Source: Aggregicoccus sp. 17bor-14 (lineage in GTDB: Bacteria; Myxococcota; Myxococcia; Myxococcales; Myxococcaceae). Taken from it: a stretch of 64,000 nucleotides of DNA. The notes below the pieces were generated by a model. It was given only the letters and a program-made list of their open reading frames with translations, had not been told where the DNA came from and ran no database searches. Every line of letters begins with the position of its first letter. Position 1 is the first letter of the stretch. The stretch lies in assembly GCF_009659535.1 (NCBI RefSeq), contig NZ_VJZZ01000006.1:248001-312000 (forward strand), read 5' to 3'. Of this stretch, positions 1-64,000 are shown in pieces. A program made the position numbers and the translations under genes.

Positions 1-416
1 CGTGGTGGAGGTGGCGCGCGAGCTGGCGCGCCTCCACCCGCGGGTGCGCCTGCTGCTGGTGGGGGAGGGGCCGCTGCAGGCCGAGGTGCAGCGGCAGGTG
101 GAGGCGAGCGGGCTCGGGCCGCGCACGCTCTTCCTGCGCGCGCGCCCGGACGTCCCGGCGCTGATGCGCGGCGCGATGGACGTGCTCCTGCTCCCCTCGG
201 AGCGCGAGGGGCTGCCGCTGGTGGGGCTGGAGGCGCAGGCCGCAGGGCTGCCCCTGCTGGTGTCGGACGCGGTGACGCCGGAGGTCGCGGTGGTGCCGGG
301 CCTCGTGCGCTTCCTGCCGCTCGCGAGGCCGGCGGCGGACTGGGCCGCCGAGGCGCTCGCGCTCGCGCAGCGCCCGCGGCCGGCGGACGCGCTCGCGCGG
401 CTGCGGCAGAGCCCGT

Positions 417-1601
<1,185 letters not shown>

Positions 1602-1768
1602 CTGCCGCAGAGGGTGGGCCGCGCGGGGGCCCGCCCACAGCTGTCCTTTGGGGAGGGCCGGCAGGGGACCGGGCCCGACTGCTCTCCCTTGCCGGGCGGA
1701 CGTGCGCGGGCGCGTGGGACCTGCGGCGGATGGGGGCGGGCGGTAGCTCCCCCCATCTTCTGCCCGCC

Positions 1769-3154
1769 ATGGCGCACGACCCCCTGCCCCGCCCCGCCGC
1801 GACGCCCCTCTGGCGGCCGCAGCCCGCGCGCGCCGGGACGCTCTCGCTGCGCGCCGGGGCCCTGTGGGCGCTGGGGGGCAGCGCGGCCTCGGCGGGCGGG
1901 CAGTGGCTCTTCATCGTCCTGCTGGCCAAGCTCACCCGCCCCGAGGAGGTGGGGCACTACGCGCTCGCGCTCGCGCTCACCGCGCCCGCGGTGATGCTGC
2001 TCAACCTGCAGCTGCGCGCGCTCATCGCCTCGGACGCGACGGGGGCCTTCCGCTTCGCGGACTACCTCTCGCTGCGGCTGTTCACCACGCTGCTGGGGCT
2101 CGCGGGCAGCCTCGTGGTGGCGGGGCTGCTGGGCTACCGGGGCGCCGTCTTCGCGCTCATCGCGGCCGTGGCCCTGGGCAAGGCGCTGGACGCGGTGGCG
2201 GACGTGCTCGCCGGCGCGCAGCAGCAGCACGAGCGGCTCGACCGCGTCTCCACCTCCGCGCTGCTCAAGGCGCTGCTGGGGTTGCTCGGGGCCGCGGCGG
2301 TGCTGCGCGGGGGCGGGGGGGCGGCGGCGGCAGGCGCTGCCATGGCGGGCCTCAACGCGCTGGTGCTGCTGCTCTACGACCTGCCCATGGCGGCGCGCGT
2401 GCTGGAGGGCGCGGGGGCACTGCGGCCGCGGCTGCGCTGGGGCGTGCTGCGCCAGCTCGCGGTGCTCGCCCTGCCGCTGGGCGTGGTGATGCTGCTGGTG
2501 AGCCTCATCGCCAACGTGCCGCGCTACTTCATCGAGCACCGCTGGGGCGCCACGGAGCTGGGCGTCTACTCCGCGCTCGCGTACGTCCTCACCGCGGGGA
2601 TGCTCGCGGTGAGCGCCGCGGGGCAGGCGGCTACGCCGCGGCTCGCGCGCGCCTACGCGCAGGGCCGGCGCGACCTGTTCGTGCCCCTGTGCGGGTGGCT
2701 GATGGCGGTGGCGCTGGCGATGGGGGTGGGCGGGGTGGCGGCCGCGGCGCTGTTCGGGCGCGAGCTGCTCACGCTGCTCTACACCCCGACCTACGCCGCG
2801 CGGCAGCACACCTTCGTGCTGGTGATGGTGGGCGCCGCCGTGAGCTTCCTGGCGGGCGCTCTGGGCAGCATCGTCACGGCGGCGCGCGTGCTGCGCGCCC
2901 AGGTGCCGCTGTGCCTCGCGGTGCTCGCGGTCACCACCCTGGCCAGCGCGGCGTGGGTGCCCGGCCGGGGGGCGGACGGCGCCGCGCTGGCCACGCTGTG
3001 CGGCTTCCTCGTGCAGCTCGGGGGCTTCGCGCTCCTGTACCGGCGCGCGCTCGCGGGGCTCGCCCGCTCGTCCCGCGGGACAACGGAGGAAGGGGGCCCG
3101 GGCGCGGGCGGGTTCCCACCACGACGCCGCACGCCGCCCCGGGGCCTCGCCTGA
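1769..3154 (+). CDS. Polysaccharide flippase (Wzx-like, MATE/MVF superfamily)
   Basis: A 461-residue integral membrane protein with about twelve hydrophobic segments from residue 30 to 440, the layout of Wzx-type flippases that move undecaprenyl-linked repeat units across the inner membrane. The N-terminal segment (LWALGGSAASAGGQWLFIVL) and the central RYFIEHRWGATELGVYSAL stretch are typical of polysaccharide biosynthesis C-domain transporters. I chose the ATG at 1769, after which the hydrophobic region follows directly; longer upstream extensions read as low-complexity Arg/Pro and are unlikely. The stop overlaps the start of the next gene (TGATG at 3152-3156), so translational coupling with the polymerase is likely. 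Confidence 0.88.
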   Translation: MAHDPLPRPAATPLWRPQPARAGTLSLRAGALWALGGSAASAGGQWLFIVLLAKLTRPEEVGHYALALALTAPAVMLLNLQLRALIASDATGAFRFADYLSLRLFTTLLGLAGSLVVAGLLGYRGAVFALIAAVALGKALDAVADVLAGAQQQHERLDRVSTSALLKALLGLLGAAAVLRGGGGAAAAGAAMAGLNALVLLLYDLPMAARVLEGAGALRPRLRWGVLRQLAVLALPLGVVMLLVSLIANVPRYFIEHRWGATELGVYSALAYVLTAGMLAVSAAGQAATPRLARAYAQGRRDLFVPLCGWLMAVALAMGVGGVAAAALFGRELLTLLYTPTYAARQHTFVLVMVGAAVSFLAGALGSIVTAARVLRAQVPLCLAVLAVTTLASAAWVPGRGADGAALATLCGFLVQLGGFALLYRRALAGLARSSRGTTEEGGPGAGGFPPRRRTPPRGLA

Positions 3155-4572
3155 TGCGACTGCTCATCCCTCTCGCCGCACTGGTCGCCGGGCTGCTGCT
3201 CCTGCTGGCGGCAGCCAACCCGGGGCTGGTGCCCGAGGGAGTGCAGGTGCCGCTGGTGCTCGGGGTGTGGGGGCTCGCGCTCCCGGTGGTGTTCTGGGCC
3301 GGGGGCCGCACGCTGCTCTGCGCGCCGGGCGGCTACCTCGTCATCCTCGGGCTCTTCCACCTGGGCTACGTGGTGCCGGTGTGGCTGGGGCAGCCGCCCG
3401 GGGAGTTCTCGGAGTGGCTGTCCTCGGAGTGGCTCGGGCCCGCGCTGCTGCTGTGCGGCGCGGCCTTCGCCTTCCTCGCGGCGGGCTGCGCGGCGGCGGC
3501 GCTGCGCTCCCCGGCGCTTCCCGGCGAGGCTCCCGCGGCGCTCGAGCCGGACGGGCGCATGTTCTGGGCGGGCGCGCTCCTGGCGGGGGGGGGCTTCGCG
3601 CTCGCGTTGCGGAGCTTCTGGCAGCTGGGGCTCGCCACGGCCGGCTACGGCGAGTCCTACGCGCTGCGCGCCGCGGAGGACCCCCGCGGCTTCGGGGTCG
3701 GGCTGATGTTCCTGCTGATGGGCACGCTGCTGGGGGCGGCAGGCGCCACGCTGCGCCAGCTCAAGGTGCTCTCGCTCGGCTTCGTGCTGGGGATGACGCC
3801 CTTCTTCGTCTTCGGCTTCCGCGGCCCCTTCCTCGTCTATGCCTTCGCGCTGCTGTGTGTCTGGCGGCAGCGCTCGCCGCGCGCCGCGCGCAGGATTGCC
3901 CTGATGGGTGCCGCGGTGGTCATGGTGGCCGTGCCGGCGGTGCGCATCGCGCGCACGGAGGCGAAGGCCTCGATGGGCGAGGCGGCGCAGCGGGCGCGGG
4001 CGACGGACTTCTTCACCGAGGCGGGGGGCTCCTTGCAGCCACTGGTGGCCACGGTGGAGGCACTCGAGGCGGACGACGTGCCCGAGTGGAAGGGGCGCTC
4101 GTACGTCATGGCCGCGGCGCTGGTGGTGCCCAACCTGTCCTTCGACTGGAGCCCGAAGCAGCTGGAGCTGCAGGACCAGCCCCCCGCCCAGTGGATCTCC
4201 CGGCGCGAGAACCCCTGGCTCTTCGAGCGGGGCGGCGGCATCGGCTACTCGGGCATCGCCGAGCCCTACCTCAACTTCGGCACGGCGGGCCTCGCGGTGT
4301 GGTTCCTCGCGGCGGGCTACGCGCTCACGGTGCTGGAGCAGAAGTCGCGGCAGGGCACCTTCTGGCTCGCCCGCTCGGCCCTCGTCCTCGCGCCGCTCCT
4401 GTGGACGGCGCGCAACGACATGACGAACTTCGTCCGGCCGGCCGTGTGGGCCTGCCTCCTCGTCGGGGCGCTGGCGTGGCTGCGGCCGCGGCCGGCGAGG
4501 CTCGCGGTGGTGCCGCGCGAGGGGCCGTACCCGGAGGTCCACCGGGAGCCTCACCCGGAGCTGCACCGATGA
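3154..4572 (+). CDS. O-antigen/exopolysaccharide polymerase-like membrane protein (Wzy-like)
   Basis: A 472-residue polytopic membrane protein beginning with a strong hydrophobic helix and carrying about ten to twelve helices, with a long hydrophilic loop around residues 270-370 before the last helices. This topology and its place between flippase and glycosyltransferase fit a Wzy-type polymerase that joins repeat units on the periplasmic side. The start (ATG 3154) overlaps the flippase stop and the stop overlaps the next ATG (ATGA at 4569-4572), so three genes form one translationally coupled unit. Wzy proteins diverge strongly, so the assignment rests on topology and context rather than on a signature motif; an O-antigen ligase-type function is the main alternative. 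Confidence 0.78.
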   Translation: MRLLIPLAALVAGLLLLLAAANPGLVPEGVQVPLVLGVWGLALPVVFWAGGRTLLCAPGGYLVILGLFHLGYVVPVWLGQPPGEFSEWLSSEWLGPALLLCGAAFAFLAAGCAAAALRSPALPGEAPAALEPDGRMFWAGALLAGGGFALALRSFWQLGLATAGYGESYALRAAEDPRGFGVGLMFLLMGTLLGAAGATLRQLKVLSLGFVLGMTPFFVFGFRGPFLVYAFALLCVWRQRSPRAARRIALMGAAVVMVAVPAVRIARTEAKASMGEAAQRARATDFFTEAGGSLQPLVATVEALEADDVPEWKGRSYVMAAALVVPNLSFDWSPKQLELQDQPPAQWISRRENPWLFERGGGIGYSGIAEPYLNFGTAGLAVWFLAAGYALTVLEQKSRQGTFWLARSALVLAPLLWTARNDMTNFVRPAVWACLLVGALAWLRPRPARLAVVPREGPYPEVHREPHPELHR

Positions 4573-5783
4573 AGCTCACGGTCACGCTCGAGCACCGCTT
4601 CCAGCGCACGCCGGACGGGGCGGTGTGGACGGGGACGGCCTTCGCGTACGCCTTCTGGCGCCGCTACCTGCGCGGCTTCGAGCGCGTGCGGGTGGTGGCG
4701 CGCGTGCACGAGGTCGCGCAGGTGGCGGCGGATGCGAAGCGCGCGGACGGGGAGGGCGTGGAGGTGTATGCGGTGCCTGCGTACGTCGGGCCGCTGCAGT
4801 ACCTGCGGCGCTCGCGCCAGGTGAAGCGCGCGGTGCGCGCGGCGGTGGAGGACGCGGAGGCGGTCATCTTGCGCGTCCCGTCCACCCTCGGCGGCATCGC
4901 CGCGCGGGCGCTGCGGCGGCGCGGCGCAGCCTACGCGGTGGAGGTGGTGGGCGACCCCTACGAGGTCTTCGCGCCCGGCGCGGTCCGCCACCCCCTCTCC
5001 CCCCTGCTGCGCCGGACCTCCCCGCGCAGCCTGCGCAGGCGCTGCCGCCACGCGGCCGCCGGCGCCTACGTCACGCGCACCGTGCTCCAGCAGCGCTACC
5101 CCTGCGGCGGGCCCAGCCTGGGGGTCTCGGACGTGGAGCTGCCCCCGGCCGCCTTCGTGCCGCAGCCGCGGACCTACGCCCGGGCGCCCTCGCCGCTGCG
5201 GCTCGTCACCGTGGGCTCGCTCGAGCAGCTCTACAAGGGCACCGACGTGCTCATCGACGCCGTGGCCGCGTGCGTGCGCGGCGGCATGGACCTGCGGCTG
5301 ACCATCGTGGGGGACGGGCGGCACCGGGGCGAGCTGGAGGCGCGCGCGGCGCGCGCCTCCCTGCAGGCGCACGTCACCTTCGCGGGGCAGCTCTCCGGGG
5401 GCGAGCGCGTGCGCGCGTGCCTCGACGCGGCGGACGTCTTCGTCCTCCCGTCGCGCACGGAGGGCCTGCCGCGCGCGCTGCTCGAGGCCATGGCGCGCGC
5501 ACTGCCCTGCCTGGGCTCGCGCGTCGGCGGCATCCCGGAGCTGCTCGCCGAGGAGGACCTCGTCCCGCCCGGGGACGCGGAGGCCCTGGCGGCGCGCTTC
5601 GCCGCGTGCGGGAGCGACCCCGCGTGGCTCGCGCGCAGCAGCGCCCGCAACCTGGAGGTGGCGCGCACCTACCGGGACGAGGCCCTCTCGGCGCTGCGCG
5701 ACGAGTTCCTCGCGCTCGTCGCCGCCAGCGCGCTCTCCCCCCGAGCCAATGGCTCCCGCCTGCAGCGGGCCTCAACTTCTTGA
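4569..5783 (+). CDS. Glycosyltransferase family 4
   Basis: A complete 404-residue GT-B glycosyltransferase. The C-terminal donor domain shows LRLVTVGSLEQLYKGTDVLI (the start of the Glycos_transf_1 fold), LTIVGDG and the EX7E motif in SRTEGLPRALLEAMA, followed by VGGIPELL. The N-terminal acceptor domain is less conserved, as usual. Start ATG 4569 overlaps the polymerase stop. It probably adds one sugar of the repeat unit in the cytoplasm; donor and linkage cannot be read from sequence. The TGA stop lies at the beginning of a 13-bp tandem repeat. Confidence 0.9.
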   Translation: MKLTVTLEHRFQRTPDGAVWTGTAFAYAFWRRYLRGFERVRVVARVHEVAQVAADAKRADGEGVEVYAVPAYVGPLQYLRRSRQVKRAVRAAVEDAEAVILRVPSTLGGIAARALRRRGAAYAVEVVGDPYEVFAPGAVRHPLSPLLRRTSPRSLRRRCRHAAAGAYVTRTVLQQRYPCGGPSLGVSDVELPPAAFVPQPRTYARAPSPLRLVTVGSLEQLYKGTDVLIDAVAACVRGGMDLRLTIVGDGRHRGELEARAARASLQAHVTFAGQLSGGERVRACLDAADVFVLPSRTEGLPRALLEAMARALPCLGSRVGGIPELLAEEDLVPPGDAEALAARFAACGSDPAWLARSSARNLEVARTYRDEALSALRDEFLALVAASALSPRANGSRLQRASTS

Positions 5784-5819
5784 AGGGCTGCACTGAAGGG
5801 CTGCACCGAAGCGATGCAC
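5781..5819. repeat. Three tandem 13-bp direct repeats
   Basis: TGAAGGGCTGCAC occurs twice head to tail (5781-5793 and 5794-5806), followed by a degenerate third copy CGAAGCGATGCAC (5807-5819). The first copy supplies the stop codon of the upstream glycosyltransferase, and the array ends 28 bp before the next gene. It could be a binding site for a dimeric regulator or simply a slippage product. Confidence 0.6.
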
Positions 5820-5847
5820 GGCCGACACGCCGCACCGAGGAGACGCC

Positions 5848-6300
5848 ATGGACTTCGACGACATGTACGCATGGGTGCAGCGCTACCTGCAGGCGCGCGC
5901 GGAGGGGGCTCCGGGTGAGGCGCTCGCGTTGTGCACCCCGGACTTCTCGCGCGAGGTGGTCGGCTGGCCCGCGGACGGGGGCCGCGACGCGGCGCAGCGC
6001 TTCTGCCAGGAGCTGTGCGCGCACTTCCAGCCCGCGCAGGAGCCGGCGGTCCACTGCCACTACCTGCCCAACGCGCTGGTGATGGATCGCCAGCTGTGCG
6101 GCTGCGTGCACGGCGCGAGCTTCGGGCTGGCGGGAGACGCGCGGGAGGCGAGCCTGCGGGTGGTGCAGGTCTTCGAGTTCCAGGACGGCCGGCTGCGGCG
6201 CGAGACGGTGTGGCTCGACGGCGAGGCGCTGTGCCGCCAGCTGGGGGTGGGGTGCGCGCCGGAGCGCAGCGCCCCGGCGGCGGCCGCCCAGGCTCAGTGA
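5848..6300 (+). CDS. SnoaL/NTF2-like small protein
   Basis: A 150-residue protein with the feel of a SnoaL-like (NTF2 fold) domain: an N-terminal helix (DDMYAWVQRYLQARAEG), the FSREVVGWPADGGRDAAQRFCQ segment, then alternating beta strands ending in VVQVFEFQDGRLRRETVWLD, the closing strand typical of this fold. Members range from hydrolases and cyclases to plain binding proteins, so no reaction is assigned. A good ribosome site (GGAGA four bases before ATG 5848) supports the start. It is convergent with the phosphoglycosyl transferase gene, overlapping it by 7 bp, and its upstream region carries the 13-bp repeats. Confidence 0.65.
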   Translation: MDFDDMYAWVQRYLQARAEGAPGEALALCTPDFSREVVGWPADGGRDAAQRFCQELCAHFQPAQEPAVHCHYLPNALVMDRQLCGCVHGASFGLAGDAREASLRVVQVFEFQDGRLRRETVWLDGEALCRQLGVGCAPERSAPAAAAQAQ

Positions 6301-7037
6301 AGGCGCGCGGCGCCCGCCGCGGTGCCCAGGAACTCGGGCATGGTGACGTGGCCCTCGTGGCTCACGCCGTCGCGGCGCAGCACGGTGCGCACGGTGAGGG
6401 CGAGGATCTTCAGGTCGAGCCACAGGCTGCGCTCCTCCACGTAGCGCACGTCGAGCGCGAGCTTCTCCTCCCAGGAGAGCGCGTTGCGCCCCAGCACCTG
6501 CGCGAGCCCGGTGATGCCCGGCTTCACCTCGTGGCGGCGCGCCTGCTCGGGGCTGTAGCGCGGCAGGTAGTGCATCAGCAGGGGGCGCGGGCCCACCAGG
6601 CTCATGTCCCCGCGCAGCACGTTGAGCAGGGTGGGCAGCTCGTCGATGCTCGCGCGGCGCAGCAGCGCGCCGAGCCGGGTGAGGCGCGCCGCGTCCGAGC
6701 CCGAGTCCACGCCGTCCTCCCCGGGACGCGGGGGGCGCATGGTGCGCAGCTTCACCAGCTCGAAGGGCCGGCCGCCCAGTCCCGGGCGCAGCTGCCGGAA
6801 CAGCGCCGGCGGGCCCATGGTGGCGCGCACCGCGAGCATCGCCGGCAGCAGCAGCGGCGCGCCGACGACGAGCCCTGCGGCGCTGAGCACCACGTCCAGG
6901 GCGCGCTTCACGCGGTCGGAGCGCCGGGAGGCCGTGGGCGGGCGGCCCTGCGCCGCGCGGCCGGCACGCTGCGGGGCCGGGAGGAGTGCGCGCGGCTGCG
7001 CTCGCTGCAGCGGGCGCTCGAGGGTCTGGGAGGTCAT
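6294..7037 (-). CDS. Undecaprenyl-phosphate sugar-1-phosphate transferase (PglC-like small PGT)
   Basis: A 247-residue monotopic phosphoglycosyl transferase that starts repeat-unit synthesis by moving a sugar-1-phosphate to undecaprenyl phosphate. After a 40-residue Arg/Pro-rich head comes the re-entrant membrane helix (residues 44-70), then KLRTM (96-100), the catalytic Asp-Glu pair D132/E133 in RASIDELPTLLNVL, and the signature GDMSLVGPRP (143-152). The lack of extra N-terminal membrane spans makes it a PglC-type small PGT rather than a WbaP-type protein. ATG 7037 was chosen because longer readings only add low-complexity sequence. Its gene is divergent from the beta-helix lipoprotein. With the PglF/E/D-like genes it suggests a bacillosamine-type first sugar. 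Confidence 0.9.
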   Translation of the reverse strand: MTSQTLERPLQRAQPRALLPAPQRAGRAAQGRPPTASRRSDRVKRALDVVLSAAGLVVGAPLLLPAMLAVRATMGPPALFRQLRPGLGGRPFELVKLRTMRPPRPGEDGVDSGSDAARLTRLGALLRRASIDELPTLLNVLRGDMSLVGPRPLLMHYLPRYSPEQARRHEVKPGITGLAQVLGRNALSWEEKLALDVRYVEERSLWLDLKILALTVRTVLRRDGVSHEGHVTMPEFLGTAAGAARLH

Positions 7038-7283
7038 GGTCGCTCCGGGGCAGGGGAGGGGGGCCGAACGAGGCAACGCTGGCTCCGCACTTCGCGCGCG
7101 ACAACTCGTGCGTCCGGCGCAGGGGGGCGCGGCGGGCTGCTCAGGAGCGGAGCGTGCGCCGCCGCATGGCAGGCGACCACGGGGCCTGCGCCCTGAAGAC
7201 AGCTTGAACTGCGGGGGGCAGGGGTCCACCGTCCCCGCGCGACCGCAGTCTCCCCAGCGGGAGGGGGGCGTAGGAGTTCTGTG

Positions 7284-9308
7284 ATGCCCAGCCCCCGCCC
7301 TCGCCGCCTGCGCGGCGCCGCTCTGCTCGTATCTTTGTGGGCCGGTAGCCTCTTCAGCGTCTCCTGCGGCAATGAGGGCGGCGAGCAGGCGACGGAGCCA
7401 TCGGCGGAGAGCGGCCCCGATGCGAGCCAGGAGGACCTGAGCGAGAAGCCCTCCGCGTCGATGCTGCAGGTCAGCAGCAATGCCGACCACTCGGGGGCCC
7501 GCGCGCTGCAGGGCGCCGTGCTCAAGGGCAGCGTCGCTCTCTTCTTCGTCCCGGGCTCGGCCTCGCGACTGCAAAAGGTGGAGTTCTTCCTCGACGACCC
7601 GAACCGGCAGCGGGCGCCGATGACGACCCGGACCGCGCCGCCCTACGACCTCGCGGTGCAGTCCTCGGCGACGGCGGCCGGCCTCTTCGACACCCGCACC
7701 CTCGTGGACGGCGCGCACTCGGTCACCGTGTTCGTCACCTCGACCGCGGGGCAGACGGGGGCGGCCACCGCCACCTTCAGCGTCGCCAACGGCACGACGA
7801 GCCCGACACCGACACCGACACCCACGCCGACTCCAACTCCGACGCCGACGCCGACGCCAACGCCGACTCCCACGCCGACTCCGACTCCCACGCCGACTCC
7901 GACTCCCACGCCGACTCCGACTCCCACGCCGACGCCCACTCCGACGCCGACGCCGACACCCACGGGCCCCCAGTTCTACGTGGCCACCACGGGCAACGAC
8001 GCGAACCCCGGCACCTCCGACCAGCCGTGGCGCACCATCCAGAAGGCGATGCGCTCGGCGACGGCGGGCTCCACGGTGAACATCCGCGGGGGCACCTACC
8101 CGGAGCGCCTCAGCGTGGGGGTCAGCGGGAGCTCGGGCAAGCCCATCACCTTCCAGCCCGCGGGCTTCTCGGGTGGGCCCGGCTGCGGCGGGTACAGCGG
8201 CGTCGCGTGCGGTGGCGAGAAGGTCATCCTCGACTACGCCTCGCTCGGCACGGTGAAGGACGGCGTGCCCTACCTGGACATCAACGGGCGCACGGACATC
8301 CGCATCCAGGGCCTCACCTTCCAGAACTACAACACGCTGGGCGCGATGCAGCGCGGCGTCTGGGTGCACGGCGCCTCGCAGCGCGTGGAGCTGCGCAACA
8401 ACCGCTTCCTGCGCATCAAGAACCCGGGCGCGTGGGACGGCACCAACGCGCTGCTGGACTTCTGGATCCAATCCCCGGCCACCGACATCGTGGTGGCGGG
8501 CAACGAGCTCGGTGAGATCGTCTCCAACTACGGCGAGACGCTCACGCTCGCGGCGAGCGGCGTGCTCATCGAGAACAACTGGCTCCACGACACGGACGCC
8601 ATCGGCATCAACGTGGGCAGCACGGCCTCGACGGGCACCGCCGCGAACATCACCCTCCGCGGCAACCTGCTCGAGTGGATCAGCCGCAAGCGCGACGGCA
8701 GCGTCTGGTACGGCAGCCAGGCGGCGTCCATCTACGTGAACGGCGCGAGCGGCGTGGTCATCGAGGGCAACACCGTGCGCGACTCGGAGTGGGCCTACGA
8801 GGTGTGCCCGGAGCCGGGCTACCCCAACAGCACCAACGTGGTCATCCGCAACAACGTCGCGCTGCGCTGCTACGCGGGCGTGCTGGTGGGCACCTGGTAC
8901 AGCAACACCGACGGCTCGCAGGTCTTCAACGTGAAGGTGCTCAACAACACCTTCTCCGCCACGACCAACGGCTTCGTCATCCGGCCGCACACCAGCGCGA
9001 GCACCGTGTGGAGGAACAACATCGTCGCGGGGGCCTCCAGCGCCGTGGTGAACAGCCTCAACTGGCCGCTGGGCCCCATGGACTACAACTTCTACGCGGG
9101 CGCGCCGGGGCCGGACGCGCACAGGCTCACCGGGGACGTGCAGTTCGTCAACGCCGCGGGCGGCGACCTGAGCCTGGCCTCCGGCTCGCCGGGGATCAAC
9201 GTGGGCGATCCCGCCACCACGACGAACGACGTGGGCACCCTGGACAAGGCGGGCAGACCGCGCATCGCCGGCGGCCGCGTCGACGTGGGGGCCTACGAGA
9301 TCCGCTGA
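7284..9308 (+). CDS. Right-handed beta-helix lipoprotein with Pro-Thr spacer
   Basis: A 674-residue exported protein. Residues 1-30 form a lipoprotein-type signal peptide ending FSVSC, so the mature protein would be lipid-anchored; the lipobox is not canonical at -3. A beta-sandwich-like domain (about 60-170) is followed by 27 Pro-Thr dipeptides and then, from GPQFYVATTGNDANPGTS, a DUF1565-type right-handed parallel beta-helix made of repeated IxIxxNxI rungs (for example RNNRFLRIKN, IENNWLHDTD, IEGNTVRDSE). Such helices bind, cleave or epimerise polysaccharides. ATG 7284 is preferred over the GTG three bases upstream because TAGGAG sits 7 bases before it. Its place between PglC- and PglD-like genes suggests a role on the exported glycan (inferred). 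Confidence 0.9.
   Translation: MPSPRPRRLRGAALLVSLWAGSLFSVSCGNEGGEQATEPSAESGPDASQEDLSEKPSASMLQVSSNADHSGARALQGAVLKGSVALFFVPGSASRLQKVEFFLDDPNRQRAPMTTRTAPPYDLAVQSSATAAGLFDTRTLVDGAHSVTVFVTSTAGQTGAATATFSVANGTTSPTPTPTPTPTPTPTPTPTPTPTPTPTPTPTPTPTPTPTPTPTPTPTPTPTPTPTGPQFYVATTGNDANPGTSDQPWRTIQKAMRSATAGSTVNIRGGTYPERLSVGVSGSSGKPITFQPAGFSGGPGCGGYSGVACGGEKVILDYASLGTVKDGVPYLDINGRTDIRIQGLTFQNYNTLGAMQRGVWVHGASQRVELRNNRFLRIKNPGAWDGTNALLDFWIQSPATDIVVAGNELGEIVSNYGETLTLAASGVLIENNWLHDTDAIGINVGSTASTGTAANITLRGNLLEWISRKRDGSVWYGSQAASIYVNGASGVVIEGNTVRDSEWAYEVCPEPGYPNSTNVVIRNNVALRCYAGVLVGTWYSNTDGSQVFNVKVLNNTFSATTNGFVIRPHTSASTVWRNNIVAGASSAVVNSLNWPLGPMDYNFYAGAPGPDAHRLTGDVQFVNAAGGDLSLASGSPGINVGDPATTTNDVGTLDKAGRPRIAGGRVDVGAYEIR
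7803..7964 (+). repeat. Coding minisatellite for 27 Pro-Thr dipeptides
   Basis: One hundred and sixty-two bases encode an uninterrupted Pro-Thr spacer within the beta-helix lipoprotein. At the DNA level the middle consists of an 18-bp unit (CCGACTCCGACTCCCACG and close variants) repeated several times, so copy number may change by slippage in steps of six residues. The spacer separates the membrane-proximal domain from the beta-helix. Confidence 0.9.
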
Positions 9309-9955
9309 GGCTGCGGGGCGTGGCGCACGAGCGGGCGCGCCGGCACGCCCACCACGGTGAGCCGCTCGAGCACGGGCGTGACCACCACCGCGCCCGCGCC
9401 CACCCGCGCGTCCGCGCCCACGTGCACCTTGGGCAGGACGCACGCGCTGAGCCCCACGTGCGCCCGCTCACCCACCGAGGCGCCGCCGCCCAGCACCACG
9501 CCGGGCGAGATGTGCGCGAAGCGCTCCACGCGGCAGTCGTGCTCGATGATCGCACCGGAGTTGATGATCACCCCCTCGCCCACCTGCGCGCCCGCGTTCA
9601 CCACCGCGCGCGGCAGCACCACGCAGCCCTCGCCCAGCTGCGCGGAGGGCGAGACGATGGCGGAGGGGTGCACGATGGTGACGAGCCGCAGGCCGAGCGC
9701 CTTGAGCAGCCGGTAGCACTCCTCGCGCAGACCGTTGTCGCCCACGCCCAGGGCGAAGTGGTGCTCGCGCCAGCGCCCCGGCTCGGCGCGCACGTGGTGC
9801 GTGGGGAACACCTGCGGTCCGTCGGACGTGTCCGCGCTGCAGTGCGCGGCGTCGTCGTCCAGGAAGCCCAGGATGGTCCACTCCGCGCGCGCGGCATCCG
9901 CCACCACGTGGCCGTGCCCACCCGCGCCATAGATGACGAGCTGGGGCGGGCTCAT
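9293..9955 (-). CDS. PglD/NeuD-family sugar O/N-acetyltransferase
   Basis: A 220-residue left-handed beta-helix acetyltransferase with the N-terminal nucleotide-sugar-binding Rossmann part (LVIYGAGGHGHVVADAA, residues 6-22) and a C-terminal hexapeptide-repeat part (about 95-210). H139 in IIEHDCRV is at the catalytic histidine position of PglD, and the GxPA end motif (VVGVPARPL) is present. PglD uses acetyl-CoA to acetylate the 4-amino sugar made by PglE, which matches the aminotransferase in this locus. The 3' end overlaps the convergent beta-helix gene by 16 bp. A NeuD-type O-acetyltransferase is the alternative. Confidence 0.9.
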   Translation of the reverse strand: MSPPQLVIYGAGGHGHVVADAARAEWTILGFLDDDAAHCSADTSDGPQVFPTHHVRAEPGRWREHHFALGVGDNGLREECYRLLKALGLRLVTIVHPSAIVSPSAQLGEGCVVLPRAVVNAGAQVGEGVIINSGAIIEHDCRVERFAHISPGVVLGGGASVGERAHVGLSACVLPKVHVGADARVGAGAVVVTPVLERLTVVGVPARPLVRHAPQPQRIS

Positions 9956-10004
9956 GGACGGCGACCTCGGGCGGCGCGTGCGCTGCGGGTGACGGGAAGA
10001 GTGC

Positions 10005-11018
10005 TCATGGGGCGAGAGGGGGGCACGCCGGTGCAGGGGAGGCTGCGCCGGGGGTGAGTCCAGAGGGTGCCGCCTGCTCGGCGCGATACGCAGGAAACTG
10101 TTCCCCCGCGGCCCGCTGTCCGCTCAGCCGCGCGTAGACGGCCGGGTTGCAGACGAGCTCGTGGGTGTAGAAGCACGCCGTCGCGTTGGCGAAGCCGCGC
10201 TTGAAGTGCTCGAGCGCGTCGCCCGGGTGCAGGCCTCCGCCCAGGTGCAGCGTGAGCCCCAACCTCGCGGCGAGCTGGCCCATGGCATTCAGCGTGTTCT
10301 TCGCCGGCGAGAGCGCGAGCGCGGCGCTGGCCGTGCCGCCCACGTAGTAGTGCAGGAAGCCGTCGCTGCGGACCGCGAGCGCCGCGGAGGCGATGTGCCC
10401 CTCGGGCGTGCGCGTGAGGAGCAGCCACGCGGCCGGTGCGCGGAAGGCGTGCGCGAACCACGCGTCCGAGAAGAAGTAGCGCTCGCGCGCGCGGTCCCGG
10501 ACCATGGTCTCGCGGTACACCGCCTTGAATCCCTCCTGCTCTTCGGGCGAGCTCTCGCACACCGGCTTGCAGGTGGTGTCGAAGCCCAGCCGCAGGTTGC
10601 GCCGGATGTGGCGCGCGTGCGACTCGCGCAGGTGCAGGGGCTGCGCCGGGTCCAGCAGGCACACGGGGTTGCGCGCGGTGCCCCCCTCGAAGCAGTGCGG
10701 CTCGCCGAGCCGCTCGCGCACGAAGATGCTCACCAGCCCCGTGTCCTCCCAGTCCACGCAGGCGGGGGGCACCCGGCTCAGGCCGCCGATGCGCGCGCCG
10801 GGAAGCCCGTAGGGCGAGACCGCGTCCAGGAAGGGCGTGCCCTCGATGCGGCGCACCACGAGCGGCAGCCACAGGGCCTCGCCGCCGCGCTCGAGCACCA
10901 GGCTGTGCGTCACCCCCTCGGCGGCGAGGTGCTGCTCGCAGCGGAAGTAGTCCTCGGACATGCACAGCCTTCCGCCGTCCGGGACCAGCACCGCGCTGCA
11001 CCGCCCGCGCGCCGTCAT
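10005..11018 (-). CDS. FemAB/GNAT-like acyltransferase (BioF2-like)
   Basis: A 337-residue protein of the double-GNAT FemAB/BioF2-like type. The first half holds HARHIRRNLRLGFD, the second the conserved strand-helix HYYVGGTASAALALSPAKN followed by the GGGLHPGDALEHFKRGF stretch that closes the fold. FemAB enzymes transfer aminoacyl groups to amines; relatives in exopolysaccharide loci are poorly characterised. The start (ATG 11018) overlaps the stop of the ATP-grasp gene (ATGA), so the pair is translationally coupled and likely works in sequence: one activates a carboxylate, the other transfers an acyl or aminoacyl group. That pairing is inference. The C-terminal 30 residues are Ala/Pro-rich. 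Confidence 0.78.
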   Translation of the reverse strand: MTARGRCSAVLVPDGGRLCMSEDYFRCEQHLAAEGVTHSLVLERGGEALWLPLVVRRIEGTPFLDAVSPYGLPGARIGGLSRVPPACVDWEDTGLVSIFVRERLGEPHCFEGGTARNPVCLLDPAQPLHLRESHARHIRRNLRLGFDTTCKPVCESSPEEQEGFKAVYRETMVRDRARERYFFSDAWFAHAFRAPAAWLLLTRTPEGHIASAALAVRSDGFLHYYVGGTASAALALSPAKNTLNAMGQLAARLGLTLHLGGGLHPGDALEHFKRGFANATACFYTHELVCNPAVYARLSGQRAAGEQFPAYRAEQAAPSGLTPGAASPAPACPPLAP

Positions 11019-12241
11019 CGGCAGTTGCTCGCAGCGGGCTCGCGGGGCACGAGGCCCAGCGCGCCGCGAGGAGGGGGTGGGCTCGAGGCGGGCGGGGGCA
11101 AGGCCACGGGCGCGGAGGCCAGCGCGAGCGGGTCGCGCCCGCGCAGGCAGCGCAGCCGCGCGCGGGCGGAGTCCGCGAAGGTGCACGGGTCCACGAGCAT
11201 GCGGCGCACGAGGCGGCCGCGCTCGCTCCGGTCGAGCGCGGCGTAGCGCAGCAGGGCGGGGCGGAAGAGCGGGTGGTAGTAGATGTCCGCGATCCCGCTC
11301 ACCAGGCGGCGCGGAGGCCCCTCGCCGGGAGGCCGGAGGCACTCGGCGACGAAGTTCAGCCCGCACCAGGCCGAGGCGAGCAGGCTGCGCCAGAAGCGCG
11401 GGTTGCACTCGAGGAGGAAGACCTCGCCCGTCTCCTCCTCGATGCGCGCATCCAGGTTCATCACGCCGTCGTAGCGGCTGTGCGCGGCGAGCGCGAGCGC
11501 GGCGGCCTCCAGCGCCGGGTGCTCGAAGAACTGGATCTCCGAGCCGTCCCCCTTGCGCTGCTGGTAGAGACGGCGCTGGATGGAGAGCGCCCGCACCTGC
11601 CCCCCGCGCGCGAGCAGGTTCACCCCCACGTCCTGGCCGCGCACGTAGCGCTGGGCCACGAGCGGCGCGTGCTGGTAGCGCGGCTCGTCGAGGATCTTGC
11701 GCCGGTAGTCCTCCTCGCTCGTGACGAGCTGCACGCCCTTCGCGCTGCAGGAGTTCACCGGCTTCACCACGAAGGGCAGCCCCAGCGCGCGCGCCGTCTC
11801 GGCGAAGGGGAGGGCGGCCTTCGTGGGGAAGCGCTGCGTGGCCGGCACCTGCAGCCCGCGCGCGGCGCAGAACTGGAAGAAGCTCCACTTGTCCTCCAGC
11901 CGGGCGAGCATCGCCGCGTCCGGCGCGGGGATGGAGGGCGCGTGCAGCTGCGGGCGCAGGCGGCCGAGCAGCCGCGCCGCGCCGCAGTCCGCCGGGACGA
12001 GCACCAGCCCCGGCAGCGTGGCGGCGAGCCCGTTGAGCAGGTGCGCGAAGCCGGCGTCGTCCGGGCCCGAGAAGTCCAGCTCGGCGTAGCCCGCGCACAG
12101 CGCGCTGTAGCGCAGCACGCGCGCGCCGGGGCGGCAGAGCGCGATGCAGTGCGCGTCGCGCGCGGCGTGCAGGGCGAGCAGCACCTGGAGCACGAGCGAG
12201 CTGGCCTCGCCGAGTACCACGAAGTTGGCCCGGGCCCTCAT
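11015..12241 (-). CDS. ATP-grasp family ligase
   Basis: A 408-residue ATP-grasp protein resembling the carbamoyl-phosphate-synthase/PylC branch, which joins a carboxylate to an amine through an acyl phosphate. Visible elements are the first ATP-binding strand FVVKPVNSCSAKGVQLV, the loop around AQRYVRGQDVGVNLLA, and the metal-binding end GEVFLLECNPRFWRSL with its E-x-N-P-R motif. A pre-grasp Rossmann domain occupies residues 1-110 (NFVVLGEASS). AGGAG lies six bases before ATG 12241. It is coupled to the downstream acyltransferase and lies 45 bases from the methyltransferase upstream. Substrate unknown; the tail (residues 375-408) is Pro-rich. Confidence 0.85.
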   Translation of the reverse strand: MRARANFVVLGEASSLVLQVLLALHAARDAHCIALCRPGARVLRYSALCAGYAELDFSGPDDAGFAHLLNGLAATLPGLVLVPADCGAARLLGRLRPQLHAPSIPAPDAAMLARLEDKWSFFQFCAARGLQVPATQRFPTKAALPFAETARALGLPFVVKPVNSCSAKGVQLVTSEEDYRRKILDEPRYQHAPLVAQRYVRGQDVGVNLLARGGQVRALSIQRRLYQQRKGDGSEIQFFEHPALEAAALALAAHSRYDGVMNLDARIEEETGEVFLLECNPRFWRSLLASAWCGLNFVAECLRPPGEGPPRRLVSGIADIYYHPLFRPALLRYAALDRSERGRLVRRMLVDPCTFADSARARLRCLRGRDPLALASAPVALPPPASSPPPPRGALGLVPREPAASNCR

Positions 12242-12286
12242 GCACTGCTCCTTGCGGCGCCCGCGCGGGGCGCGCGCGCCGCGGCC

Positions 12287-13042
12287 TCAGCCCTGCGCCG
12301 GCGCCGCGAGCCCTGCCCCGTAGACGGCGAGCCGGCGCACGCCGGGCCGCAGCGGGTCCATGGGCGAGTTGCCCTCGAAGAGGAGGCGGAAGCCGGGGCG
12401 CCCCTCGAGCGCTGCCCGGCCCATGGGGTTGCTGTAGACGAGCAGCAGCTGCCGCGGCGCCTGGCGGAGGCTCTCCTCGAGGTGGTCCAGGAAGCCACGC
12501 AGGTCCTCGCCGACGAAGGGGTTGTAGAGGAAGGCCACCAGGTCGCCCGCGGGCAGGACGGCGCGCGTCGCGTCGCCGAGCTGCAGCTGCACGCGGCCGC
12601 AGCGGCGCGGGCCCACGTAGCGCTGCAGGTTGCGCTGCGCCGTCGCGTGCAGCGCCGGGCTCAGCTCCACGCCGGCCACCTCGCGGAACGGGTAGCCCAT
12701 GGCGAGCAGCACCGCGCGGCCCTTGCCGGAGCCCACGTCCAGGAAGCTCCAGCGCTCGAGCGGGCGCGGGACGAGGCCCATGGCGAAGTGGAAGTGCTTC
12801 ACCGCGATGGGCCAGTAGCGCGAGCGCCCGTGCGCGTCGTGGATGGGCTCGGTGAGCAGCTCGCGCAGCCGCACGTCGTCGTGGGTGTCCACCCCGTGCG
12901 CCCGGTCGAAGTCCAGCCGGGTGGCGGCCACGAGGCTGCGCAGCGTGTAGCCCACCACCCGGCGCCCCTTGCGGTAGAGGCCCGGCGCGGCGGGAGGGGC
13001 CTTCAGGGGCGCTGCGGGAGAGACGCGCTGGGTGTCAGGCAC
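12287..13042 (-). CDS. SAM-dependent class I methyltransferase
   Basis: A 251-residue Rossmann-fold methyltransferase. Motif I is WSFLDVGSGKGRAVLLA (near residues 98-114), followed by the acidic strand end VAGVELSPAL that would bind the SAM ribose, and a third segment VQLQLGDATRAVLP; the post-motif FLYNPF occupies the catalytic-loop position. A GTG start at 13042 is supported by AGGAG six bases upstream. It heads the minus-strand unit methyltransferase, ATP-grasp, acyltransferase. The methyl acceptor is unknown; the context suggests a sugar or its substituent. Confidence 0.87.
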   Translation of the reverse strand: MPDTQRVSPAAPLKAPPAAPGLYRKGRRVVGYTLRSLVAATRLDFDRAHGVDTHDDVRLRELLTEPIHDAHGRSRYWPIAVKHFHFAMGLVPRPLERWSFLDVGSGKGRAVLLAMGYPFREVAGVELSPALHATAQRNLQRYVGPRRCGRVQLQLGDATRAVLPAGDLVAFLYNPFVGEDLRGFLDHLEESLRQAPRQLLLVYSNPMGRAALEGRPGFRLLFEGNSPMDPLRPGVRRLAVYGAGLAAPAQG

Positions 13043-13329
13043 GGCAGGCTCCTTGCCCGGCGGAACCGGACTCGACGGAAGCGAAGGTAGCGGCGTGCCA
13101 CCGCACGTTCATCCGGTCCTCCGGTCGAAGACGCGGGCGGCGCGCGGCGCGCGCGCCTTGCTGCGCGACGGGCGAAATTCCCACCCCCGCCCGCGGGCCG
13201 AGAGGCGTGCTGCTCCCTCCGTCCCCCGGCGACCCCGCCCCGGCGTGCCTGTGATTGCGGTACAGCTTCCGGCTTCTCTCCGGGGCGCACAGCCTGAGGC
13301 CACCAGCCCTTCACCCGGAGCAGCTCCAG

Positions 13330-14577
13330 ATGGCCCCTGATCACACCCCGGTCGCCGTGGTGGGCGCAGGCCCCTACGGCCTGTCCCTCTCTGCCCACCT
13401 GAGCGCGCAGCACACCGCGCACCGCATCTTCGGGCGGCCCATGTCCATGTGGAGCGAGCGGATGCCGAAGGGCATGCTGCTCAAGAGCGAGGGCTTCGCC
13501 TCGAACCTGAGCACGCCGGACGGCGGCCACACCCTGCGCGACTTCTGCCGCGCGGAGGGACGCGAGTACCAGGACCTCGGCGCGCCCGTGCGGCTCGACA
13601 CCTTCGTGGACTACGGGCGCTGGTTCCAGCAGCAGCGGGCGCCGCACGTGGAGCCGCTGGACGTGGTCGCGCTCGAGCGCGAGCGGGGGCGCTTCCGGCT
13701 GCGGCTCTCGGACGGAGCCGAGCTGACGGCGGACCGGGTGGTGCTGGCGGTGGGGGTGGGCTCCTTCGCCCACGTGCCGCCGGAGCTCGCCGGGCTGCCC
13801 GCGCGCTACGTCTCGCACAGCAGCGCGCACCACGACCTGAGCCGCTTCGCCGGCAAGGACGTGGCGCTGGTGGGCGGCGGGCAGGCGGCGCTGGAGACGG
13901 CGGCGCTCCTGGCGGAGGCGGGCGCCCGGCCCCAGGTGCTCGTGCGCAAGAGCGCGGTGCACTGGAACGAGTCCTCCCAGGGGCGCTCGCTGTGGGCGCG
14001 CCTGTGCGCGCCCCACACGGGGCTGGGCGCGGGCTGGAAGCTCACCGTGTACCTGCGGGTGCCGGGCGTCTTCCGCTACCTGCCCGTGGACCGGCGCGCC
14101 GAGATCGTCCGCACGAAGCTGGGCCCCGCCGGCGCGTGGTGGCTGAAGGAGCGCGTGGTGGACCGGGTGCCGGTGCGCTGCGCCATGGCGCCGAGCGGGC
14201 TCACGCTCGCGGGCGAGCGGGTGCGGGTGCACACGCAGTGCGGCGAGGAGGTGGAGGTGGACCACGTGATGGCGGCCACCGGCTTCCGCATGGACCTGGC
14301 GAAGCTCGGCTTCCTCGCCGCGCCCCTGCGCGCCGAGCTGCGGACCGAGCGCGGCTTCCCGCAGCTCTCGCGCCACTTCGAGTCCAGCGTGCCCGGCCTC
14401 TACTTCGTGGGGCTGCCGGCGGCGCTCGAGTACGGGCCCATGCAGCGCTTCGTGTACGGCGCCCGGCTCGCGGCCCGGCGGGTGAGCGCGGGGCTCGAGG
14501 GCGCACGCGCCCAGGGCGCCGCGCGCGCCCGGGAGCCGGCACGCGCCCCGGGCGCAGCCCCCGCCCCGAGCGCCTAG
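13330..14577 (+). CDS. FAD/NAD(P)-binding oxidoreductase (monooxygenase-like)
   Basis: A 415-residue two-dinucleotide-domain flavoprotein. The FAD-binding motif is VAVVGAGPYGLSLSAHL (residues 5-21) and the NAD(P) motif is VALVGGGQAALETAALL near residue 180; ATGFRMDLAKLGF marks the ATG segment closing FAD binding. The arrangement fits the flavin monooxygenase/lysine N-hydroxylase-like group. ATG 13330 with CGGAG nine bases upstream was chosen over a longer reading. It is transcribed divergently from the methyltransferase and ends 4 bp inside the convergent dehydratase gene (shared CTAG). Substrate unknown; it may act with the neighbouring tailoring enzymes (inferred). The tail after residue 385 is Ala/Pro/Arg-rich. 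Confidence 0.85.
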   Translation: MAPDHTPVAVVGAGPYGLSLSAHLSAQHTAHRIFGRPMSMWSERMPKGMLLKSEGFASNLSTPDGGHTLRDFCRAEGREYQDLGAPVRLDTFVDYGRWFQQQRAPHVEPLDVVALERERGRFRLRLSDGAELTADRVVLAVGVGSFAHVPPELAGLPARYVSHSSAHHDLSRFAGKDVALVGGGQAALETAALLAEAGARPQVLVRKSAVHWNESSQGRSLWARLCAPHTGLGAGWKLTVYLRVPGVFRYLPVDRRAEIVRTKLGPAGAWWLKERVVDRVPVRCAMAPSGLTLAGERVRVHTQCGEEVEVDHVMAATGFRMDLAKLGFLAAPLRAELRTERGFPQLSRHFESSVPGLYFVGLPAALEYGPMQRFVYGARLAARRVSAGLEGARAQGAARAREPARAPGAAPAPSA

Positions 14578-16577
14578 GGCGTCGCGGCCTCGCCCTGCGG
14601 CGGAGCGTCCCACCAGCCGGCGGCCGCGGCAGGCGCCGGCCGCTCGAGCGCGCGCGGCTCCGCGGGCGCAGGGGCCGTGCCGGTGGCCGCGGTGGCCGCG
14701 GGCAGCAGCCCCGCGGGCGTGTAGCTGGGCACGAGCTGGCCGAGCTCCCGCCTCACGGCGCTCGCGTCCCCCGCCTGCGCGGCGAGGTGCAGCGGCCCGA
14801 GCTGGAGCAGGAAGTCCTCCGGGGGCGGCGGGCTGTGCGCCACGCAGATGCGGTCGCGCACCAGGTGGCTGCTCTCCTCCTCCTCGGTGAGCAGGCACTC
14901 GGTGAGCTTCTCGCCGGGGCGCAGCCCGGTGAAGACGATGGGGATGTCCTTGCCGGGGACCAGGCCCGCCATGGTGACCATGTTCTCGGCGAGCTCGGCG
15001 ATGCGCACGGGCACGCCCATGTCCAGCACGCACAGCTCTCCGTAGCCCCCCAGCCCGGCGAGCATCAACAGGCCCACCGCCTCGGGGATGGTCATGAAGT
15101 AGCGGGTGCAGTCGGGGTGGGTGATGGTGATGGGGCCGCCGCGCTGGATCTGCTCCTTGAAGAGCGGCACCACGCTGCCCGCCGAGCCGAGCACGTTGCC
15201 GAAGCGCACCGCGGTGAAGGCGGTGCCCGAGCGGCTCGCCACGGCCCGCACCACCATCTCGGCGAGCCGCTTCGAGGCGCCCATGACGGAGCTGGGGTGC
15301 ACCGCCTTGTCCGTGGAGATGAGCACGAAGCGCTCCACCCCGCAGGCGTGCGCCATGCGCGCGACGTTGAGGGTGCCGAAGACGTTGTTCTTCACCGCCT
15401 CCTCGGGCGCGCGCTCCATCAGCGGCACGTGCTTGTGCGCCGCCGCGTGGAACACGTAGTGCGGGGCGTGCTCGCGCCCCAGCCGCAGCAGCCGCCCGCG
15501 GTCGCGGATGTCCGCCACGATGGCGCTGATGGCGAGCTGCGGGTGGCGCTCCTCCAGCCGGCGCGCGAGCAGGTAGAGCTCGTTCTCGTTCATGTCCAGC
15601 AGCACCAGGGACGCGGGCGCGAGGCTGGCCACCTGGCGCGCGAGCTCGCTGCCGATGGAGCCCGCCGCCCCCGTGATGAGGATGCGCCGGCCGGCGACGA
15701 GCCGCTGCAGCTCCCGGGCGTCGAAGGCCACCGCGTCGCGCGGCAGCAGGTGCTCGGGGCTGAGATCGTGCAGCATCGAGGCGCTGAGGCGCTGGCCCTC
15801 CTCGGCGAGCGAGGCGGGCATGATCTTGAAGCTCACGCTCTGGCGGCGGCACAGCCCCAGCAGCTCGCGCAGCCGCTCGGGGGGCAGCTTCGGGATGGCG
15901 ATGAGCACCTGGCCCACGCCGTGGCGCGCGATCAGCTCCGGCAGGCGCGAGAGCGGCCCGAGCACCGGCTTGCCGTGCAGGCAGGTGCCGTGCTTCGCCC
16001 GGTCGTCGTCCACCAGCCCGACGACGTGGAAGCAGCAGCCCGCGTTGTGCTGCAGGTCGTGCAGCAGCAGCTCGCCCGCGTTGCCCGCCCCCACGATGAG
16101 GGTGCGGTGCTTGCCCGTGTCGCGCGCGCGCTGCTGGTCCAGCTGCCACAGCCACATCATGCGCGGGGCGAAGCGGTAGGCGCCCAGCAGCCCCGTGGTG
16201 GAGAGGAGCTCCAGCGCGAGCACCGAGGAGGGCCAGCGCGGCAGCCCGAGCGCCGCGCGCGCGGCCTCGAAGAGCAGCGTGCCCAGCGCGCCCGCCAGCA
16301 CCAGCCTCCCGGCCTCGTTGAGCCCCGCGCCGTGGAAGGACCAGCGGTGCAGCCCGAGCCCCCCCAGCGCGGCGGCCCGCGCCGCGAGCAGCAGCGGCAG
16401 CCCCTGCCCCAGCACCCGCACCCAGTGTCCGGGCACCGCCCCGTCGAAGCGCAGCACCGCCGCGTTCACCAGCGAGGCGGCCGTGAGGGCCAGGTCGAGC
16501 AGCAGCACCACCGGAGGGCGCAGGTGGGGAGACAGGTGGAGGGCGCGGCCCTGCCGCGCCCGCAGTGAGTCGGCCAT
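14574..16577 (-). CDS. PglF-like membrane-bound UDP-GlcNAc 4,6-dehydratase
   Basis: A 667-residue nucleoside-diphosphate-sugar dehydratase. Four N-terminal membrane helices (about 20-140) are followed by a CoA-binding-like Rossmann domain (TLIVGAGNAGELLL, 159-172) and the SDR domain with ILITGAAGSIGSELARQ (299-315). In the active site STDKAVHPSSVMGASK the usual Tyr is Met (M432) with K436, as expected for PglF/FlaA1-type enzymes. The product would be a 4-keto-6-deoxy sugar, the substrate of the PglE-like enzyme near 1 kb. The start at 16577 directly precedes the first helix. An Ala/Pro tail of some 50 residues extends past the usual end. Confidence 0.93.
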   Translation of the reverse strand: MADSLRARQGRALHLSPHLRPPVVLLLDLALTAASLVNAAVLRFDGAVPGHWVRVLGQGLPLLLAARAAALGGLGLHRWSFHGAGLNEAGRLVLAGALGTLLFEAARAALGLPRWPSSVLALELLSTTGLLGAYRFAPRMMWLWQLDQQRARDTGKHRTLIVGAGNAGELLLHDLQHNAGCCFHVVGLVDDDRAKHGTCLHGKPVLGPLSRLPELIARHGVGQVLIAIPKLPPERLRELLGLCRRQSVSFKIMPASLAEEGQRLSASMLHDLSPEHLLPRDAVAFDARELQRLVAGRRILITGAAGSIGSELARQVASLAPASLVLLDMNENELYLLARRLEERHPQLAISAIVADIRDRGRLLRLGREHAPHYVFHAAAHKHVPLMERAPEEAVKNNVFGTLNVARMAHACGVERFVLISTDKAVHPSSVMGASKRLAEMVVRAVASRSGTAFTAVRFGNVLGSAGSVVPLFKEQIQRGGPITITHPDCTRYFMTIPEAVGLLMLAGLGGYGELCVLDMGVPVRIAELAENMVTMAGLVPGKDIPIVFTGLRPGEKLTECLLTEEEESSHLVRDRICVAHSPPPPEDFLLQLGPLHLAAQAGDASAVRRELGQLVPSYTPAGLLPAATAATGTAPAPAEPRALERPAPAAAAGWWDAPPQGEAATP

Positions 16578-16741
16578 GTGTGCTCTCGCGCGTTGCCCCC
16601 GGGGGAGGGGACGAAGGGACACCCGCCCTGTGCGGTGCAGGGAAGCTGAGCCGTTGGGCAGCGGATACCAACCTGTCCAAAGAGGCGTTGAACGCGGAGG
16701 CACCTGCACCTTGGGGCAGGAGCGGGGCCGGGCGCTGCGGC

Positions 16742-18019
16742 TCAATCGGGGTGCGGGGGGGCCGTGCGCCATGCTCGAGCGGCACCTGCGACGCTGCGGT
16801 CCCACCTCCGCCGCGGCTGCCCCGCGCCGGGCGCGCCGCGCCGCGCCACGGCGGGCTGCACGGGCAGCCCCCGGCGGGCCAGCAGCGCACGGTAGACCTG
16901 GAGGGTCGCCTCGCAGAGCACCTCGGGCCGGAAGTCTCGCAGCATGCGCGCGCGGCCCGCCTCGCCGTGCCGGCGCCGCAGGGAGGGGGAGGCAAGGTAG
17001 CGCGCGAGCGCCGCTGCGAGCGCCCGCGCATCGCCCACCGGCACCATCTCGCCCGTCACCCCCGCCTGCACCGAGTCCACGCACCCCGTCACCTGCGCCG
17101 TCACCACCGGCAGCCCCATGGCCGCCGCCTCCGCGTTCACCATCCCGAAGCCCTCGCGGTGGGAGGGCAGCGCCACCACGTCCATCGCGGCGTAGAGCGG
17201 AGGCACGTCCAGGGTCACGCCCGCCAGGTGCACGCGCGGGTCCTGCCGCAGGGCCTCGAGCACGCCCGCGGGCACGGGGTCCATGGGCTCCGGCGCGCCC
17301 ACCACCAGCAGGTGCGCCGTGGGGAAGCGCTCGCGCAGCTCGCCCCACGCCGAGGCGAGCTCGCCCACGCCCTTGTCGCGCACGATGCGCCCGACGAAGC
17401 CCACCACGGGGGCGTCCTCGGGGATGCCCAGGCGCCGGCGCGTGGCGGCGCGCGCGGGGAGGTGGCGCGAGGGGTCGAAGTGGCCGGCCGCGTCCACCCC
17501 CGCCACGCTCCCGTGCCCGGGGACCTGCAGCTTGTGCGCGGGCACCAGGCGCTCGCGCAGCGCCACCGCACGCAGCGAGCCGCTCACGCACAGCACCTGG
17601 TGGGCGAGTGAGCACGACAGGCGCTCGGTGCAGCGCAGCAGCAGCCGCTTCCTCCCGCGCGCGGTCTCCAGGGGCAGCCCGTGCAGGTGGTAGATGCACA
17701 CCGGCACCCCGGCGAGCCGGCCGGCGAGCATGCCCAGCAGCCCCCCCTTGGGGGTGTGCGCGTGCACCACCTGCGGGCGCTCGCGGCGCAGCAGCCGCAC
17801 CAGCTGGGCGAGCGAGGCGAGGTCCTGGAGCGGCGTCACGGCGCGCGCCATGGGCACGCCGAAGCAGGGCACGCCCTCGCGGGCGGCGAAGTCGGTGAGC
17901 GCCTTGCCCGGCGCCGCCACCGCCCCCACCCACAGCCCCTGCGCCCGCTGGTAGGCGAGGTGGCCCCGCAGGAACAGCAGCGTGGCGGGCACCGTGGTGA
18001 CGTGGAGGACGCGCAGCAT
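16742..18019 (-). CDS. Glycosyltransferase family 4 (PglA-like)
   Basis: A 425-residue GT-B glycosyltransferase. The N-terminal domain has VVHAHTPKGGLLGMLAGRLAG and YHLHGLP, typical of enzymes acting on undecaprenyl-diphosphate-linked first sugars such as PglA. The donor domain shows APVVGFVGRIVRDKGV, LLVVGAPEP and the EX7E motif in SHREGFGMVNAEAAA. I chose ATG 18019 because the first beta strand (MLRVLHVTTVPATLLFLRGHL) begins there; an in-frame ATG at 18058 is possible. It probably adds the second sugar after the PglC-like step (inferred from family and context). The C-terminal 40 residues are Arg/Ala/Pro-rich. Confidence 0.9.
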   Translation of the reverse strand: MLRVLHVTTVPATLLFLRGHLAYQRAQGLWVGAVAAPGKALTDFAAREGVPCFGVPMARAVTPLQDLASLAQLVRLLRRERPQVVHAHTPKGGLLGMLAGRLAGVPVCIYHLHGLPLETARGRKRLLLRCTERLSCSLAHQVLCVSGSLRAVALRERLVPAHKLQVPGHGSVAGVDAAGHFDPSRHLPARAATRRRLGIPEDAPVVGFVGRIVRDKGVGELASAWGELRERFPTAHLLVVGAPEPMDPVPAGVLEALRQDPRVHLAGVTLDVPPLYAAMDVVALPSHREGFGMVNAEAAAMGLPVVTAQVTGCVDSVQAGVTGEMVPVGDARALAAALARYLASPSLRRRHGEAGRARMLRDFRPEVLCEATLQVYRALLARRGLPVQPAVARRGAPGAGQPRRRWDRSVAGAARAWRTAPPHPD

Positions 18020-18145
18020 GTACGGCGCACGGTGCGTGCGCCCGGGCCCCACCCCCACTGTCCCCGGAGGCAGGGGCCCCCTCTCGCTCGCTGCGCAAGG
18101 GGCCCTGCTGCTCCGCCCGGGAGCGGAGCGCGCCCCGGCTCCTGC

Positions 18146-20551
<2,406 letters not shown>

Positions 20552-20633
20552 GGGGGCCACCCTAGCGCCGCCTCCCGCCCGAGCGAACCGCTTCTTGGCG
20601 CGGCCCGTGTGCCCCGCCTGGCCGCCCGGCCCG

Positions 20634-22121
20634 CTAGCGCTGCGCGGGCAGCATCCCGCGCAGGTCCGAGGAGAGGCTGCCCAGCTCACCGATGCTCGCC
20701 GCCACGTCCGCGCTGGTGAGCGCGTGCTCCTCCACCAGGCGGCGCAGCCGGGCGCACGCGGCGCTGATGCCGGCGGTGTCCTGCGCCTGGCGCCCCGCGT
20801 CCTGGGTGCTCGCCCCCATGTCGTCCTGCTGCTGGGCGACGATGCCGTGGATGTCCTCGAGCGTCTTGCGCGCCACGTGCAGCACCAGGGTGAGCCGGTG
20901 CGCCGTCTCGCTGATGCTGCCGGAGGCCTCGAGCACCTTGTCCATCTGCTGGCTCATGCGGCCCACCACGTCCGTGACCTCGGCGGCGCTGCGGCCCGCC
21001 ACCGAGGCGAGCCGGCGCACCTCCTGCGCGATGACCGCGAAGCCCAGGCCGTGGGCCCCCGCGCGCGCCGCCTCCAGGCTCGCGTTCACCGAGAGCACGT
21101 GCGTCTGCTCGGCCACGTCGCGCAGGATGTCCGCGAAGGCGAGCGCCTTGGTGGAGTGCTCCTGCAGCCGATGCACGCTGAGCTCGGAGCGGTTCACCGC
21201 CCCCTCCACCTCGCTCATGCCCTGGCTCAAGCCCTCCACCACGCGGCGGATGTCCCCGGTGCGCTGCTGGGCCTCCACCGCGCGCTCGGCGCTGGTCTGC
21301 GCGCGCTGCGACACGGCGCCCGCCGCGGAGGCGATGCGCTCGCTCGTGGAGGCGATGCTCTCCACCTCCTTGTGCAGCCCCTCGGCCTGCTTCCACAGGG
21401 AGCGCGCCGAGCCGGTGAGCCCCTCCGCCGTGGTGGCGAGGCTGCCGCCCGCGCTCACCACCTTCTCGCGGCTGCTGGCGAGCACCTCCAGCGCCGCGGC
21501 CGTCTCGCGCCGGCGCGCGAACTCGCGGCGGTGGCTGCGGAAGTGCGCCTCGAGCACCGCGAGCAGGAGCAGGCTCGCGCCCAGCACTCCGAGCCCGAAC
21601 GTCGCGCGTGGCAGGAGCGCGCCCGCGCCCAGGCGCGCCTCGAGCAGCGCGTGCGCCGCGAGCGCGAGACTCATGTACGCCGCGCGCCCGCGGCCCCCCA
21701 CGGGCAGCAGGTGCATGCCCAGCCCCACGCCCATCAGCAGGAAGAGCGCGTGCAGGGGCGTGAGCGCGAGCCCCTGCGGGTAGAAGCCCGCGTCGATGAC
21801 GGCCGTGTACGCGAGCGCCACCGCCAGCGCGGGCAGCGCGAGCAGGCGCGTGGGCACGAGGCGGGTGAACAGCAGCCCGGGCAGCAGCAGCAGCACCCAG
21901 GTGAGCCGCAGCGCCGCCACCTGCGCGAGCGCCAGGCCGCGCGGGTGTGCGCCGGCGAGCACGTACGCCGCCTCGAAGCCGAAGCAGGTGAGCGAGGCGC
22001 CCGCGCCGCTCCACGCCATGGCCCGGATGCGCGCGGGGGCGCGCTGCAGCTGGTGCTGGGCGTAGGCGCTGCGCAGCTGCTGCTCGGAGAGGCGGGGCAG
22101 GGCGCTCGGGGTGTCGTTCAT
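20634..22121 (-). CDS. Methyl-accepting chemotaxis-like receptor without periplasmic sensor
   Basis: A 495-residue receptor. Residues about 40-195 contain some six hydrophobic helices with only short loops and no evident periplasmic ligand-binding domain. The remainder is a coiled-coil signalling domain with the MCP hairpin tip [19 protein letters not shown] followed by [14 protein letters not shown], where CheA/CheW normally bind. No HAMP domain is evident. No che genes are nearby, so its partners are elsewhere. It may sense membrane state or a small hydrophobic cue (inferred). It sits 82 bp from glnS on the same strand. Confidence 0.88.
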
Positions 22122-22259
22122 TGCGGGCGCGCAGCCTAGCCCCCCCGCAGCCCGCGAGACGAGGGGGGGCGCGGCCGCACTGTAGGTGCGGGTCGCCTTG
22201 AAACCGCCGTGCGCGAGCGACTACACCTTCGGGGCCGCGCCGCTCCCCGGAGTCCCCCG

Positions 22260-23168
22260 ATGACGACGACCCCCGCGCCCCACCTCCCGGTTCCGGGCCG
22301 CGATGCACGCCCCCTGCAGCTGCTCGCTGCGCTCGCCTGCGTGCACCTGCTCGCGGTGGCGCTCTGCCTCGCGCTCTCGGCGCCCACCACCTGGATCCAC
22401 GAGTGCGCGTACTGGCTCGCCTGCGCCATCGGCGTGGTGGGCACCTGGCGCGCGCTGGGCGCCTTCGTCCCGGGCGACCACCTGCGCCGCGTCTGGACGC
22501 TGCTCGCCGCGGGCGCGGTGCTGCTCTTCGTGGGCACGGCGCTGCGCAGCTACTGGTACGCGGTGGCGGGCCCCACCCCCTTCGTCCAGTCCCCGCTGCT
22601 GCCCTGGCGCACGGGCGTCGTCGTGCTGGCGAACCTCGTCTCCACCTGGGCGCTGGTGCTGCTCGCCTTCACCTACCAGCGCGCGGGCCTCAGCCCAAAG
22701 ATGACCTGGCGCTCGGCGCTCGCGTGGGCGGTGGGGCTCGCGCTCTCGCTCGCGGTGGCCGTGCCCCAGCTGCGCCTCGACTTCGCGCAGCTGAGCGCGG
22801 GAGAGGTGAGCGCGCTCAGCCCCATCACCAGCATCGTCTCCACGCTGGGCGACATGCTGACCATCCTGCTCATCGTGCCGCTCCTGCGCGTGGCGTACCT
22901 CATGCGCGGCGGGCGGCTCGCGCGCGTGTGGTGGGTGATGGGCGTCTCGGGCGCCGCGTGGCTCGTCTACGACGCGCGCGCCTGGCTCGCGCTGCTCGCG
23001 CCGGGCCACGAGGCCGCCGCGCTCGAGCTGCTGCGCGTCACCCGCACGGTGGGGCTCTCCGCCGTGGGCGTGGCGGGCTGGCTGCAGCACGCTGCGCTCG
23101 CGCCGCACCCGGCCGCGAAGGCCTCGGACGCGGACGTGGCGGCGCCCGCGGTGCTCCCCGGCGCCTGA
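22260..23168 (+). CDS. Multi-pass membrane protein of unknown function
   Basis: A 302-residue protein with about seven or eight hydrophobic helices (LLAALACVHLLAVALCLALS, WTLLAAGAVLLFVGTA, ALAWAVGLALSLAVAVP and others) and a short hydrophilic tail. I recognise no family signature. ATG 22260 has CCGGAG seven bases upstream. The gene is divergent from the chemoreceptor-like gene (138 bp apart), which could mean shared regulation, and it ends 12 bp from the convergent hemerythrin gene. Confidence 0.8.
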   Translation: MTTTPAPHLPVPGRDARPLQLLAALACVHLLAVALCLALSAPTTWIHECAYWLACAIGVVGTWRALGAFVPGDHLRRVWTLLAAGAVLLFVGTALRSYWYAVAGPTPFVQSPLLPWRTGVVVLANLVSTWALVLLAFTYQRAGLSPKMTWRSALAWAVGLALSLAVAVPQLRLDFAQLSAGEVSALSPITSIVSTLGDMLTILLIVPLLRVAYLMRGGRLARVWWVMGVSGAAWLVYDARAWLALLAPGHEAAALELLRVTRTVGLSAVGVAGWLQHAALAPHPAAKASDADVAAPAVLPGA

Positions 23169-23180
23169 GCGCGCAGCACC

Positions 23181-23660
23181 TCAGGGCATGGGGCTGGGCG
23201 GCAGCTCGTGCTCGGCGAGCCGCAGCAGCTCCTTCTCCCGCAGCCGGGCGATCGCCTCCACCATCTCGCGCCCCAGCGCCTGCAGCGTGCCCGCCTCCAC
23301 GCGCTCGCGCACCTGCGGGAACATGTCCCGCTCCTCCTCGTGGATGTGGCCGCGCAGGTTCAGCTCGATGTCCGAGGTGAACACGTCCAGCCGCGGGTCC
23401 GTCTGCTTCACCTGCAGCAGCTCGCTGGTGAGCTGGCGCACCGTGGCGTGCTCCTCCCAGGCGTCGCGCACCAGGTCGCGCAGGCCCGCGCGCTGGGCGA
23501 AGGGGTAGAAGAAGGTCTCCTCCAGCGCGGCGTGCAGGGTGACCAGCTCCGCGAGCTCCCCGAGTGCCTGCACGCGCGCGGTCCCCTCGCTCGCGTGCAC
23601 CCGCTTGAAGAGCGCATCCAGTTGCTGGTGCTGCTGGGTCAAGAGCTCGATGGCATCCAT
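23181..23660 (-). CDS. Hemerythrin HHE domain protein
   Basis: A 159-residue four-helix-bundle protein with the metal ligands of the hemerythrin/HHE family spread over four helices: His in LLTQQHQQLDALF, HAALEETFFYPF (HxxxE), His in EEHATVRQL, and HIHEEERDMFP (HxxxE). Such proteins bind a di-iron centre and handle oxygen, nitric oxide or iron in the cytoplasm. ATG 23660 starts just before helix 1; ten extra residues upstream are not part of the fold. Confidence 0.92.
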   Translation of the reverse strand: MDAIELLTQQHQQLDALFKRVHASEGTARVQALGELAELVTLHAALEETFFYPFAQRAGLRDLVRDAWEEHATVRQLTSELLQVKQTDPRLDVFTSDIELNLRGHIHEEERDMFPQVRERVEAGTLQALGREMVEAIARLREKELLRLAEHELPPSPMP

Positions 23661-23827
23661 GGGCGGGTGTCTCCGGTGGAGTCCCAAGGCTTCGTCCGCA
23701 GGTGCGGGGCGGCAAGCGCGGGACGCCTGCCCGCATGCCCAGCGGGCGCGCTCGGCGCGGCCGGCAGCCCGCTCGGCTGCACTCCCGGCTGCACGCTTCA
23801 GAGCGCCAGCCCTAAGCTGCCCGGGCC

Positions 23828-24973
23828 ATGACCGCTCCGCTCGCCTCCTACCGCGCCGACTTCCCCGTCCTCGAGGAGCAGCTCTACTTCAACCACGCGG
23901 GCGTCGCCCCGACCTCCACGCGCGCGGCCGCCGCGGTGCGCGCGTGGATGGACGACCTGGTGGGGCACGGGGTGCGCCACGAGCGGCACTGGGAGGCGCA
24001 CTGCGAGGCGGTGCGCGCCCAGGCCGCGCAGCTGCTCGGCGCAGGGCCCGACGAGGTGGCCTTCGTGCGCAACACCAGCCACGGCCTGGGGCTCGTCGCC
24101 GAGGGGCTCGACTGGCAGCCGGGTGACGAGGTCGCGGTGGCCTCGAGCATCGAGTACCCGAGCAACGTCTACCCGTGGCTGCACCTCGCCTCGCGCGGCG
24201 TGCGGGTGCGCGAGGTGGAGCCGAGCGCCTCGGGCGGCGTAAAAGTGGAGGCGGTGGCGCGCGCGCTCACCCCGCGCACGCGCCTCGTCGCGGTGAGCAG
24301 CGTGCAGTTCGCCTCCGGCGTGCAGACGGACCTCGAGGCGCTCGGCGCCCTCTGCGCGCGAGCGGGCGTGCTGCTGTGCGTGGACGGCATCCAGAGCGTG
24401 GGCTGCGTGCCGGTGGACGTGAAGCGCTGCCGCATCCACTTCCTCAGCGCGGACAGCCACAAGTGGATGCTGGGCGTGTCGGGCATCGGGCTGCTCTACG
24501 TGGACGCGGGCGTGCTGCCGCGCCTGCGCCCGGTGCTGGTGGGCTGGCGCAGCACCACGGACGCGTGGAACTTCAACCGCGCGCACTTCGAGCTGCGCCC
24601 CGACGCGCGCAAGCTGGAGGAGGGGAGCGCCGCGTACACCGGCATCTACGCGCTGGGCGCCGCGCTGGGCCTCCTGCAGGAGGTGGGCATGGAGCGCGTG
24701 GCCGAGCGCATCCGGGAGTGCCTCGTCCGGCTCGAGGGCGGGCTCACGGCGCTCGGCTGCGAGGTGGGGCCCGCTCCGGCCGAGCGCGCCGGCATCCTCA
24801 CCTTCGTGCCGCCGCCGGGCGGGCGCAGCGCGGCGGAGCTCTCGGCGCACCTGGGCGCGCAGGGGGTGAGCCACTCGCTGCGCCGCGAGCGCGTGCGCCT
24901 CTCGCCGCACTTCTACACGCTCGACGCCGAGGTGGACCGCGTGGTGGAGCTCGTGCGCGGCTTCGTGGGCTGA
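23828..24973 (+). CDS. Class V aminotransferase / cysteine-desulfurase-like protein
   Basis: A 381-residue PLP enzyme. The Schiff-base lysine is K212 in [12 protein letters not shown], preceded by H211, with D186 in CVDGIQSVG binding the PLP nitrogen. The N-terminal [11 protein letters not shown] and the [11 protein letters not shown] segment are typical of the class V group that includes isopenicillin-N epimerase-like and cysteine-desulfurase-like proteins. No catalytic Cys loop of a true IscS/SufS is apparent, so another amine or lyase reaction is as likely. It is monocistronic, 143 bp before the permease gene. Confidence 0.9.
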
Positions 24974-25116
24974 GGCCGCGCGCCCTGTCCGCCCCTGGGA
25001 CCGGGCCTTCCCACGGGCGGGCACGGCCCGCCGGAGCGCGGAGGAAAGGGGAGCAGTCCCGGGCACTTACCCGTGCCCCGGGCGCTGGCACGCGGCTCGC
25101 TTCGGCAGCGCCTGCC

Positions 25117-27510
25117 ATGACCACGCTCCTGCAGGACCTCCGCTTCGCGCTGCGCACCTTGCTGCGGCGCCCGGGCTTCACCCTCGCCGTGGTGCTGACG
25201 CTCGCGCTGGGCATCGGCGCGAACTCGGCCATCTTCGCGACCGTGGAGGCGGTGCTCCTGCGGCCGCTGCCGCTGCGCGAGCCGGAGCGGGTGGTGCAGG
25301 TGTGGGGGACGCACCCGGACGTGGGCGAGGAGGCCGCGAGCCTCCCGGACTTCCGCGACTGGCGCGACGGGCAGTCGGCCGTGCGGCTGGCCGCCCTGGC
25401 CAACAGCGCCCTCAACCTCACGGGCCTCGGAGAGCCCCAGCGCGTGCCCACCGGCGGCGCGAGCGCGGACTTCTTCGAGGTGATGGGCGCGGCGCCCGCG
25501 CTGGGCCGCGGCTTCACGGCGCAGGAGGCGCGCACGGGGCAGGGGCAGGTGGTGGTGCTCAGCCACGGCTTCTGGAAGCGGCAGCTGGGGGGAAGTCCCT
25601 CGGCGCTGGGCCGCACCCTCACGCTCGACGGCCGGCCCTACACGGTGGTGGGCGTGGCGCCCGAGGGGCTGGAGGCGGTGTTCCCGCGGCTGCAGCTGTG
25701 GGTGCCGCTGCCGGACGACAGCTCCGAGGCGCGCCGCGCGGACTTCCTGCGCGTCTACGGCCGGCTCGCCCCGGGCGCGAGCGTGGAGAGCGCGCAGGCG
25801 CAGCTGCGCGCGGTGGCGGCGCGCCTCACCCAGGAGCACCCGGACACCAACGCGCGCTGGAGCGTGGCGGTGCGGGGCCTGCACGCGGAGTTCACCCGCC
25901 CGGCGCGCCCCGCGCTGCTGCTCTTCTCGGGCGCGGTGGCCCTGGTGCTGCTCATCGCGTGCGCGAACGTGGCCAACCTCCTGCTCGCGCAAGGGGCGGC
26001 GCGCGAGCGCGAGCTCGCGGTGCGCACGGCGCTGGGGGCCTCGCGCGGGCGGCTCGTGCGCCAGCTGCTCACCGAGAGCCTGCTCCTGTCCTGCCTCGGC
26101 GGCGCGCTGGGGCTGCTCTTTGCCGTGTGGGGCGCGGACGCGCTGGTGCAGCTGCGCCCGCGTGCACTGCAGGGGCTCGCGGGCGGGGTGGACGCGGTGA
26201 GCGTGCTCTTCACGCTCGGGCTCTCGCTGCTCACCGGCGTGCTCTTCGGGCTGGTGCCGGCGCTGCGGCTCGCGCGCGCTCCGCAGGGCACGGGGCTCTT
26301 GCGCCAGGCCTCGGGGGGCGCGGGCGGCGGGCGGCGGCTGCGCGGCGCGCTGGTGCTCGCCGAGGTGGCGCTCGCGCTGATGCTGCTGGTGGGCGCGGGG
26401 CTGCTCGTGCGCAGCTTCGGGCGCCTGCAGCAGGTGGACCCGGGCTTCGAGCCCGCGGGGGTGCTGAGCGGGGTGCTCTCGCTGCCGGAGGCGCGCTACG
26501 CGAAGGACGCGGACGAGGCGGCGCTCTACGGGCGGCTGCTCGAGCGGGTGAATGCGCTGCCGGGCGTGGAGCGCGCGGCGCTCGCGAGCAACCTGCCGCT
26601 CTCGGGCGGCGGCAACTACCTCAACATGGGCATCGAGGGCCGGGACAGCGCCGGCGACGGGCCGCAGGACGCGGAGACGGCGAGCGTGAGCGCGCGCTAC
26701 TTCGAGGCGCTGCACATCCCGCTGCGCGAGGGGCGCACCTTCGCGGCCTCCGACGTGGCGGGCGCGCCGGACGTGGCAGTGGTGAACGAGGCGCTGGTGC
26801 GCCGCTTCTTCGGGGGCAAGAGCCCGCTGGGCGCGCGCGTCACGCTGGACGGCAAGCGCTACTTCCGCATCGTGGGCGTGGTGGGGGACGTGCGCAGCGA
26901 GAGCCTCGGGGAGCAGGCCTACCGGCAGCTCTACGTGCCGCTCGCCCAGGTCCCCGCTCCGCGCGTGATGCTCGCGGTGCGCGCGGCGGGCGGCACGGAC
27001 GCGGCGGCGCTGGCGCTCTCGCCGGGGGTGCGCCGCGAGCTCGCCGCGCTCGACGCGCAGCTGCCGCTCGCGGAGGTGCAGCCGCTCTCGGAGTCGCTCG
27101 GCCGGGAGCTCTCGGCGCCGCGGGTGAACGTGCGGGTGCTCGGGCTCTTCGCCGCGGTGGCGCTCTTGCTCGCGGCGCTCGGCATCTACGGCGTGATGGC
27201 CTACGCCGTGGCCCAGCGCACGCGGGAGATCGGCATCCGCATGGCGCTGGGCGCGGACGCGGCGGACGTGCTGCGGCTCGTGGTGCGCCAGGGCATGGCG
27301 CCCGCGCTGCTGGGCGTGGGGGCGGGGCTCGCCGGCGCGCTCGCCACCTCGCGCCTCCTCAGCGGGCTGCTCTACGGGGTCGCCGCCACCGACCTCGCCA
27401 CCTTCGCCCTCGTGCCCCTGGGGCTGCTCGCCGTGGCGCTGCTCGCCGCGTGGCTCCCCGCCCGCCGCGCCACCCACGTGGACCCCACCGAGGCGCTGCG
27501 CGCGGAGTAG
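25117..27510 (+). CDS. ADOP-type duplicated FtsX/MacB permease
   Basis: A 797-residue membrane protein. It opens with [20 protein letters not shown] and [24 protein letters not shown], a signature of acidobacterial duplicated orphan permeases. Two FtsX units of about four helices each (one helix near residues 20-50 and three near 265-400; one near 440 and three near 675-790) alternate with two MacB-type periplasmic domains. The last unit shows [25 protein letters not shown]. No ATPase gene is adjacent, as usual for orphan permeases; its substrate or mechanotransmission role is unknown. ATG 25117 begins directly before the cytoplasmic entry helix. Confidence 0.92.
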
Positions 27511-27868
27511 CGCTCCGGAGCGCGGCTCCGGAGGCCTACCACGCTCCCGGCGCTTGCAGCGTCCGGTGCCGGACGCCCTCCCGCACCCGCCGGACGGGGT
27601 CCCCCGCGCCCGGGCCCGCACGGACCCGCGTGGGTCGTCCGCAGGGCAGGTGGGCAGGCAGGCGCCCATCGCGCCGGAAGCCGAAAAATCGGCCTCCGCG
27701 ACGTTGTCAATCCTCAAAGGGAGGGGCTGGAAAAAGGCTCTGGATTTACGGGGGTTTACCTACCCTGAGGGTCTGACGTATGGTGCCCCACCCGCGACGA
27801 CGCATGGCCCCACGGGGGTCCACAGGGGGCCCTTTAGGCGCCCCGGGTGGGGGAGGACTTCTCAGACC
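27511..27868. other. Intergenic region upstream of the pom cluster
   Basis: The 358 bp between permease and pomY hold no convincing gene. Just after the permease stop a perfect 12-bp palindrome, CGCTCCGGAGCG (27511-27522), and a second CTCCGGAG (27526-27533) could form a hairpin. A hairpin GGAAGCCGA-AAAA-TCGGCCTCC with one mismatch lies at 27676-27697. The stretch 27700-27785 is clearly richer in A/T than its surroundings and offers only a weak promoter guess: TTTACC at 27755 and TATGGT at 27779, 18 bp apart. The region is the likely site of the pom promoter. Confidence 0.5.
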
Positions 27869-29581
27869 GTGAGTGACGAGCGTCCCGACGCGCTGCTCAA
27901 GAGCGCACTCGAAAAGATCGTGTACTTCGAGGCCCGGTCCGAGCAGCTGCACTCGGAGCTGTCCTCCGCGCGCACCGAGGCGGAGCGGCTCAAGGGCGAC
28001 CTCACCCAGGCGGGTGCCCGGGAGATCGGCCTGCGCCGCCAGCTCGCCGAGCTCGAGGTGCGGGTGGGCCGCGCCCAGGCCGAGCGCGACGACCTCGCGC
28101 GCCTCAACGAGGTGCTGCGCGCCGAGCGCACCCAGCTGATGGGCAAGCTGCTGGAGGCCACCCGCATCAGCGGCGCCGGCAAGCGCCCCCTCGCCGAGGG
28201 CGAGGACGAGGAGCCCGGCCACGGCATCGACCTCGCCTCCTTCATCTCCCAGCTGCGCAGCGAGGCGCTGGACCAGGCCGCGGGGCGCGCGCCCACCCCC
28301 GTGGCCCCCGCAGCGCCGGCCGCCGCCGCCGCCCCGGCCCCCGTCGCGCTGCCGCGCACGAGCTTCCCCTCCGCCTTCGCCGCGCCGGCCCCCGCGCCCG
28401 CCTTCGCCGCCGTGGCCGCGCGCGCACCGTCGGCCCCGCCCTCCGCGCGCGCCGCGGCCTCCGGCGCCACCGCCGCCTCGCTCGCGCCTGCGCCCACCAG
28501 CGTGCTCGAGCACGCGCAGCGGCTGCGGCTCGAGGGCCGTCTCGACGTGAGCGCGAGCCAGCTCGCGGAGCTCAGCGGCCAGCCTGCGTACGCGGGCATC
28601 GGCAACACCGAGGAGACGCTGTTCGGCTTCTCGCTGCGCGAGCTCGCCACGCCGGACCCGGGCGCGCGCATCCGCGCCGCCGAGCGCCTGCGCGCGCTCG
28701 GCCAGGCCGCCGCCGCCCCCGCGCTCGCCACCGCGCTGCACGCCGAGAGCGACCCGGCGGCGCAGGTGGCCCTGCTGCAGGCCTTCGCCGCGGTGGGCCG
28801 CGCGCAGGGCGCCGAGGTCGTGCGCCCGCTGCTCGGCAGCGCCGCCTCCGAGGTGCGCATCGCCGCGCTCAAGGCCCTGCTGCAGCTCACCCCCGCGGAG
28901 GCCGCGCCCTATCTCGCCCAGGCGATGAAGGACCCGGACCGCGCGGTGCGCCGGCGCGCGAGCCTGCTCGCGCTGGGGCTCGAGGGCGAGAGCGCGCGCA
29001 GCCTCGGCGAGGAGGCCATCCACGACCCGGACCCCGAGGTGCGCAGCCTCGCGGCGCTCGCCCTGGGCGCGGCCCGCGGCGAGCGCGCCCGCGAGCTGCT
29101 GCTCGGCGCGCTGCGCGACCCCGAGCCGCGCGTGCGCAAGGCCGCGGCGCAGAGCCTCGGGCGCATCCTCGGCCAGGACGTCTCGGGCGTCGTCGCGCTC
29201 GACGAGGGCCACCGCCGCCGGGAGATCCGCCGCCTCGCCGCGCTCCCCAGCCACCCCGTGCGCGCCTCGCTCGCCCCGCCGCCTCCGCCCCCCGCTCCGG
29301 CCGCGCCCCGTGCCCAGGCGAGCGAGCGGGCGGTTGCTGTCGCCGCCCCGGCCTCCGCGCCCGCCCCGGCGCCGGCCGCCCCGCGCGCCGCCGTCGCCTC
29401 CCCGGTGGAAGCGCTCTGCCCGCCCCTGCTCGGGGACATCCGCGCCGCGCTGCGCGGCCGCTCGCTGCCCGAGCTCGTCTCGGGCAGCGGCGCAGACGAG
29501 ACGCAGGTGCAGGAAGCGCTCACCCTCCTGGTCGCCCGCGGAGCGGTGGTGCGCCGGGGTCACAAGTACTACGCCGCCTGA
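27869..29581 (+). CDS. pomY: PomY: coiled-coil/HEAT-repeat cell-division positioning protein
   Basis: A 570-residue protein with the PomY layout: N-terminal coiled coil (about 10-100), an Ala/Pro-rich linker (about 130-215), HEAT-type helical repeats (about 245-440, such as DPDRAVRRRASLLALGLEG and DPEVRSLAALALGAARGE), a Pro/Ala-rich stretch (460-505) and a short helical C-terminus. In Myxococcus xanthus PomY joins PomX and PomZ in a nucleoid-associated cluster that guides FtsZ-ring placement at midcell. The GTG start at 27869 was chosen because the coiled coil begins there (SDERPDALLKSALEKIVYFE) and GGGGGAGGA lies about 11 bases upstream. It is shorter than the M. xanthus protein as I recall it. 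First of three pom genes. Confidence 0.9.
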   Translation: MSDERPDALLKSALEKIVYFEARSEQLHSELSSARTEAERLKGDLTQAGAREIGLRRQLAELEVRVGRAQAERDDLARLNEVLRAERTQLMGKLLEATRISGAGKRPLAEGEDEEPGHGIDLASFISQLRSEALDQAAGRAPTPVAPAAPAAAAAPAPVALPRTSFPSAFAAPAPAPAFAAVAARAPSAPPSARAAASGATAASLAPAPTSVLEHAQRLRLEGRLDVSASQLAELSGQPAYAGIGNTEETLFGFSLRELATPDPGARIRAAERLRALGQAAAAPALATALHAESDPAAQVALLQAFAAVGRAQGAEVVRPLLGSAASEVRIAALKALLQLTPAEAAPYLAQAMKDPDRAVRRRASLLALGLEGESARSLGEEAIHDPDPEVRSLAALALGAARGERARELLLGALRDPEPRVRKAAAQSLGRILGQDVSGVVALDEGHRRREIRRLAALPSHPVRASLAPPPPPPAPAAPRAQASERAVAVAAPASAPAPAPAAPRAAVASPVEALCPPLLGDIRAALRGRSLPELVSGSGADETQVQEALTLLVARGAVVRRGHKYYAA

Positions 29582-29640
29582 GGTACACCCCGCAGGGCCC
29601 CCGGGACGCCGGTGCGCCCCCACGGGAAGAAGGGTTGTGA

Positions 29641-30594
29641 ATGGAAGCACCGACCTACAGCGCGAAGCAGGTGGCCGAGCTGCTCGGCGTCACGGGCAAG
29701 GAGCTCGGCGCCGCGCTGAAGAAGGACGCGTACTCGCCGGATGACCTGTGGACGCTGCGCGAGCGCCTCCAGCGCTTCCCCACGCCCTTCGGCTCCCAGC
29801 GCCGCCAGCTCTTCCTCAACTTCAAGGGCGGCACCGGCAAGACCAGCCTCAGCACCTCCTACGCCTGGCGCATCGCGGAGCTCGGCTACCGCGTGCTGCT
29901 GGTGGACCTGGACAGCCAGGGCCACGCGACCAAGTGCCTCGGCTACGAGGGCGAGGACTTCGAGAAGACGCTGCTGGACGTGCTGGTGCGCAAGACGCCG
30001 CTCACCCAGGTCATCCAGCGCTCGCGCCTGCCCAACCTGGACTTCGTGCCCTGCAACCTGAGCATGTCCACGGTGGACCTGAGCCTGATGCCCATGGCCG
30101 GGCGCGAGTTCAAGCTGCGCAACGCGCTCAAGGAGGTGGAGGCGCACTACGACGTCGTCGTCTTCGACGCGCCTCCCTCCTTCGGCCTGCTCAACCTCAA
30201 CGCCCTGATGGCCGCGACGGACCTCTTCGTGCCCGTGCTCGCGGACTTCCTCTCCTTCCACGGCCTCAAGCTGCTCTTCGAGACGGTGCAGAGCATGGAG
30301 GAGGACCTCGGCCACGTGCTCGACCACATCTTCATCGTGGTCAACGCCTACAACGCCACCTTCAAGCTCGCGAAGGAGGCGCTCGAGGCGCTGCAGACGC
30401 ACTACCCCGAGTACCTGCTGCCCACGATCATCCGGCAGTGCACCAAGTTCGCCCAGGCCTCCAGCGAGGGCGTGCCGGTGTTCGTCGCCGACCCCACCTG
30501 CAAGGGCGCGCTCGACATCCAGGCCGCCATCGCCCATGTGCTGCCGCGCCTCGCCGCCACCCCGCCGCGCGACGGCGCCCAGAAGGCAGGCTAG
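29641..30594 (+). CDS. pomZ: PomZ: ParA/MinD-type ATPase for division-site positioning
   Basis: A 317-residue ParA-family ATPase. The deviant Walker A motif is KGGTGKT (62-68) with catalytic K67 and signature K62; the switch Asp is D91 in LLVDLDSQGHATK, and Walker B is VVVFDAPPS (172-180). K269 in IIRQCTKFAQAS matches the DNA-binding lysine known from M. xanthus PomZ (K268), and G63, K67 and D91 match its G62, K66 and D90 with the same one-residue offset. It would dimerise with ATP, bind the nucleoid and move the PomX/PomY cluster. No parB lies nearby, which argues against a chromosome-partition ParA. It begins 59 bp after pomY and ends 48 bp before pomX. Confidence 0.95.
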   Translation: MEAPTYSAKQVAELLGVTGKELGAALKKDAYSPDDLWTLRERLQRFPTPFGSQRRQLFLNFKGGTGKTSLSTSYAWRIAELGYRVLLVDLDSQGHATKCLGYEGEDFEKTLLDVLVRKTPLTQVIQRSRLPNLDFVPCNLSMSTVDLSLMPMAGREFKLRNALKEVEAHYDVVVFDAPPSFGLLNLNALMAATDLFVPVLADFLSFHGLKLLFETVQSMEEDLGHVLDHIFIVVNAYNATFKLAKEALEALQTHYPEYLLPTIIRQCTKFAQASSEGVPVFVADPTCKGALDIQAAIAHVLPRLAATPPRDGAQKAG

Positions 30595-30642
30595 AACCCT
30601 CTTCCCGGTCCCGGAACGCTCGCCCCGGAAAATCGCTCGCCC

Positions 30643-31812
30643 ATGAAGAAAGCCTTCGAACAGAACGTGTCCCGCGCCAAGCCCCGCCTGCGCCTCGGTG
30701 CCTTCACCGAGACCGTGGAGCCGCCCGAGCCCGAGAGCGCCCCGCAGGCCGCCGCCGAGCCCGCGCCGGTCGCTGCGGCCATGGCTCCGATGGCACCGGT
30801 GGCCGCGCAGCCGCCGCTGGACCTGTCTGCCGAGGTGCGCGCCCGCATCGAGCGCGCCCGCGCCCCGCGCCCCAGCGCGAGCGAGGCGGTGGAGGCGGCC
30901 CTGCGCCAGCCCCTGCCCGAGGCGCACGCCGTCGCCGCGATGCGCGCCGAGGTCTTCAGCGAGCCGGCCCAGCCGCTGCCGGCCCCGCGCGCCCCCGGCC
31001 CCGCCTCCGCGCGCGCCCCCGCGGAGGCCCCCGCCTTTGCCGCCGCCGAGCCCGTGGCCTACGCTGCGCCTGCGCAGGCGCGTACGGACCTGCCCCCGGA
31101 GGTGGAGGTGCAGAATCCGCCCAGCCCGCGCCCCGGCTCCGACGCCGACCCCGTGCTCGACAGCGAGGCGCGGCGCGAGCGGCTGAAGGAGCGGCTCAAG
31201 GCGGTGCGCGAGAACCCCCGCCCCGAGCCCCTGCCGGCCACCGTGGCCGAGACGGGCACGCGCGCGGTGGAGCGCATCGCGAGCCTGCAGGCCGAGCTCT
31301 CCCGGGTGAAGATGCTCAACCTCACCCTCACCCAGGACCTCGAGGCGGCGCGCCGCCAGGCCGAGAAGGCCACCGAGGAGGCCCGCCTGCGCATGGACGA
31401 GGCGCGCCGGCTCACCACCGAGATGGAGGGCCGGGTGCGGCTGCTCGCGGACCTCGAGCGCGAGCTCGCGGCGCTCGAGGGCGAGCGCGACGAGGCCCTG
31501 CTCAGCCTCCAGGAGGTGCGCCAGGCGCTGCACGCCTCCGCGGACGAGAAGCTCCAGCTCGAGTCCCAGGTGGAGGAGGGCAAGCGCGCCCTCGCGGACA
31601 GCCTCTCCGAGGAGGAGCGGCTCGCCGCCGAGCTCGAGTCCGCGAAGGACGAGGCCAGCAGCCTGCACAACGCCGTGGAGGCCCTCAAGAGCGAGCGCGA
31701 CGTGCTGGCGAAGCAGGTGGCCTCGCTCACCAGCGAGCGCGCCGAGCTGCTCGAGGCCCGCAAGGCGCTCGAGGCGGTGCACCGCGCGCTGAGCCACGCC
31801 GCGGCCCGCTAG
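30643..31812 (+). CDS. pomX: PomX: coiled-coil scaffold and PomZ ATPase-activating protein
   Basis: A 389-residue protein. The N-terminal peptide MKKAFEQNVSRAKPRLRLGA carries K13 and R15, the residues known in M. xanthus to stimulate PomZ ATP hydrolysis. A disordered Ala/Pro-rich region (25-175) precedes a long coiled coil (about 205-385) that in M. xanthus forms filaments and recruits PomY. The start is fixed by the conserved peptide; the ribosome site is weak. It is last in the pomY-pomZ-pomX cluster and is followed by stacked terminators. Confidence 0.95.
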   Translation: MKKAFEQNVSRAKPRLRLGAFTETVEPPEPESAPQAAAEPAPVAAAMAPMAPVAAQPPLDLSAEVRARIERARAPRPSASEAVEAALRQPLPEAHAVAAMRAEVFSEPAQPLPAPRAPGPASARAPAEAPAFAAAEPVAYAAPAQARTDLPPEVEVQNPPSPRPGSDADPVLDSEARRERLKERLKAVRENPRPEPLPATVAETGTRAVERIASLQAELSRVKMLNLTLTQDLEAARRQAEKATEEARLRMDEARRLTTEMEGRVRLLADLERELAALEGERDEALLSLQEVRQALHASADEKLQLESQVEEGKRALADSLSEEERLAAELESAKDEASSLHNAVEALKSERDVLAKQVASLTSERAELLEARKALEAVHRALSHAAAR

Positions 31813-31856
31813 GCGGCGCGGCCCAGGCGGCCCTCCGTGTAGGTCCAGGTGTGACG

Positions 31857-31891
31857 ACGGCCCATCCCGCGAGGGATGTGGCCGTTTTTTT
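31857..31891 (+). terminator. Rho-independent terminator after pomX
   Basis: ACGGCCCATCCC, loop GCGA, then GGGATGTGGCCGT form a 12-bp stem with a single bulged T, followed by a run of seven T (31885-31891). It lies 45 bases after the pomX stop. Confidence 0.85.
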
Positions 31892-31970
31892 CTGACCGGG
31901 GTCCTTGCTGGCAGGAGCGAGCAGCCGTGCTCCACGCCAATCCCTCCACTCTGGGTCGTACGGAGGGAGC

Positions 31971-32018
31971 GGAGCTCGCCAGGATTTTCCAGAGGGTCCT
32001 GGCGGCTCCGTCTTTTTT
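31971..32018 (+). terminator. Second rho-independent terminator in tandem
   Basis: GGAGCTCGCCAGGA pairs with TCCTGGCGGCTCC (one bulged T) around a 12-base loop, and six T follow at 32013-32018. It backs up the first terminator before the convergent M48 operon. Confidence 0.8.
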
Positions 32019-32028
32019 AGTCGCTGGA

Positions 32029-32063
32029 GGGCCTCCGCCGAGCCAAAGCGCCGGCGGAGGCCC
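32029..32063. terminator. Perfect 12-bp inverted repeat between convergent operons
   Basis: GGGCCTCCGCCG and CGGCGGAGGCCC flank an 11-base loop. A short T-rich tail (CCTTTT) follows on the plus strand; the minus strand has none. It lies 9 bp past the end of the M48 protease gene and probably blocks read-through or protects transcript ends. Confidence 0.55.
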
Positions 32064-32072
32064 TTCGCCTTT

Positions 32073-33059
32073 TCAGGGGCGCTTGGCGAGGCGCGCCGCG
32101 TCCAGCTGGCCCTTGAAGGGCACGCGCGGCAGGGTGGCCCACTCCGGGTCCACGTCGCTGAACTCGCCCGCCCGCGGCTTCTGCTGCGCGAGCCACGCGC
32201 GCGCGTGCGCCTGGCGCTCGGCGTTGGGCGGGTGGTTCTTGTAGCCCGCGTCCCCCTGCGGAAGCCGTCCCAGCAGCGCGATGTACTCCTCGGGGTTGTA
32301 GCCGGCGGAGATGACCAGGGCGAGCGCGCGCTGGTCCGCGTCCAGCTCGTCGGACTGGGCGAAGCCGCCCGTGGTCACCTGCTCCACCACCTTGTCGGTG
32401 AGCTGGGTGAGCAGCCCCACGTTGCCGTCCAGGTCGAGGAAGCCGCCGGGGGCGCCGAGTGCCGAGCGGAAGGCGTCCGCCTCCGACATCGCCACGCGCG
32501 CGCCGAGCGCCGCTGCGCACTGGTTGCGCTTCACGCTCGCGTAGACGCGCAGCGCGTGGCGCTCGGTCACGTGGGCAATCTCGTGCGCGAGCACGCCGGC
32601 GAGCTGCGCCTCGTTCTGCACCGTGTCCAGGAGCCCCCGCGTCACCAGCACGTAGCCGCCGGGGCTGGACACCGCGTTCACCGCGGGGCTCTCGAGCACG
32701 CCGAAGGTCCACTCGAGCGCGGGGCGGCTGCTCTGCGCCGCGAGGTTCTTGCCCACGCGGTTCAGGTACACGGACACGGCGTTCACCTTGCCCGCGGCGC
32801 CCGGCGCCTTCGCCGGCTCGAGGAAGAGCCCGCCGCCGCGCTGCACCCAGCGCGTGGCCACCGCGCCGCCCAGCGCGTACTCCTCGGGCGCGGCCACCTT
32901 CGGGTCGCCCAGCGCCGCGCACTTCTGCGCGTCGCCCACCGTGCGCGCCCCCTCCTCCAGGTCCGCGAGGCTGAGGCTGGAGGGGTTCGCGAGCTTCTGC
33001 GCCATCTGGCAGCTGCAGAGCGCGAGCGCCGCGGCGGCCACTGCGAGCCGGGCCCTCAT
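32073..33059 (-). CDS. M48-family zinc metalloprotease lipoprotein
   Basis: A 328-residue exported protease. A signal peptide ends in LALCSC, a lipobox, so the mature protein should be lipid-anchored. The zinc motif is HEIAH in LAGVLAHEIAHVTERHALR, with the third ligand likely in SDELDADQRAL (ExxxD). The NAVSSPGGYVLVTRGLL segment is typical of M48 (BepA/LoiP-like) enzymes that check or degrade envelope proteins. ATG 33059 overlaps the stop of the SH3-like gene (ATGA), indicating translational coupling. Last gene of a four-gene minus-strand operon. Confidence 0.9.
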   Translation of the reverse strand: MRARLAVAAAALALCSCQMAQKLANPSSLSLADLEEGARTVGDAQKCAALGDPKVAAPEEYALGGAVATRWVQRGGGLFLEPAKAPGAAGKVNAVSVYLNRVGKNLAAQSSRPALEWTFGVLESPAVNAVSSPGGYVLVTRGLLDTVQNEAQLAGVLAHEIAHVTERHALRVYASVKRNQCAAALGARVAMSEADAFRSALGAPGGFLDLDGNVGLLTQLTDKVVEQVTTGGFAQSDELDADQRALALVISAGYNPEEYIALLGRLPQGDAGYKNHPPNAERQAHARAWLAQQKPRAGEFSDVDPEWATLPRVPFKGQLDAARLAKRP

Positions 33060-33613
33060 CGCGCACCTCCCGCGCTGCTGCTGCTCACGGCGGTCGCACC
33101 CGCTCCGACGACCGGCTTGAGCCCCGCCTCCTTCGCGTGCTGGGCGAGCTGCGCGTCCTGCACGCCGCGCGCGAGCTGCTCGAGCGCCTGCAGCTCCTTC
33201 ACCGCGCGGCCCGCGTCCGCGTCCTTCTCGCCCATGGCGATGACGCCGGAGGACACCGCCTTCACCGCGGCCCCCGAGTTCGCGAAGGCCTGCGCGTCCA
33301 CCTTGCCCGCATTGGGGCCCGCCACCACCTCGAGGCTGGGGGGCTGGGTGCAGAGGTTGGACTGGAAGACGTAGCCGGTGCGCCCGTCCACCGCCACCCG
33401 GTGCCACTGCTTGTTCTTCGGGTCCGCGCCCTCCCAGCGCACGGGCGTGGGCGGCTGCAGCACCGCGAGCGCATCGCCCGTGGCGCTCGGCGCCTTCATC
33501 AGGCGCGTGGTGCGCGCCTTCACGTACAGCGTGCCCCCGGGCTTCACCGCCCCGGCGCTGCCCGCGGCGCCCAGCGCCACGAGCCCCACCCACAGCCGCA
33601 TTCTCTTCTGCAT
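33056..33613 (-). CDS. Exported SH3-like domain protein
   Basis: A 185-residue protein with a cleavable signal peptide (MQKRMRLWVGLVALGAAGSAGA) and a bacterial SH3-like domain at about 25-95 (YVKARTTRLMKAPSATGDALAVL, then WHRVAVDGRTGYVFQSNL). The rest is helical and Ala-rich. Bacterial SH3 domains usually bind cell wall or proteins in the envelope. ATG 33613 was chosen because GGAGG lies nine bases upstream; an in-frame ATG at 33637 would put extra charged residues before the signal peptide. Between the cyclase and the M48 protease genes, coupled to the latter. Confidence 0.82.
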   Translation of the reverse strand: MQKRMRLWVGLVALGAAGSAGAVKPGGTLYVKARTTRLMKAPSATGDALAVLQPPTPVRWEGADPKNKQWHRVAVDGRTGYVFQSNLCTQPPSLEVVAGPNAGKVDAQAFANSGAAVKAVSSGVIAMGEKDADAGRAVKELQALEQLARGVQDAQLAQHAKEAGLKPVVGAGATAVSSSSAGGAR

Positions 33614-33638
33614 CCGGGACTTCCTCCTGCAGGTCATC

Positions 33639-36026
33639 CTACTTCTCCAGGCTCACCACTCCGTCGAAGGGCAGCGGCGGGGGCTCGGCCGCGTAGTGGC
33701 GGCAGCGCGCGAGCAGGGCGCGGCTGGGCGAGTCCTCCGCGTCGTGCCCCAGCGCCGCCTCCAACACCTGCGCCGCCTCCTCGAAGCGCGCGGCGCGGTA
33801 GAGCGCGAGCGCCTCCGCGTAGCGCGCGAGCGTGCGCCGCTTCGCCTCGGTCACGCGGGGGTCTCCCCGGAGCGCGAGCAGCTCGTACACGCTCACCGCC
33901 TCGGTCTTGCCCGCGACCCGCACGCGGTCCAGCTCGCGCGCCTCGATGTGCTCCTTCGCCTGCGCGTACGTCTCCGGGCCGATGAGGATGCTCGAGCCGT
34001 AGGCCTTGTTCGCCGCCTCCAGGCGCGCCGCCAGGTTCATCCCGTCGCCGATGGCCGTGTAGTCGAAGAGCTGCTCGCTGCCGATGTTGCCCACGAACAT
34101 CACCGCGGTGTTCACGCCGATGCGCGTGTACACGTCCGGGAGGCCATCGCGGCGGAACTCCTCGCGCAGCCGCTCCACCGCGTCGCGCACGGCGAGCGCG
34201 CCGCGGCAGGCGCGCAGCGCGTGGTCCGGCTGGCGCAGCGGCGCGCCGAAGAGGCACACCACCGCGTCCCCGATGTACTTGTCCAGGCAGGCGCCGTGCG
34301 CGAGCAGCGCGTCCGTCACGCGCGTGAGGTAGGTGTTGAGGATGCGCACCAGCGCGGCCGGGTCGTCCTTGAAGCGCTCGCTGAAGGTGCTGAAGCCGCG
34401 GATGTCCGAGAAGAAGGCGCTCACCTCGAGGCTCTCGCCGGTGAGCCGCGGCAGCTCCTTCTGCTCCACCAGCTGGTCCACCACGCTGCGCGCGAGGTAG
34501 CGGCTGAACATGGTGCGCATCCGGTCCCGCTCGCGGTTCGCGAAGAGGTGGTTGAAGGCCACCGCCGCGATGCTCGCGAGCTCGCCGGACAGCGTGGGCA
34601 GCGCGCCCAGCACGTGCAGGTGCGTGAGGCGCAGCGTGAGCCCCGTGAGCAGGAAGAAGCCGAAGAACAGCGCGAGCGGCCAGGCAATCTCCAGCAGCGT
34701 GGAGCGCACCACCGTGAGCAGCGTCGCGCTGACGAGCGCGACGCCGAGGGCGAGCAGCAGGCTCACCCACGCGGGCGCGAGCGTGATGAAGCCGTCTCCC
34801 AGCAGGTTGTCCAGCACCGCCACGTGCTTGCTCACCCCGGGCGCGTCCGGCGCGAAGGGCGTGGCCTTCACGTCCCCCAGGCCCACCGCGAAGCCGCCGA
34901 TGACCACCACCTTGTCCCGGAACAGCCCCGGCGCGAGCCCCGTGGGCTTGCCCTCCTGCCCGAGCGCCCACGCATCCAGCACCGAGACGAGCGGCACGAC
35001 GGGGGCGCGCTCCTCGAGCCGGCCCCCGTAGTCGAGCTCCGCGCTGCCGTCCGCATCGACGGCCCACTCGCGCGCGCCGAGCCGCATCCGCCCCGGGGTG
35101 AGCTCCAGCGCCTTCGCGCCGAACAGGTCCGCAGCCACCGCCACCGGCAGCGTGACGTAGCTGTTCACCCCGTCCGTGTACGCGAAGCGCGTGCGCCGCA
35201 CCCGCGCGTCCGGGTCCGCCTCCGTCTCCACCAGCCCGAAGCCCGCCACCGCGTCCAGCAGCGGCGAGATGGGCGGGGTGGGGTGGCGCGCCGCGCGCTG
35301 GCCCCCGCCCAGCGCGTAGTCGAGCAGGGGCAGCGTCCGGCCCTCCACCCGCACGGGGAAGGCGAGCGCGCGCGCTGCCGCGAGCGGGTCCGCCGCGGGC
35401 GCGAGCGCCTCCGCCGGCGCCTCCTCGAAGTCCTCCGCCCCATCGCCCGAGGCGGCCTGCGCCGGGGGAGCTGCCACTCCTGCCGAGAGGGCGGCCTGCT
35501 GCGCTCCGGGGGCCGCTCCCCGTGTGGCGGGCAGGCCGTTCACCGCATCGACGTGCGGCAGCGCCGGCGCGTCCGCGTCCGCGCTGAAGCCCAGGTAGAA
35601 GGGCAGCCCCGTGTCGCGCAGCGTCTGCGCGAGCGCGAGGTCGCTCGAGGGGTCCGTGGAGCGCTCGTCCATCACCGCGTCGAAGACGACGGCGCGCGCG
35701 CCCTCGCGGTGCAGCTGCTCGAGCACGCGCGCCCACAGCGTGCGGCTCCACGGGTAGCTGCCGAAGTTGAGCGCGTAGGTGGGGTTCGCGCGGATGAGGC
35801 CCACGCTCGTCTGGTCGATGGCCACCACCACCAGCTGCGAGGAGCGCGGCCGCCCGCCGGTGAAGGTGGTGAGCCCCTGGTCGTAGGTGCTGCGCTCCGC
35901 CGCCTGCAGCCAGCCGAGCCGCCAGCACAGGGCGGCGGCCGCGGTGGCCAGCAGCGCGATGGCGAGGACGCGCCCTGCGTTGTTGCGCAGCCGCAGTCCC
36001 AGCACCCTCGCCCGCTCGCGCGCCAC
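33639..36026 (-). CDS. CHASE2-domain class III adenylate cyclase
   Basis: A 795-residue receptor. A membrane helix (18-38) leads to a CHASE2 extracytoplasmic sensor (about 45-405, interrupted at 160-215 by an Ala/Pro insert), then three membrane helices (415-490) and a class III cyclase domain (about 525-715). Metal-binding aspartates are D541 (FFSDIRGF) and D587 (LDKYIGDAVV); K583 and T657 (FDYTAIGD) are the pair expected for a class IIIb adenylate rather than guanylate cyclase. A GTG start follows GGGAGAGG. It lies 14 bp after the preceding membrane-protein gene. It makes cAMP in response to an unknown envelope signal. Confidence 0.93.
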   Translation of the reverse strand: MARERARVLGLRLRNNAGRVLAIALLATAAAALCWRLGWLQAAERSTYDQGLTTFTGGRPRSSQLVVVAIDQTSVGLIRANPTYALNFGSYPWSRTLWARVLEQLHREGARAVVFDAVMDERSTDPSSDLALAQTLRDTGLPFYLGFSADADAPALPHVDAVNGLPATRGAAPGAQQAALSAGVAAPPAQAASGDGAEDFEEAPAEALAPAADPLAAARALAFPVRVEGRTLPLLDYALGGGQRAARHPTPPISPLLDAVAGFGLVETEADPDARVRRTRFAYTDGVNSYVTLPVAVAADLFGAKALELTPGRMRLGAREWAVDADGSAELDYGGRLEERAPVVPLVSVLDAWALGQEGKPTGLAPGLFRDKVVVIGGFAVGLGDVKATPFAPDAPGVSKHVAVLDNLLGDGFITLAPAWVSLLLALGVALVSATLLTVVRSTLLEIAWPLALFFGFFLLTGLTLRLTHLHVLGALPTLSGELASIAAVAFNHLFANRERDRMRTMFSRYLARSVVDQLVEQKELPRLTGESLEVSAFFSDIRGFSTFSERFKDDPAALVRILNTYLTRVTDALLAHGACLDKYIGDAVVCLFGAPLRQPDHALRACRGALAVRDAVERLREEFRRDGLPDVYTRIGVNTAVMFVGNIGSEQLFDYTAIGDGMNLAARLEAANKAYGSSILIGPETYAQAKEHIEARELDRVRVAGKTEAVSVYELLALRGDPRVTEAKRRTLARYAEALALYRAARFEEAAQVLEAALGHDAEDSPSRALLARCRHYAAEPPPLPFDGVVSLEK

Positions 36027-36040
36027 GGCTGCCCCTCTCC

Positions 36041-37066
36041 CTACTTCAGCGCCGTGGCCACGACCTCGGCCTGGAAGCGGCAGTCGGCGGGGCGCGCGCC
36101 GCGCACCTGCGCCACCAGCGTGCCCAGCGCCGCCTCGGCTGCCGCGAGCGCGGACTCCATGCCCTCGTCGTCCTTCGCGCGCGCCGCCAGCTCGAAGGCG
36201 CCGCTGAGCGCCTCGAGCCGCTGCGCGGCGCCGGCCGTCTGCGCGGGCACCTGGTACTCGAAGCGGGAGACGAGCGCGCCGTAGCGCTCGGTGAGCCGGT
36301 TCCAGCGCGCGAGCGTCACCTCGCTGCGCCGCCGCGCCTCGGACTCCTCCCAGCCGTCCACGCTGCGCAGCAGCGCTCCCACGCCTTCACCCGGCGGCAG
36401 CGCCGCAAGCGCCGCGCGCGCCCGCGCCGGCTGCACGCTCGCCGCGTACACCCCGGCCGCGAGCCGCAGGAAGAGTGGGCCCCCGCGTTCGGGGCCTCGC
36501 ACGCCGCGCAGCGCCTCGGCCGCGCGCGGCCAGTCCCCGCCGCGCATCGCGAGCGCCGCCGCGTTGAGCAGCGCCTGGGGCGCCTCGCGCGAGGCCTTCG
36601 GCTCGAGCGACTCGGGCCGCAGGGGCGCGGGGCACGAGGTGCACACCGCGCCGAGCGCGACCAGAACGGGGCCCGCGGCCGGGTCCACCTGGGCGTCCAG
36701 GAGCGCCGGCACGTAGGGGTCGAAGCGCAGCCGCCACTCGAGCGCCGCCCCTCCCGCGCCGAGCACCTGCACGCGGTGCTCACCTGCGGAGAGCGCGAGC
36801 ACGCCCCGCGCCTCCTCGCCGTCCACCAGGAGGCGTGCGCCGCTTCCCGCGCGCGTGCGCACCGGGGCGTGGTCCGCCTCGGGGAAGGCGCGCAGCTCCA
36901 CGCGCTCGGGGACGGCGCACTCGGCGCGCGCTGCGGCCAGTGCCTCCGGGCGCTGGGCGGCAGCACGGCGCGCGCGCACCAGCAGCAGCGCGCTCGCGGC
37001 GAGCAGCAGCGCCGCCGCACAGCACGCGCCGAGCCACCACCGGGGGCTGAGGGAGACGCCACGCAT
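36041..37066 (-). CDS. Membrane-anchored protein of unknown function
   Basis: A 341-residue protein with one N-terminal membrane helix (residues 10-31) and a long periplasmic part. Residues 65-125 read like a small beta domain (ARLLVDGEEARGVLALSAGEHRVQVLG), similar in style to PEGA-type modules. The region from 160 on is helical and Ala-rich, possibly TPR-like (ALLNAAALAMRGGDWPRAAEAL). It contains CTSC at about 141-144. First gene of the operon with the CHASE2 cyclase, so it may help sense or relay the same envelope signal (inferred). Confidence 0.75.
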   Translation of the reverse strand: MRGVSLSPRWWLGACCAAALLLAASALLLVRARRAAAQRPEALAAARAECAVPERVELRAFPEADHAPVRTRAGSGARLLVDGEEARGVLALSAGEHRVQVLGAGGAALEWRLRFDPYVPALLDAQVDPAAGPVLVALGAVCTSCPAPLRPESLEPKASREAPQALLNAAALAMRGGDWPRAAEALRGVRGPERGGPLFLRLAAGVYAASVQPARARAALAALPPGEGVGALLRSVDGWEESEARRRSEVTLARWNRLTERYGALVSRFEYQVPAQTAGAAQRLEALSGAFELAARAKDDEGMESALAAAEAALGTLVAQVRGARPADCRFQAEVVATALK

Positions 37067-37141
37067 CGAGCGGGCGACTCTAGTCCAGGGGGCCTGCGCT
37101 GTGGATCCCCCCCGGCCCCGGGGAGCGCGGGCTCAGGGGCC

Positions 37142-37612
37142 TCAGACAGGGGCCTCCGGCTCTCCGCGCTCGCGCAGTGCGCGCACGCGCAGGGCGCTCA
37201 GGTGGGCGCCGTCCGCCTCCAGCAGCCCGGCTGCGTGGCCGAGCGCCTCGTCCAGCCGGGCGAAGGTGCGCGTGGGGCAGCCGAGCGGCTGGGTGAGGAG
37301 GATGGCGCGCAGGATGATGCGGATGACGGGCGAGGTGGTGACGAAGAGCACCGCCAGGTTCCCGGTGCGCACCCGCTCCGCGTTGCGGCGCAGCCAGGCC
37401 GCGTACTGCTGGCGCTGCAGGTGGCCGACCCGGGCGTGGCGCCGCAGGTCGTAGACCATCACCCGCCGCTGTGCGCCCCGGCGCCCCCACGCGTCCAGCT
37501 GGGCGAGGTGCGCCTGCAGCTCGGCGTCCGTCGCCTCGCCCTCCCACTCGACGATGGCGAGCGGGAAGAGCGCGTCCCGGTGGCGGATGGCGGGGGCATC
37601 GGGCGGCTGCAC
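37142..37612 (-). CDS. STAS/SpoIIAA-like small protein
   Basis: A 156-residue cytoplasmic protein. The pattern strand (LFPLAIVEWEGEATDAEL), helix, strand (RRVMVYDLRRHARV), helix and strand (GNLAVLFVTTSPVIRIIL) resembles the SpoIIAA/STAS fold used in protein-protein switches. A similarly organised protein is encoded at 61529-61936. No catalytic motif is seen. It is 75 bp upstream of the membrane protein/cyclase operon on the same strand. Confidence 0.7.
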   Translation of the reverse strand: MQPPDAPAIRHRDALFPLAIVEWEGEATDAELQAHLAQLDAWGRRGAQRRVMVYDLRRHARVGHLQRQQYAAWLRRNAERVRTGNLAVLFVTTSPVIRIILRAILLTQPLGCPTRTFARLDEALGHAAGLLEADGAHLSALRVRALRERGEPEAPV

Positions 37613-37651
37613 GCCCTTCTTCTAACCCGCCCTCCGCGCCGGCGCGCGCCC

Positions 37652-37834
37652 CTAGTTGCGCAGCTTCGAGGGCTTGGGCGGGTTGAGCGCCAGCACCGCC
37701 GCGAAGTAGCGCGCCTGGCCCTCGTTGGCGCAGCGGAACTCCTGCACCGCGCCGCCGGCGAGCCGCACCCGCACCAGCCAGCCTTCCTTCTCCTGCTTCA
37801 CCGCACCCGCTGCCGCTGCCGCGTCCGTCACCAT
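37652..37834 (-). CDS. Small 60-residue protein of unknown function
   Basis: A short reading frame encoding 60 residues with a plausible two-strand-plus-helix pattern (EGWLVRVRLAGGAVQEFRC, then NEGQARYFAAVLAL). No family is recognised. It is 39 bp upstream of the STAS-like gene on the same strand, so the two may be cotranscribed. Coding character is supported by its balanced composition in an area where chance frames are mostly Arg/Ala/Pro. Confidence 0.55.
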   Translation of the reverse strand: MVTDAAAAAGAVKQEKEGWLVRVRLAGGAVQEFRCANEGQARYFAAVLALNPPKPSKLRN

Positions 37835-38038
37835 GGTCGTGTGCCCTCCCCCTGCGCTGAGCCTTCCCTGAGCAGCCGGCGTGCCAGCCCCTTCTGCCAG
37901 GCGTTCCGGGCGCTTGGCGGCGCGGGCGGGGCGGTGGCAGTAGTTTTTGCCGTCAGGTGTGGCGCGGGCGCCACAGGTCGGCGTGTCGGGTGCGTGTTCG
38001 AAGGTGGAAAGCGGGCCCCGGCCGCGAGGGAGGTGCGG

Positions 38039-38482
38039 ATGGCGGAGCTGGTGCTGCTGGTGGGCCTGCAGGCCGCGGGCAAGACGCGCTTCGTCCAGGA
38101 GCGGCTCGCGGCCACCCACCTGCACCTGAGCAAGGATCACTGGCCGAACGCGCGCCGGCGTGAGGCGCGGCTGCGCCGCCTGCTCGCCGAGGCGCTCGCC
38201 AGGGGACGGAGCGTGGTGGTGGACAACACGAGTCCCACCGCGGCCGACCGCGCGCCGCTCATCGCCATTGCCCGCGCGCACGGGGCGCGCGTGGTGGGGC
38301 TGTTCTTCGCGCAGCGGCTCGCGGGCTGCCTCGCGCGCAACGCAGAACGCACGGGGCGCGCGCGCGTGAGCGACGAGGCGCTCTGCATCACCGCGGCGCG
38401 CCTGCGCCCGCCCACCCTCGCCGAGGGCTTCGACGCGCTCTACCGGGTGCGGTGGGTGGAGGGGGGCTTCACGCTCGTCTAG
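38039..38482 (+). CDS. Small P-loop kinase-like protein (polynucleotide-kinase-type AAA_33)
   Basis: A 147-residue ATP-binding protein. Walker A is GLQAAGKT (9-16, K15); after a lid-like Arg-rich helix comes VVVDNTSPTAADRAPLIAIA, the second motif of the PNKP/AAA_33 group, and then CLARNAERTGRARV with the Arg residues expected to contact ATP. Relatives phosphorylate polynucleotides or small metabolites; many are uncharacterised. GGGAGG lies six bases before ATG 38039. It is convergent with the basic histone-like gene, 3 bp apart. Confidence 0.85.
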   Translation: MAELVLLVGLQAAGKTRFVQERLAATHLHLSKDHWPNARRREARLRRLLAEALARGRSVVVDNTSPTAADRAPLIAIARAHGARVVGLFFAQRLAGCLARNAERTGRARVSDEALCITAARLRPPTLAEGFDALYRVRWVEGGFTLV

Positions 38483-38485
38483 GAG

Positions 38486-38848
38486 CTAGGAGCGGCGGCT
38501 GCTCTTCTTCGCGGCGCGCTTGCGCGTGGCACCGCCGCCCGCACGCTTGCTGCGCGTGGCCGCGGCCTTCTTCGCGCTCGCCTTGCGCGCGGCCGCCGGA
38601 CGCTTGGCCGCCGCGCGGCCGCCCTTCGGCCCACCCTTGGCGCCGCCCTTCTTCGCCGGCGCGCGGTTCGTGGCCTTGCCGCGCCCCGAGCCGCTCTTCT
38701 TGCCGCCGCCGGTGGTCTTGTTCACCGTGGCCCACGCGCGTGCCTCGGCCTTCTTCTCGGGCACGCCGCGCTTCTCGTAGCCCTCCTCGATGTGCTCGGC
38801 CATGCGCTTCTGCTTGTCCGTGTACGCCGACTTGTCTCCACGTGCCAT
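38486..38848 (-). CDS. Histone-H1-like basic protein with conserved N-terminal domain
   Basis: A 120-residue highly basic protein. Residues 1-52 (MARGDKSAYTDKQKRMAEHI, then EKKAEARAWATVNKTTGGGK) form a compact domain found in many proteobacterial proteins often labelled plasmid stabilisation protein. Residues 53-120 are Lys/Arg/Ala/Gly-rich repeats (AKRPAAARKASAKKAAATR), like the tail of eukaryotic histone H1. Non-specific DNA or RNA binding and nucleoid compaction are likely (inferred from composition). Confidence 0.85.
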   Translation of the reverse strand: MARGDKSAYTDKQKRMAEHIEEGYEKRGVPEKKAEARAWATVNKTTGGGKKSGSGRGKATNRAPAKKGGAKGGPKGGRAAAKRPAAARKASAKKAAATRSKRAGGGATRKRAAKKSSRRS

Positions 38849-38953
38849 GCGTGCGGCCTCCTGGTGAGGCAGGCTCGCGCGCGCGCAGGCCCGCCGCGGT
38901 GCAAGCTAGGCACGGCGCTGCACGTCCGGAAGTCGCGTCACTGCGTCACTGCC

Positions 38954-41305
38954 TCAGGCCTCTCCGCCACGCGGCGCGGCCTGGTGCACCAGCTGGCGCA
39001 CCAGCTCCGGCTGGAAGGGCTTCTCGATGCGCACGAGCGCCGGCTGCTGGAGGAAGGCGCGCGAGCGCGCGGTGAAGTCGCCGCCGGTCATGAACACCAC
39101 GCGCCCGAGCAGCTCCGGCTGGCGCTCGGCGAGCTGGGCGTGCACGTCCATGCCGGTGCCGTCCGGCATCATCAGGTCGCAGAAGATGCGGTCGAAGCCG
39201 GGGTCCCGCGCGAGCAGCTCCAGCGCGCTGCGGCCGCTGTGGGCCACCACCACCTCGTGCTCGCGCCCGATGATGCGCTGCAGGAGGTGGGCGATGCCCG
39301 GCTCGTCGTCCACCACCAGGACGCGGCGGCGCGCGGAAGGGGCGGTGGCGCGGGCCGGCGCGCGCGCGGGCTCCCCCGCGGCCGCGCCCTCCCAGGCGGG
39401 CAGCACCACGCGGAAGGTGGCGCCCTGGCCCTTCGTGCTCGTGGCGCTCAGGGTGCCGCCCAGCCCACGCACGATGCCGTGGCAGATGGAGAGCCCCAGC
39501 CCCGTGCCCGCGCCCACCGCCTTGGTGGTGAAGAAGGGCTCGAAGGCGCGCTCGAGCACCTCGGGGCTCATCCCGCAGCCCGTGTCCGAGATCTCCACCA
39601 CCGCGCTGCCGCCCTCGCGCCGGGTGAGGATGCGCACCCGGTGCTCGCTCGCACTGCCCTCGGGCAGCGCGTGCGCGGCGTTCACGAGGAGGTTGAGGAA
39701 CACCTGGCTGAGGCGCCCCTCGTTCGCGCACACCCGCGGCGGCTCGCCGTAGCTGCGCTCCACCAGGGCGCGGTGGCGCAGCTGGGGCATGGCCATGGAG
39801 AGGCTGAACTCGAGCGCGGCGTGCAGGTCCACCGGCACCAGGGCGCTCTCGTCCGCGCGGCTGAACAGCTTGAGGTCCGCCACGATGCGCCGGATGCGGT
39901 CCGCGCCCTCGCGCGCCTCGCTCAGCGCCTGGTGTACTTCGGTCAGGCTCGCTGGAGACGACGTGGCCGGCGCCGGGCTGCCCTGCAGCGCCGAGAGCGC
40001 GAAGTCCAGGTTGCCCATCACGAAGGCGAGCGGGTTGTTGATCTCGTGCCCCACGCCGGCGGCGAGCTGGCCGGCGGCCGCGAGCTTCTCGCTCTGCACC
40101 AGCTTCTCCTGCGCGCTGAGCAGCTCGCGGGTGCGCGCCTGGGCGAGCGCCTCGGCCTCGCGCCGCGCGCTCTGCTCCTGCTCGAGCAGCCGCTGGCGCG
40201 CCGCCTCCAGCTGGCGCCGCTCGGTCACGTCGCGCAGCGCCGCGCTCATCACCGGGCGGCCGCGGTAGGGGAACTGCTTCGTCGCCGCCTCCACCTCCAC
40301 GCGGGCGCCGTCTGCGCGCAGCACGGTGAGCTCGTGGCGCGCCTCGCTGCGCGCGCGCAGCCGCTCGCGCAAGGGCCCCAGCGCCTCGGGCGCGATGAAG
40401 CGCTCCACCGGCTGGCCCACCAGCTCCTCGGGCGCCTGCACCCCGAGGAGCTGGGCGGCGTTGTGGTTCGCCTCCACGATGAGCCCCTCCGCGTGCAGCA
40501 CGAGCGCGTCGAAGGTCGCGGTGGTGAGCGCGCGGTGGCGCGCCTCGCTCTCCTCCAGCGCGAGCGCCACCTGGCGCCGGGCGCCGATGTCGCGGAAGTA
40601 CACGCTCAGGCCGCGCGGGCCCGGGTACACGTGCACCTCCACCCAGGTGTGCATCAGGGGCGAGTAGGCCTCGCAGCTGAGCGGCACGCCGTCCGCCTGC
40701 GCGCGGCGCATGTGCCAGAGGATCTCCGGGCTCGCGGCCGGCAGGCACTCGTCCATGCGCCGCCCCAGCATCTGGTCGCGGCTCATCCCGAGGAAGCGCT
40801 CGGCGTGGCGGTTCACCGCGGTGAAGCGCCACTGCCGGTCCAGCGCGTAGAAGGCGTCCGTGGTGTTCTCGAGCACCTCCTGCAGCTCGTCGCGCGAGGC
40901 GCGCAGCTCCGCCTCCGCCTGCAGCTCGCGGGTGACGTCGCGAAAGCGCGCGAGCAGCAGGCCGCGCAGCGGAATGAGCTTCGAGCGGTAGGTGAGCTCG
41001 CCCTGGGGGCCGCTGTAGCGCGCGTGGTCCTGCTGCGCTCGCCCCGTCTGCAGCACGCGCACGTACGTATCGAAGGTGCCGCGCTCGCGCAGCCCCGGGT
41101 CCAGCTCCAGCAGCCGCCGGCCCACGAGCGCCGCGGGCGCGCCGGGGTAGAGCGAGACGGTGGCGGGGTTCGCGTAGCGCACCTCGAAGTCGACGATGCC
41201 GCCCTGCGCGTACACGGGCGCGAGCAGCACGGCGTACTCCGGGTTGTCCGCCTCCAGCTCCTCGAGCAGCTGCAGGCTCGCGGCGTCCAGCTCGGGCTTC
41301 GTCAC
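38954..41305 (-). CDS. Hybrid sensor histidine kinase with three PAS domains and receiver
   Basis: A cytoplasmic hybrid kinase of 783 residues from the GTG at 41305; an in-frame GTG at 41332 would add nine residues, but the shorter start has GGGGGGA seven bases upstream. Three PAS-type sensor domains (about 20-130, 140-245, 255-365) precede a coiled linker, the phospho-acceptor H420 (AAGVGHEINNPLAF), the ATPase domain with N and G boxes (NLLVNAAHAL, DTGCGMSPE, GTGLGLSICHG) and a C-terminal receiver with D710 (IFCDLMMPDGTGMD). There are no membrane helices. No cognate response-regulator gene is adjacent. Confidence 0.93.
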   Translation of the reverse strand: MTKPELDAASLQLLEELEADNPEYAVLLAPVYAQGGIVDFEVRYANPATVSLYPGAPAALVGRRLLELDPGLRERGTFDTYVRVLQTGRAQQDHARYSGPQGELTYRSKLIPLRGLLLARFRDVTRELQAEAELRASRDELQEVLENTTDAFYALDRQWRFTAVNRHAERFLGMSRDQMLGRRMDECLPAASPEILWHMRRAQADGVPLSCEAYSPLMHTWVEVHVYPGPRGLSVYFRDIGARRQVALALEESEARHRALTTATFDALVLHAEGLIVEANHNAAQLLGVQAPEELVGQPVERFIAPEALGPLRERLRARSEARHELTVLRADGARVEVEAATKQFPYRGRPVMSAALRDVTERRQLEAARQRLLEQEQSARREAEALAQARTRELLSAQEKLVQSEKLAAAGQLAAGVGHEINNPLAFVMGNLDFALSALQGSPAPATSSPASLTEVHQALSEAREGADRIRRIVADLKLFSRADESALVPVDLHAALEFSLSMAMPQLRHRALVERSYGEPPRVCANEGRLSQVFLNLLVNAAHALPEGSASEHRVRILTRREGGSAVVEISDTGCGMSPEVLERAFEPFFTTKAVGAGTGLGLSICHGIVRGLGGTLSATSTKGQGATFRVVLPAWEGAAAGEPARAPARATAPSARRRVLVVDDEPGIAHLLQRIIGREHEVVVAHSGRSALELLARDPGFDRIFCDLMMPDGTGMDVHAQLAERQPELLGRVVFMTGGDFTARSRAFLQQPALVRIEKPFQPELVRQLVHQAAPRGGEA

Positions 41306-41411
41306 GTCCACGTCCCCCCGGGAGCGTGGCACACGGTGCTGGACCCCGCGCGCTCCCCAGGGCCCGCATCATGCCCGCAAGGCGCAGGCCTCCGCGAGCC
41401 CGGGTCCGGCG

Positions 41412-41630
41412 CTACCCACCGGCCCCGGAAGGCAAGCCGTCCGGCCCCGGCGGCCCGTCGCGCTCGGCGCGCGCGCGCACCGCCGGGTCGGTGGGTCCCA
41501 CCTCCTGCCAGTCACACTTCGAGCGGCAGCGGCGCAGGCACGCCTCGGGTACGCGGGTGTGCGCATCGAAGGGCAGCAGCTGCGTGCAGCTGCGGCAGCG
41601 GTAGGTGGTGCCCGGCCGCACGCGCGCCAT
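41412..41630 (-). CDS. Small zinc-ribbon-like protein
   Basis: A 72-residue protein with C12-x2-C15 (YRCRSCTQLL) and a cluster C32, C36, C40 (ACLRRCRSKCDWQ), likely to hold one zinc ion. The Pro/Gly-rich tail is unstructured. Its ATG at 41630 overlaps the stop of the endonuclease/exonuclease/phosphatase gene (TGATG), pointing to coupled translation. Function unknown. Confidence 0.65.
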   Translation of the reverse strand: MARVRPGTTYRCRSCTQLLPFDAHTRVPEACLRRCRSKCDWQEVGPTDPAVRARAERDGPPGPDGLPSGAGG

Positions 41631-42580
41631 CAGGCCTCGAGCGCGAAGCGCGCCACGAGTGGCATGTGGTCCGACAGGCCGTGGAAGGGGCTCTGCAGGT
41701 CGCCGAAGGGGCGGGTGTCCTGCATGTCCAGCCAGCGCACGCCGCGGCTGCCGAACACGTGGTCCAGGTGCATGCGCAGGTGCATGAAGCCCGCGGTGGG
41801 AAAGCCGCGGCTCGCGCGCGGGTCGATCTGCCCCACCGCCTGCTGGGCGCAGCTCATCCCCGCCTCCTCGCAGAGGTAGCGGAACACGGGCGAGGCGGGC
41901 GGCGAGTTGAAGTCCCCGCAGATGACGAAGGGCTCGTCGCCCGCGTGGCTGCGCACGAAGGTGGCGAGGCTGCGCGCCTCGTGCAGCTGGTTGATGCCGC
42001 AGCCCATCTTGTCCTTCGTGGCCCAGAACTCGCGCGCGAAGGGGGTGGGCAGGCTCAGGTGCGTGTTGAACACGTGCAGGGGCGTGCCCGTGTCCACGCG
42101 GGTGAGCCGGATGTGCGCGCAGATGCGGCTCTGCTTGCGGTCCTTGAGGCTCTGCACGTGGTGGTGCGTGATGTGCGTGGGCGCCGCCATGTTGTGCGAG
42201 TCCACGCGCAGCGTGCGCGTGTTGACGAGGATGGCGAGCCCCGTGGTGTAGAGCGAGAACTCCCCCAGCTTGTAGGCGTGGGCGCGGAAGTAGAACGCCT
42301 CGTAGGGCATGGCGCGCGCCTCGCGCGCGAAGGTCTCCTCCATGCGCCCCATGAAGGCCTCCAGCTGCGTCTCGCCGGGGTGCGCGCGCCGGTGCGCGAT
42401 GGAGGAGCGGAAGCTGCTCGTCTCCACCTCCTGGAAGCACACGATGTCCGGCAGCGGGTCGAGGGACGCGAGCGCGCGCGCCACCCGGCGCTTGGGCCCC
42501 ACGGTGCTCGCGAGCCCCCGCAGCGCGTGGCCGAAGTAGCGGACGTTGTAGCTGACGAGGCGCAGGGGAGCGGGGGCCAT
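41630..42580 (-). CDS. Endonuclease/exonuclease/phosphatase family protein
   Basis: A 316-residue metal-dependent phosphoesterase of the DNase I-like fold. Motifs appear in order: RLVSYNVRYFGHA, IVCFQEVETSSF (metal-binding Glu), HVFNTHLSLP, PFVICGDFNSPPASP (catalytic Asp/Asn), LDHVFGSRGVRW and LSDHMPLVARF (Asp-His pair). Members act on DNA, RNA, phosphoinositides or sphingomyelin, so the substrate is open. No signal peptide. First of a two-gene unit with the zinc-ribbon protein. Confidence 0.92.
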   Translation of the reverse strand: MAPAPLRLVSYNVRYFGHALRGLASTVGPKRRVARALASLDPLPDIVCFQEVETSSFRSSIAHRRAHPGETQLEAFMGRMEETFAREARAMPYEAFYFRAHAYKLGEFSLYTTGLAILVNTRTLRVDSHNMAAPTHITHHHVQSLKDRKQSRICAHIRLTRVDTGTPLHVFNTHLSLPTPFAREFWATKDKMGCGINQLHEARSLATFVRSHAGDEPFVICGDFNSPPASPVFRYLCEEAGMSCAQQAVGQIDPRASRGFPTAGFMHLRMHLDHVFGSRGVRWLDMQDTRPFGDLQSPFHGLSDHMPLVARFALEA

Positions 42581-42916
42581 GAGGAGCCGGAGCGGGCTGA
42601 GCGGGCAGGGGCGCCCCAGAGCGGGCGCCCGGAGGCGAGCGCCAAGCTATACACCCCGGCCGGGCTCCGGAGGCCGCCCGCGGCGCGCCGCTGTTCGCCC
42701 GGCGGCGCTCCGCTGCCCGCCCTGCCTCCGGCCGCGGCCCGTTACCCTGCGAACGGCGCCGCGCCCCGGGCTGATCGCCGCAGGACATCCGCCCTTGTCC
42801 CACAGCGCAGGTAGAGGTGAGCCCTGGCCCCACGTTCACGCAGGCTTGCGCACGCACGCGCGGCCGGTGGGCCTCCATGCCGGGGGCGCCGGCGCGCGTA
42901 GGGCAGGGGGCAAGAG
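42581..42916. other. Intergenic region between nuclease and M6 peptidase genes
   Basis: The 336 bp between these divergent genes are GC-rich, with no convincing reading frame, strong inverted repeat or consensus promoter. It must carry both promoters. Confidence 0.5.
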
Positions 42917-45214
42917 ATGAGAAGGCACCTGAAGTGGGCGCTCACCATGCTGGTGTGTGCGGCGGCACCCGTCTGGGCGGCGAGTGCACCGGAGGTCGAG
43001 GAGGGGGTGGAGGGCGTGGCCTCGGAGGCGCGGCTCGGGGATCACAGCGACTTCATCCCGGATGCGGACAGCACGCGCCGGGCGCTGCTGCGCGAGCAGG
43101 CGCTGAAGGAGAAGCTCGCGGGCCGCGCGCAGGGCCGCGTGCACGAGGTGGCCAAGGGCCAGTTCGTGGAGCTCTCGCTCGAGCGCAACGACCGCGTCTT
43201 CGTCATCCTCGCGGAGTTCGGCGACCAGATCCACCCCACCTACGGCGGCAGCCCCGGCCCGCTGCACAACAGCATCGCGCAGCCGAACCGGCAGACGGAC
43301 AACTCCACCATCTGGCAGGCGGACTACAGCAGCGCGCACTACCGCGACCTCTACTTCTCGAGCGCTCCGGGCGCGGACTCGATGGTGAACTTCTTCCGCT
43401 CGCAGTCGAGCGGGCGCTACACCATCAACGGCCAGGTCACCGAGTGGGTGAAGGTGCCGTACAACGAGGCGCGCTACGGCAACAACCGCTGCGGCTCCAC
43501 CGTGTGCAGCACCGTCTGGCTCCTGGTGAATGACGCCATCGACCGGTGGACGGCGGACCAGCTGGCCTCGGGCAAGACGCCCGCGGAGGTGAGCGCGTAC
43601 CTCGCGACCTTCGATCAATGGGACCGCAACGACTACGACCACGACGGCAACTTCGACGAGCCGGACGGCTACATCGACCACTTCCAGATCGTCCACGCCG
43701 GCGTGGGCGAGGAGACCGGCGGCGGCGCGCAGGGCACCAACGCCATCTGGAGCCACCGCTGGAGCGTGGGCAACATCGGCGACGGCGCCGGTCCCGCGTA
43801 CAACCCCCGCACCGGCGCGCGCTTCGGCGGGCTGAACATGTGGGTGCGCGACTACACCATCCAGCCGGAGAACGGCGGCCTCGGCGTGTTCGCGCACGAG
43901 TACACGCACGACCTCGGCATCCCGGACCAGTACGACACCAGCAACGCGGCCGACAACGGCACCGGCTTCTGGACCCTCATGTCCGCAGGCAGCTACCTCG
44001 GCGACGGCACCGTGGACATCGGCTCGCGCCCCGGCGACCTCTTCGCGTGGGACAAGTTCCAGCTCGGCTGGCTGAACTACGAGACCGCCGAGGCCGGCGT
44101 GCGCAGCACCCACAAGCTGGGCCCCGCCGAGGCCAACACGAAGAAGGCGCAGGCGGTGGTGGTCACCCTGCCGCCCAAGGCGGGCACCCCCATCCCCACC
44201 ACGCCCGCCTTCGCCGGCAGCTACAGCTGGTTCGGCGGCCGCGGCAACAACGTGGACTCGCGCATGACGCGCACGCTCGCGCTGCCCGCGGCCGCGAGCA
44301 TCCAGCTGCAGCTGATGACCGCGTACGACATCGAGGAGGACTGGGACTACGCCTACGTGAGCGTCTCCACGGACGGCGGCGCCACCTTCGCGAACCTGCC
44401 GAGCTCCATCACCCGCAACACCAACCCCAACGCGCAGAACTTCGGCAACGGCATCACCGGCACCTCTCCGGGCTGGGTGCCGGCGACCTTCGACCTCACC
44501 CCGTACGCGGGCCGCACGGTGCAGCTGCGGCTGCGCTACTGGACGGACGGCGCGGCGGTGCAGAACGGCTTCCAGGTGGACGCGCTCGCGGTGGTGGCGG
44601 ACGGCGCCACCGTCTTCAGCGACGGCGCGGAGACGAGCCCCAACGGCTGGACGCTCGCGGGCTTCGGCCAGGCCGGCAGCACCTTCACGCCCACCACCGC
44701 CCACTACTACTTCGCCGAGTTCCGCCAGTACCGCGACTACGACGCGAGCCTGCAGACGGGTCCCTACAACTTCGGCTTCAGCGCGGCGGGGCTGCCCAAC
44801 TACGTGGAGCACTACCCGTACCAGGACGGCCTGCTCATCTCGTACTGGGACCTCTCGCAGTCGAACAACAACGTGAGCTCGCACCCGGGCCAGGGCCGCA
44901 TCCTGCCCGTGGACGCGCACCCGCAGCCGCTCTTGCGCGCGAACGGGGTGCCCTGGAGCGGGCGCGTGCAGAACTACGACGCGCCCTTCGGCCTCGAGGC
45001 CACGGACCCCATCAGCCTCAACACCAACGGCGTGGGCCGCAGCGACTTCCCGTCGCTGCCCGCGGTGCCCACCTTCGATGACCGCCAGGACTACTGGTTC
45101 CCCAGCGCGCCCTACGCCGGGACGAAGGTGCCCAGGACGGGCACCGTCATCGAGGTGATCAACACCAGCGCGCAGGGCAGCTTCATGCAGGTGCGGGTGC
45201 GCCCCGCCTCGTAG
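42917..45214 (+). CDS. Secreted M6 (immune inhibitor A-like) metallopeptidase
   Basis: A 765-residue secreted protease. A signal peptide (1-22, ending VWAAS) precedes a propeptide with a charged helix (52-75). The zinc site is HEYTHDLGIPD (H327, E328, H331, D337), followed by the Met-turn WTLMSAGSY, matching peptidase family M6. Beyond the catalytic domain come a beta-sandwich (about 430-570, DIEEDWDYAYVSVSTDGGATF) and a C-terminal half close to the InhA pattern (YYFAEFRQYRDYDASL, VEHYPYQDGLLISYWD). It probably degrades proteins outside the cell, in keeping with a predatory lifestyle (inferred). Confidence 0.95.
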   Translation: MRRHLKWALTMLVCAAAPVWAASAPEVEEGVEGVASEARLGDHSDFIPDADSTRRALLREQALKEKLAGRAQGRVHEVAKGQFVELSLERNDRVFVILAEFGDQIHPTYGGSPGPLHNSIAQPNRQTDNSTIWQADYSSAHYRDLYFSSAPGADSMVNFFRSQSSGRYTINGQVTEWVKVPYNEARYGNNRCGSTVCSTVWLLVNDAIDRWTADQLASGKTPAEVSAYLATFDQWDRNDYDHDGNFDEPDGYIDHFQIVHAGVGEETGGGAQGTNAIWSHRWSVGNIGDGAGPAYNPRTGARFGGLNMWVRDYTIQPENGGLGVFAHEYTHDLGIPDQYDTSNAADNGTGFWTLMSAGSYLGDGTVDIGSRPGDLFAWDKFQLGWLNYETAEAGVRSTHKLGPAEANTKKAQAVVVTLPPKAGTPIPTTPAFAGSYSWFGGRGNNVDSRMTRTLALPAAASIQLQLMTAYDIEEDWDYAYVSVSTDGGATFANLPSSITRNTNPNAQNFGNGITGTSPGWVPATFDLTPYAGRTVQLRLRYWTDGAAVQNGFQVDALAVVADGATVFSDGAETSPNGWTLAGFGQAGSTFTPTTAHYYFAEFRQYRDYDASLQTGPYNFGFSAAGLPNYVEHYPYQDGLLISYWDLSQSNNNVSSHPGQGRILPVDAHPQPLLRANGVPWSGRVQNYDAPFGLEATDPISLNTNGVGRSDFPSLPAVPTFDDRQDYWFPSAPYAGTKVPRTGTVIEVINTSAQGSFMQVRVRPAS

Positions 45215-45232
45215 TCGCTGCGCCTGAAGGGC

Positions 45233-45267
45233 CGGGCTCGCGCGCGTGGGGCTAGCGCGCGAGCCCG
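45233..45267. terminator. Perfect 13-bp hairpin between convergent genes
   Basis: CGGGCTCGCGCGC and GCGCGCGAGCCCG flank the loop GTGGGGCTA, which contains the stop codon (CTA on this strand, 45252-45254) of the hydrolase gene. It begins 19 bp after the peptidase stop. No T run follows, so it may stop transcription only with Rho or protect 3' ends. Confidence 0.55.
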
Positions 45268-46376
45268 TGCTCGGCGAGCCAGTTGCGCAGCGCGAGGAAG
45301 GCCTCCGCCCGTCCCAGCTGCGCCACGTGCCCGCCGTCGAACCAGTGCAGCGCGGGGTGCTCCCAGTGGCTCCAGAGAGCGCGCGCGTGGTGGCTGGGGA
45401 TGAGCAGGTCCGCCTTGCCGGCGATGAGGAAGCGCCGCTCGCGCGGCACGAGCACGGGGCGGGCGAGCGGCGAGTGCACGCGGAACACCGCCTCCATCAG
45501 CTCGCGCGTGATGCCGGCCTCCTGCGCGCGCCCGTGCAGCCCGGAGTGCGCGCCGTGCATCCACATCACGTCCGTGAGGCAGGAGGCGGGGCTGAGCGCC
45601 GCGACGAAGGCGGGCGCGGGCTGGAGCGTGCCCAGCAGCGCCGCCGTGTAGCCGCCGAGGCTGTGGCCGAAGAGTCCCGCAGGCGCGGCGCCGCGCGCGC
45701 GCAGCCACAGCATCAGCGCATGCACGTCGTGCACTGCCTGGCCGAAGGTCTCGTTGGTGCGCACCACGTGGGGGCTGGGGAAGAGCGCCGCCGCCACGGA
45801 CACGTTGCGCGGGCGGCGCCGGCCGTGGAAGGGCAGCTGCAGCAGCACCACGTCCATGCCGGCGCGCAGCCAGCGCGCCACGCCGAAGACCTCCTCTTCC
45901 AGCCGGAAGAGGCCACCGCCGAAGCCGTGGATGCACACCAGCGTGGAGCGGGGGCTGGGGCTGCGGTACCAGCGCGCGTGCACCGTGAGGTTGTCCGGGT
46001 AGCGCCCCAGCTCCGGCTCGTACTCGGGCAGGAAGGGGCGGTACGCGGAGCGGAAGCGCAGCTCCACCGTGGGCAGCAGCGGCCCCGGCGTCCAGGTCTC
46101 GCGCGCGTCCGGCAGGGAGGCGGGGCGGAAGAAGCGCTCGGGCTCGCTCAGGAGCTCCGCCTGCCCGTACGCCTCCACCAGCGCCTCCACGCGGGCGCGG
46201 GAGATCTCGAAGTCACCCAGGGGCGAGCGGTCCATCATCGCGGCGATGGCCCGGATGGCGGCGGCGTCGAACGCGGAGCCCAGCCCCCGTCCGAGCAGGG
46301 CCCGCAGCCGCCGCGGGCCCCACGAGGGCTCCACCGCTGGCTGGAATGTGACCGCCTCGCCTTGCTCCAGCAGCAT
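45252..46376 (-). CDS. Alpha/beta hydrolase family protein
   Basis: A 374-residue hydrolase. The nucleophile elbow is FGHSLGGYTA with S239; the oxyanion region is LVCIHGFGGG (147-155); ADLLIPSHH and FDGGHVAQLG are at the positions of the acid and histidine of the triad. A helical N-terminal extension of some 100 residues precedes the core. Substrate unknown (esterase, lipase or peptidase-like). ATG 46376 was preferred over an upstream start that adds low-complexity sequence. A 14-bp palindrome lies 34 bp upstream. Confidence 0.87.
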   Translation of the reverse strand: MLLEQGEAVTFQPAVEPSWGPRRLRALLGRGLGSAFDAAAIRAIAAMMDRSPLGDFEISRARVEALVEAYGQAELLSEPERFFRPASLPDARETWTPGPLLPTVELRFRSAYRPFLPEYEPELGRYPDNLTVHARWYRSPSPRSTLVCIHGFGGGLFRLEEEVFGVARWLRAGMDVVLLQLPFHGRRRPRNVSVAAALFPSPHVVRTNETFGQAVHDVHALMLWLRARGAAPAGLFGHSLGGYTAALLGTLQPAPAFVAALSPASCLTDVMWMHGAHSGLHGRAQEAGITRELMEAVFRVHSPLARPVLVPRERRFLIAGKADLLIPSHHARALWSHWEHPALHWFDGGHVAQLGRAEAFLALRNWLAEHGLAR

Positions 46377-46410
46377 CCCGCGACCCTTTCGCCCGCCATT
46401 CCCTCCTGCA

Positions 46411-46424
46411 CTTCTGTACAGAAG
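46411..46424. promoter_or_regulatory. Perfect 14-bp palindrome, possible operator
   Basis: CTTCTGTACAGAAG is perfectly palindromic and centred about 42 bp upstream of the hydrolase start, in a typical position for a repressor site. The core CTGTACAG recurs at 62857-62864. Confidence 0.5.
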
Positions 46425-46520
46425 GATGCGGCGCGTCGGACATCGGGGCAGCCCCGACCGCCAGTACGGTCTTGCCCCTGTGCCCACCTGGCTGGGAGCA
46501 GGGGCTCGCCAGGTCGACTG

Positions 46521-47681
46521 CTATTTCACCCGCAGCACCGTGAGTCCCTGCTCGGTGAGTGCGAGCACCATGGCGGGCTTGAGCCCGTCGTCCACCACGA
46601 GCTGTAACACCCGCTCGCCCGCCACGCCCTGTACCCGCGCGAGCGTGCCGTCCGGCGCGCGGCGCCACAGGCCGCGGTCCTCCGTGCCCACCAGCAGCGC
46701 GCCGTCCGGGGTGGCGGCGAGCGCGCGGATGCGCTGGGAGGGCAGGCCCTCGAGCCGCCGGTAGGCGCGCGGCGAGGGCGTGAGCTGCCACACCCCGTAC
46801 TGCGCGCTGCCCAGCCAGTAGGCGCCGTCCTTCGTCTGCGCGAAGCCGCGCCAGAGGTCCATGTCCTCCTGGCTGCCCAGCGCCTCCACGTAGGTGTCCA
46901 GCTTCCAGGGCACCTTCACCAGGTCGTCCCAGTCCGCGAGTGCGGCGGGCGGGGTGACGATGCCGATCTTCCACTCGTTGCCCACCAGCACGTCGCCGTC
47001 CTGCGCGAGGCCCACCGCGTACATGTACCCGATGCGCAGCGAGCCGCTCGCGCTCTTGAAGACCGGGTGGCGGTGCGCGTTGTACTCGAGCCCGCGCACG
47101 CGGGTGACGCCGTGGTTCGTGCCCAGGTAGAGCTCGCCGCGGAAGGGGCCGCGCGTGACGCGCACGCAGGTGAGCACCGAGCGGTCCTCGTCGTAGTGCG
47201 GGTCGTTCGTGTTGCGGATGTTCAGGTGCTGCTCGAGCGCGACGTGGCCGTCCGGCTGCAGGCGCACGGCGTCCAGGTCGCCCTCGAGGAAGACGGGGTC
47301 GTTGAGGTCGTCGCGCCGCGGCTGCGCGAGGTCCGCGGCGAGGTAGCCTACGTAGGCGCGCCCCGAGCTGCCGCCGCACACCACGCTCGAGCGAAAGCCC
47401 TTCGCCGCCTGGCCCACGCCGGAGGTCCAGGTGGGCTGCGCGTCCCCGGGGCGCAGCACGCCGATGCGCGCGCCGTCCAGGAGCCAGAGGTTGCCGCCCT
47501 CGTCCAGGCCCACCGACTGCGGCGTGCCCACGGAGAACTGCTTCGAGTAGCTGAGCACCGCCTCCTGGCTCCAGGGGCCTGCGCTGTCCACCGGCACCGC
47601 GCCCTCGCCGCTGCCGTCCCCCTCGCCGCAGGCGCCGCACAGCCACGCGCCCACCAGCACCGCCCACACGCCCTTGCGCAT
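46521..47681 (-). CDS. Beta-propeller-like lipoprotein
   Basis: A 386-residue lipoprotein with signal peptide MRKGVWAVLVGAWLCGAC (lipobox LCGAC). The mature part is a series of four-stranded repeats with blade-like phrases such as GLDEGGNLWLLDGARIGVL, GRAYVGYLA, GELYLGTNHGVTRVRG, GAYWLGSAQYGVWQL and GALLVGTEDRGLWRR, which suggests a two-component-regulator-type or WD-like beta propeller. It probably binds a partner in the periplasm or at the cell surface. Downstream, 144 bp away on the same strand, is the hydrolase. Confidence 0.85.
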   Translation of the reverse strand: MRKGVWAVLVGAWLCGACGEGDGSGEGAVPVDSAGPWSQEAVLSYSKQFSVGTPQSVGLDEGGNLWLLDGARIGVLRPGDAQPTWTSGVGQAAKGFRSSVVCGGSSGRAYVGYLAADLAQPRRDDLNDPVFLEGDLDAVRLQPDGHVALEQHLNIRNTNDPHYDEDRSVLTCVRVTRGPFRGELYLGTNHGVTRVRGLEYNAHRHPVFKSASGSLRIGYMYAVGLAQDGDVLVGNEWKIGIVTPPAALADWDDLVKVPWKLDTYVEALGSQEDMDLWRGFAQTKDGAYWLGSAQYGVWQLTPSPRAYRRLEGLPSQRIRALAATPDGALLVGTEDRGLWRRAPDGTLARVQGVAGERVLQLVVDDGLKPAMVLALTEQGLTVLRVK

Positions 47682-47790
47682 CCCTCACCCCTCCCGGGCA
47701 GGCAGGGTCTGCACGGGACAGCTCCGCGCCCAGCGAGGGCGATGTAGGTGTTTCCAGCGCCGGACAGGTGCGTGGTAGAGGCTCGCGGCT

Positions 47791-48315
47791 ATGAGTCCCA
47801 GTGCGAAGGAGCGGGTGCGGGTGCGCGAGGCGCGCTCCGAGGACGACGCGGCCATCGGCGAGCTGCTCGTCGCCGCGTACATCAGCCAGTACGCGAAGAA
47901 GCTGCCCGAGGTGGTCTACACCGAGGAGCGCAAGCGGGACCTGCGCGCGGTCGCCGAGAAGCGCAAGGTGGCGAGCGTGTGGGCCGCGGAGCTGGACGGC
48001 AAGGTGGTGGGCACGGTGGCGCTGTTTCCGCCCGGCGCTCCCGGAACCGAGGCGTGGCTGCCGGATGCGGCGGACCTGCGCCACCTGGGCACCGCGCCCG
48101 AGCTGCACGGGCAGGGGCTTGCGCAGCCGCTGCTCGATGCCGCGCTCGCGCAGGCGAAGGCGTGGGGTGTGAAGGCGGTGTGCCTGCACGTGCGCAAGGG
48201 CGTGGAGGGCGTGGCGCGCCTGTACATGAAGCGCGGCTTCGTGCGCGCGCCGGAGGGAGACCTCACGTACCCCACGGTGTCGCTCGAGGCCTACGTGCTG
48301 CCCATCCAGGGCTAG
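47791..48315 (+). CDS. GNAT-family N-acetyltransferase
   Basis: A 174-residue acetyltransferase of the GNAT fold: strand-turn VRVREARSEDDAAIGELLVAA, the central ASVWAAELDGKVVGTVALFPP, the acetyl-CoA-binding segment LGTAPELHGQGLAQPLLDAAL (with Q/RxxGxG/A-type loop), and KAVCLHVRKGVEGVARLYMKRGF. The acceptor is unknown. It is followed after 3 bp by a second, unrelated GNAT gene, so the two are probably cotranscribed. Confidence 0.92.
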   Translation: MSPSAKERVRVREARSEDDAAIGELLVAAYISQYAKKLPEVVYTEERKRDLRAVAEKRKVASVWAAELDGKVVGTVALFPPGAPGTEAWLPDAADLRHLGTAPELHGQGLAQPLLDAALAQAKAWGVKAVCLHVRKGVEGVARLYMKRGFVRAPEGDLTYPTVSLEAYVLPIQG

Positions 48316-48318
48316 GCC

Positions 48319-48882
48319 ATGGCGCGGGTGCTCTTGCGCGCGCCCGAGGCAGGTGACCGCGCGGAGCTGCTCCAGCTCGTGCGCGCGAGCAGGCAGCTGC
48401 ACCGCCCCTGGGTGTACCCGCCCGCGGATGCGAAGAGCTTCGCGGCGTGGCTCGAGCGAACGCAGCGCGACGACTACGTGTCGCGCCTTGCGTGCCGGCG
48501 CGAGGACGGCGCCATCGTCGGAGTCTTCAACCTCTCGCAGCTCTTCTACGGCGGCTTTTGCAACGCGTACCTCGGCTACTGGGCCGGCGCGCCGTACGCG
48601 GGGCAGGGGTACATGCGCGAGGGGCTCGAGTTGGTGCTCGCCCAGGCCTTCGGCCCGCTGCGCCTGCACCGCGTGGAGGCGAACGTGCAGCCGGGCAATG
48701 AGCGCTCGGTGGCGCTCCTGCGCGCAGGAGGCTTTCGCGAGGAGGGCTTCAGCCCGCGTTACCTGAAGATCGGCGGACGCTGGCGAGACCACCTGCGCTT
48801 CGCCATCACGCGCGAGGACTGGCGCAGTGAACGTGGCCTCAATCGAGGACGGGGCGCAGTGACTCCTCGACGAAGGCCATGA
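48319..48882 (+). CDS. RimJ/RimL-type N-acetyltransferase
   Basis: A 187-residue GNAT protein of the RimJ/RimL group, which acetylates protein N-termini or small amines. Typical phrases are NAYLGYWAGAPYAGQGYMREGLELVLAQAF and LHRVEANVQPGNERSVALLRAGGFREEG. The Arg-rich last residues overlap the end of the convergent LysR gene by 44 bp. Starts 3 bp after the preceding GNAT gene. Confidence 0.92.
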   Translation: MARVLLRAPEAGDRAELLQLVRASRQLHRPWVYPPADAKSFAAWLERTQRDDYVSRLACRREDGAIVGVFNLSQLFYGGFCNAYLGYWAGAPYAGQGYMREGLELVLAQAFGPLRLHRVEANVQPGNERSVALLRAGGFREEGFSPRYLKIGGRWRDHLRFAITREDWRSERGLNRGRGAVTPRRRP

Positions 48883-49738
48883 AGGCCTTCACCCGGTGCG
48901 GCAGGTTGCGCCGGTGCGGGTAGACGAGCGACACCGGCATGGGCTCGGCGACGAGCTGGGGCAGCACCTCCACGAGCGCGCCCGAGGAGACCGCGTCTCC
49001 CACCCCGTGCACGGGCGCCTGGATGAGGCCGAGGCCCGCGAGGCACATCGCCTGGTACGCATCCGTGTTGTTCACGGTGACCACGCCGCGCATGGGCACG
49101 GTGCGGTAGGTGTCGCCGTCGAGGTACTCGAAGCCCGCGGGCCGCGTGCCCAGCGTGGCCACGTAGTGCACGAGCAAGTGCTTCTCGAGGTCCTCCACCG
49201 CGCGCGGCACGCCGTACTTCTCCAGGTAGCGCGGGCTCGCGTAGTTGCCGATGCGCAGCGCACCCAGCGGCCGCGCCACGAGGCTCGAGTCCTCCAGCGT
49301 GCCGATGCGCAGCACGCAGTCGAAGCCCTCGCGCACCGGGTCCACGCGCCGGTCGGTGAGGCTCAGCTCCAGCTCCAGCTCGGGGTGCTGCTCCAGCCAC
49401 GCGGGCAGCCGCGGGATGATGGTCTTGAGCGCGAGCCTTCCCGGCATGTCCACGCGCAGCCGCCCGCGCAGGCGCTTGCCGCCGCCCTGGAACATGCCCT
49501 GCAGCTCGTCCACGTCCGCGAGCAGGTCCTTGCAGCGCTCGTAGAAGGCGCGCCCGTCCTGGGTGAGCTCCACGCGGCGCGTGGTGCGGTGCAGCAGCCG
49601 CGTGCCGAGCGAGCCCTCCAGCTGCTGCACGGCCGTGGAGATGCTCGCCTTGGGGAGGCTCAGCGCCTCCGCCGCCCGGGTGAAGCTGGCCAGCTCCGCC
49701 ACCCGGACGAAGATCTCCATCGACTCGATGAGGTTCAT
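48839..49738 (-). CDS. LysR-family transcriptional regulator
   Basis: A 299-residue LysR regulator. The N-terminal winged helix-turn-helix (1-65) shows FVRVAELASFTRAAEALSLPKASISTAVQQLE, and the C-terminal substrate-binding-like domain covers 90-295. The closest feel is the CrgA-like group (LLHRTTRRVELTQDGRAFYERC). It is transcribed away from the SDR gene, and the shared intergenic region holds two clear inverted repeats, so it very likely controls the SDR gene and itself. Confidence 0.95.
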   Translation of the reverse strand: MNLIESMEIFVRVAELASFTRAAEALSLPKASISTAVQQLEGSLGTRLLHRTTRRVELTQDGRAFYERCKDLLADVDELQGMFQGGGKRLRGRLRVDMPGRLALKTIIPRLPAWLEQHPELELELSLTDRRVDPVREGFDCVLRIGTLEDSSLVARPLGALRIGNYASPRYLEKYGVPRAVEDLEKHLLVHYVATLGTRPAGFEYLDGDTYRTVPMRGVVTVNNTDAYQAMCLAGLGLIQAPVHGVGDAVSSGALVEVLPQLVAEPMPVSLVYPHRRNLPHRVKAFMAFVEESLRPVLD

Positions 49739-49761
49739 GCGGGGCTCCTGGGGAGGGCGAT

Positions 49762-49780
49762 TGTTCAGATTTTATGAACA
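49762..49780. promoter_or_regulatory. LysR-type operator: TGTTCA-N7-TGAACA
   Basis: A perfect 6-bp inverted repeat with a seven-base AT-rich spacer (GATTTTA), 24 bp upstream of the LysR start. The T-N11-A core expected of LysR recognition sites is present. It is in the most AT-rich stretch of the divergent region. Confidence 0.7.
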
Positions 49781-49806
49781 GAGCAGCCAGAACGCTCCAG
49801 TTTATC

Positions 49807-49821
49807 GGTCGATGCTCGACC
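49807..49821. promoter_or_regulatory. Second inverted repeat: GGTCGA-TGC-TCGACC
   Basis: A perfect 6-bp inverted repeat with three-base spacer, 44 bp upstream of the SDR start, on the SDR side of the LysR operator. Could be a second regulator site or part of the SDR promoter control. Confidence 0.55.
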
Positions 49822-49865
49822 AATAGCCTTCTCCCATCCTCGCAGCACCCCGAATGGAGAACGCC

Positions 49866-50630
49866 ATGACCCCCACTGCTCCCATTGCCCTCATCACCGG
49901 CGGCAGCCGCGGCCTCGGCCGCAACGCCGCGCTGAAGCTCGCCGAGGCGGGCACGGACGTCCTGCTCACCTACCGCTCGCGCAAGGCGGAGGCGGACGCC
50001 GTGGTCGCGGAGATCCAAAAGCTCGGCCGTCGCGCCGTCGCGCTCCCGCTGGACGTGGGCAACGTCTCCCAGTTCCCCGCCTTCGTGCAGGCGGTGCGCA
50101 GCGCGCTGAAGGAGGTCTGGGGGCGCGAGCGCTTCGACTACCTCGTGAACAACGCGGGCATCGGCGCGCACACGCCCTACACCGATGTCACCGAGGCCCA
50201 GTTCGACGAGCTGATGAACGTGCACTTCAAGGGCCCCTTCTTTCTCACCCAGGCGCTCTTGCCGCTCATCCAGGACGGCGGGCGCATCCTCAACATCTCC
50301 ACGGGCCTCACGCGCTTCGCGATTCCCGGCGCCTCGGCCTACGCGGCGATGAAGGGCGCCATCGAGGTGCTCACGCGCTACCAGGCGAAGGAGCTGGGGG
50401 CGCGCGGCATCGCGGTGAACGTGCTCGCGCCGGGCGCCATCGAGACGGACTTCGGCGGCGGGCGCGTGCGCGACAACGCGCAGATGAACCAGTTCGTGGC
50501 CGCGAACACGGCGCTCGGGCGCGCAGGCGTCCCGGACGACATCGGCGGCGTCGTCGCCTCGCTGCTCTCGCCGGCCAACCGCTGGGTCAACGCGCAGCGC
50601 ATCGAGGCCTCCGGCGGCATGTTCCTCTGA
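49866..50630 (+). CDS. Short-chain dehydrogenase/reductase
   Basis: A 254-residue classical SDR. The NAD(P) motif is ALITGGSRGLGRN (8-20), the NNAG motif is intact (YLVNNAGIGAH), and the catalytic Y159 and K163 lie in SAYAAMKGAIE; the end phrase GAIETDFGGG and the C-terminal INxxGG-like AQRIEASGGMFL are normal. ATG 49866 is preferred over the in-frame ATG at 49854 because GGAG sits six bases before it. It is the probable target of the divergent LysR regulator. Substrate unknown. Confidence 0.93.
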   Translation: MTPTAPIALITGGSRGLGRNAALKLAEAGTDVLLTYRSRKAEADAVVAEIQKLGRRAVALPLDVGNVSQFPAFVQAVRSALKEVWGRERFDYLVNNAGIGAHTPYTDVTEAQFDELMNVHFKGPFFLTQALLPLIQDGGRILNISTGLTRFAIPGASAYAAMKGAIEVLTRYQAKELGARGIAVNVLAPGAIETDFGGGRVRDNAQMNQFVAANTALGRAGVPDDIGGVVASLLSPANRWVNAQRIEASGGMFL

Positions 50631-50678
50631 GCGCACAGGGGGCGCAGCCATGGCACGGGTTGCGCTCCTCCTCGTGAG

Positions 50679-51257
50679 CTACGTCGTGCCCTGACGCCAC
50701 TGCGCCTCGAGCAGCGCATACACCGCGAGGTCGAGGAAGCGTCCATCCGGGCCCACCTCCTTGTCGCGCAGCACGCCCTCGAGCCGGAAGCCCGCGCGCT
50801 CCACCAGGCGCACCGAGGCCGTGTTGCCCGGGTCCAGCTGCGCCTCCAGGCGATGCAGCCCCATCTCCTCGAAGCCGAAGCGCACGAGCAGCGGCATCAG
50901 CTCGCGCATGTAGCCGCGGCCCCAGGCGTCGGGCACCAGCGCATAGCCCACCTCGGCGCCGCGCGCGTCCTGACGCCAGTGGTGCAGCCCCACGTAGCCG
51001 AGCGCCCGGTCTGCCCCGCGCTCCGTCACGCTCCACAGCACGCACTCGCCGCGCCGGGCCTCCTCCATGTCGCTCGCGAGCTTCGCGCGCACCTGCGGCA
51101 CGCTCGAGACCGGCGCGCGCCCGCCGTGCTTCAGCGCCTCGGCGCTCGCGAAGATGTCCGCGAGCGCCTCGGCGTCCTCCAGCTGCGTCGCGCGCAGGCG
51201 CAGGCGCGCGCTGAGGCGCTCAGGGGCGGGGAGGATGACGCGGCGGGTAGGGCTCAC
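50679..51257 (-). CDS. RimJ/RimL-type GNAT acetyltransferase
   Basis: A 192-residue GNAT protein: RLRLRATQLEDAEALADIFAS, then AEVGYALVPDAWGRGYMREL (acetyl-CoA loop) and LHRLEAQLDPGNTASVRLVERAGFRLEG. The proposed GTG start at 51257 overlaps the stop of the amidohydrolase gene (GTGA), giving a coupled two-gene unit. It resembles the GNAT encoded at 48319 and may be a distant paralogue. Acceptor unknown. Confidence 0.9.
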   Translation of the reverse strand: MSPTRRVILPAPERLSARLRLRATQLEDAEALADIFASAEALKHGGRAPVSSVPQVRAKLASDMEEARRGECVLWSVTERGADRALGYVGLHHWRQDARGAEVGYALVPDAWGRGYMRELMPLLVRFGFEEMGLHRLEAQLDPGNTASVRLVERAGFRLEGVLRDKEVGPDGRFLDLAVYALLEAQWRQGTT

Positions 51258-52960
51258 GGCGCGCGGTACACCTCGCGGCCTGCCGTGGCGACGAGCCGCA
51301 CGCTCGCGCCCACGAGCTGCTGCGCGGGCGCATCCACCGGGTCCACCGAGAGCGCGACGAAGTCCGCATCCATCCCGGGCTCGAGCCGCCCGCGCTTGTC
51401 CTCCGCGAACGAGGCGTAGGCCGCGCCCGTGGTGAAGCCCGCGAGCGCCTCCTCTCCCGTGAGCCGCTGCTCGGGGAGCCAGCCGCCCTTGGGGTTGCCC
51501 TGCGCATCCTGCCGCGTGCGCGCGGCGTACAGGCCGGGGATGACGTCCGGGCGCTCCACGGGGAAGTCGCTGCCCAGCGCGAGCGGCGCACCGGCCGCCT
51601 TGAGGCGCTGCCACGCGTAGGCGCCGGCGAGCCGCGCGTGGCCCACGCGGTCCTCGGCCCAAGGCATGTCGCTCGTCGCGTGCGTGGGCTGCACGCTCGC
51701 GATGAAGCCGTCCCTCCCCAGCCGGTCGATGTCCTCGAGCCGCATGATCTGCGCGTGCTCCACGCGGTGGCGCAGGTTGCGGGTGTGGGTGTCGTCCGCG
51801 GCGCGGGTGAGCACGTCGAGCACGAGGGTGTTCGCGCGGTCGCCGATGGCGTGCGTGGCCACCTGGAAGCCGCGGGCCATGAAGGCGCGGGCGCGCTTGT
51901 CGTACTCCTCGGGGGAGATGACCAGCAGGCCGCGCTCGCCGGGCGCATCGCTGTAGGGCTCGTGCAGGGCGGCGCCGCGGCTGCCCAGCGCGCCGTCCAT
52001 CGTGAACTTCACCGCGCGCATCGTGAGCAGGTGCCCCTGCTGCGGGCCCAGCTGCAGGAAGGCGTCCTTGTCCTGCCCGCGCCCGTCCGCCATCACGTAC
52101 ACGCGCAAGGGGAGCTTGCCGGCCGCATCCAGCCGCTGCAGCACCCGGTAGTCCGCGAGGCTCATCCCCGCGTCGTGCACGCCGGTGAGGCCCGCCTCGG
52201 CGCAGTGCTGCAGGGCGGCGAGCATGCGCGCCTCGCGCTGCGCGTCGGTGGGCTCGGGAATCGCGCGGTAGACGAGGCCCATGGCGTTGTCCACGAGCAC
52301 GCCGGTGGGCTCGCCGTCCGGGCCGCGCAGGATGCGGCCACCCTCGGGGTCCTTCGTGTCGCGGGTGATGCCGGCGCGCCGCAGCGCCTCGCCGTTCACC
52401 CACAGCGCGTGCCCGTCGATGCGGCCCATGGCCACCGGCGTGTGCGGCAGGCGCGCGTCCAGCTCCGCGCGGCCGGGGAAGGCGCGCGTGGGCCAGTCGT
52501 TCTGGTCCCAGCCGCGGCCCACCCGCCACTCGCCCTGCGAGGCGCTCGCAGGCGCGTCGAAGATGCGCGCGAGCGCCTCCTCGAGCGAGGCCGTGCCCTC
52601 CAGCTGCACGCCCACCAGGCTCCCGCCCAGCGCGCTCAGGTGGCCGTGCGCGTCCGTGAGGCCGGGCACCAGCGTGGCCGGGCCCAGGTCCACCACGCGC
52701 GCGCCCTCGCCCGCGGCCTTCAGCACGTCTGCGCGCGAGCCCACCGCGAGCAGCTTCTCGCCGCGCACCGCGAGCGCCGCGGCGAGCGGGTGCGCGGGGT
52801 CCAGCGTGCGCACGCGCGCGGCGACGTACACCGTCACGGGGCCCGTGGCCTCGGCCGGGGCCGCGGCCGCAGCCTGAGGGGAGGGCGCTGCCGCATGGCG
52901 CGCACAGGCGCCGAGCGCGAGCAGCAGCGGCAGCAGGGTGAGGCGGACGGAGGGGCGCAT
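51254..52960 (-). CDS. Metal-dependent amidohydrolase (YtcJ-like), lipoprotein
   Basis: A 568-residue amidohydrolase-family protein with a lipoprotein signal (MRPSVRLTLLPLLLALGAC). Beta-sandwich ends surround a TIM-barrel with the metal motif DAHGHL (near residue 103), the GVHDAGMS segment, HAIGDRA and HRVEHAQIM strands, and the late GSDFPVE metal ligand. This is the YtcJ-like group (amidohydrolase family 3), mostly of unknown substrate, acting outside the cytoplasm here. It is coupled to the GNAT gene downstream. Confidence 0.93.
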   Translation of the reverse strand: MRPSVRLTLLPLLLALGACARHAAAPSPQAAAAAPAEATGPVTVYVAARVRTLDPAHPLAAALAVRGEKLLAVGSRADVLKAAGEGARVVDLGPATLVPGLTDAHGHLSALGGSLVGVQLEGTASLEEALARIFDAPASASQGEWRVGRGWDQNDWPTRAFPGRAELDARLPHTPVAMGRIDGHALWVNGEALRRAGITRDTKDPEGGRILRGPDGEPTGVLVDNAMGLVYRAIPEPTDAQREARMLAALQHCAEAGLTGVHDAGMSLADYRVLQRLDAAGKLPLRVYVMADGRGQDKDAFLQLGPQQGHLLTMRAVKFTMDGALGSRGAALHEPYSDAPGERGLLVISPEEYDKRARAFMARGFQVATHAIGDRANTLVLDVLTRAADDTHTRNLRHRVEHAQIMRLEDIDRLGRDGFIASVQPTHATSDMPWAEDRVGHARLAGAYAWQRLKAAGAPLALGSDFPVERPDVIPGLYAARTRQDAQGNPKGGWLPEQRLTGEEALAGFTTGAAYASFAEDKRGRLEPGMDADFVALSVDPVDAPAQQLVGASVRLVATAGREVYRAP

Positions 52961-53091
52961 TCAGGGGCTCCCGGACGTGAAGGGGAGGGGGACTCTCGCG
53001 CAGCCGCGCGGTGCAAGGGAACCCCGAAAGCAGCAGGGGGCGCGGCGCCTCGCGGCCCCGCGCCCCCTGGAACTTCGCTAATGCAGAGGAA

Positions 53092-53772
53092 CTAGCTGCG
53101 CTGCTTCGCGGCCTCGGCCTTCTGCTCCACCTTCTGCTGGTTCGCCTGCGGCACGTCGATGTGCAGCTGCACGCGGCGGTTCTTCGCGCGGCCCTCGGCG
53201 GTGGCGTTGTCCGCCACGGGCTGCAGCTCGCCGGCGCCGGCGGTCGCAATCTGCTCGCTCTTCACGCCGCGGCTCAGCAGCACCTGGGCCACCGCGTCCG
53301 CGCGCTTGAGCGAGAGCTGCTTGTTGTACTCGTCCGAGCCGGTGCTGTCGGTGTGGCCGGCGACCTGGATGCGGTCCTCCGGGTACTTCACGAGCACGTC
53401 CGCGAGCTCGTTCACGCTCTGCATCGCCTGCGGGCTGAGCGTGGCGCTGTTGGTCGCGAAGAGCAGGTCGCCCGGCATCTTCACCACGATGGCGCCGTCC
53501 TGGGTGCGCTCCACCGGGAGGTTGGCCTTCTCCAGCTCCTGGGCCTGCTTGTCCAGGTAGTTGCCCACTGCGCCGCCGGCGACCGCGCCCGCGGCCGCGC
53601 CGATCGCGGCGCCGCCCCAGCCCTTGCCGATCAGCGCACCGGCGCCCGCGCCCACGATGGCGCCCGCACCCGCGCCCACCGCGGTGCGCTTGCCCGGCGT
53701 CGCACAGCCGGCGCCCATCATCGAGAGAACCAGGGCCGAGGCCACCACCGACTTCGTCTTGAGAACCTTCAT
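53092..53772 (-). CDS. OmpA-family lipoprotein with glycine-zipper
   Basis: A 226-residue outer-membrane-type lipoprotein. The signal ends MMGAGC; residues 40-85 form a glycine zipper (AVGAGAGAIVGAGAGALIG and so on), and the C-terminal OmpA domain (about 105-210) has the peptidoglycan-binding pattern LLFATNSATLSPQA, VAGHTDSTGSDEYNKQLSLKRA and AEGRAKNRRV. It resembles E. coli YiaD and probably ties the outer membrane to the cell wall. GGAGG lies seven bases before ATG 53772. Confidence 0.95.
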   Translation of the reverse strand: MKVLKTKSVVASALVLSMMGAGCATPGKRTAVGAGAGAIVGAGAGALIGKGWGGAAIGAAAGAVAGGAVGNYLDKQAQELEKANLPVERTQDGAIVVKMPGDLLFATNSATLSPQAMQSVNELADVLVKYPEDRIQVAGHTDSTGSDEYNKQLSLKRADAVAQVLLSRGVKSEQIATAGAGELQPVADNATAEGRAKNRRVQLHIDVPQANQQKVEQKAEAAKQRS

Positions 53773-54125
53773 CGAACTTCCTCCAATGGGTTCAGGCGTC
53801 GTCACCTGAGTTGGTCGTGCCGCTTAGAAGCCCCGGAGCGGCGCCGCATTCAATGCGTCCGGATGCTTTCTCGAGCTCCCCTGCCTGCTGGCCGCCCCAC
53901 GGGGGACCGGGCCGGAGGGGAGCGCCGCTCCGAAGTTGCCGCAGCACGTTACCCGGCCCGGGGCGCGCTGGGGCCAGAACTCGTGCAGGGCAGGCGCCCG
54001 GGGGAGCCCCCGTCCGGCGTCCGACACCGCGCCTGGATGTCGGACGTCATCCGACATGGTGCGCACGAGGGGAGATGCCTCTGCTGCGGCGCGGCGGGGC
54101 GGTGTTAAAGCAGCCGGACACCGCC
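53773..54125. other. Divergent intergenic region between ompA-like and MoxR genes
   Basis: The 353 bp contain no convincing gene. Near the MoxR side is a cluster of TGTCGGA/TCCGACA half-sites (listed separately), followed by GTTAAAG just before the gene. The ompA-like ribosome site occupies the other end. Confidence 0.5.
54019..54057. promoter_or_regulatory. Cluster of TGTCGGA half-sites, possible operator
   Basis: GTCCGACA (54019-54026), ATGTCGGA (54037-54044) and TCCGACAT (54050-54057) form two overlapping inverted repeats: ATGTCGGA-N5-TCCGACAT is perfect, and GTCCGACA-N10-ATGTCGGAC pairs with the first copy. The cluster ends 68 bp upstream of the MoxR gene start, a plausible regulator position. 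Confidence 0.6.
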
Positions 54126-54968
54126 ATGAGCTCCCTTCCCGCCCGCTTCCGTGGAACCGACACCTACCTGAGCAGTGAGGGCCTGCAGGCGGCCGTCAAC
54201 TGCGCGCTCGTGCTGCAGCGGCCCCTGCTGGTGAAGGGGGAGCCGGGCACGGGCAAGACGCAGCTCGCGGAGGCCGTGGCCAGGAGCCTCGGCGCGCGGC
54301 TGCTCACCTGGCACGTGAAGAGCACCACGCGCGCGCAGGACGGCCTCTACGTCTACGACACCGTGCAGCGCCTCTACGACTCGCGCTTCGGCGACGGGGA
54401 CGTGCGCGACATCCGCCGCTACATCAAGTACGGCCCGCTCGGGGAGGCCTTCGCCTCGAAGGAGCGCGTGGTGCTGCTCATCGACGAGGTGGACAAGGCG
54501 GACCTCGAGTTCCCCAACGACCTGCTCCACGAGCTGGACCGGATGCGCTTCCGCATCACCGAGACGGACGAGGAGGTGGTGGCGCACGAGCGCCCGGTCG
54601 TCATCATCACCAGCAACAACGAGAAGGAGCTGCCGGACGCCTTCCTGCGCCGCTGCGTCTTCCACTTCATCGACTTCCCGGACGTGCACCTCATGCGCCG
54701 CATCGTGGGCGTGCACCACCCGGACCTGGACGAGGCGCTCGCGAAGCAGGCGCTGGAGGTCTTCTACGAGCTGCGCGGCTTCACCCGGCTGCGCAAGCGC
54801 CCCAGCACCAGCGAGCTCATCGACTGGATCGCCGTGCTGCGCGCGAGCGGCGTGAAGAGCCTGCAGCTGGAGGAGAACCTCCCCTTCCTGGGAGCGCTGC
54901 TCAAGAAGGAGCAGGACCTCATCGCTGTGGGCGAGGCCTTCCGCGGCGGCCGGCGCAACCGGGCCTGA
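54126..54968 (+). CDS. MoxR-type AAA+ ATPase
   Basis: A 280-residue AAA+ ATPase. Walker A is VKGEPGTGKTQLA, Walker B is VVLLIDEVDKAD, sensor 1 is VIITSNNEKELPDAFLRRC (with the arginine finger region). MoxR ATPases partner with a VWA-domain protein encoded next door to load metals or remodel complexes. The VWA gene follows after 16 bp. ATG 54126 begins shortly before the core; a longer upstream reading is low-complexity. Confidence 0.93.
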   Translation: MSSLPARFRGTDTYLSSEGLQAAVNCALVLQRPLLVKGEPGTGKTQLAEAVARSLGARLLTWHVKSTTRAQDGLYVYDTVQRLYDSRFGDGDVRDIRRYIKYGPLGEAFASKERVVLLIDEVDKADLEFPNDLLHELDRMRFRITETDEEVVAHERPVVIITSNNEKELPDAFLRRCVFHFIDFPDVHLMRRIVGVHHPDLDEALAKQALEVFYELRGFTRLRKRPSTSELIDWIAVLRASGVKSLQLEENLPFLGALLKKEQDLIAVGEAFRGGRRNRA

Positions 54969-54984
54969 GGGGGAGCGCGCACCC

Positions 54985-56181
54985 GTGTTCCTGCCCTTCC
55001 TCTACCGGCTGCGGACCGCGGGCGTGAGCGTGGGCGCCCAGGAGGCGCTCGCGCTCGCCGGCGCGCTGCAGGCGGGCCTGCACGACAGCAGCCTCGAGGG
55101 CTTCTACCACGTGGCGCGCGCGCTCCTCGTGCACTCGGAGGCCCAGCTGGACCTCTTCGACGCGGCCTTCCTCGCCCACTTCCAGGGCGCCGAGGGCGCG
55201 GGCCTGCAGCTCACCCGCGAGCTGCTCGACTGGCTGAAGGAGGCCAAGGCGCGGCGCGACCTGAGCGAGGAGGAGCGCGCGCTGCTCGAGCACCTCGACG
55301 CGGAGACGCTGGAGCGGATGTTTGAGGAGCGCTTGCGCGAGCAGACCGAGCGCCACGACGGTGGCACGCGGTGGATCGGCACCGGCGGCGCGAGCCCCTT
55401 CGGCCACGGCGGCCACGCGCGCGAGGGCTTCCGGGTGGGCGGGGAGAAGGGCGAGCACCGGAGCGCGCTGCGGCAGGCCGGGGAGCGGCGCTACGCCGCG
55501 TACCGCGACGACCTGGTGCTGGACACGCGCCAGCTCGCGGTGGCGCTGCGCAAGCTGCGCGCGTTTGCCCGCGAGGGCCAGCCGGACGAGCTGGACGTGG
55601 AGGGGAGCATCGCGGCCACCGCGAAGAACGCGGGCGAGCTGGAGGTGGTGACGCGCCCGCCGCGCCGGCCCAACACGCGCGTGGTGCTCCTGATGGACGT
55701 GGGCGGCAGCATGGACCCCTACGCGAGCCTGGTGGGGCGGCTGTTCAGCGTGGCCAAGGCGGCGACCCACTTCAAGGAGCTGCGCACCTACTACTTCCAC
55801 AACTGCGTGTACGGCCGGCTCTACGAGACGCCGCACCTCACCGGCGGCACCACCGTGCCGCAGTTGATCGCGGACGTGGGGCGCCACCACAAGCTCATCC
55901 TCGTGGGGGACGCGCTGATGGCGCCCTACGAGCTGTACATGACCACCACCGCGCAGGGGCACTACGACCGCAGCGAGGGGCTCGAGGGCGTGGGCTGGCT
56001 CGGGCAGCTCGCGGGCCACTTCGAGCGCAGCGCGTGGCTCAACCCGGAGCCCCCGCGCGGCTGGCACCACCCGACCATCCAGGCCGTCCGCCAGGTCTTC
56101 TCCATGTTCCCGCTCACCGCGGAGGGCCTCGGCGAGGCGGTCTCCCACCTCACGCGAGGCCGCACGGTCAAGCAGAGATAA
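54985..56181 (+). CDS. VWA-domain protein, CoxE-like partner of MoxR
   Basis: A 398-residue protein with a GTG start. The N-terminal helical part (1-225) resembles CoxE-like proteins, and the von Willebrand A domain carries the MIDAS motif D238-x-G-x-S in LLMDVGGSMDPYASL with LILVGDALMAPYELY further on. It would bind a divalent metal and work with the MoxR ATPase encoded immediately upstream; no target is known in this locus. C-terminal GRTVKQR. Confidence 0.92.
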   Translation: MFLPFLYRLRTAGVSVGAQEALALAGALQAGLHDSSLEGFYHVARALLVHSEAQLDLFDAAFLAHFQGAEGAGLQLTRELLDWLKEAKARRDLSEEERALLEHLDAETLERMFEERLREQTERHDGGTRWIGTGGASPFGHGGHAREGFRVGGEKGEHRSALRQAGERRYAAYRDDLVLDTRQLAVALRKLRAFAREGQPDELDVEGSIAATAKNAGELEVVTRPPRRPNTRVVLLMDVGGSMDPYASLVGRLFSVAKAATHFKELRTYYFHNCVYGRLYETPHLTGGTTVPQLIADVGRHHKLILVGDALMAPYELYMTTTAQGHYDRSEGLEGVGWLGQLAGHFERSAWLNPEPPRGWHHPTIQAVRQVFSMFPLTAEGLGEAVSHLTRGRTVKQR

Positions 56182-56205
56182 CTGCAACCCGATTGCGTCA
56201 ACGTC

Positions 56206-56226
56206 CCCTCTCCCCCTGGAAGAGGG
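56206..56226. repeat. Degenerate CCCTCTCC-type hairpin repeat
   Basis: CCCTCTCCCCCTGGAAGAGGG lies 24 bp after the VWA stop. Its outer six bases on each side (CCCTCT / AGAGGG) pair. It looks like a decayed relative of the longer element at 61421-61468. Confidence 0.5.
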
Positions 56227-56273
56227 CAAGTAACCCCTTGCCCAGTGGCCCTTGCCGTGCAACCTCTGGCGCC

Positions 56274-57800
56274 ATGAGCGCAGAGACCACCGGCATCCAG
56301 TTTCCCGCGGACACAGAGGGCCGCCGCAGCACGACCGCAACGTCGAAATCGATCTTCGCCACTGCGCTCGAAGCCGCGAGCCCCGAGGCCGCCCAGGCGC
56401 TGCGCGACGAGGCGCAGTGGCGCCAGCAGTACCCGCGCCACCTGCGCGCCCTCACGGAGCTCTCGCTCGAGAAGCCCGAGGCCGCCCTCGCCACGGCGAA
56501 GGCCGGCCTGGACGCCGCCTGGCGCAGCTTCGAGTTCGTGCGCGATGGGAACGCCCGCCCGCTCGCAGACGCGATGGCCGCGCCCACCCCGGGCGCCCTG
56601 CGCACGGTGACGCTGGAGGGGCGCGAGCGCTCGGCACCGCCGCGCTGGTGGGTGCCCTACCGGGGCCAGAGGCTGGAGGGCGCGGTGCTGCTGCAGCAGC
56701 TGGACGCCTGGGAGCGCCGGGGCGTGCTCGAGCCCAGCCACGCCGAGGCGCTGCGCCAGGTGCAGGGGCACCCGGAGTGGTTGGATCTCTCGGACCGAAC
56801 CTTCGCGCTGCTGGGCGCGGCGGCCGAGGCGGGCCCCTTCCGCTGGCTGATGCGCTGGCGCGCGAACGTGGTGGCGGTGGACCTGCAGCGCCCCCGGACC
56901 TGGGAGCGCCTCGTGCAGGACGCGCTCGAGGGCAACGGCCGGCTCCTCGCGCCGCTCGCCGCCTCCGCGCCCGCGGCCGCCGATGCCTCCGCGTGGGCGC
57001 CGCTCGCCGGCGCGGACCTGCTCACCCAGACGCCCGAGCTCGCCGCGTGGCTCGGCTCGCTCGGGGTGGACCTGGACGTGGCCGCGCTCGCGTACCTGGA
57101 CGGGGAGAAGCACGCGCGCGTCGCGGTGGCGATGGACGCCATCGGCGTCGCGCTCGCCCGCGCGCGCCCCGGCACCAGCCTGGCCTTCATGGCCACGCCC
57201 ACGGACCTCTTCGCGGTGCCCGGCGACGTCGCGCGCAGCGTGCAAGCGGCCTTCGCCGAGCGCTCGGCGCCCGCGCGCCTCGCACAGGCCGGTGCGCGCC
57301 TGGCGAGCGCGGGCCGGCTCTTCCAGCCCAATGCAGGCAGGCTCGTGCGCAGCAGCACGGGCACGGAGTACGGCACGGTGGACTGCCTCGTGCTCGAGCA
57401 GGGGCCGAGCTACGCGCTGGCGAAGCGGCTGCAGCAGTGGCGCGCGGTGGTGGCGCGCAGTGAGGGGCGCACGGTGTCCATCAACGTCGCGCCCTCGAGC
57501 GCCACGCACTCGGTGACGAAGAACCCGCTCCTCGCGGCGGCCTTCCGCGGCGCGGGCACCTTCGGCGTGGAGGTGTTCCACCCCGAGACGACCAACGCGC
57601 TGATGGCGGCGCTCTGGGTGCACGACCTGCGCAACCCGCGCTCCGCCGCGCACCCGGACGTGGCGCTGCAGCACCCGCTCGAGCTGCTGATGCGGGGGGC
57701 GAACCACGGCGGCATGTGGCGGCTGCCGTGGCTGCCGCGCTCGGTGCTGCCGCTCGCGGCGCTGCTCGGCTTCACCCGCCGCCCGTCCTGGCAGGCCTAG
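56274..57800 (+). CDS. Conserved-looking protein of unknown function paired with MaoC gene
   Basis: A 508-residue protein that I do not recognise. It has an N-terminal helical part (25-95), a middle region with alternating strands and helices (FRWLMRWRANVVAVDLQRPRTWERL; TSLAFMATPTDLFAVP) reminiscent of a nucleotide-binding Rossmann fold without a clear glycine motif, then RSSTGTEYGTVDCLVLEQGPSYALAKRLQQW and a hydrophobic C-terminal segment (WRLPWLPRSVLPLAALLGF). ATG 56274 was chosen as the nearest start to the coherent sequence. The MaoC-like gene follows after 18 bp, so a role in acyl-CoA or fatty-acid metabolism is a reasonable guess from context only. Confidence 0.8.
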   Translation: MSAETTGIQFPADTEGRRSTTATSKSIFATALEAASPEAAQALRDEAQWRQQYPRHLRALTELSLEKPEAALATAKAGLDAAWRSFEFVRDGNARPLADAMAAPTPGALRTVTLEGRERSAPPRWWVPYRGQRLEGAVLLQQLDAWERRGVLEPSHAEALRQVQGHPEWLDLSDRTFALLGAAAEAGPFRWLMRWRANVVAVDLQRPRTWERLVQDALEGNGRLLAPLAASAPAAADASAWAPLAGADLLTQTPELAAWLGSLGVDLDVAALAYLDGEKHARVAVAMDAIGVALARARPGTSLAFMATPTDLFAVPGDVARSVQAAFAERSAPARLAQAGARLASAGRLFQPNAGRLVRSSTGTEYGTVDCLVLEQGPSYALAKRLQQWRAVVARSEGRTVSINVAPSSATHSVTKNPLLAAAFRGAGTFGVEVFHPETTNALMAALWVHDLRNPRSAAHPDVALQHPLELLMRGANHGGMWRLPWLPRSVLPLAALLGFTRRPSWQA

Positions 57801-57818
57801 GTCCGAGGAGCCCGCGAG

Positions 57819-58691
57819 ATGAACACCCCCGAGACCACGGTCGATCTCCCCGCGCTGCCACCCATGGGCGCACAGCTGCTGCGCACCGCGCTCCCCCGCC
57901 GCCGCGCACGAGGAGAGGGACTTCCGCAGGCGACGCTGCGGGTGCAGGGCGTGCGCCCGGACGCCGCGGCGCTCGCGCGCTACCGCGCGGTGTGCGGCTT
58001 CGACGCGGACGGCTTCCTGCCCATCACCTATCCGCAGGTGCTCGCCACGCCCCTGCACCTCGCGCTGATGGGGCGGCCGGACTTCCCCTATCCGGTGATG
58101 GGGCTCGTCCACGTGCGCAACCACATCCGCCAGCAGCGCCGGCTCCCGGAGGGCGCAGCGCTCGGCGTCTCGGTGCACTTCGAGGCCCGGCGCGAGGTGG
58201 CGGCCGGCGTGGAGCTGGACCTGCGCACGCGCGTGGAGTGCGAGGGCGCACCCGCCTGGGAGGCGCTCACCACGATGCTGCGCAGGTCTCTCCAGCGCGG
58301 CGGCGGCAAGACCGAGCGCAAGCCCTCGCCGGAGGCCGGCGCGGACGCCTTTGCCCAGAGCCGTCCCGCGGCGTGGCGGGTGCCCGCGGACACGGGGCGC
58401 CGCTACGGGCGCGCCTCGGGGGACTACAACCCCATCCACCTCACGGCGCTCACCGCGCGGCCCTTCGGCTTCCCGCGCGCCATCGCGCACGGCATGTGGA
58501 CGCTCGCGCGCTGCGTGGCGGAGCTGGGCGAGGCGGCGCAGGCGGACGCGCTGACGCTGGACGTGGGCTTCCGCCGCCCGCTGCTGCTCCCCTCGGAGGT
58601 GACCTTCCAGACGCGTCGCGAGGGCGCTGCGGTGCACTTCCGCGTCTCATCCTCGGAGGGCAAGCCGCACCTGCAAGGAAGCCTCACCTGA
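57819..58691 (+). CDS. MaoC-like (R)-specific enoyl hydratase/dehydratase
   Basis: A 290-residue double-hotdog protein. The C-terminal hotdog has the hydratase-2 motif GDYNPIH with catalytic D202 and H207, followed by GFPRAIAHGMWTLARC. The N-terminal hotdog (about 40-155) lacks the catalytic pair and is likely structural, as in other MaoC-fusion proteins. It adds or removes water from acyl-CoA or acyl-ACP chains. It is preceded closely by the unknown 508-residue gene and ends 22 bp before the TrmB-type promoter. Confidence 0.93.
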   Translation: MNTPETTVDLPALPPMGAQLLRTALPRRRARGEGLPQATLRVQGVRPDAAALARYRAVCGFDADGFLPITYPQVLATPLHLALMGRPDFPYPVMGLVHVRNHIRQQRRLPEGAALGVSVHFEARREVAAGVELDLRTRVECEGAPAWEALTTMLRRSLQRGGGKTERKPSPEAGADAFAQSRPAAWRVPADTGRRYGRASGDYNPIHLTALTARPFGFPRAIAHGMWTLARCVAELGEAAQADALTLDVGFRRPLLLPSEVTFQTRREGAAVHFRVSSSEGKPHLQGSLT

Positions 58692-58713
58692 GAAGGGCTG
58701 TTTTCTCATCGTC

Positions 58714-58741
58714 TTGACTTGTTATTATCCTACAGTAATAA
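58714..58741 (+). promoter_or_regulatory. Sigma-70-like promoter of the TrmB-like gene
   Basis: TTGACT (58714-58719) and TAATAA (58736-58741) stand 16 bp apart in the most AT-rich stretch of the window. Transcription would start within a few bases of the ATG at 58750, and no ribosome site is visible, so the mRNA is probably leaderless or nearly so. Confidence 0.7.
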
Positions 58742-58745
58742 CAAG
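58718..58745. promoter_or_regulatory. Perfect 10-bp inverted repeat over the promoter, likely operator
   Basis: CTTGTTATTA and TAATAACAAG flank the spacer TCCTACAG. The site covers the -35/-10 spacer and the -10 element, ideal for autorepression by the TrmB-like protein encoded just downstream. Confidence 0.75.
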
Positions 58746-58749
58746 CTCC

Positions 58750-59583
58750 ATGACCGCGGAAGAAGAGCTCGTCGCGCTGGGCTTCACCGAGTCCGAGGCG
58801 CGCGTGTACTGCGAGCTGCTGCGCGGGGCACCGGCTACCGGCTACCGGCTCGCGCAGGCGCTGGGCAAGGCGCCGCCGGCCATCTACCAGGCGCTCGCCG
58901 CGCTCGAGCAGCGGGGCGCGGTGCTGGTGGACGAGGGCGAGGCGCGCTCCTTCCGCCCGGTCCCGCCGGACGAGGTGCTCGCGGCGCTGCGCAGCCGCTT
59001 CGAGTCCCGCCAGCGCACGGCCGCGGCGGCGCTCGAGAAGCTGCACGCGCCGGCGCAGGACGACCGCATCTACCACCTGAAGACGGCGGCGCAGGTCTTC
59101 GAGCGGGCGCGGGCGATGCTCGCGCGCGCAAGGGAGGTGGTGCTCTTCGACCTCTTCCCCGCGCCCTACGACGTGCTGGCCCCCGCGCTGGTGGAAACGA
59201 GCGGGCGGCGCGTGGCCATCGCGGGACGCGTCTATGCCGAGGTGCCCGCCGCGCCCTTCATCCAGGTGTGCAGCCCGGACGCGGCCTTCATCCGCGAGCG
59301 CTGGCCGGGCGCGCAGCTGACGCTGGTGGTGGACGCGCGCGAGCTCCTCGTGGCGCTGCTCGCCGAGGACGGCGCGCAGGTGCGCCACGCGATGTGGAGC
59401 GACAGCGTGTACCTCTCGTGCCTGCAGCACAGCGGGCTCTCCGCCGAGCTGCAGGTGCACGCGCCCCCGGCCGAGCGCGCGAGGCTCGCGAAGACCTTCT
59501 CCGTCCTCACCGGCCGCCCGCCGGGGCTGCGCGAGCTCGTCGGGCTTCCCAAGTCCAGGTCCAAGTCAGGAGCGTCCCGATGA
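58750..59583 (+). CDS. TrmB-like transcriptional regulator
   Basis: A 277-residue regulator. The N-terminal winged helix (residues 3-70: LVALGFTESEARVYCELLRG, then GYRLAQALGKAPPAIYQALAALEQRGAVL) is the TrmB type; the C-terminal effector domain (about 100-260) contains PLD-like strands (REVVLFDLFPAPYDVL, RRVAIAGRVYAEV). TrmB proteins sense sugars or similar ligands, best known in archaea but scattered in bacteria. ATG 58750 lies directly downstream of the promoter/operator. Its stop overlaps the aspartyl-protease start (ATGA), so the two are coexpressed. Confidence 0.88.
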   Translation: MTAEEELVALGFTESEARVYCELLRGAPATGYRLAQALGKAPPAIYQALAALEQRGAVLVDEGEARSFRPVPPDEVLAALRSRFESRQRTAAAALEKLHAPAQDDRIYHLKTAAQVFERARAMLARAREVVLFDLFPAPYDVLAPALVETSGRRVAIAGRVYAEVPAAPFIQVCSPDAAFIRERWPGAQLTLVVDARELLVALLAEDGAQVRHAMWSDSVYLSCLQHSGLSAELQVHAPPAERARLAKTFSVLTGRPPGLRELVGLPKSRSKSGASR

Positions 59584-61421
59584 AGCGCCTTGCCCTCGTC
59601 CTGCTGCTGCTCTTCGTCGCCCTCCCCGGTGCGGCCCATGCCGCGGACCCGGCCGCGGAGCTGCTCGCGCGCCACCTCGCCTGGCGGGGAGGGCCCGCCT
59701 ACGCGCGGCTGAAGAGCGTGCACCGCCAGGGGCAGCTCTCGCTGGGCGGGCTGAGCGGGAAGCTGGAGACGTGGAGCCTGCGCGACGGGCGGCTGCGCGA
59801 GGACACGGACTTGGGCGTTCTGCGCGGCTCGCGCGCCTTCACGCCGAAGTCAGGCTGGAGCGTGAACGCGAGCGGCCAGCTGGAGGACGTGGCGGCCACG
59901 GACATGCGCGATGCGCGCCACCAGCTCGCGCTCGAGTTCGGCGAGGCGCTGCGCGGGCACGGCGGAGCCCGGGCGCAGTTGCTGCCGGACGAGCCGCGTG
60001 ACGGGCGCAGCTGGAAGGTGGTGCGCATCACCTTCTCCGGCCCCGGGGACGAGGACCGCTACGACCTCTTCCTCGACGCGGGCAGCGGCGCGCTGCACGG
60101 CGTGCGCATCCGCGAGGACCAGCGCACGCGCTTTGTGCGGCTGGGCGACTGGCGCGAGGTGGAGGGCGTGCGCATGGCCTTCCTCGAGGAGGTGTTCGAC
60201 GAGCACCCGGACGGCAACACCCGCACGGTGCTGGAGCAGGTGGAGCTGAACGCGCAGCCGCCCGCGGGGCTCTTCGAGCGCCCGAAGGAGGCGGAGCGCA
60301 AGGTGCGCTTTGCCGAGGGGCGCCACAGCACGGGCTTCCTGCCCTTCGAGTTCTTCAACGAGAACCGCGTCTACATCCCGGCGAAGGTGAACGGGCGCGA
60401 CACGCAGGTGCTCCTGGACAGCGGCGCGGAGATGACGGTGGTGGACGCGGGCTACGCGCGCGAGCTGGGGCTCGCGGCGCAGGGCACGCTGCCGGCGGTG
60501 GGCAGCGGCGGGCAGGACCGCGCGCAGCTGGCGGCGGGCGTGGACATCCTGCTCGGGGACCTGCAGCTGAAGGGGCTCACGGTGGCGATCATCGACCTGG
60601 CGCAGGTGGCGAAGGAGATCGGCCACCCGCTGCCGGTGGTGCTGGGCAAGGAGGCCTTCAACCAGCTCGTGGTGGACGTGGACTTCCCCAACCGGCGCAT
60701 CGCCTTCCACGAGCCCCGCGGCTTCCAGGCGCCTGCGGGCGCGGTGAAGGTGCCGCTGAAGGAGTCCACGGGCGGGATGCGCGAGGTGCAGATCTCGGTG
60801 GAGGGGCGGCCCCCGGTGCCGGTGCTCTTCGACGTGGGCAACGGCGGCGCGCTCTCGCTCTACGCGGCGTACTGGAAGCGCGCGGGCCTGCTCGAGGGGC
60901 GGCGCCACTCGCGCACGCTCTCGGGCGCCGTGGGTGGGCTGCAGGAGCGCGACGTGGCGGTGCTCGGCACGGTGAGGCTCGCGGGCGTCACCTTCCACGA
61001 CGTGCCCACGGTGTTCGACGGCGAGGACCAGTCGGTGTCCAGCTCCTCGCGCAACCTGGGCAACCTCGGGCTGCAGGTGCTGGGGCGCTTCCGGATGATC
61101 ACCGACTACGCGCGCGACACGATGCTGCTGGTGCCGGACGCGCGCGCGGTGGCGCGCCCCTTCGACAAGGACCGCGCGGGGCTCGCGCTGCTGCCGCACG
61201 GCGAGTACCTGGAGGTGCTGCTGGTGTCGCCCGGGAGCCCCGCGGCCGCGGCGGGCTGGAAGAAGGGCGAGCGGGTGGTGGCGATCGACGGCCAGCGCGT
61301 GGCGCAGGGCTACAGCGGCACGCCGCTCGCCAAGTGGCGCTACGCCCCCGCGGGGAAGCAGGTGAGCCTCACGCTCGCGGACGGCACCACCCGCTCCCTG
61401 ACGCTGCAGGACTACTACTGA
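59580..61421 (+). CDS. Exported double aspartyl-protease-like PDZ protein
   Basis: A 613-residue exported protein with signal peptide MKRLALVLLLLFVALPGAAHA. Residues 25-240 form a beta-rich, outer-membrane-lipoprotein-type sorting domain (YDLFLDAGSGALHGVRIRED). Two retropepsin-like halves follow: D280 in VLLDSGAEMTVVD, and D418 in VLFDVGNGGALSLY, the second with Val in place of Ser/Thr. A C-terminal PDZ domain (about 535-600) contains LEVLLVSPGSPAAAAGWKKG. The pair of Asp-containing halves could make a pepsin-like site in one chain (inferred). Coupled to the TrmB-like gene. Confidence 0.9.
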   Translation: MKRLALVLLLLFVALPGAAHAADPAAELLARHLAWRGGPAYARLKSVHRQGQLSLGGLSGKLETWSLRDGRLREDTDLGVLRGSRAFTPKSGWSVNASGQLEDVAATDMRDARHQLALEFGEALRGHGGARAQLLPDEPRDGRSWKVVRITFSGPGDEDRYDLFLDAGSGALHGVRIREDQRTRFVRLGDWREVEGVRMAFLEEVFDEHPDGNTRTVLEQVELNAQPPAGLFERPKEAERKVRFAEGRHSTGFLPFEFFNENRVYIPAKVNGRDTQVLLDSGAEMTVVDAGYARELGLAAQGTLPAVGSGGQDRAQLAAGVDILLGDLQLKGLTVAIIDLAQVAKEIGHPLPVVLGKEAFNQLVVDVDFPNRRIAFHEPRGFQAPAGAVKVPLKESTGGMREVQISVEGRPPVPVLFDVGNGGALSLYAAYWKRAGLLEGRRHSRTLSGAVGGLQERDVAVLGTVRLAGVTFHDVPTVFDGEDQSVSSSSRNLGNLGLQVLGRFRMITDYARDTMLLVPDARAVARPFDKDRAGLALLPHGEYLEVLLVSPGSPAAAAGWKKGERVVAIDGQRVAQGYSGTPLAKWRYAPAGKQVSLTLADGTTRSLTLQDYY

Positions 61422-61468
61422 GCAATGCTCCCTCTCCCTCTGGGAGAGGGCCGGGGTGAGGGATTGCT
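61421..61468. repeat. REP/MITE-like palindromic element
   Basis: CCCTCTCCC-TCT-GGGAGAGGG (61430-61450) is followed by CCGGGGTGAGGG and bracketed by outer arms AGCAAT (61421-61426) and ATTGCT (61463-61468). This CCCTCTCCCTCTGGGAGAGGG motif is a widespread extragenic palindrome in GC-rich bacteria. The element begins on the last base of the PDZ gene's stop codon. Confidence 0.7.
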
Positions 61469-61528
61469 ACCCCAGCAGCCGTGCAACCCTGAGCTGCGCC
61501 CGCGCCCAGGAGAAGAGGGAGCACGCCG

Positions 61529-61936
61529 TCAGCGCAGCATGGCCTCGAGCCGCTGCATCTCGGCGGGCGTGAGCACGGGCGCGAGGTAGTCGATGAGCGC
61601 CCAGGGATCGGTGAAGGCACGCCGCGAGGCGTTGTGCGTCTTCTCGATGAGGTCCGCGTACAGCTGCGCGAAGGGGGTGCGCGCGGTGAGCAGGTGGGCG
61701 CTGCGCTCGACGCGCGCGTTGTCGCTGCGCAGCAGCCCGAGCACCGCGGGCTGCGCATCGTCGGTGATCCGCTCCACCTTGCGCAGGTCTCCCACGGCGA
61801 TCACCGGCCCGCGGACGCCCGCGCGCGCGAGCTTCTCCATGAAGCTGGAGCGAAAGGCCACGAACTCGGGGTAGGTGATGAGGCCCTCGCCGCGCGCCTC
61901 GACCAGTCGGCCGGCCTGGTGGTCCGCAGTCAGCAT
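61529..61936 (-). CDS. STAS/SpoIIAA-like small protein, paralogue of 37142 gene
   Basis: A 135-residue protein built as strands and helices: LVEARGEGLITYPEF, VIAVGDLRKVERITDDA, SAHLLTARTPFAQLYADLI, and a final helix LIDYLAPVLTPAEMQRLEAML. The DLR segment after the second strand is shared with the 37142 protein. No catalytic motif. GGAGAG lies four bases before ATG 61936. Possible regulatory switch protein (inferred). Confidence 0.75.
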   Translation of the reverse strand: MLTADHQAGRLVEARGEGLITYPEFVAFRSSFMEKLARAGVRGPVIAVGDLRKVERITDDAQPAVLGLLRSDNARVERSAHLLTARTPFAQLYADLIEKTHNASRRAFTDPWALIDYLAPVLTPAEMQRLEAMLR

Positions 61937-62034
61937 CGTCTCTCCGTGCAATGGGGAAGTTTGCGCACGGGAGCCTAGCGCCCGAGGGGCGGTGGGCGCG
62001 CGGTGCGCCCGGCGGTGCCGGTGTGGGTGCTCGC

Positions 62035-62799
62035 TCAGGGGTTGTCGGGGTGGAGTCGGTGCCGACCCACGGTGCGCTCGCGCACGTAGCGCCGGTCCTC
62101 GAAGAAGCGCACGAGCACGGCGCCCGCGACGAAGCCGCCCACGTGGGCCCAGAAGGCCACGCCGCTGCTCGCCTCGGGGTCCAGGCTGTTGAGCCGCGGC
62201 AGCCCCGAGAGCAGCTGCACGCCGAACCACCAGATGAGCACGAGCCAGGCGGGCAGGGGGATGAAGAAGAAGGGCGGGAAGAACATGCGCACCCGCACGC
62301 GCGGGTAGAGCAGCAGGTAGGCCCCCATCACGCCGGAGATGGCGCCCGAGGCGCCCACCGTGGGCACGGGGCTGCCCGGGTCCATCATCACGTGGGTGAA
62401 CGCGGCCGCGAGCCCGCACACGATGTAGAAGACGAAGAAGCGCACGCGCCCCATGCTGTCCTCGACGTTGTTGCCGAAGACCCAGAGGAAGAGGCAGTTG
62501 CCCAGCAGGTGCATCCAGCTGCCGTGCAGGAACATCGAGGTGAGCGGCGTGAGGGTGTTGATGGACTCCCGGTCCACCACGCACGCGAGCCCCGGGCCCA
62601 GCGGCACCGCGAGCCCCACCTGCGCCTGGCGCGTCAGCTCGCCGGGCACCATGCCGAGGTTGCACACCGTGGCGGCGAGCACGTTGTCGTCGAAGCCTGC
62701 CCCCTGGATGAGCAGCCAGACGCCGACGTTGAGCGCCAGCAGCAGGTAGGTCACCACGGGGGTGCGCAGCGTGGGGTTGTCGTCGCTGATGGGAATCAT
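62035..62799 (-). CDS. Rhomboid-family intramembrane serine protease
   Basis: A 254-residue protein with six or seven membrane helices. The catalytic serine is S151 in GASGAISG and the histidine is H219 in FWAHVGGFVAG; LHGSWMHLLGN (91-101) matches the conserved HxxxxHxxxN of helix 2. A long loop (33-80) follows helix 1. Rhomboids cleave membrane proteins within the bilayer. It is divergent from the next hydrolase gene, 122 bp away. Confidence 0.95.
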   Translation of the reverse strand: MIPISDDNPTLRTPVVTYLLLALNVGVWLLIQGAGFDDNVLAATVCNLGMVPGELTRQAQVGLAVPLGPGLACVVDRESINTLTPLTSMFLHGSWMHLLGNCLFLWVFGNNVEDSMGRVRFFVFYIVCGLAAAFTHVMMDPGSPVPTVGASGAISGVMGAYLLLYPRVRVRMFFPPFFFIPLPAWLVLIWWFGVQLLSGLPRLNSLDPEASSGVAFWAHVGGFVAGAVLVRFFEDRRYVRERTVGRHRLHPDNP

Positions 62800-62921
62800 G
62801 GGGCTCCCCCGATGATGCGCACGGGGCGGGCCGCCCCCAATGGCGATGACGCCCGCCTGTACAGCGTGCGACGGCTCGGCCCGCTCCGTCAGCCGCGCGG
62901 CCTCGCACCTACCCTCGCGGG

Positions 62922-63890
62922 ATGGCGCCCTCGCTCGTCACCTCGCGGATGCTCCAGCTCCCCTCCCTGCGCGTGCACGTGCTGGAGGCGGGCCCCGCGC
63001 GCGGCCCCCTCGTGCTGCTGCTGCACGGCTTTCCCGAGCTCGCGGAGAGCTGGCGCGAGGTGATGCGCCGGCTCGCCGACGCGGGCCTGCGCTGCGTGGC
63101 GCCGGACCTGCGCGGCTACGGCGGGACGGACATCCCCGCGGACGGCTACGACCTGGACACGCTCGCGGACGATGCCCTGCAGCTCGCCGCGCTCCTGCGC
63201 CCCGGCGAGCGGGTGAGCGTGGTGGGGCACGACTGGGGCGGGGCCATCGCCTACCAGCTGGGCATGCACCACCCGGAGCGGCTCGCGCGGCTCGCGGTGG
63301 TGAACGCGCCGCACCCCGCCGTGATGGCGCGGCGCGTGTGGCGGCCGGACCAGCTCCTGCGCAGCAGCTACATGGGCCTCTTCCAGCTCCCCTGGCTGCC
63401 CGAGCGCCTGCTGAGCGCGCACGGCGGCTGGCTCGTGCCGCGCGCCATCCGCGCCGCGATGGTCCACCCGGAGCGCGTGCCGCTCGAGCGCCTCGCTCCC
63501 TACGCGCAGAACTTCGCCCGCCCCGCGGCCGCGCACGCCGCGCTCGCCTACTACCGCTGCGCGGTGCGGCGCGCCGTGCTGCGCAAGGACACCGGCGCGC
63601 CCCCGCCCATCCGCGCGCCCTTCCGCCTCGTCTGGGCCGAGCGCGACGTGGCGCTCGGCCGCCACCTCACCCGCGGCCTCGCGCCCCTCTTCCGCGGCCC
63701 CTTCGACGTGCGCTACCTGCCGGACGTGGGCCACTTCGCCCCGCTGGAGGCGCCCGAGGCGGTGGCGGCGCTGCTGCAGGAGCACCTCCGGGCGGCCACC
63801 GCGCGCGCCCCGGCGACGGACGCCCTCGAGGCCGCCGCGGCGAACGACGCCGGCGCCGAGGGCTCCGAGGCCGGCCCGCCCTCCCTCTGA
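62922..63890 (+). CDS. Alpha/beta hydrolase, epoxide-hydrolase-like
   Basis: A 322-residue hydrolase. HGFPE (35-39) forms the oxyanion hole, the nucleophile is D104 in VVGHDWGGAIA, and the His is in DVGHFAPLEAPE; an Asp nucleophile in this setting marks epoxide hydrolases and haloalkane dehalogenases. A helical cap with PAAAHAALAYYRCAVRR includes a candidate catalytic tyrosine. It has no signal peptide; the last 35 residues are Ala-rich. Confidence 0.93.
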   Translation: MAPSLVTSRMLQLPSLRVHVLEAGPARGPLVLLLHGFPELAESWREVMRRLADAGLRCVAPDLRGYGGTDIPADGYDLDTLADDALQLAALLRPGERVSVVGHDWGGAIAYQLGMHHPERLARLAVVNAPHPAVMARRVWRPDQLLRSSYMGLFQLPWLPERLLSAHGGWLVPRAIRAAMVHPERVPLERLAPYAQNFARPAAAHAALAYYRCAVRRAVLRKDTGAPPPIRAPFRLVWAERDVALGRHLTRGLAPLFRGPFDVRYLPDVGHFAPLEAPEAVAALLQEHLRAATARAPATDALEAAAANDAGAEGSEAGPPSL

Positions 63891-63977
63891 ACTCCGGGCC
63901 GAGGGCGATATCCGCGCGCCTGCCTGCGCGTTGTACAGGGTGCCAGCGCAGTGCATCCACCAGGAGGCACCCGTCCC

Positions 63978-64000
63978 ATGCTCCGCCGCCCCGTCGTCCC
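63978..64000 (+). CDS. Start of a gene cut by the window edge
   Basis: An ATG at 63978 lies ten bases after CAGGAGG (63961-63967), a strong ribosome site, and begins MLRRPVV before the window ends. The Arg-rich, then hydrophobic opening could be a signal peptide, but seven residues are too few to say. Confidence 0.45.

Follow-up and report, generated by a model that had tools for sequence, protein, structure and literature searches.

A putative amino-sugar acylation operon in a Wzx/Wzy exopolysaccharide locus of Aggregicoccus sp. 17bor-14

Related systems

PglB2 of Neisseria meningitidis comprises an ATP-grasp unit and a phosphoglycosyl transferase, and its proposed role is acylation of UDP-2-acetamido-4-amino-trideoxyhexose at the 4-amine (PMC6959607, PMC11130364). 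Bacterial exopolysaccharide loci commonly encode FemX-like GNAT proteins. HfsK of Caulobacter, a FemX-like protein with tandem GNAT domains, is needed for normal cohesion of the holdfast exopolysaccharide and is presumed to acylate a sugar amine. It is regulated by c-di-GMP, and its acyl donor and acceptor are unknown (PMC5362036).

The locus described here lies in a 64,000-nt stretch of DNA (the window) and is a variant combining such elements. PglB2 (PMC11130364) and HfsK (PMC5362036) are precedents, and the statement of the initial annotation that it knew of no described pathway with this gene set was too strong. The locus resembles the Neisseria PglB2/PglC/PglD (GATDH) pathway in its 4,6-dehydratase, aminotransferase, phosphoglycosyl transferase and ATP-grasp unit (PMC6959607, PMC11130364). 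Whereas PglB2 serves protein O-glycosylation and has a fused ATP-grasp, the present locus is of the exopolysaccharide type, and its ATP-grasp and PglC are encoded by separate, unfused genes (11015-12241 and 6294-6911). A FemX-like gene, a methyltransferase and a flavoprotein, all three present here, are not reported in the accessible accounts of the Neisseria pathway. With HfsK, the locus shares a FemX-like GNAT protein in an exopolysaccharide context, but the available part of that report describes no ATP-grasp partner, whereas the FemX-like gene here is coupled to one.

A third comparison is with Weissella FemX, to which the FemX-like protein of this locus is related at profile level; FemX uses UDP-MurNAc-pentapeptide as acceptor and aminoacyl-tRNA as donor. 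To go by its title, a 2009 survey by Iyer et al. reportedly covers amidoligases, both ATP-grasp and acetyltransferase-like, for which peptide-type modifications are predicted. Judged by that title, the combination found here is of the same general kind.

Organisation of the locus

The genes, with their best family matches, are as follows.

417..1601, minus strand: DegT/DnrJ/EryC1/StrS aminotransferase (PglE/LegC-like), PF01041 339 bits; LegC-family TIGR04181 368 bits, under the cut-off of 420; predicted 4-aminotransferase for a UDP-4-keto sugar
1769..3154, plus strand: Wzx flippase, PF01943 44.8 bits
3154..4572, plus strand: Wzy polymerase, PF14296 83 bits
4569..5783, plus strand: GT4 glycosyltransferase, PF13692 112 bits
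6294..6911, minus strand: PglC-like monotopic phosphoglycosyl transferase (priming enzyme), PF02397 199 bits; Asp-Glu dyad 90-91
9293..9955, minus strand: PglD/NeuD sugar N-acetyltransferase, TIGR03570 214.8 bits (cut-off 160.8); IIEHD motif intact; last gene of the operon
10005..11018, minus strand: GNAT/FemX-like (FemAB-like) acyltransferase, PF13480 29.2 bits (cut-off 22)
11015..12241, minus strand: ATP-grasp ligase, PRK06849-like, PF02655 (ATP-grasp_3) 42.7 bits (cut-off 23.2); LECNPRFW motif
12287..13042, minus strand: SAM-dependent methyltransferase with a weak family match, PF13649 24.7 bits (under the cut-off of 27); first gene of the operon
13330..14577, plus strand: FAD/NAD(P) oxidoreductase of the FMO/lysine-ornithine hydroxylase type, PF07992 (Pyr_redox_2) 62.2 bits (cut-off 26.1) and PF13434 37.4 bits
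14574..16577, minus strand: CapD/PglF-like membrane UDP-GlcNAc 4,6-dehydratase, PF02719 352 bits; STDKAV motif
16742..18019, minus strand: GT4 glycosyltransferase, PF13692 107 bits

Wza and Wzc are also encoded, upstream, and together with Wzx and Wzy they confirm the glycan locus recognised by the initial annotation. The four genes singled out there (methyltransferase, ATP-grasp, FemAB-like and flavoprotein) are all genuine, even with the methyltransferase match below the Pfam cut-off; since every frame is open and homologous to known families, chance is excluded. The annotation overlooked that the operon runs on into pglD, and it also missed the bacillosamine-type pathway, whose enzymes (CapD/PglF, DegT/PglE, PglD/NeuD and a PglC-type priming enzyme) are encoded in the locus with their catalytic motifs.

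The operon thus consists of the methyltransferase, ATP-grasp, FemX-like and PglD genes, in that order and all on the minus strand, while the flavoprotein gene is divergent from it and lies tail to tail with capD. The methyltransferase starts at a GTG (13042) preceded by AAGGAG, as is the ATG of the ATP-grasp gene. No clear ribosome site was found ahead of the FemX-like start, which fits translational coupling to the ATP-grasp gene through the ATGA shared by the two, a coupling already proposed.

Proposed pathway

Most likely, as judged from the sequence, the operon and the flavoprotein acylate or aminoacylate a 4-amino-sugar of an exopolysaccharide. The sequence shows which genes are present, how the operon is laid out, that the catalytic motifs are intact and that the gene pairings recur; every substrate, the step order and the product are inferred. 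CapD and DegT would convert UDP-GlcNAc into UDP-2-acetamido-4-amino-2,4,6-trideoxyhexose, the free 4-amine of which may be acetylated by PglD. Alternatively, the ATP-grasp ligase may link this amine to a small carboxylic or amino acid via an acyl-phosphate, as proposed for Neisseria PglB2; against this step, PglD is present in the locus, so that the 4-amine is not necessarily the target of the ATP-grasp. The FemX-like protein would then put a further acyl or aminoacyl group on a free amine, and the methyltransferase and flavoprotein may serve to prepare the acyl group or to decorate it. The sugar would be loaded onto undecaprenyl phosphate by PglC, and the polymer would be built and exported by Wzx, Wzy, Wzc and Wza. 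As a whole, this model of an operon that acylates an amino sugar with a small acid or amino acid, within a PglF/PglE/PglD/PglC-type Wzx/Wzy locus, is tentative and has a little less than an even chance of being correct.

The FemX-like gene

The family profile of the FemX-like protein matches Weissella FemX (7.9e-10) over the C-terminal, second GNAT domain, the only domain that aligned; the single-sequence fold is unusable (pLDDT 39). The protein matches neither PF02388 nor any NCBIfam family. Membership of the XrtA/PEP-CTERM FemAB family (TIGR03019) was rejected, the paralogue group reaching 43 bits where the cut-off is 260.

A further 29 genomes of the family carry orthologues with 53-61% identity. 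Fifteen orthologous FemAB-CapD loci from six genera were fetched and informative; the gene adjoins capD in 14 of them and is one gene away in the remaining one. The gene is resident in loci of this type. Operon structure and synteny across seven genera, including the present one, tie it to the enzymes for one defined amino sugar, which point to a concrete candidate acceptor. None of these 15 loci contains the ATP-grasp, methyltransferase or flavoprotein gene, which implies that the FemX-like step does not require them. The four genes, suggested earlier as a set, are therefore not conserved as such in myxobacteria.

The ATP-grasp ligase and its partners

The AlphaFold model of the ATP-grasp protein (pLDDT 82) resembles GAR synthetase, PylC and L-amino acid ligase in fold. 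The invariant residues K118, K160, D264, E278 and N280 are present, and the ATP and metal ligands are intact. No close orthologue was found in 96 family genomes or in GTDB r220; the closest relatives are 30-34% identical, and several lie outside polysaccharide loci. PF13480 GNAT genes nevertheless occur within 6 kb of these distant relatives in 8 of 19 loci against 0.27 expected, which rules out chance as the source of the pairings; after close relatives were merged, the count was 5 of 15 (P about 6e-7). Relatives of the flavoprotein have an ATP-grasp gene adjoining or one gene off in 7 of 10 independent loci, where the chance estimate assumes a 5% background set by the analyst. Five of the seven are polysaccharide loci. 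The recurrences, largely polysaccharide-associated, support the suggested glycan-tailoring role. The acylation model also draws support from a Bradyrhizobium plasmid locus that holds all the gene categories within about 23 kb (FemAB-type GNAT, DegT, hexapeptide transferase, two sugar transferases, flavoprotein, ATP-grasp and methyltransferase) and from genome G039, where PglC, ATP-grasp, DegT, FemAB and CapD share a single locus. Against it, the flavoprotein-linked ATP-grasps of other genomes belong to different subfamilies, and some relatives (in genome G157, on one Granulicella plasmid and in Streptomyces) lack a clear glycan locus. Orthologues of the methyltransferase in the locus were not found.

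The locus joins three modules: the resident FemX-like gene, the ATP-grasp and the flavoprotein. The pairings recur in unrelated bacteria, and the exact operon was found here only.

Such a composition may also reflect two unrelated functions. FemX-like, PglD and CapD would then serve the polysaccharide, while ATP-grasp, methyltransferase and flavoprotein would form a horizontally acquired cassette for a soluble small molecule. The absence of these three genes from the 15 orthologous loci is consistent with this explanation. In G157, flavoprotein, ATP-grasp and a methyltransferase lie together away from glycan genes, and some ATP-grasp relatives occur in other metabolic contexts, for instance beside a P450. 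However, the ATP-grasp gene, which runs in the same direction as pglD, shares translational coupling with the FemX-like gene, and both partners have relatives that turn up repeatedly in polysaccharide loci, which makes separate functions fairly unlikely.

Another arrangement would have the ATP-grasp replace or supplement PglD by placing one hydroxy or amino acid on the 4-amine, while the FemX-like protein modifies some other sugar or works as an acetyl-CoA acetyltransferase. Neisseria PglB2, an ATP-grasp/phosphoglycosyl transferase that makes a glyceramido sugar, offers a parallel (PMC11130364). In the G039 locus the ATP-grasp gene directly follows pglC, and PglD was not seen in that stretch. 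The G039 enzyme, however, belongs to a different subfamily (PRK12767), and the prediction here is one transcript for the ATP-grasp gene together with both the PglD and the FemX-like gene. This arrangement is unlikely.

Under the strict form of the initial proposal, aminoacyl-tRNA is the donor for the FemX-like protein, and all four genes belong to a single dedicated pathway of aminoacylation, methylation and oxidation; this is very unlikely, as the gene set is not conserved in relatives, acyl-CoA donors are common among PF13480 proteins and the window holds no tRNA gene (not decisive for the donor), even though the profile match spans the C-terminal GNAT domain of FemX and the Bradyrhizobium plasmid locus holds the same gene categories.

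An extension of the acylation model, which must count as a long shot, is that the amino sugar bears a short side chain resembling a non-ribosomal peptide. Its first amino acid, hydroxylated by the flavoprotein and methylated, would be ligated by the ATP-grasp, and the FemX-like protein would extend the chain from aminoacyl-tRNA. If true, this would amount to a peptidoglycan-style decoration on a secreted polysaccharide.

Relation to Myxococcus xanthus pathways

The M. xanthus proteins WzaX, WzaS and WzaB are class 3 OPX proteins without a Wza_C domain (PMC9603273). The Wza of the present locus carries this domain (PF18412 29.9 bits, cut-off 25.8), unlike these three, which speaks against the known Myxococcus EPS, BPS and MASC pathways. 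The spore-coat (exo) pathway was an attractive match because the M. xanthus spore coat contains glycine (PMC12288465, PMC9603273), and it was set aside since the Wza class differs. The locus appears to represent a myxobacterial Wzx/Wzy type distinct from the three studied in M. xanthus.

Gene content of the operon and its locus

The window covers positions 248001–312000 of contig 6 in a 6.9 Mb draft genome. All four genes that the initial annotation had combined into a glycan-tailoring pathway are real, and the operon formed by the three on the minus strand extends into a further gene that it had omitted (pglD).

The four claimed genes and pglD
9293–9955, same operon: PglD/NeuD sugar N-acetyltransferase (TIGR03570, 214.8 bits; cut-off 160.8)
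10005–11018, minus strand: GNAT/FemX-like transferase
11015–12241, minus strand: ATP-grasp
12287–13042, minus strand: SAM methyltransferase
13330–14577, plus strand: flavoprotein

The reported ATGA is present and represents the overlap of the ATP-grasp stop codon with the FemX-like start codon. AAGGAG precedes the start codons of the methyltransferase and ATP-grasp genes; no clear ribosome site was found before the FemX-like start, as expected if its translation is coupled to that of the ATP-grasp gene.

The surrounding locus starts with Wza and Wzc, about 4 kb ahead of the window (in the fetched locus L049). After these come GT4, DegT aminotransferase, Wzx, Wzy, GT4, a SnoaL-like protein, a priming enzyme of the PglC type, a beta-helix protein, PglD, the FemX-like protein, ATP-grasp, methyltransferase, flavoprotein, CapD/PglF and GT4. 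The locus has the full set of four enzymes for making and priming a bacillosamine-type sugar: CapD, DegT, PglD and PglC. Their catalytic motifs IIEHD (PglD), STDKAV (CapD) and IDE (PglC) are intact. Wza (L049:15960–17060) carries a Wza_C domain, which none of the three Myxococcus xanthus Wza proteins has (PMC9603273). Judged by this domain difference, the locus looks like another myxobacterial type of Wzx/Wzy pathway, apart from those of M. xanthus.

The beta-helix protein (7281–9308) is secreted, right-handed and has a choice-of-anchor Q end; other, different beta-helix proteins lie near FemAB and CapD in two further loci (L119 and L123). Such proteins are possibly polymer-acting enzymes. Just past the locus, 18146–20560 encodes a glutaminyl/glutamyl-tRNA synthetase that carries a fused GatB/YqeY domain at its C-terminus.

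The FemX-like gene in related genomes

The FemX-like gene has matches of 53–61% identity in 29 other family genomes; counting the Aggregicoccus genome itself, it occurs in 30 of the 96 genomes and in 7 of the 26 genera. CapD adjoins it in 14 of 15 fetched loci from the six other genera and is one gene off in the remaining one; this count leaves out L045, with a FemAB–acyltransferase–FemAB arrangement without CapD, and L129, in which CapD falls past the end of the fetched stretch. The 15 loci usually also carry DegT, PglC, Wzx, Wzy and Wzc. This recurrence beside CapD makes the FemX-like gene a regular member of such loci. At the level of its family profile, it matches Weissella FemX (7.9e-10).

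The ATP-grasp, methyltransferase and flavoprotein genes occur in none of these 15 orthologous loci, and an ATP-grasp profile search of them gave no match. One dedicated four-gene pathway, as originally proposed, is therefore too strong a reading.

In most relatives, DegT and the FemX-like gene are separated by a conserved secreted protein, lipoprotein-like and about 390–430 aa long (L044:8034–9200, L046:14077–15177, L115:7982–9178, L120:8009–9304); the two tested had no Pfam match. One genus has about four FemX-like copies per genome (L045:7794–12854 and L046). In genome G030, two copies flank an Acyl_transf_3 gene, adjoining an eCIS-core-domain protein.

Recurrent partners of the ATP-grasp and the flavoprotein

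Neither the 96 family genomes nor GTDB r220 contained a close ATP-grasp orthologue: the best matches reach 28–34% identity in the former, along part of the protein, and 34% in the latter. The catalytic residues K118, K160, D264, E278 and N280 are invariant across its relatives. The AlphaFold model (pLDDT 82) has a fold like those of GAR synthetase, PylC and L-amino acid ligases (Z 24–25, rmsd 3–4 angstrom), enzymes that join carboxylates to amines. A PF13480 GNAT lies within 6 kb of ATP-grasp relatives in 8 of 19 loci, against 0.27 expected (5 of 15 with close relatives merged; P ~6e-7). In Skermanella, the GNAT is directly upstream of the ligase in an exopolysaccharide locus; in Chelatococcus, such a locus combines the ligase with a methyltransferase and a GNAT; and in a Burkholderiales locus, the ligase accompanies a GNAT, a second sugar-transfer ATP-grasp and a Mur-ligase-like protein. 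A Burkholderiales locus (L055:7076–15701) encoding an AMP-binding enzyme, a PLP decarboxylase, two ATP-grasps, a GNAT and a Mur-ligase/peptidyl-tRNA hydrolase fusion is a possible peptide-tagging system.

Flavoprotein relatives at E <1e-25 occur in just three other genomes among the 195 covered for the phylum, each adjoining an ATP-grasp: two pairs lie in polysaccharide loci (G020 and G058), and the third (G157) has a methyltransferase next door and no glycan genes. Seven distinct relatives are plasmid-borne; an ATP-grasp adjoins those of two Granulicella and one Bradyrhizobium, is one gene off in one Mesorhizobium, and is in neither position in two Streptomyces and one Deinococcus. The pairing thus holds in 7 of 10 loci outside the window (P ~8e-8 at an assumed 5% background), counting two ligases (G157, Mesorhizobium) that are below Pfam cut-offs and match the ATP-grasp profile A2. 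Since the partner ligases belong to several subfamilies, it is a pairing of functions that recurs, not a single co-inherited gene pair.

Proposed pathway and parallel loci

CapD and DegT would generate UDP-2-acetamido-4-amino-2,4,6-trideoxyhexose, the 4-amine of which may be acetylated by PglD or receive an alternative acyl group supplied by the ATP-grasp. The FemX-like protein could attach another acyl or aminoacyl unit, and the methyltransferase and flavoprotein may modify the acyl group; the substrates at each step are predicted. Glycan tailoring stays plausible, with stronger support from the recurrent pairings. The earlier statement that no such pathway is described goes too far: Neisseria PglB2, described as an ATP-grasp/phosphoglycosyl transferase making a glyceramido sugar (PMC11130364, PMC6959607), is a precedent for the ATP-grasp-supplied acyl group. 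The FemX-like step would resemble the role of HfsK, the FemX-like protein of Caulobacter holdfast polysaccharide, for which such an addition is itself a proposal (PMC5362036).

The best parallel is a Bradyrhizobium barranii plasmid, on which the gene categories lie within about 23 kb: a FemAB-type GNAT (PF13480 60 bits, PF02388 42 bits), two sugar transferases, DegT, a hexapeptide transferase, flavoprotein, ATP-grasp, two asnB genes and a methyltransferase. A more distant relative (G039) combines PglC, ATP-grasp, DegT, GT4, a FemAB relative, CapD and Wzc. The combination of categories thus occurs beyond the Aggregicoccus genome, whereas the operon in its exact form was found only there.
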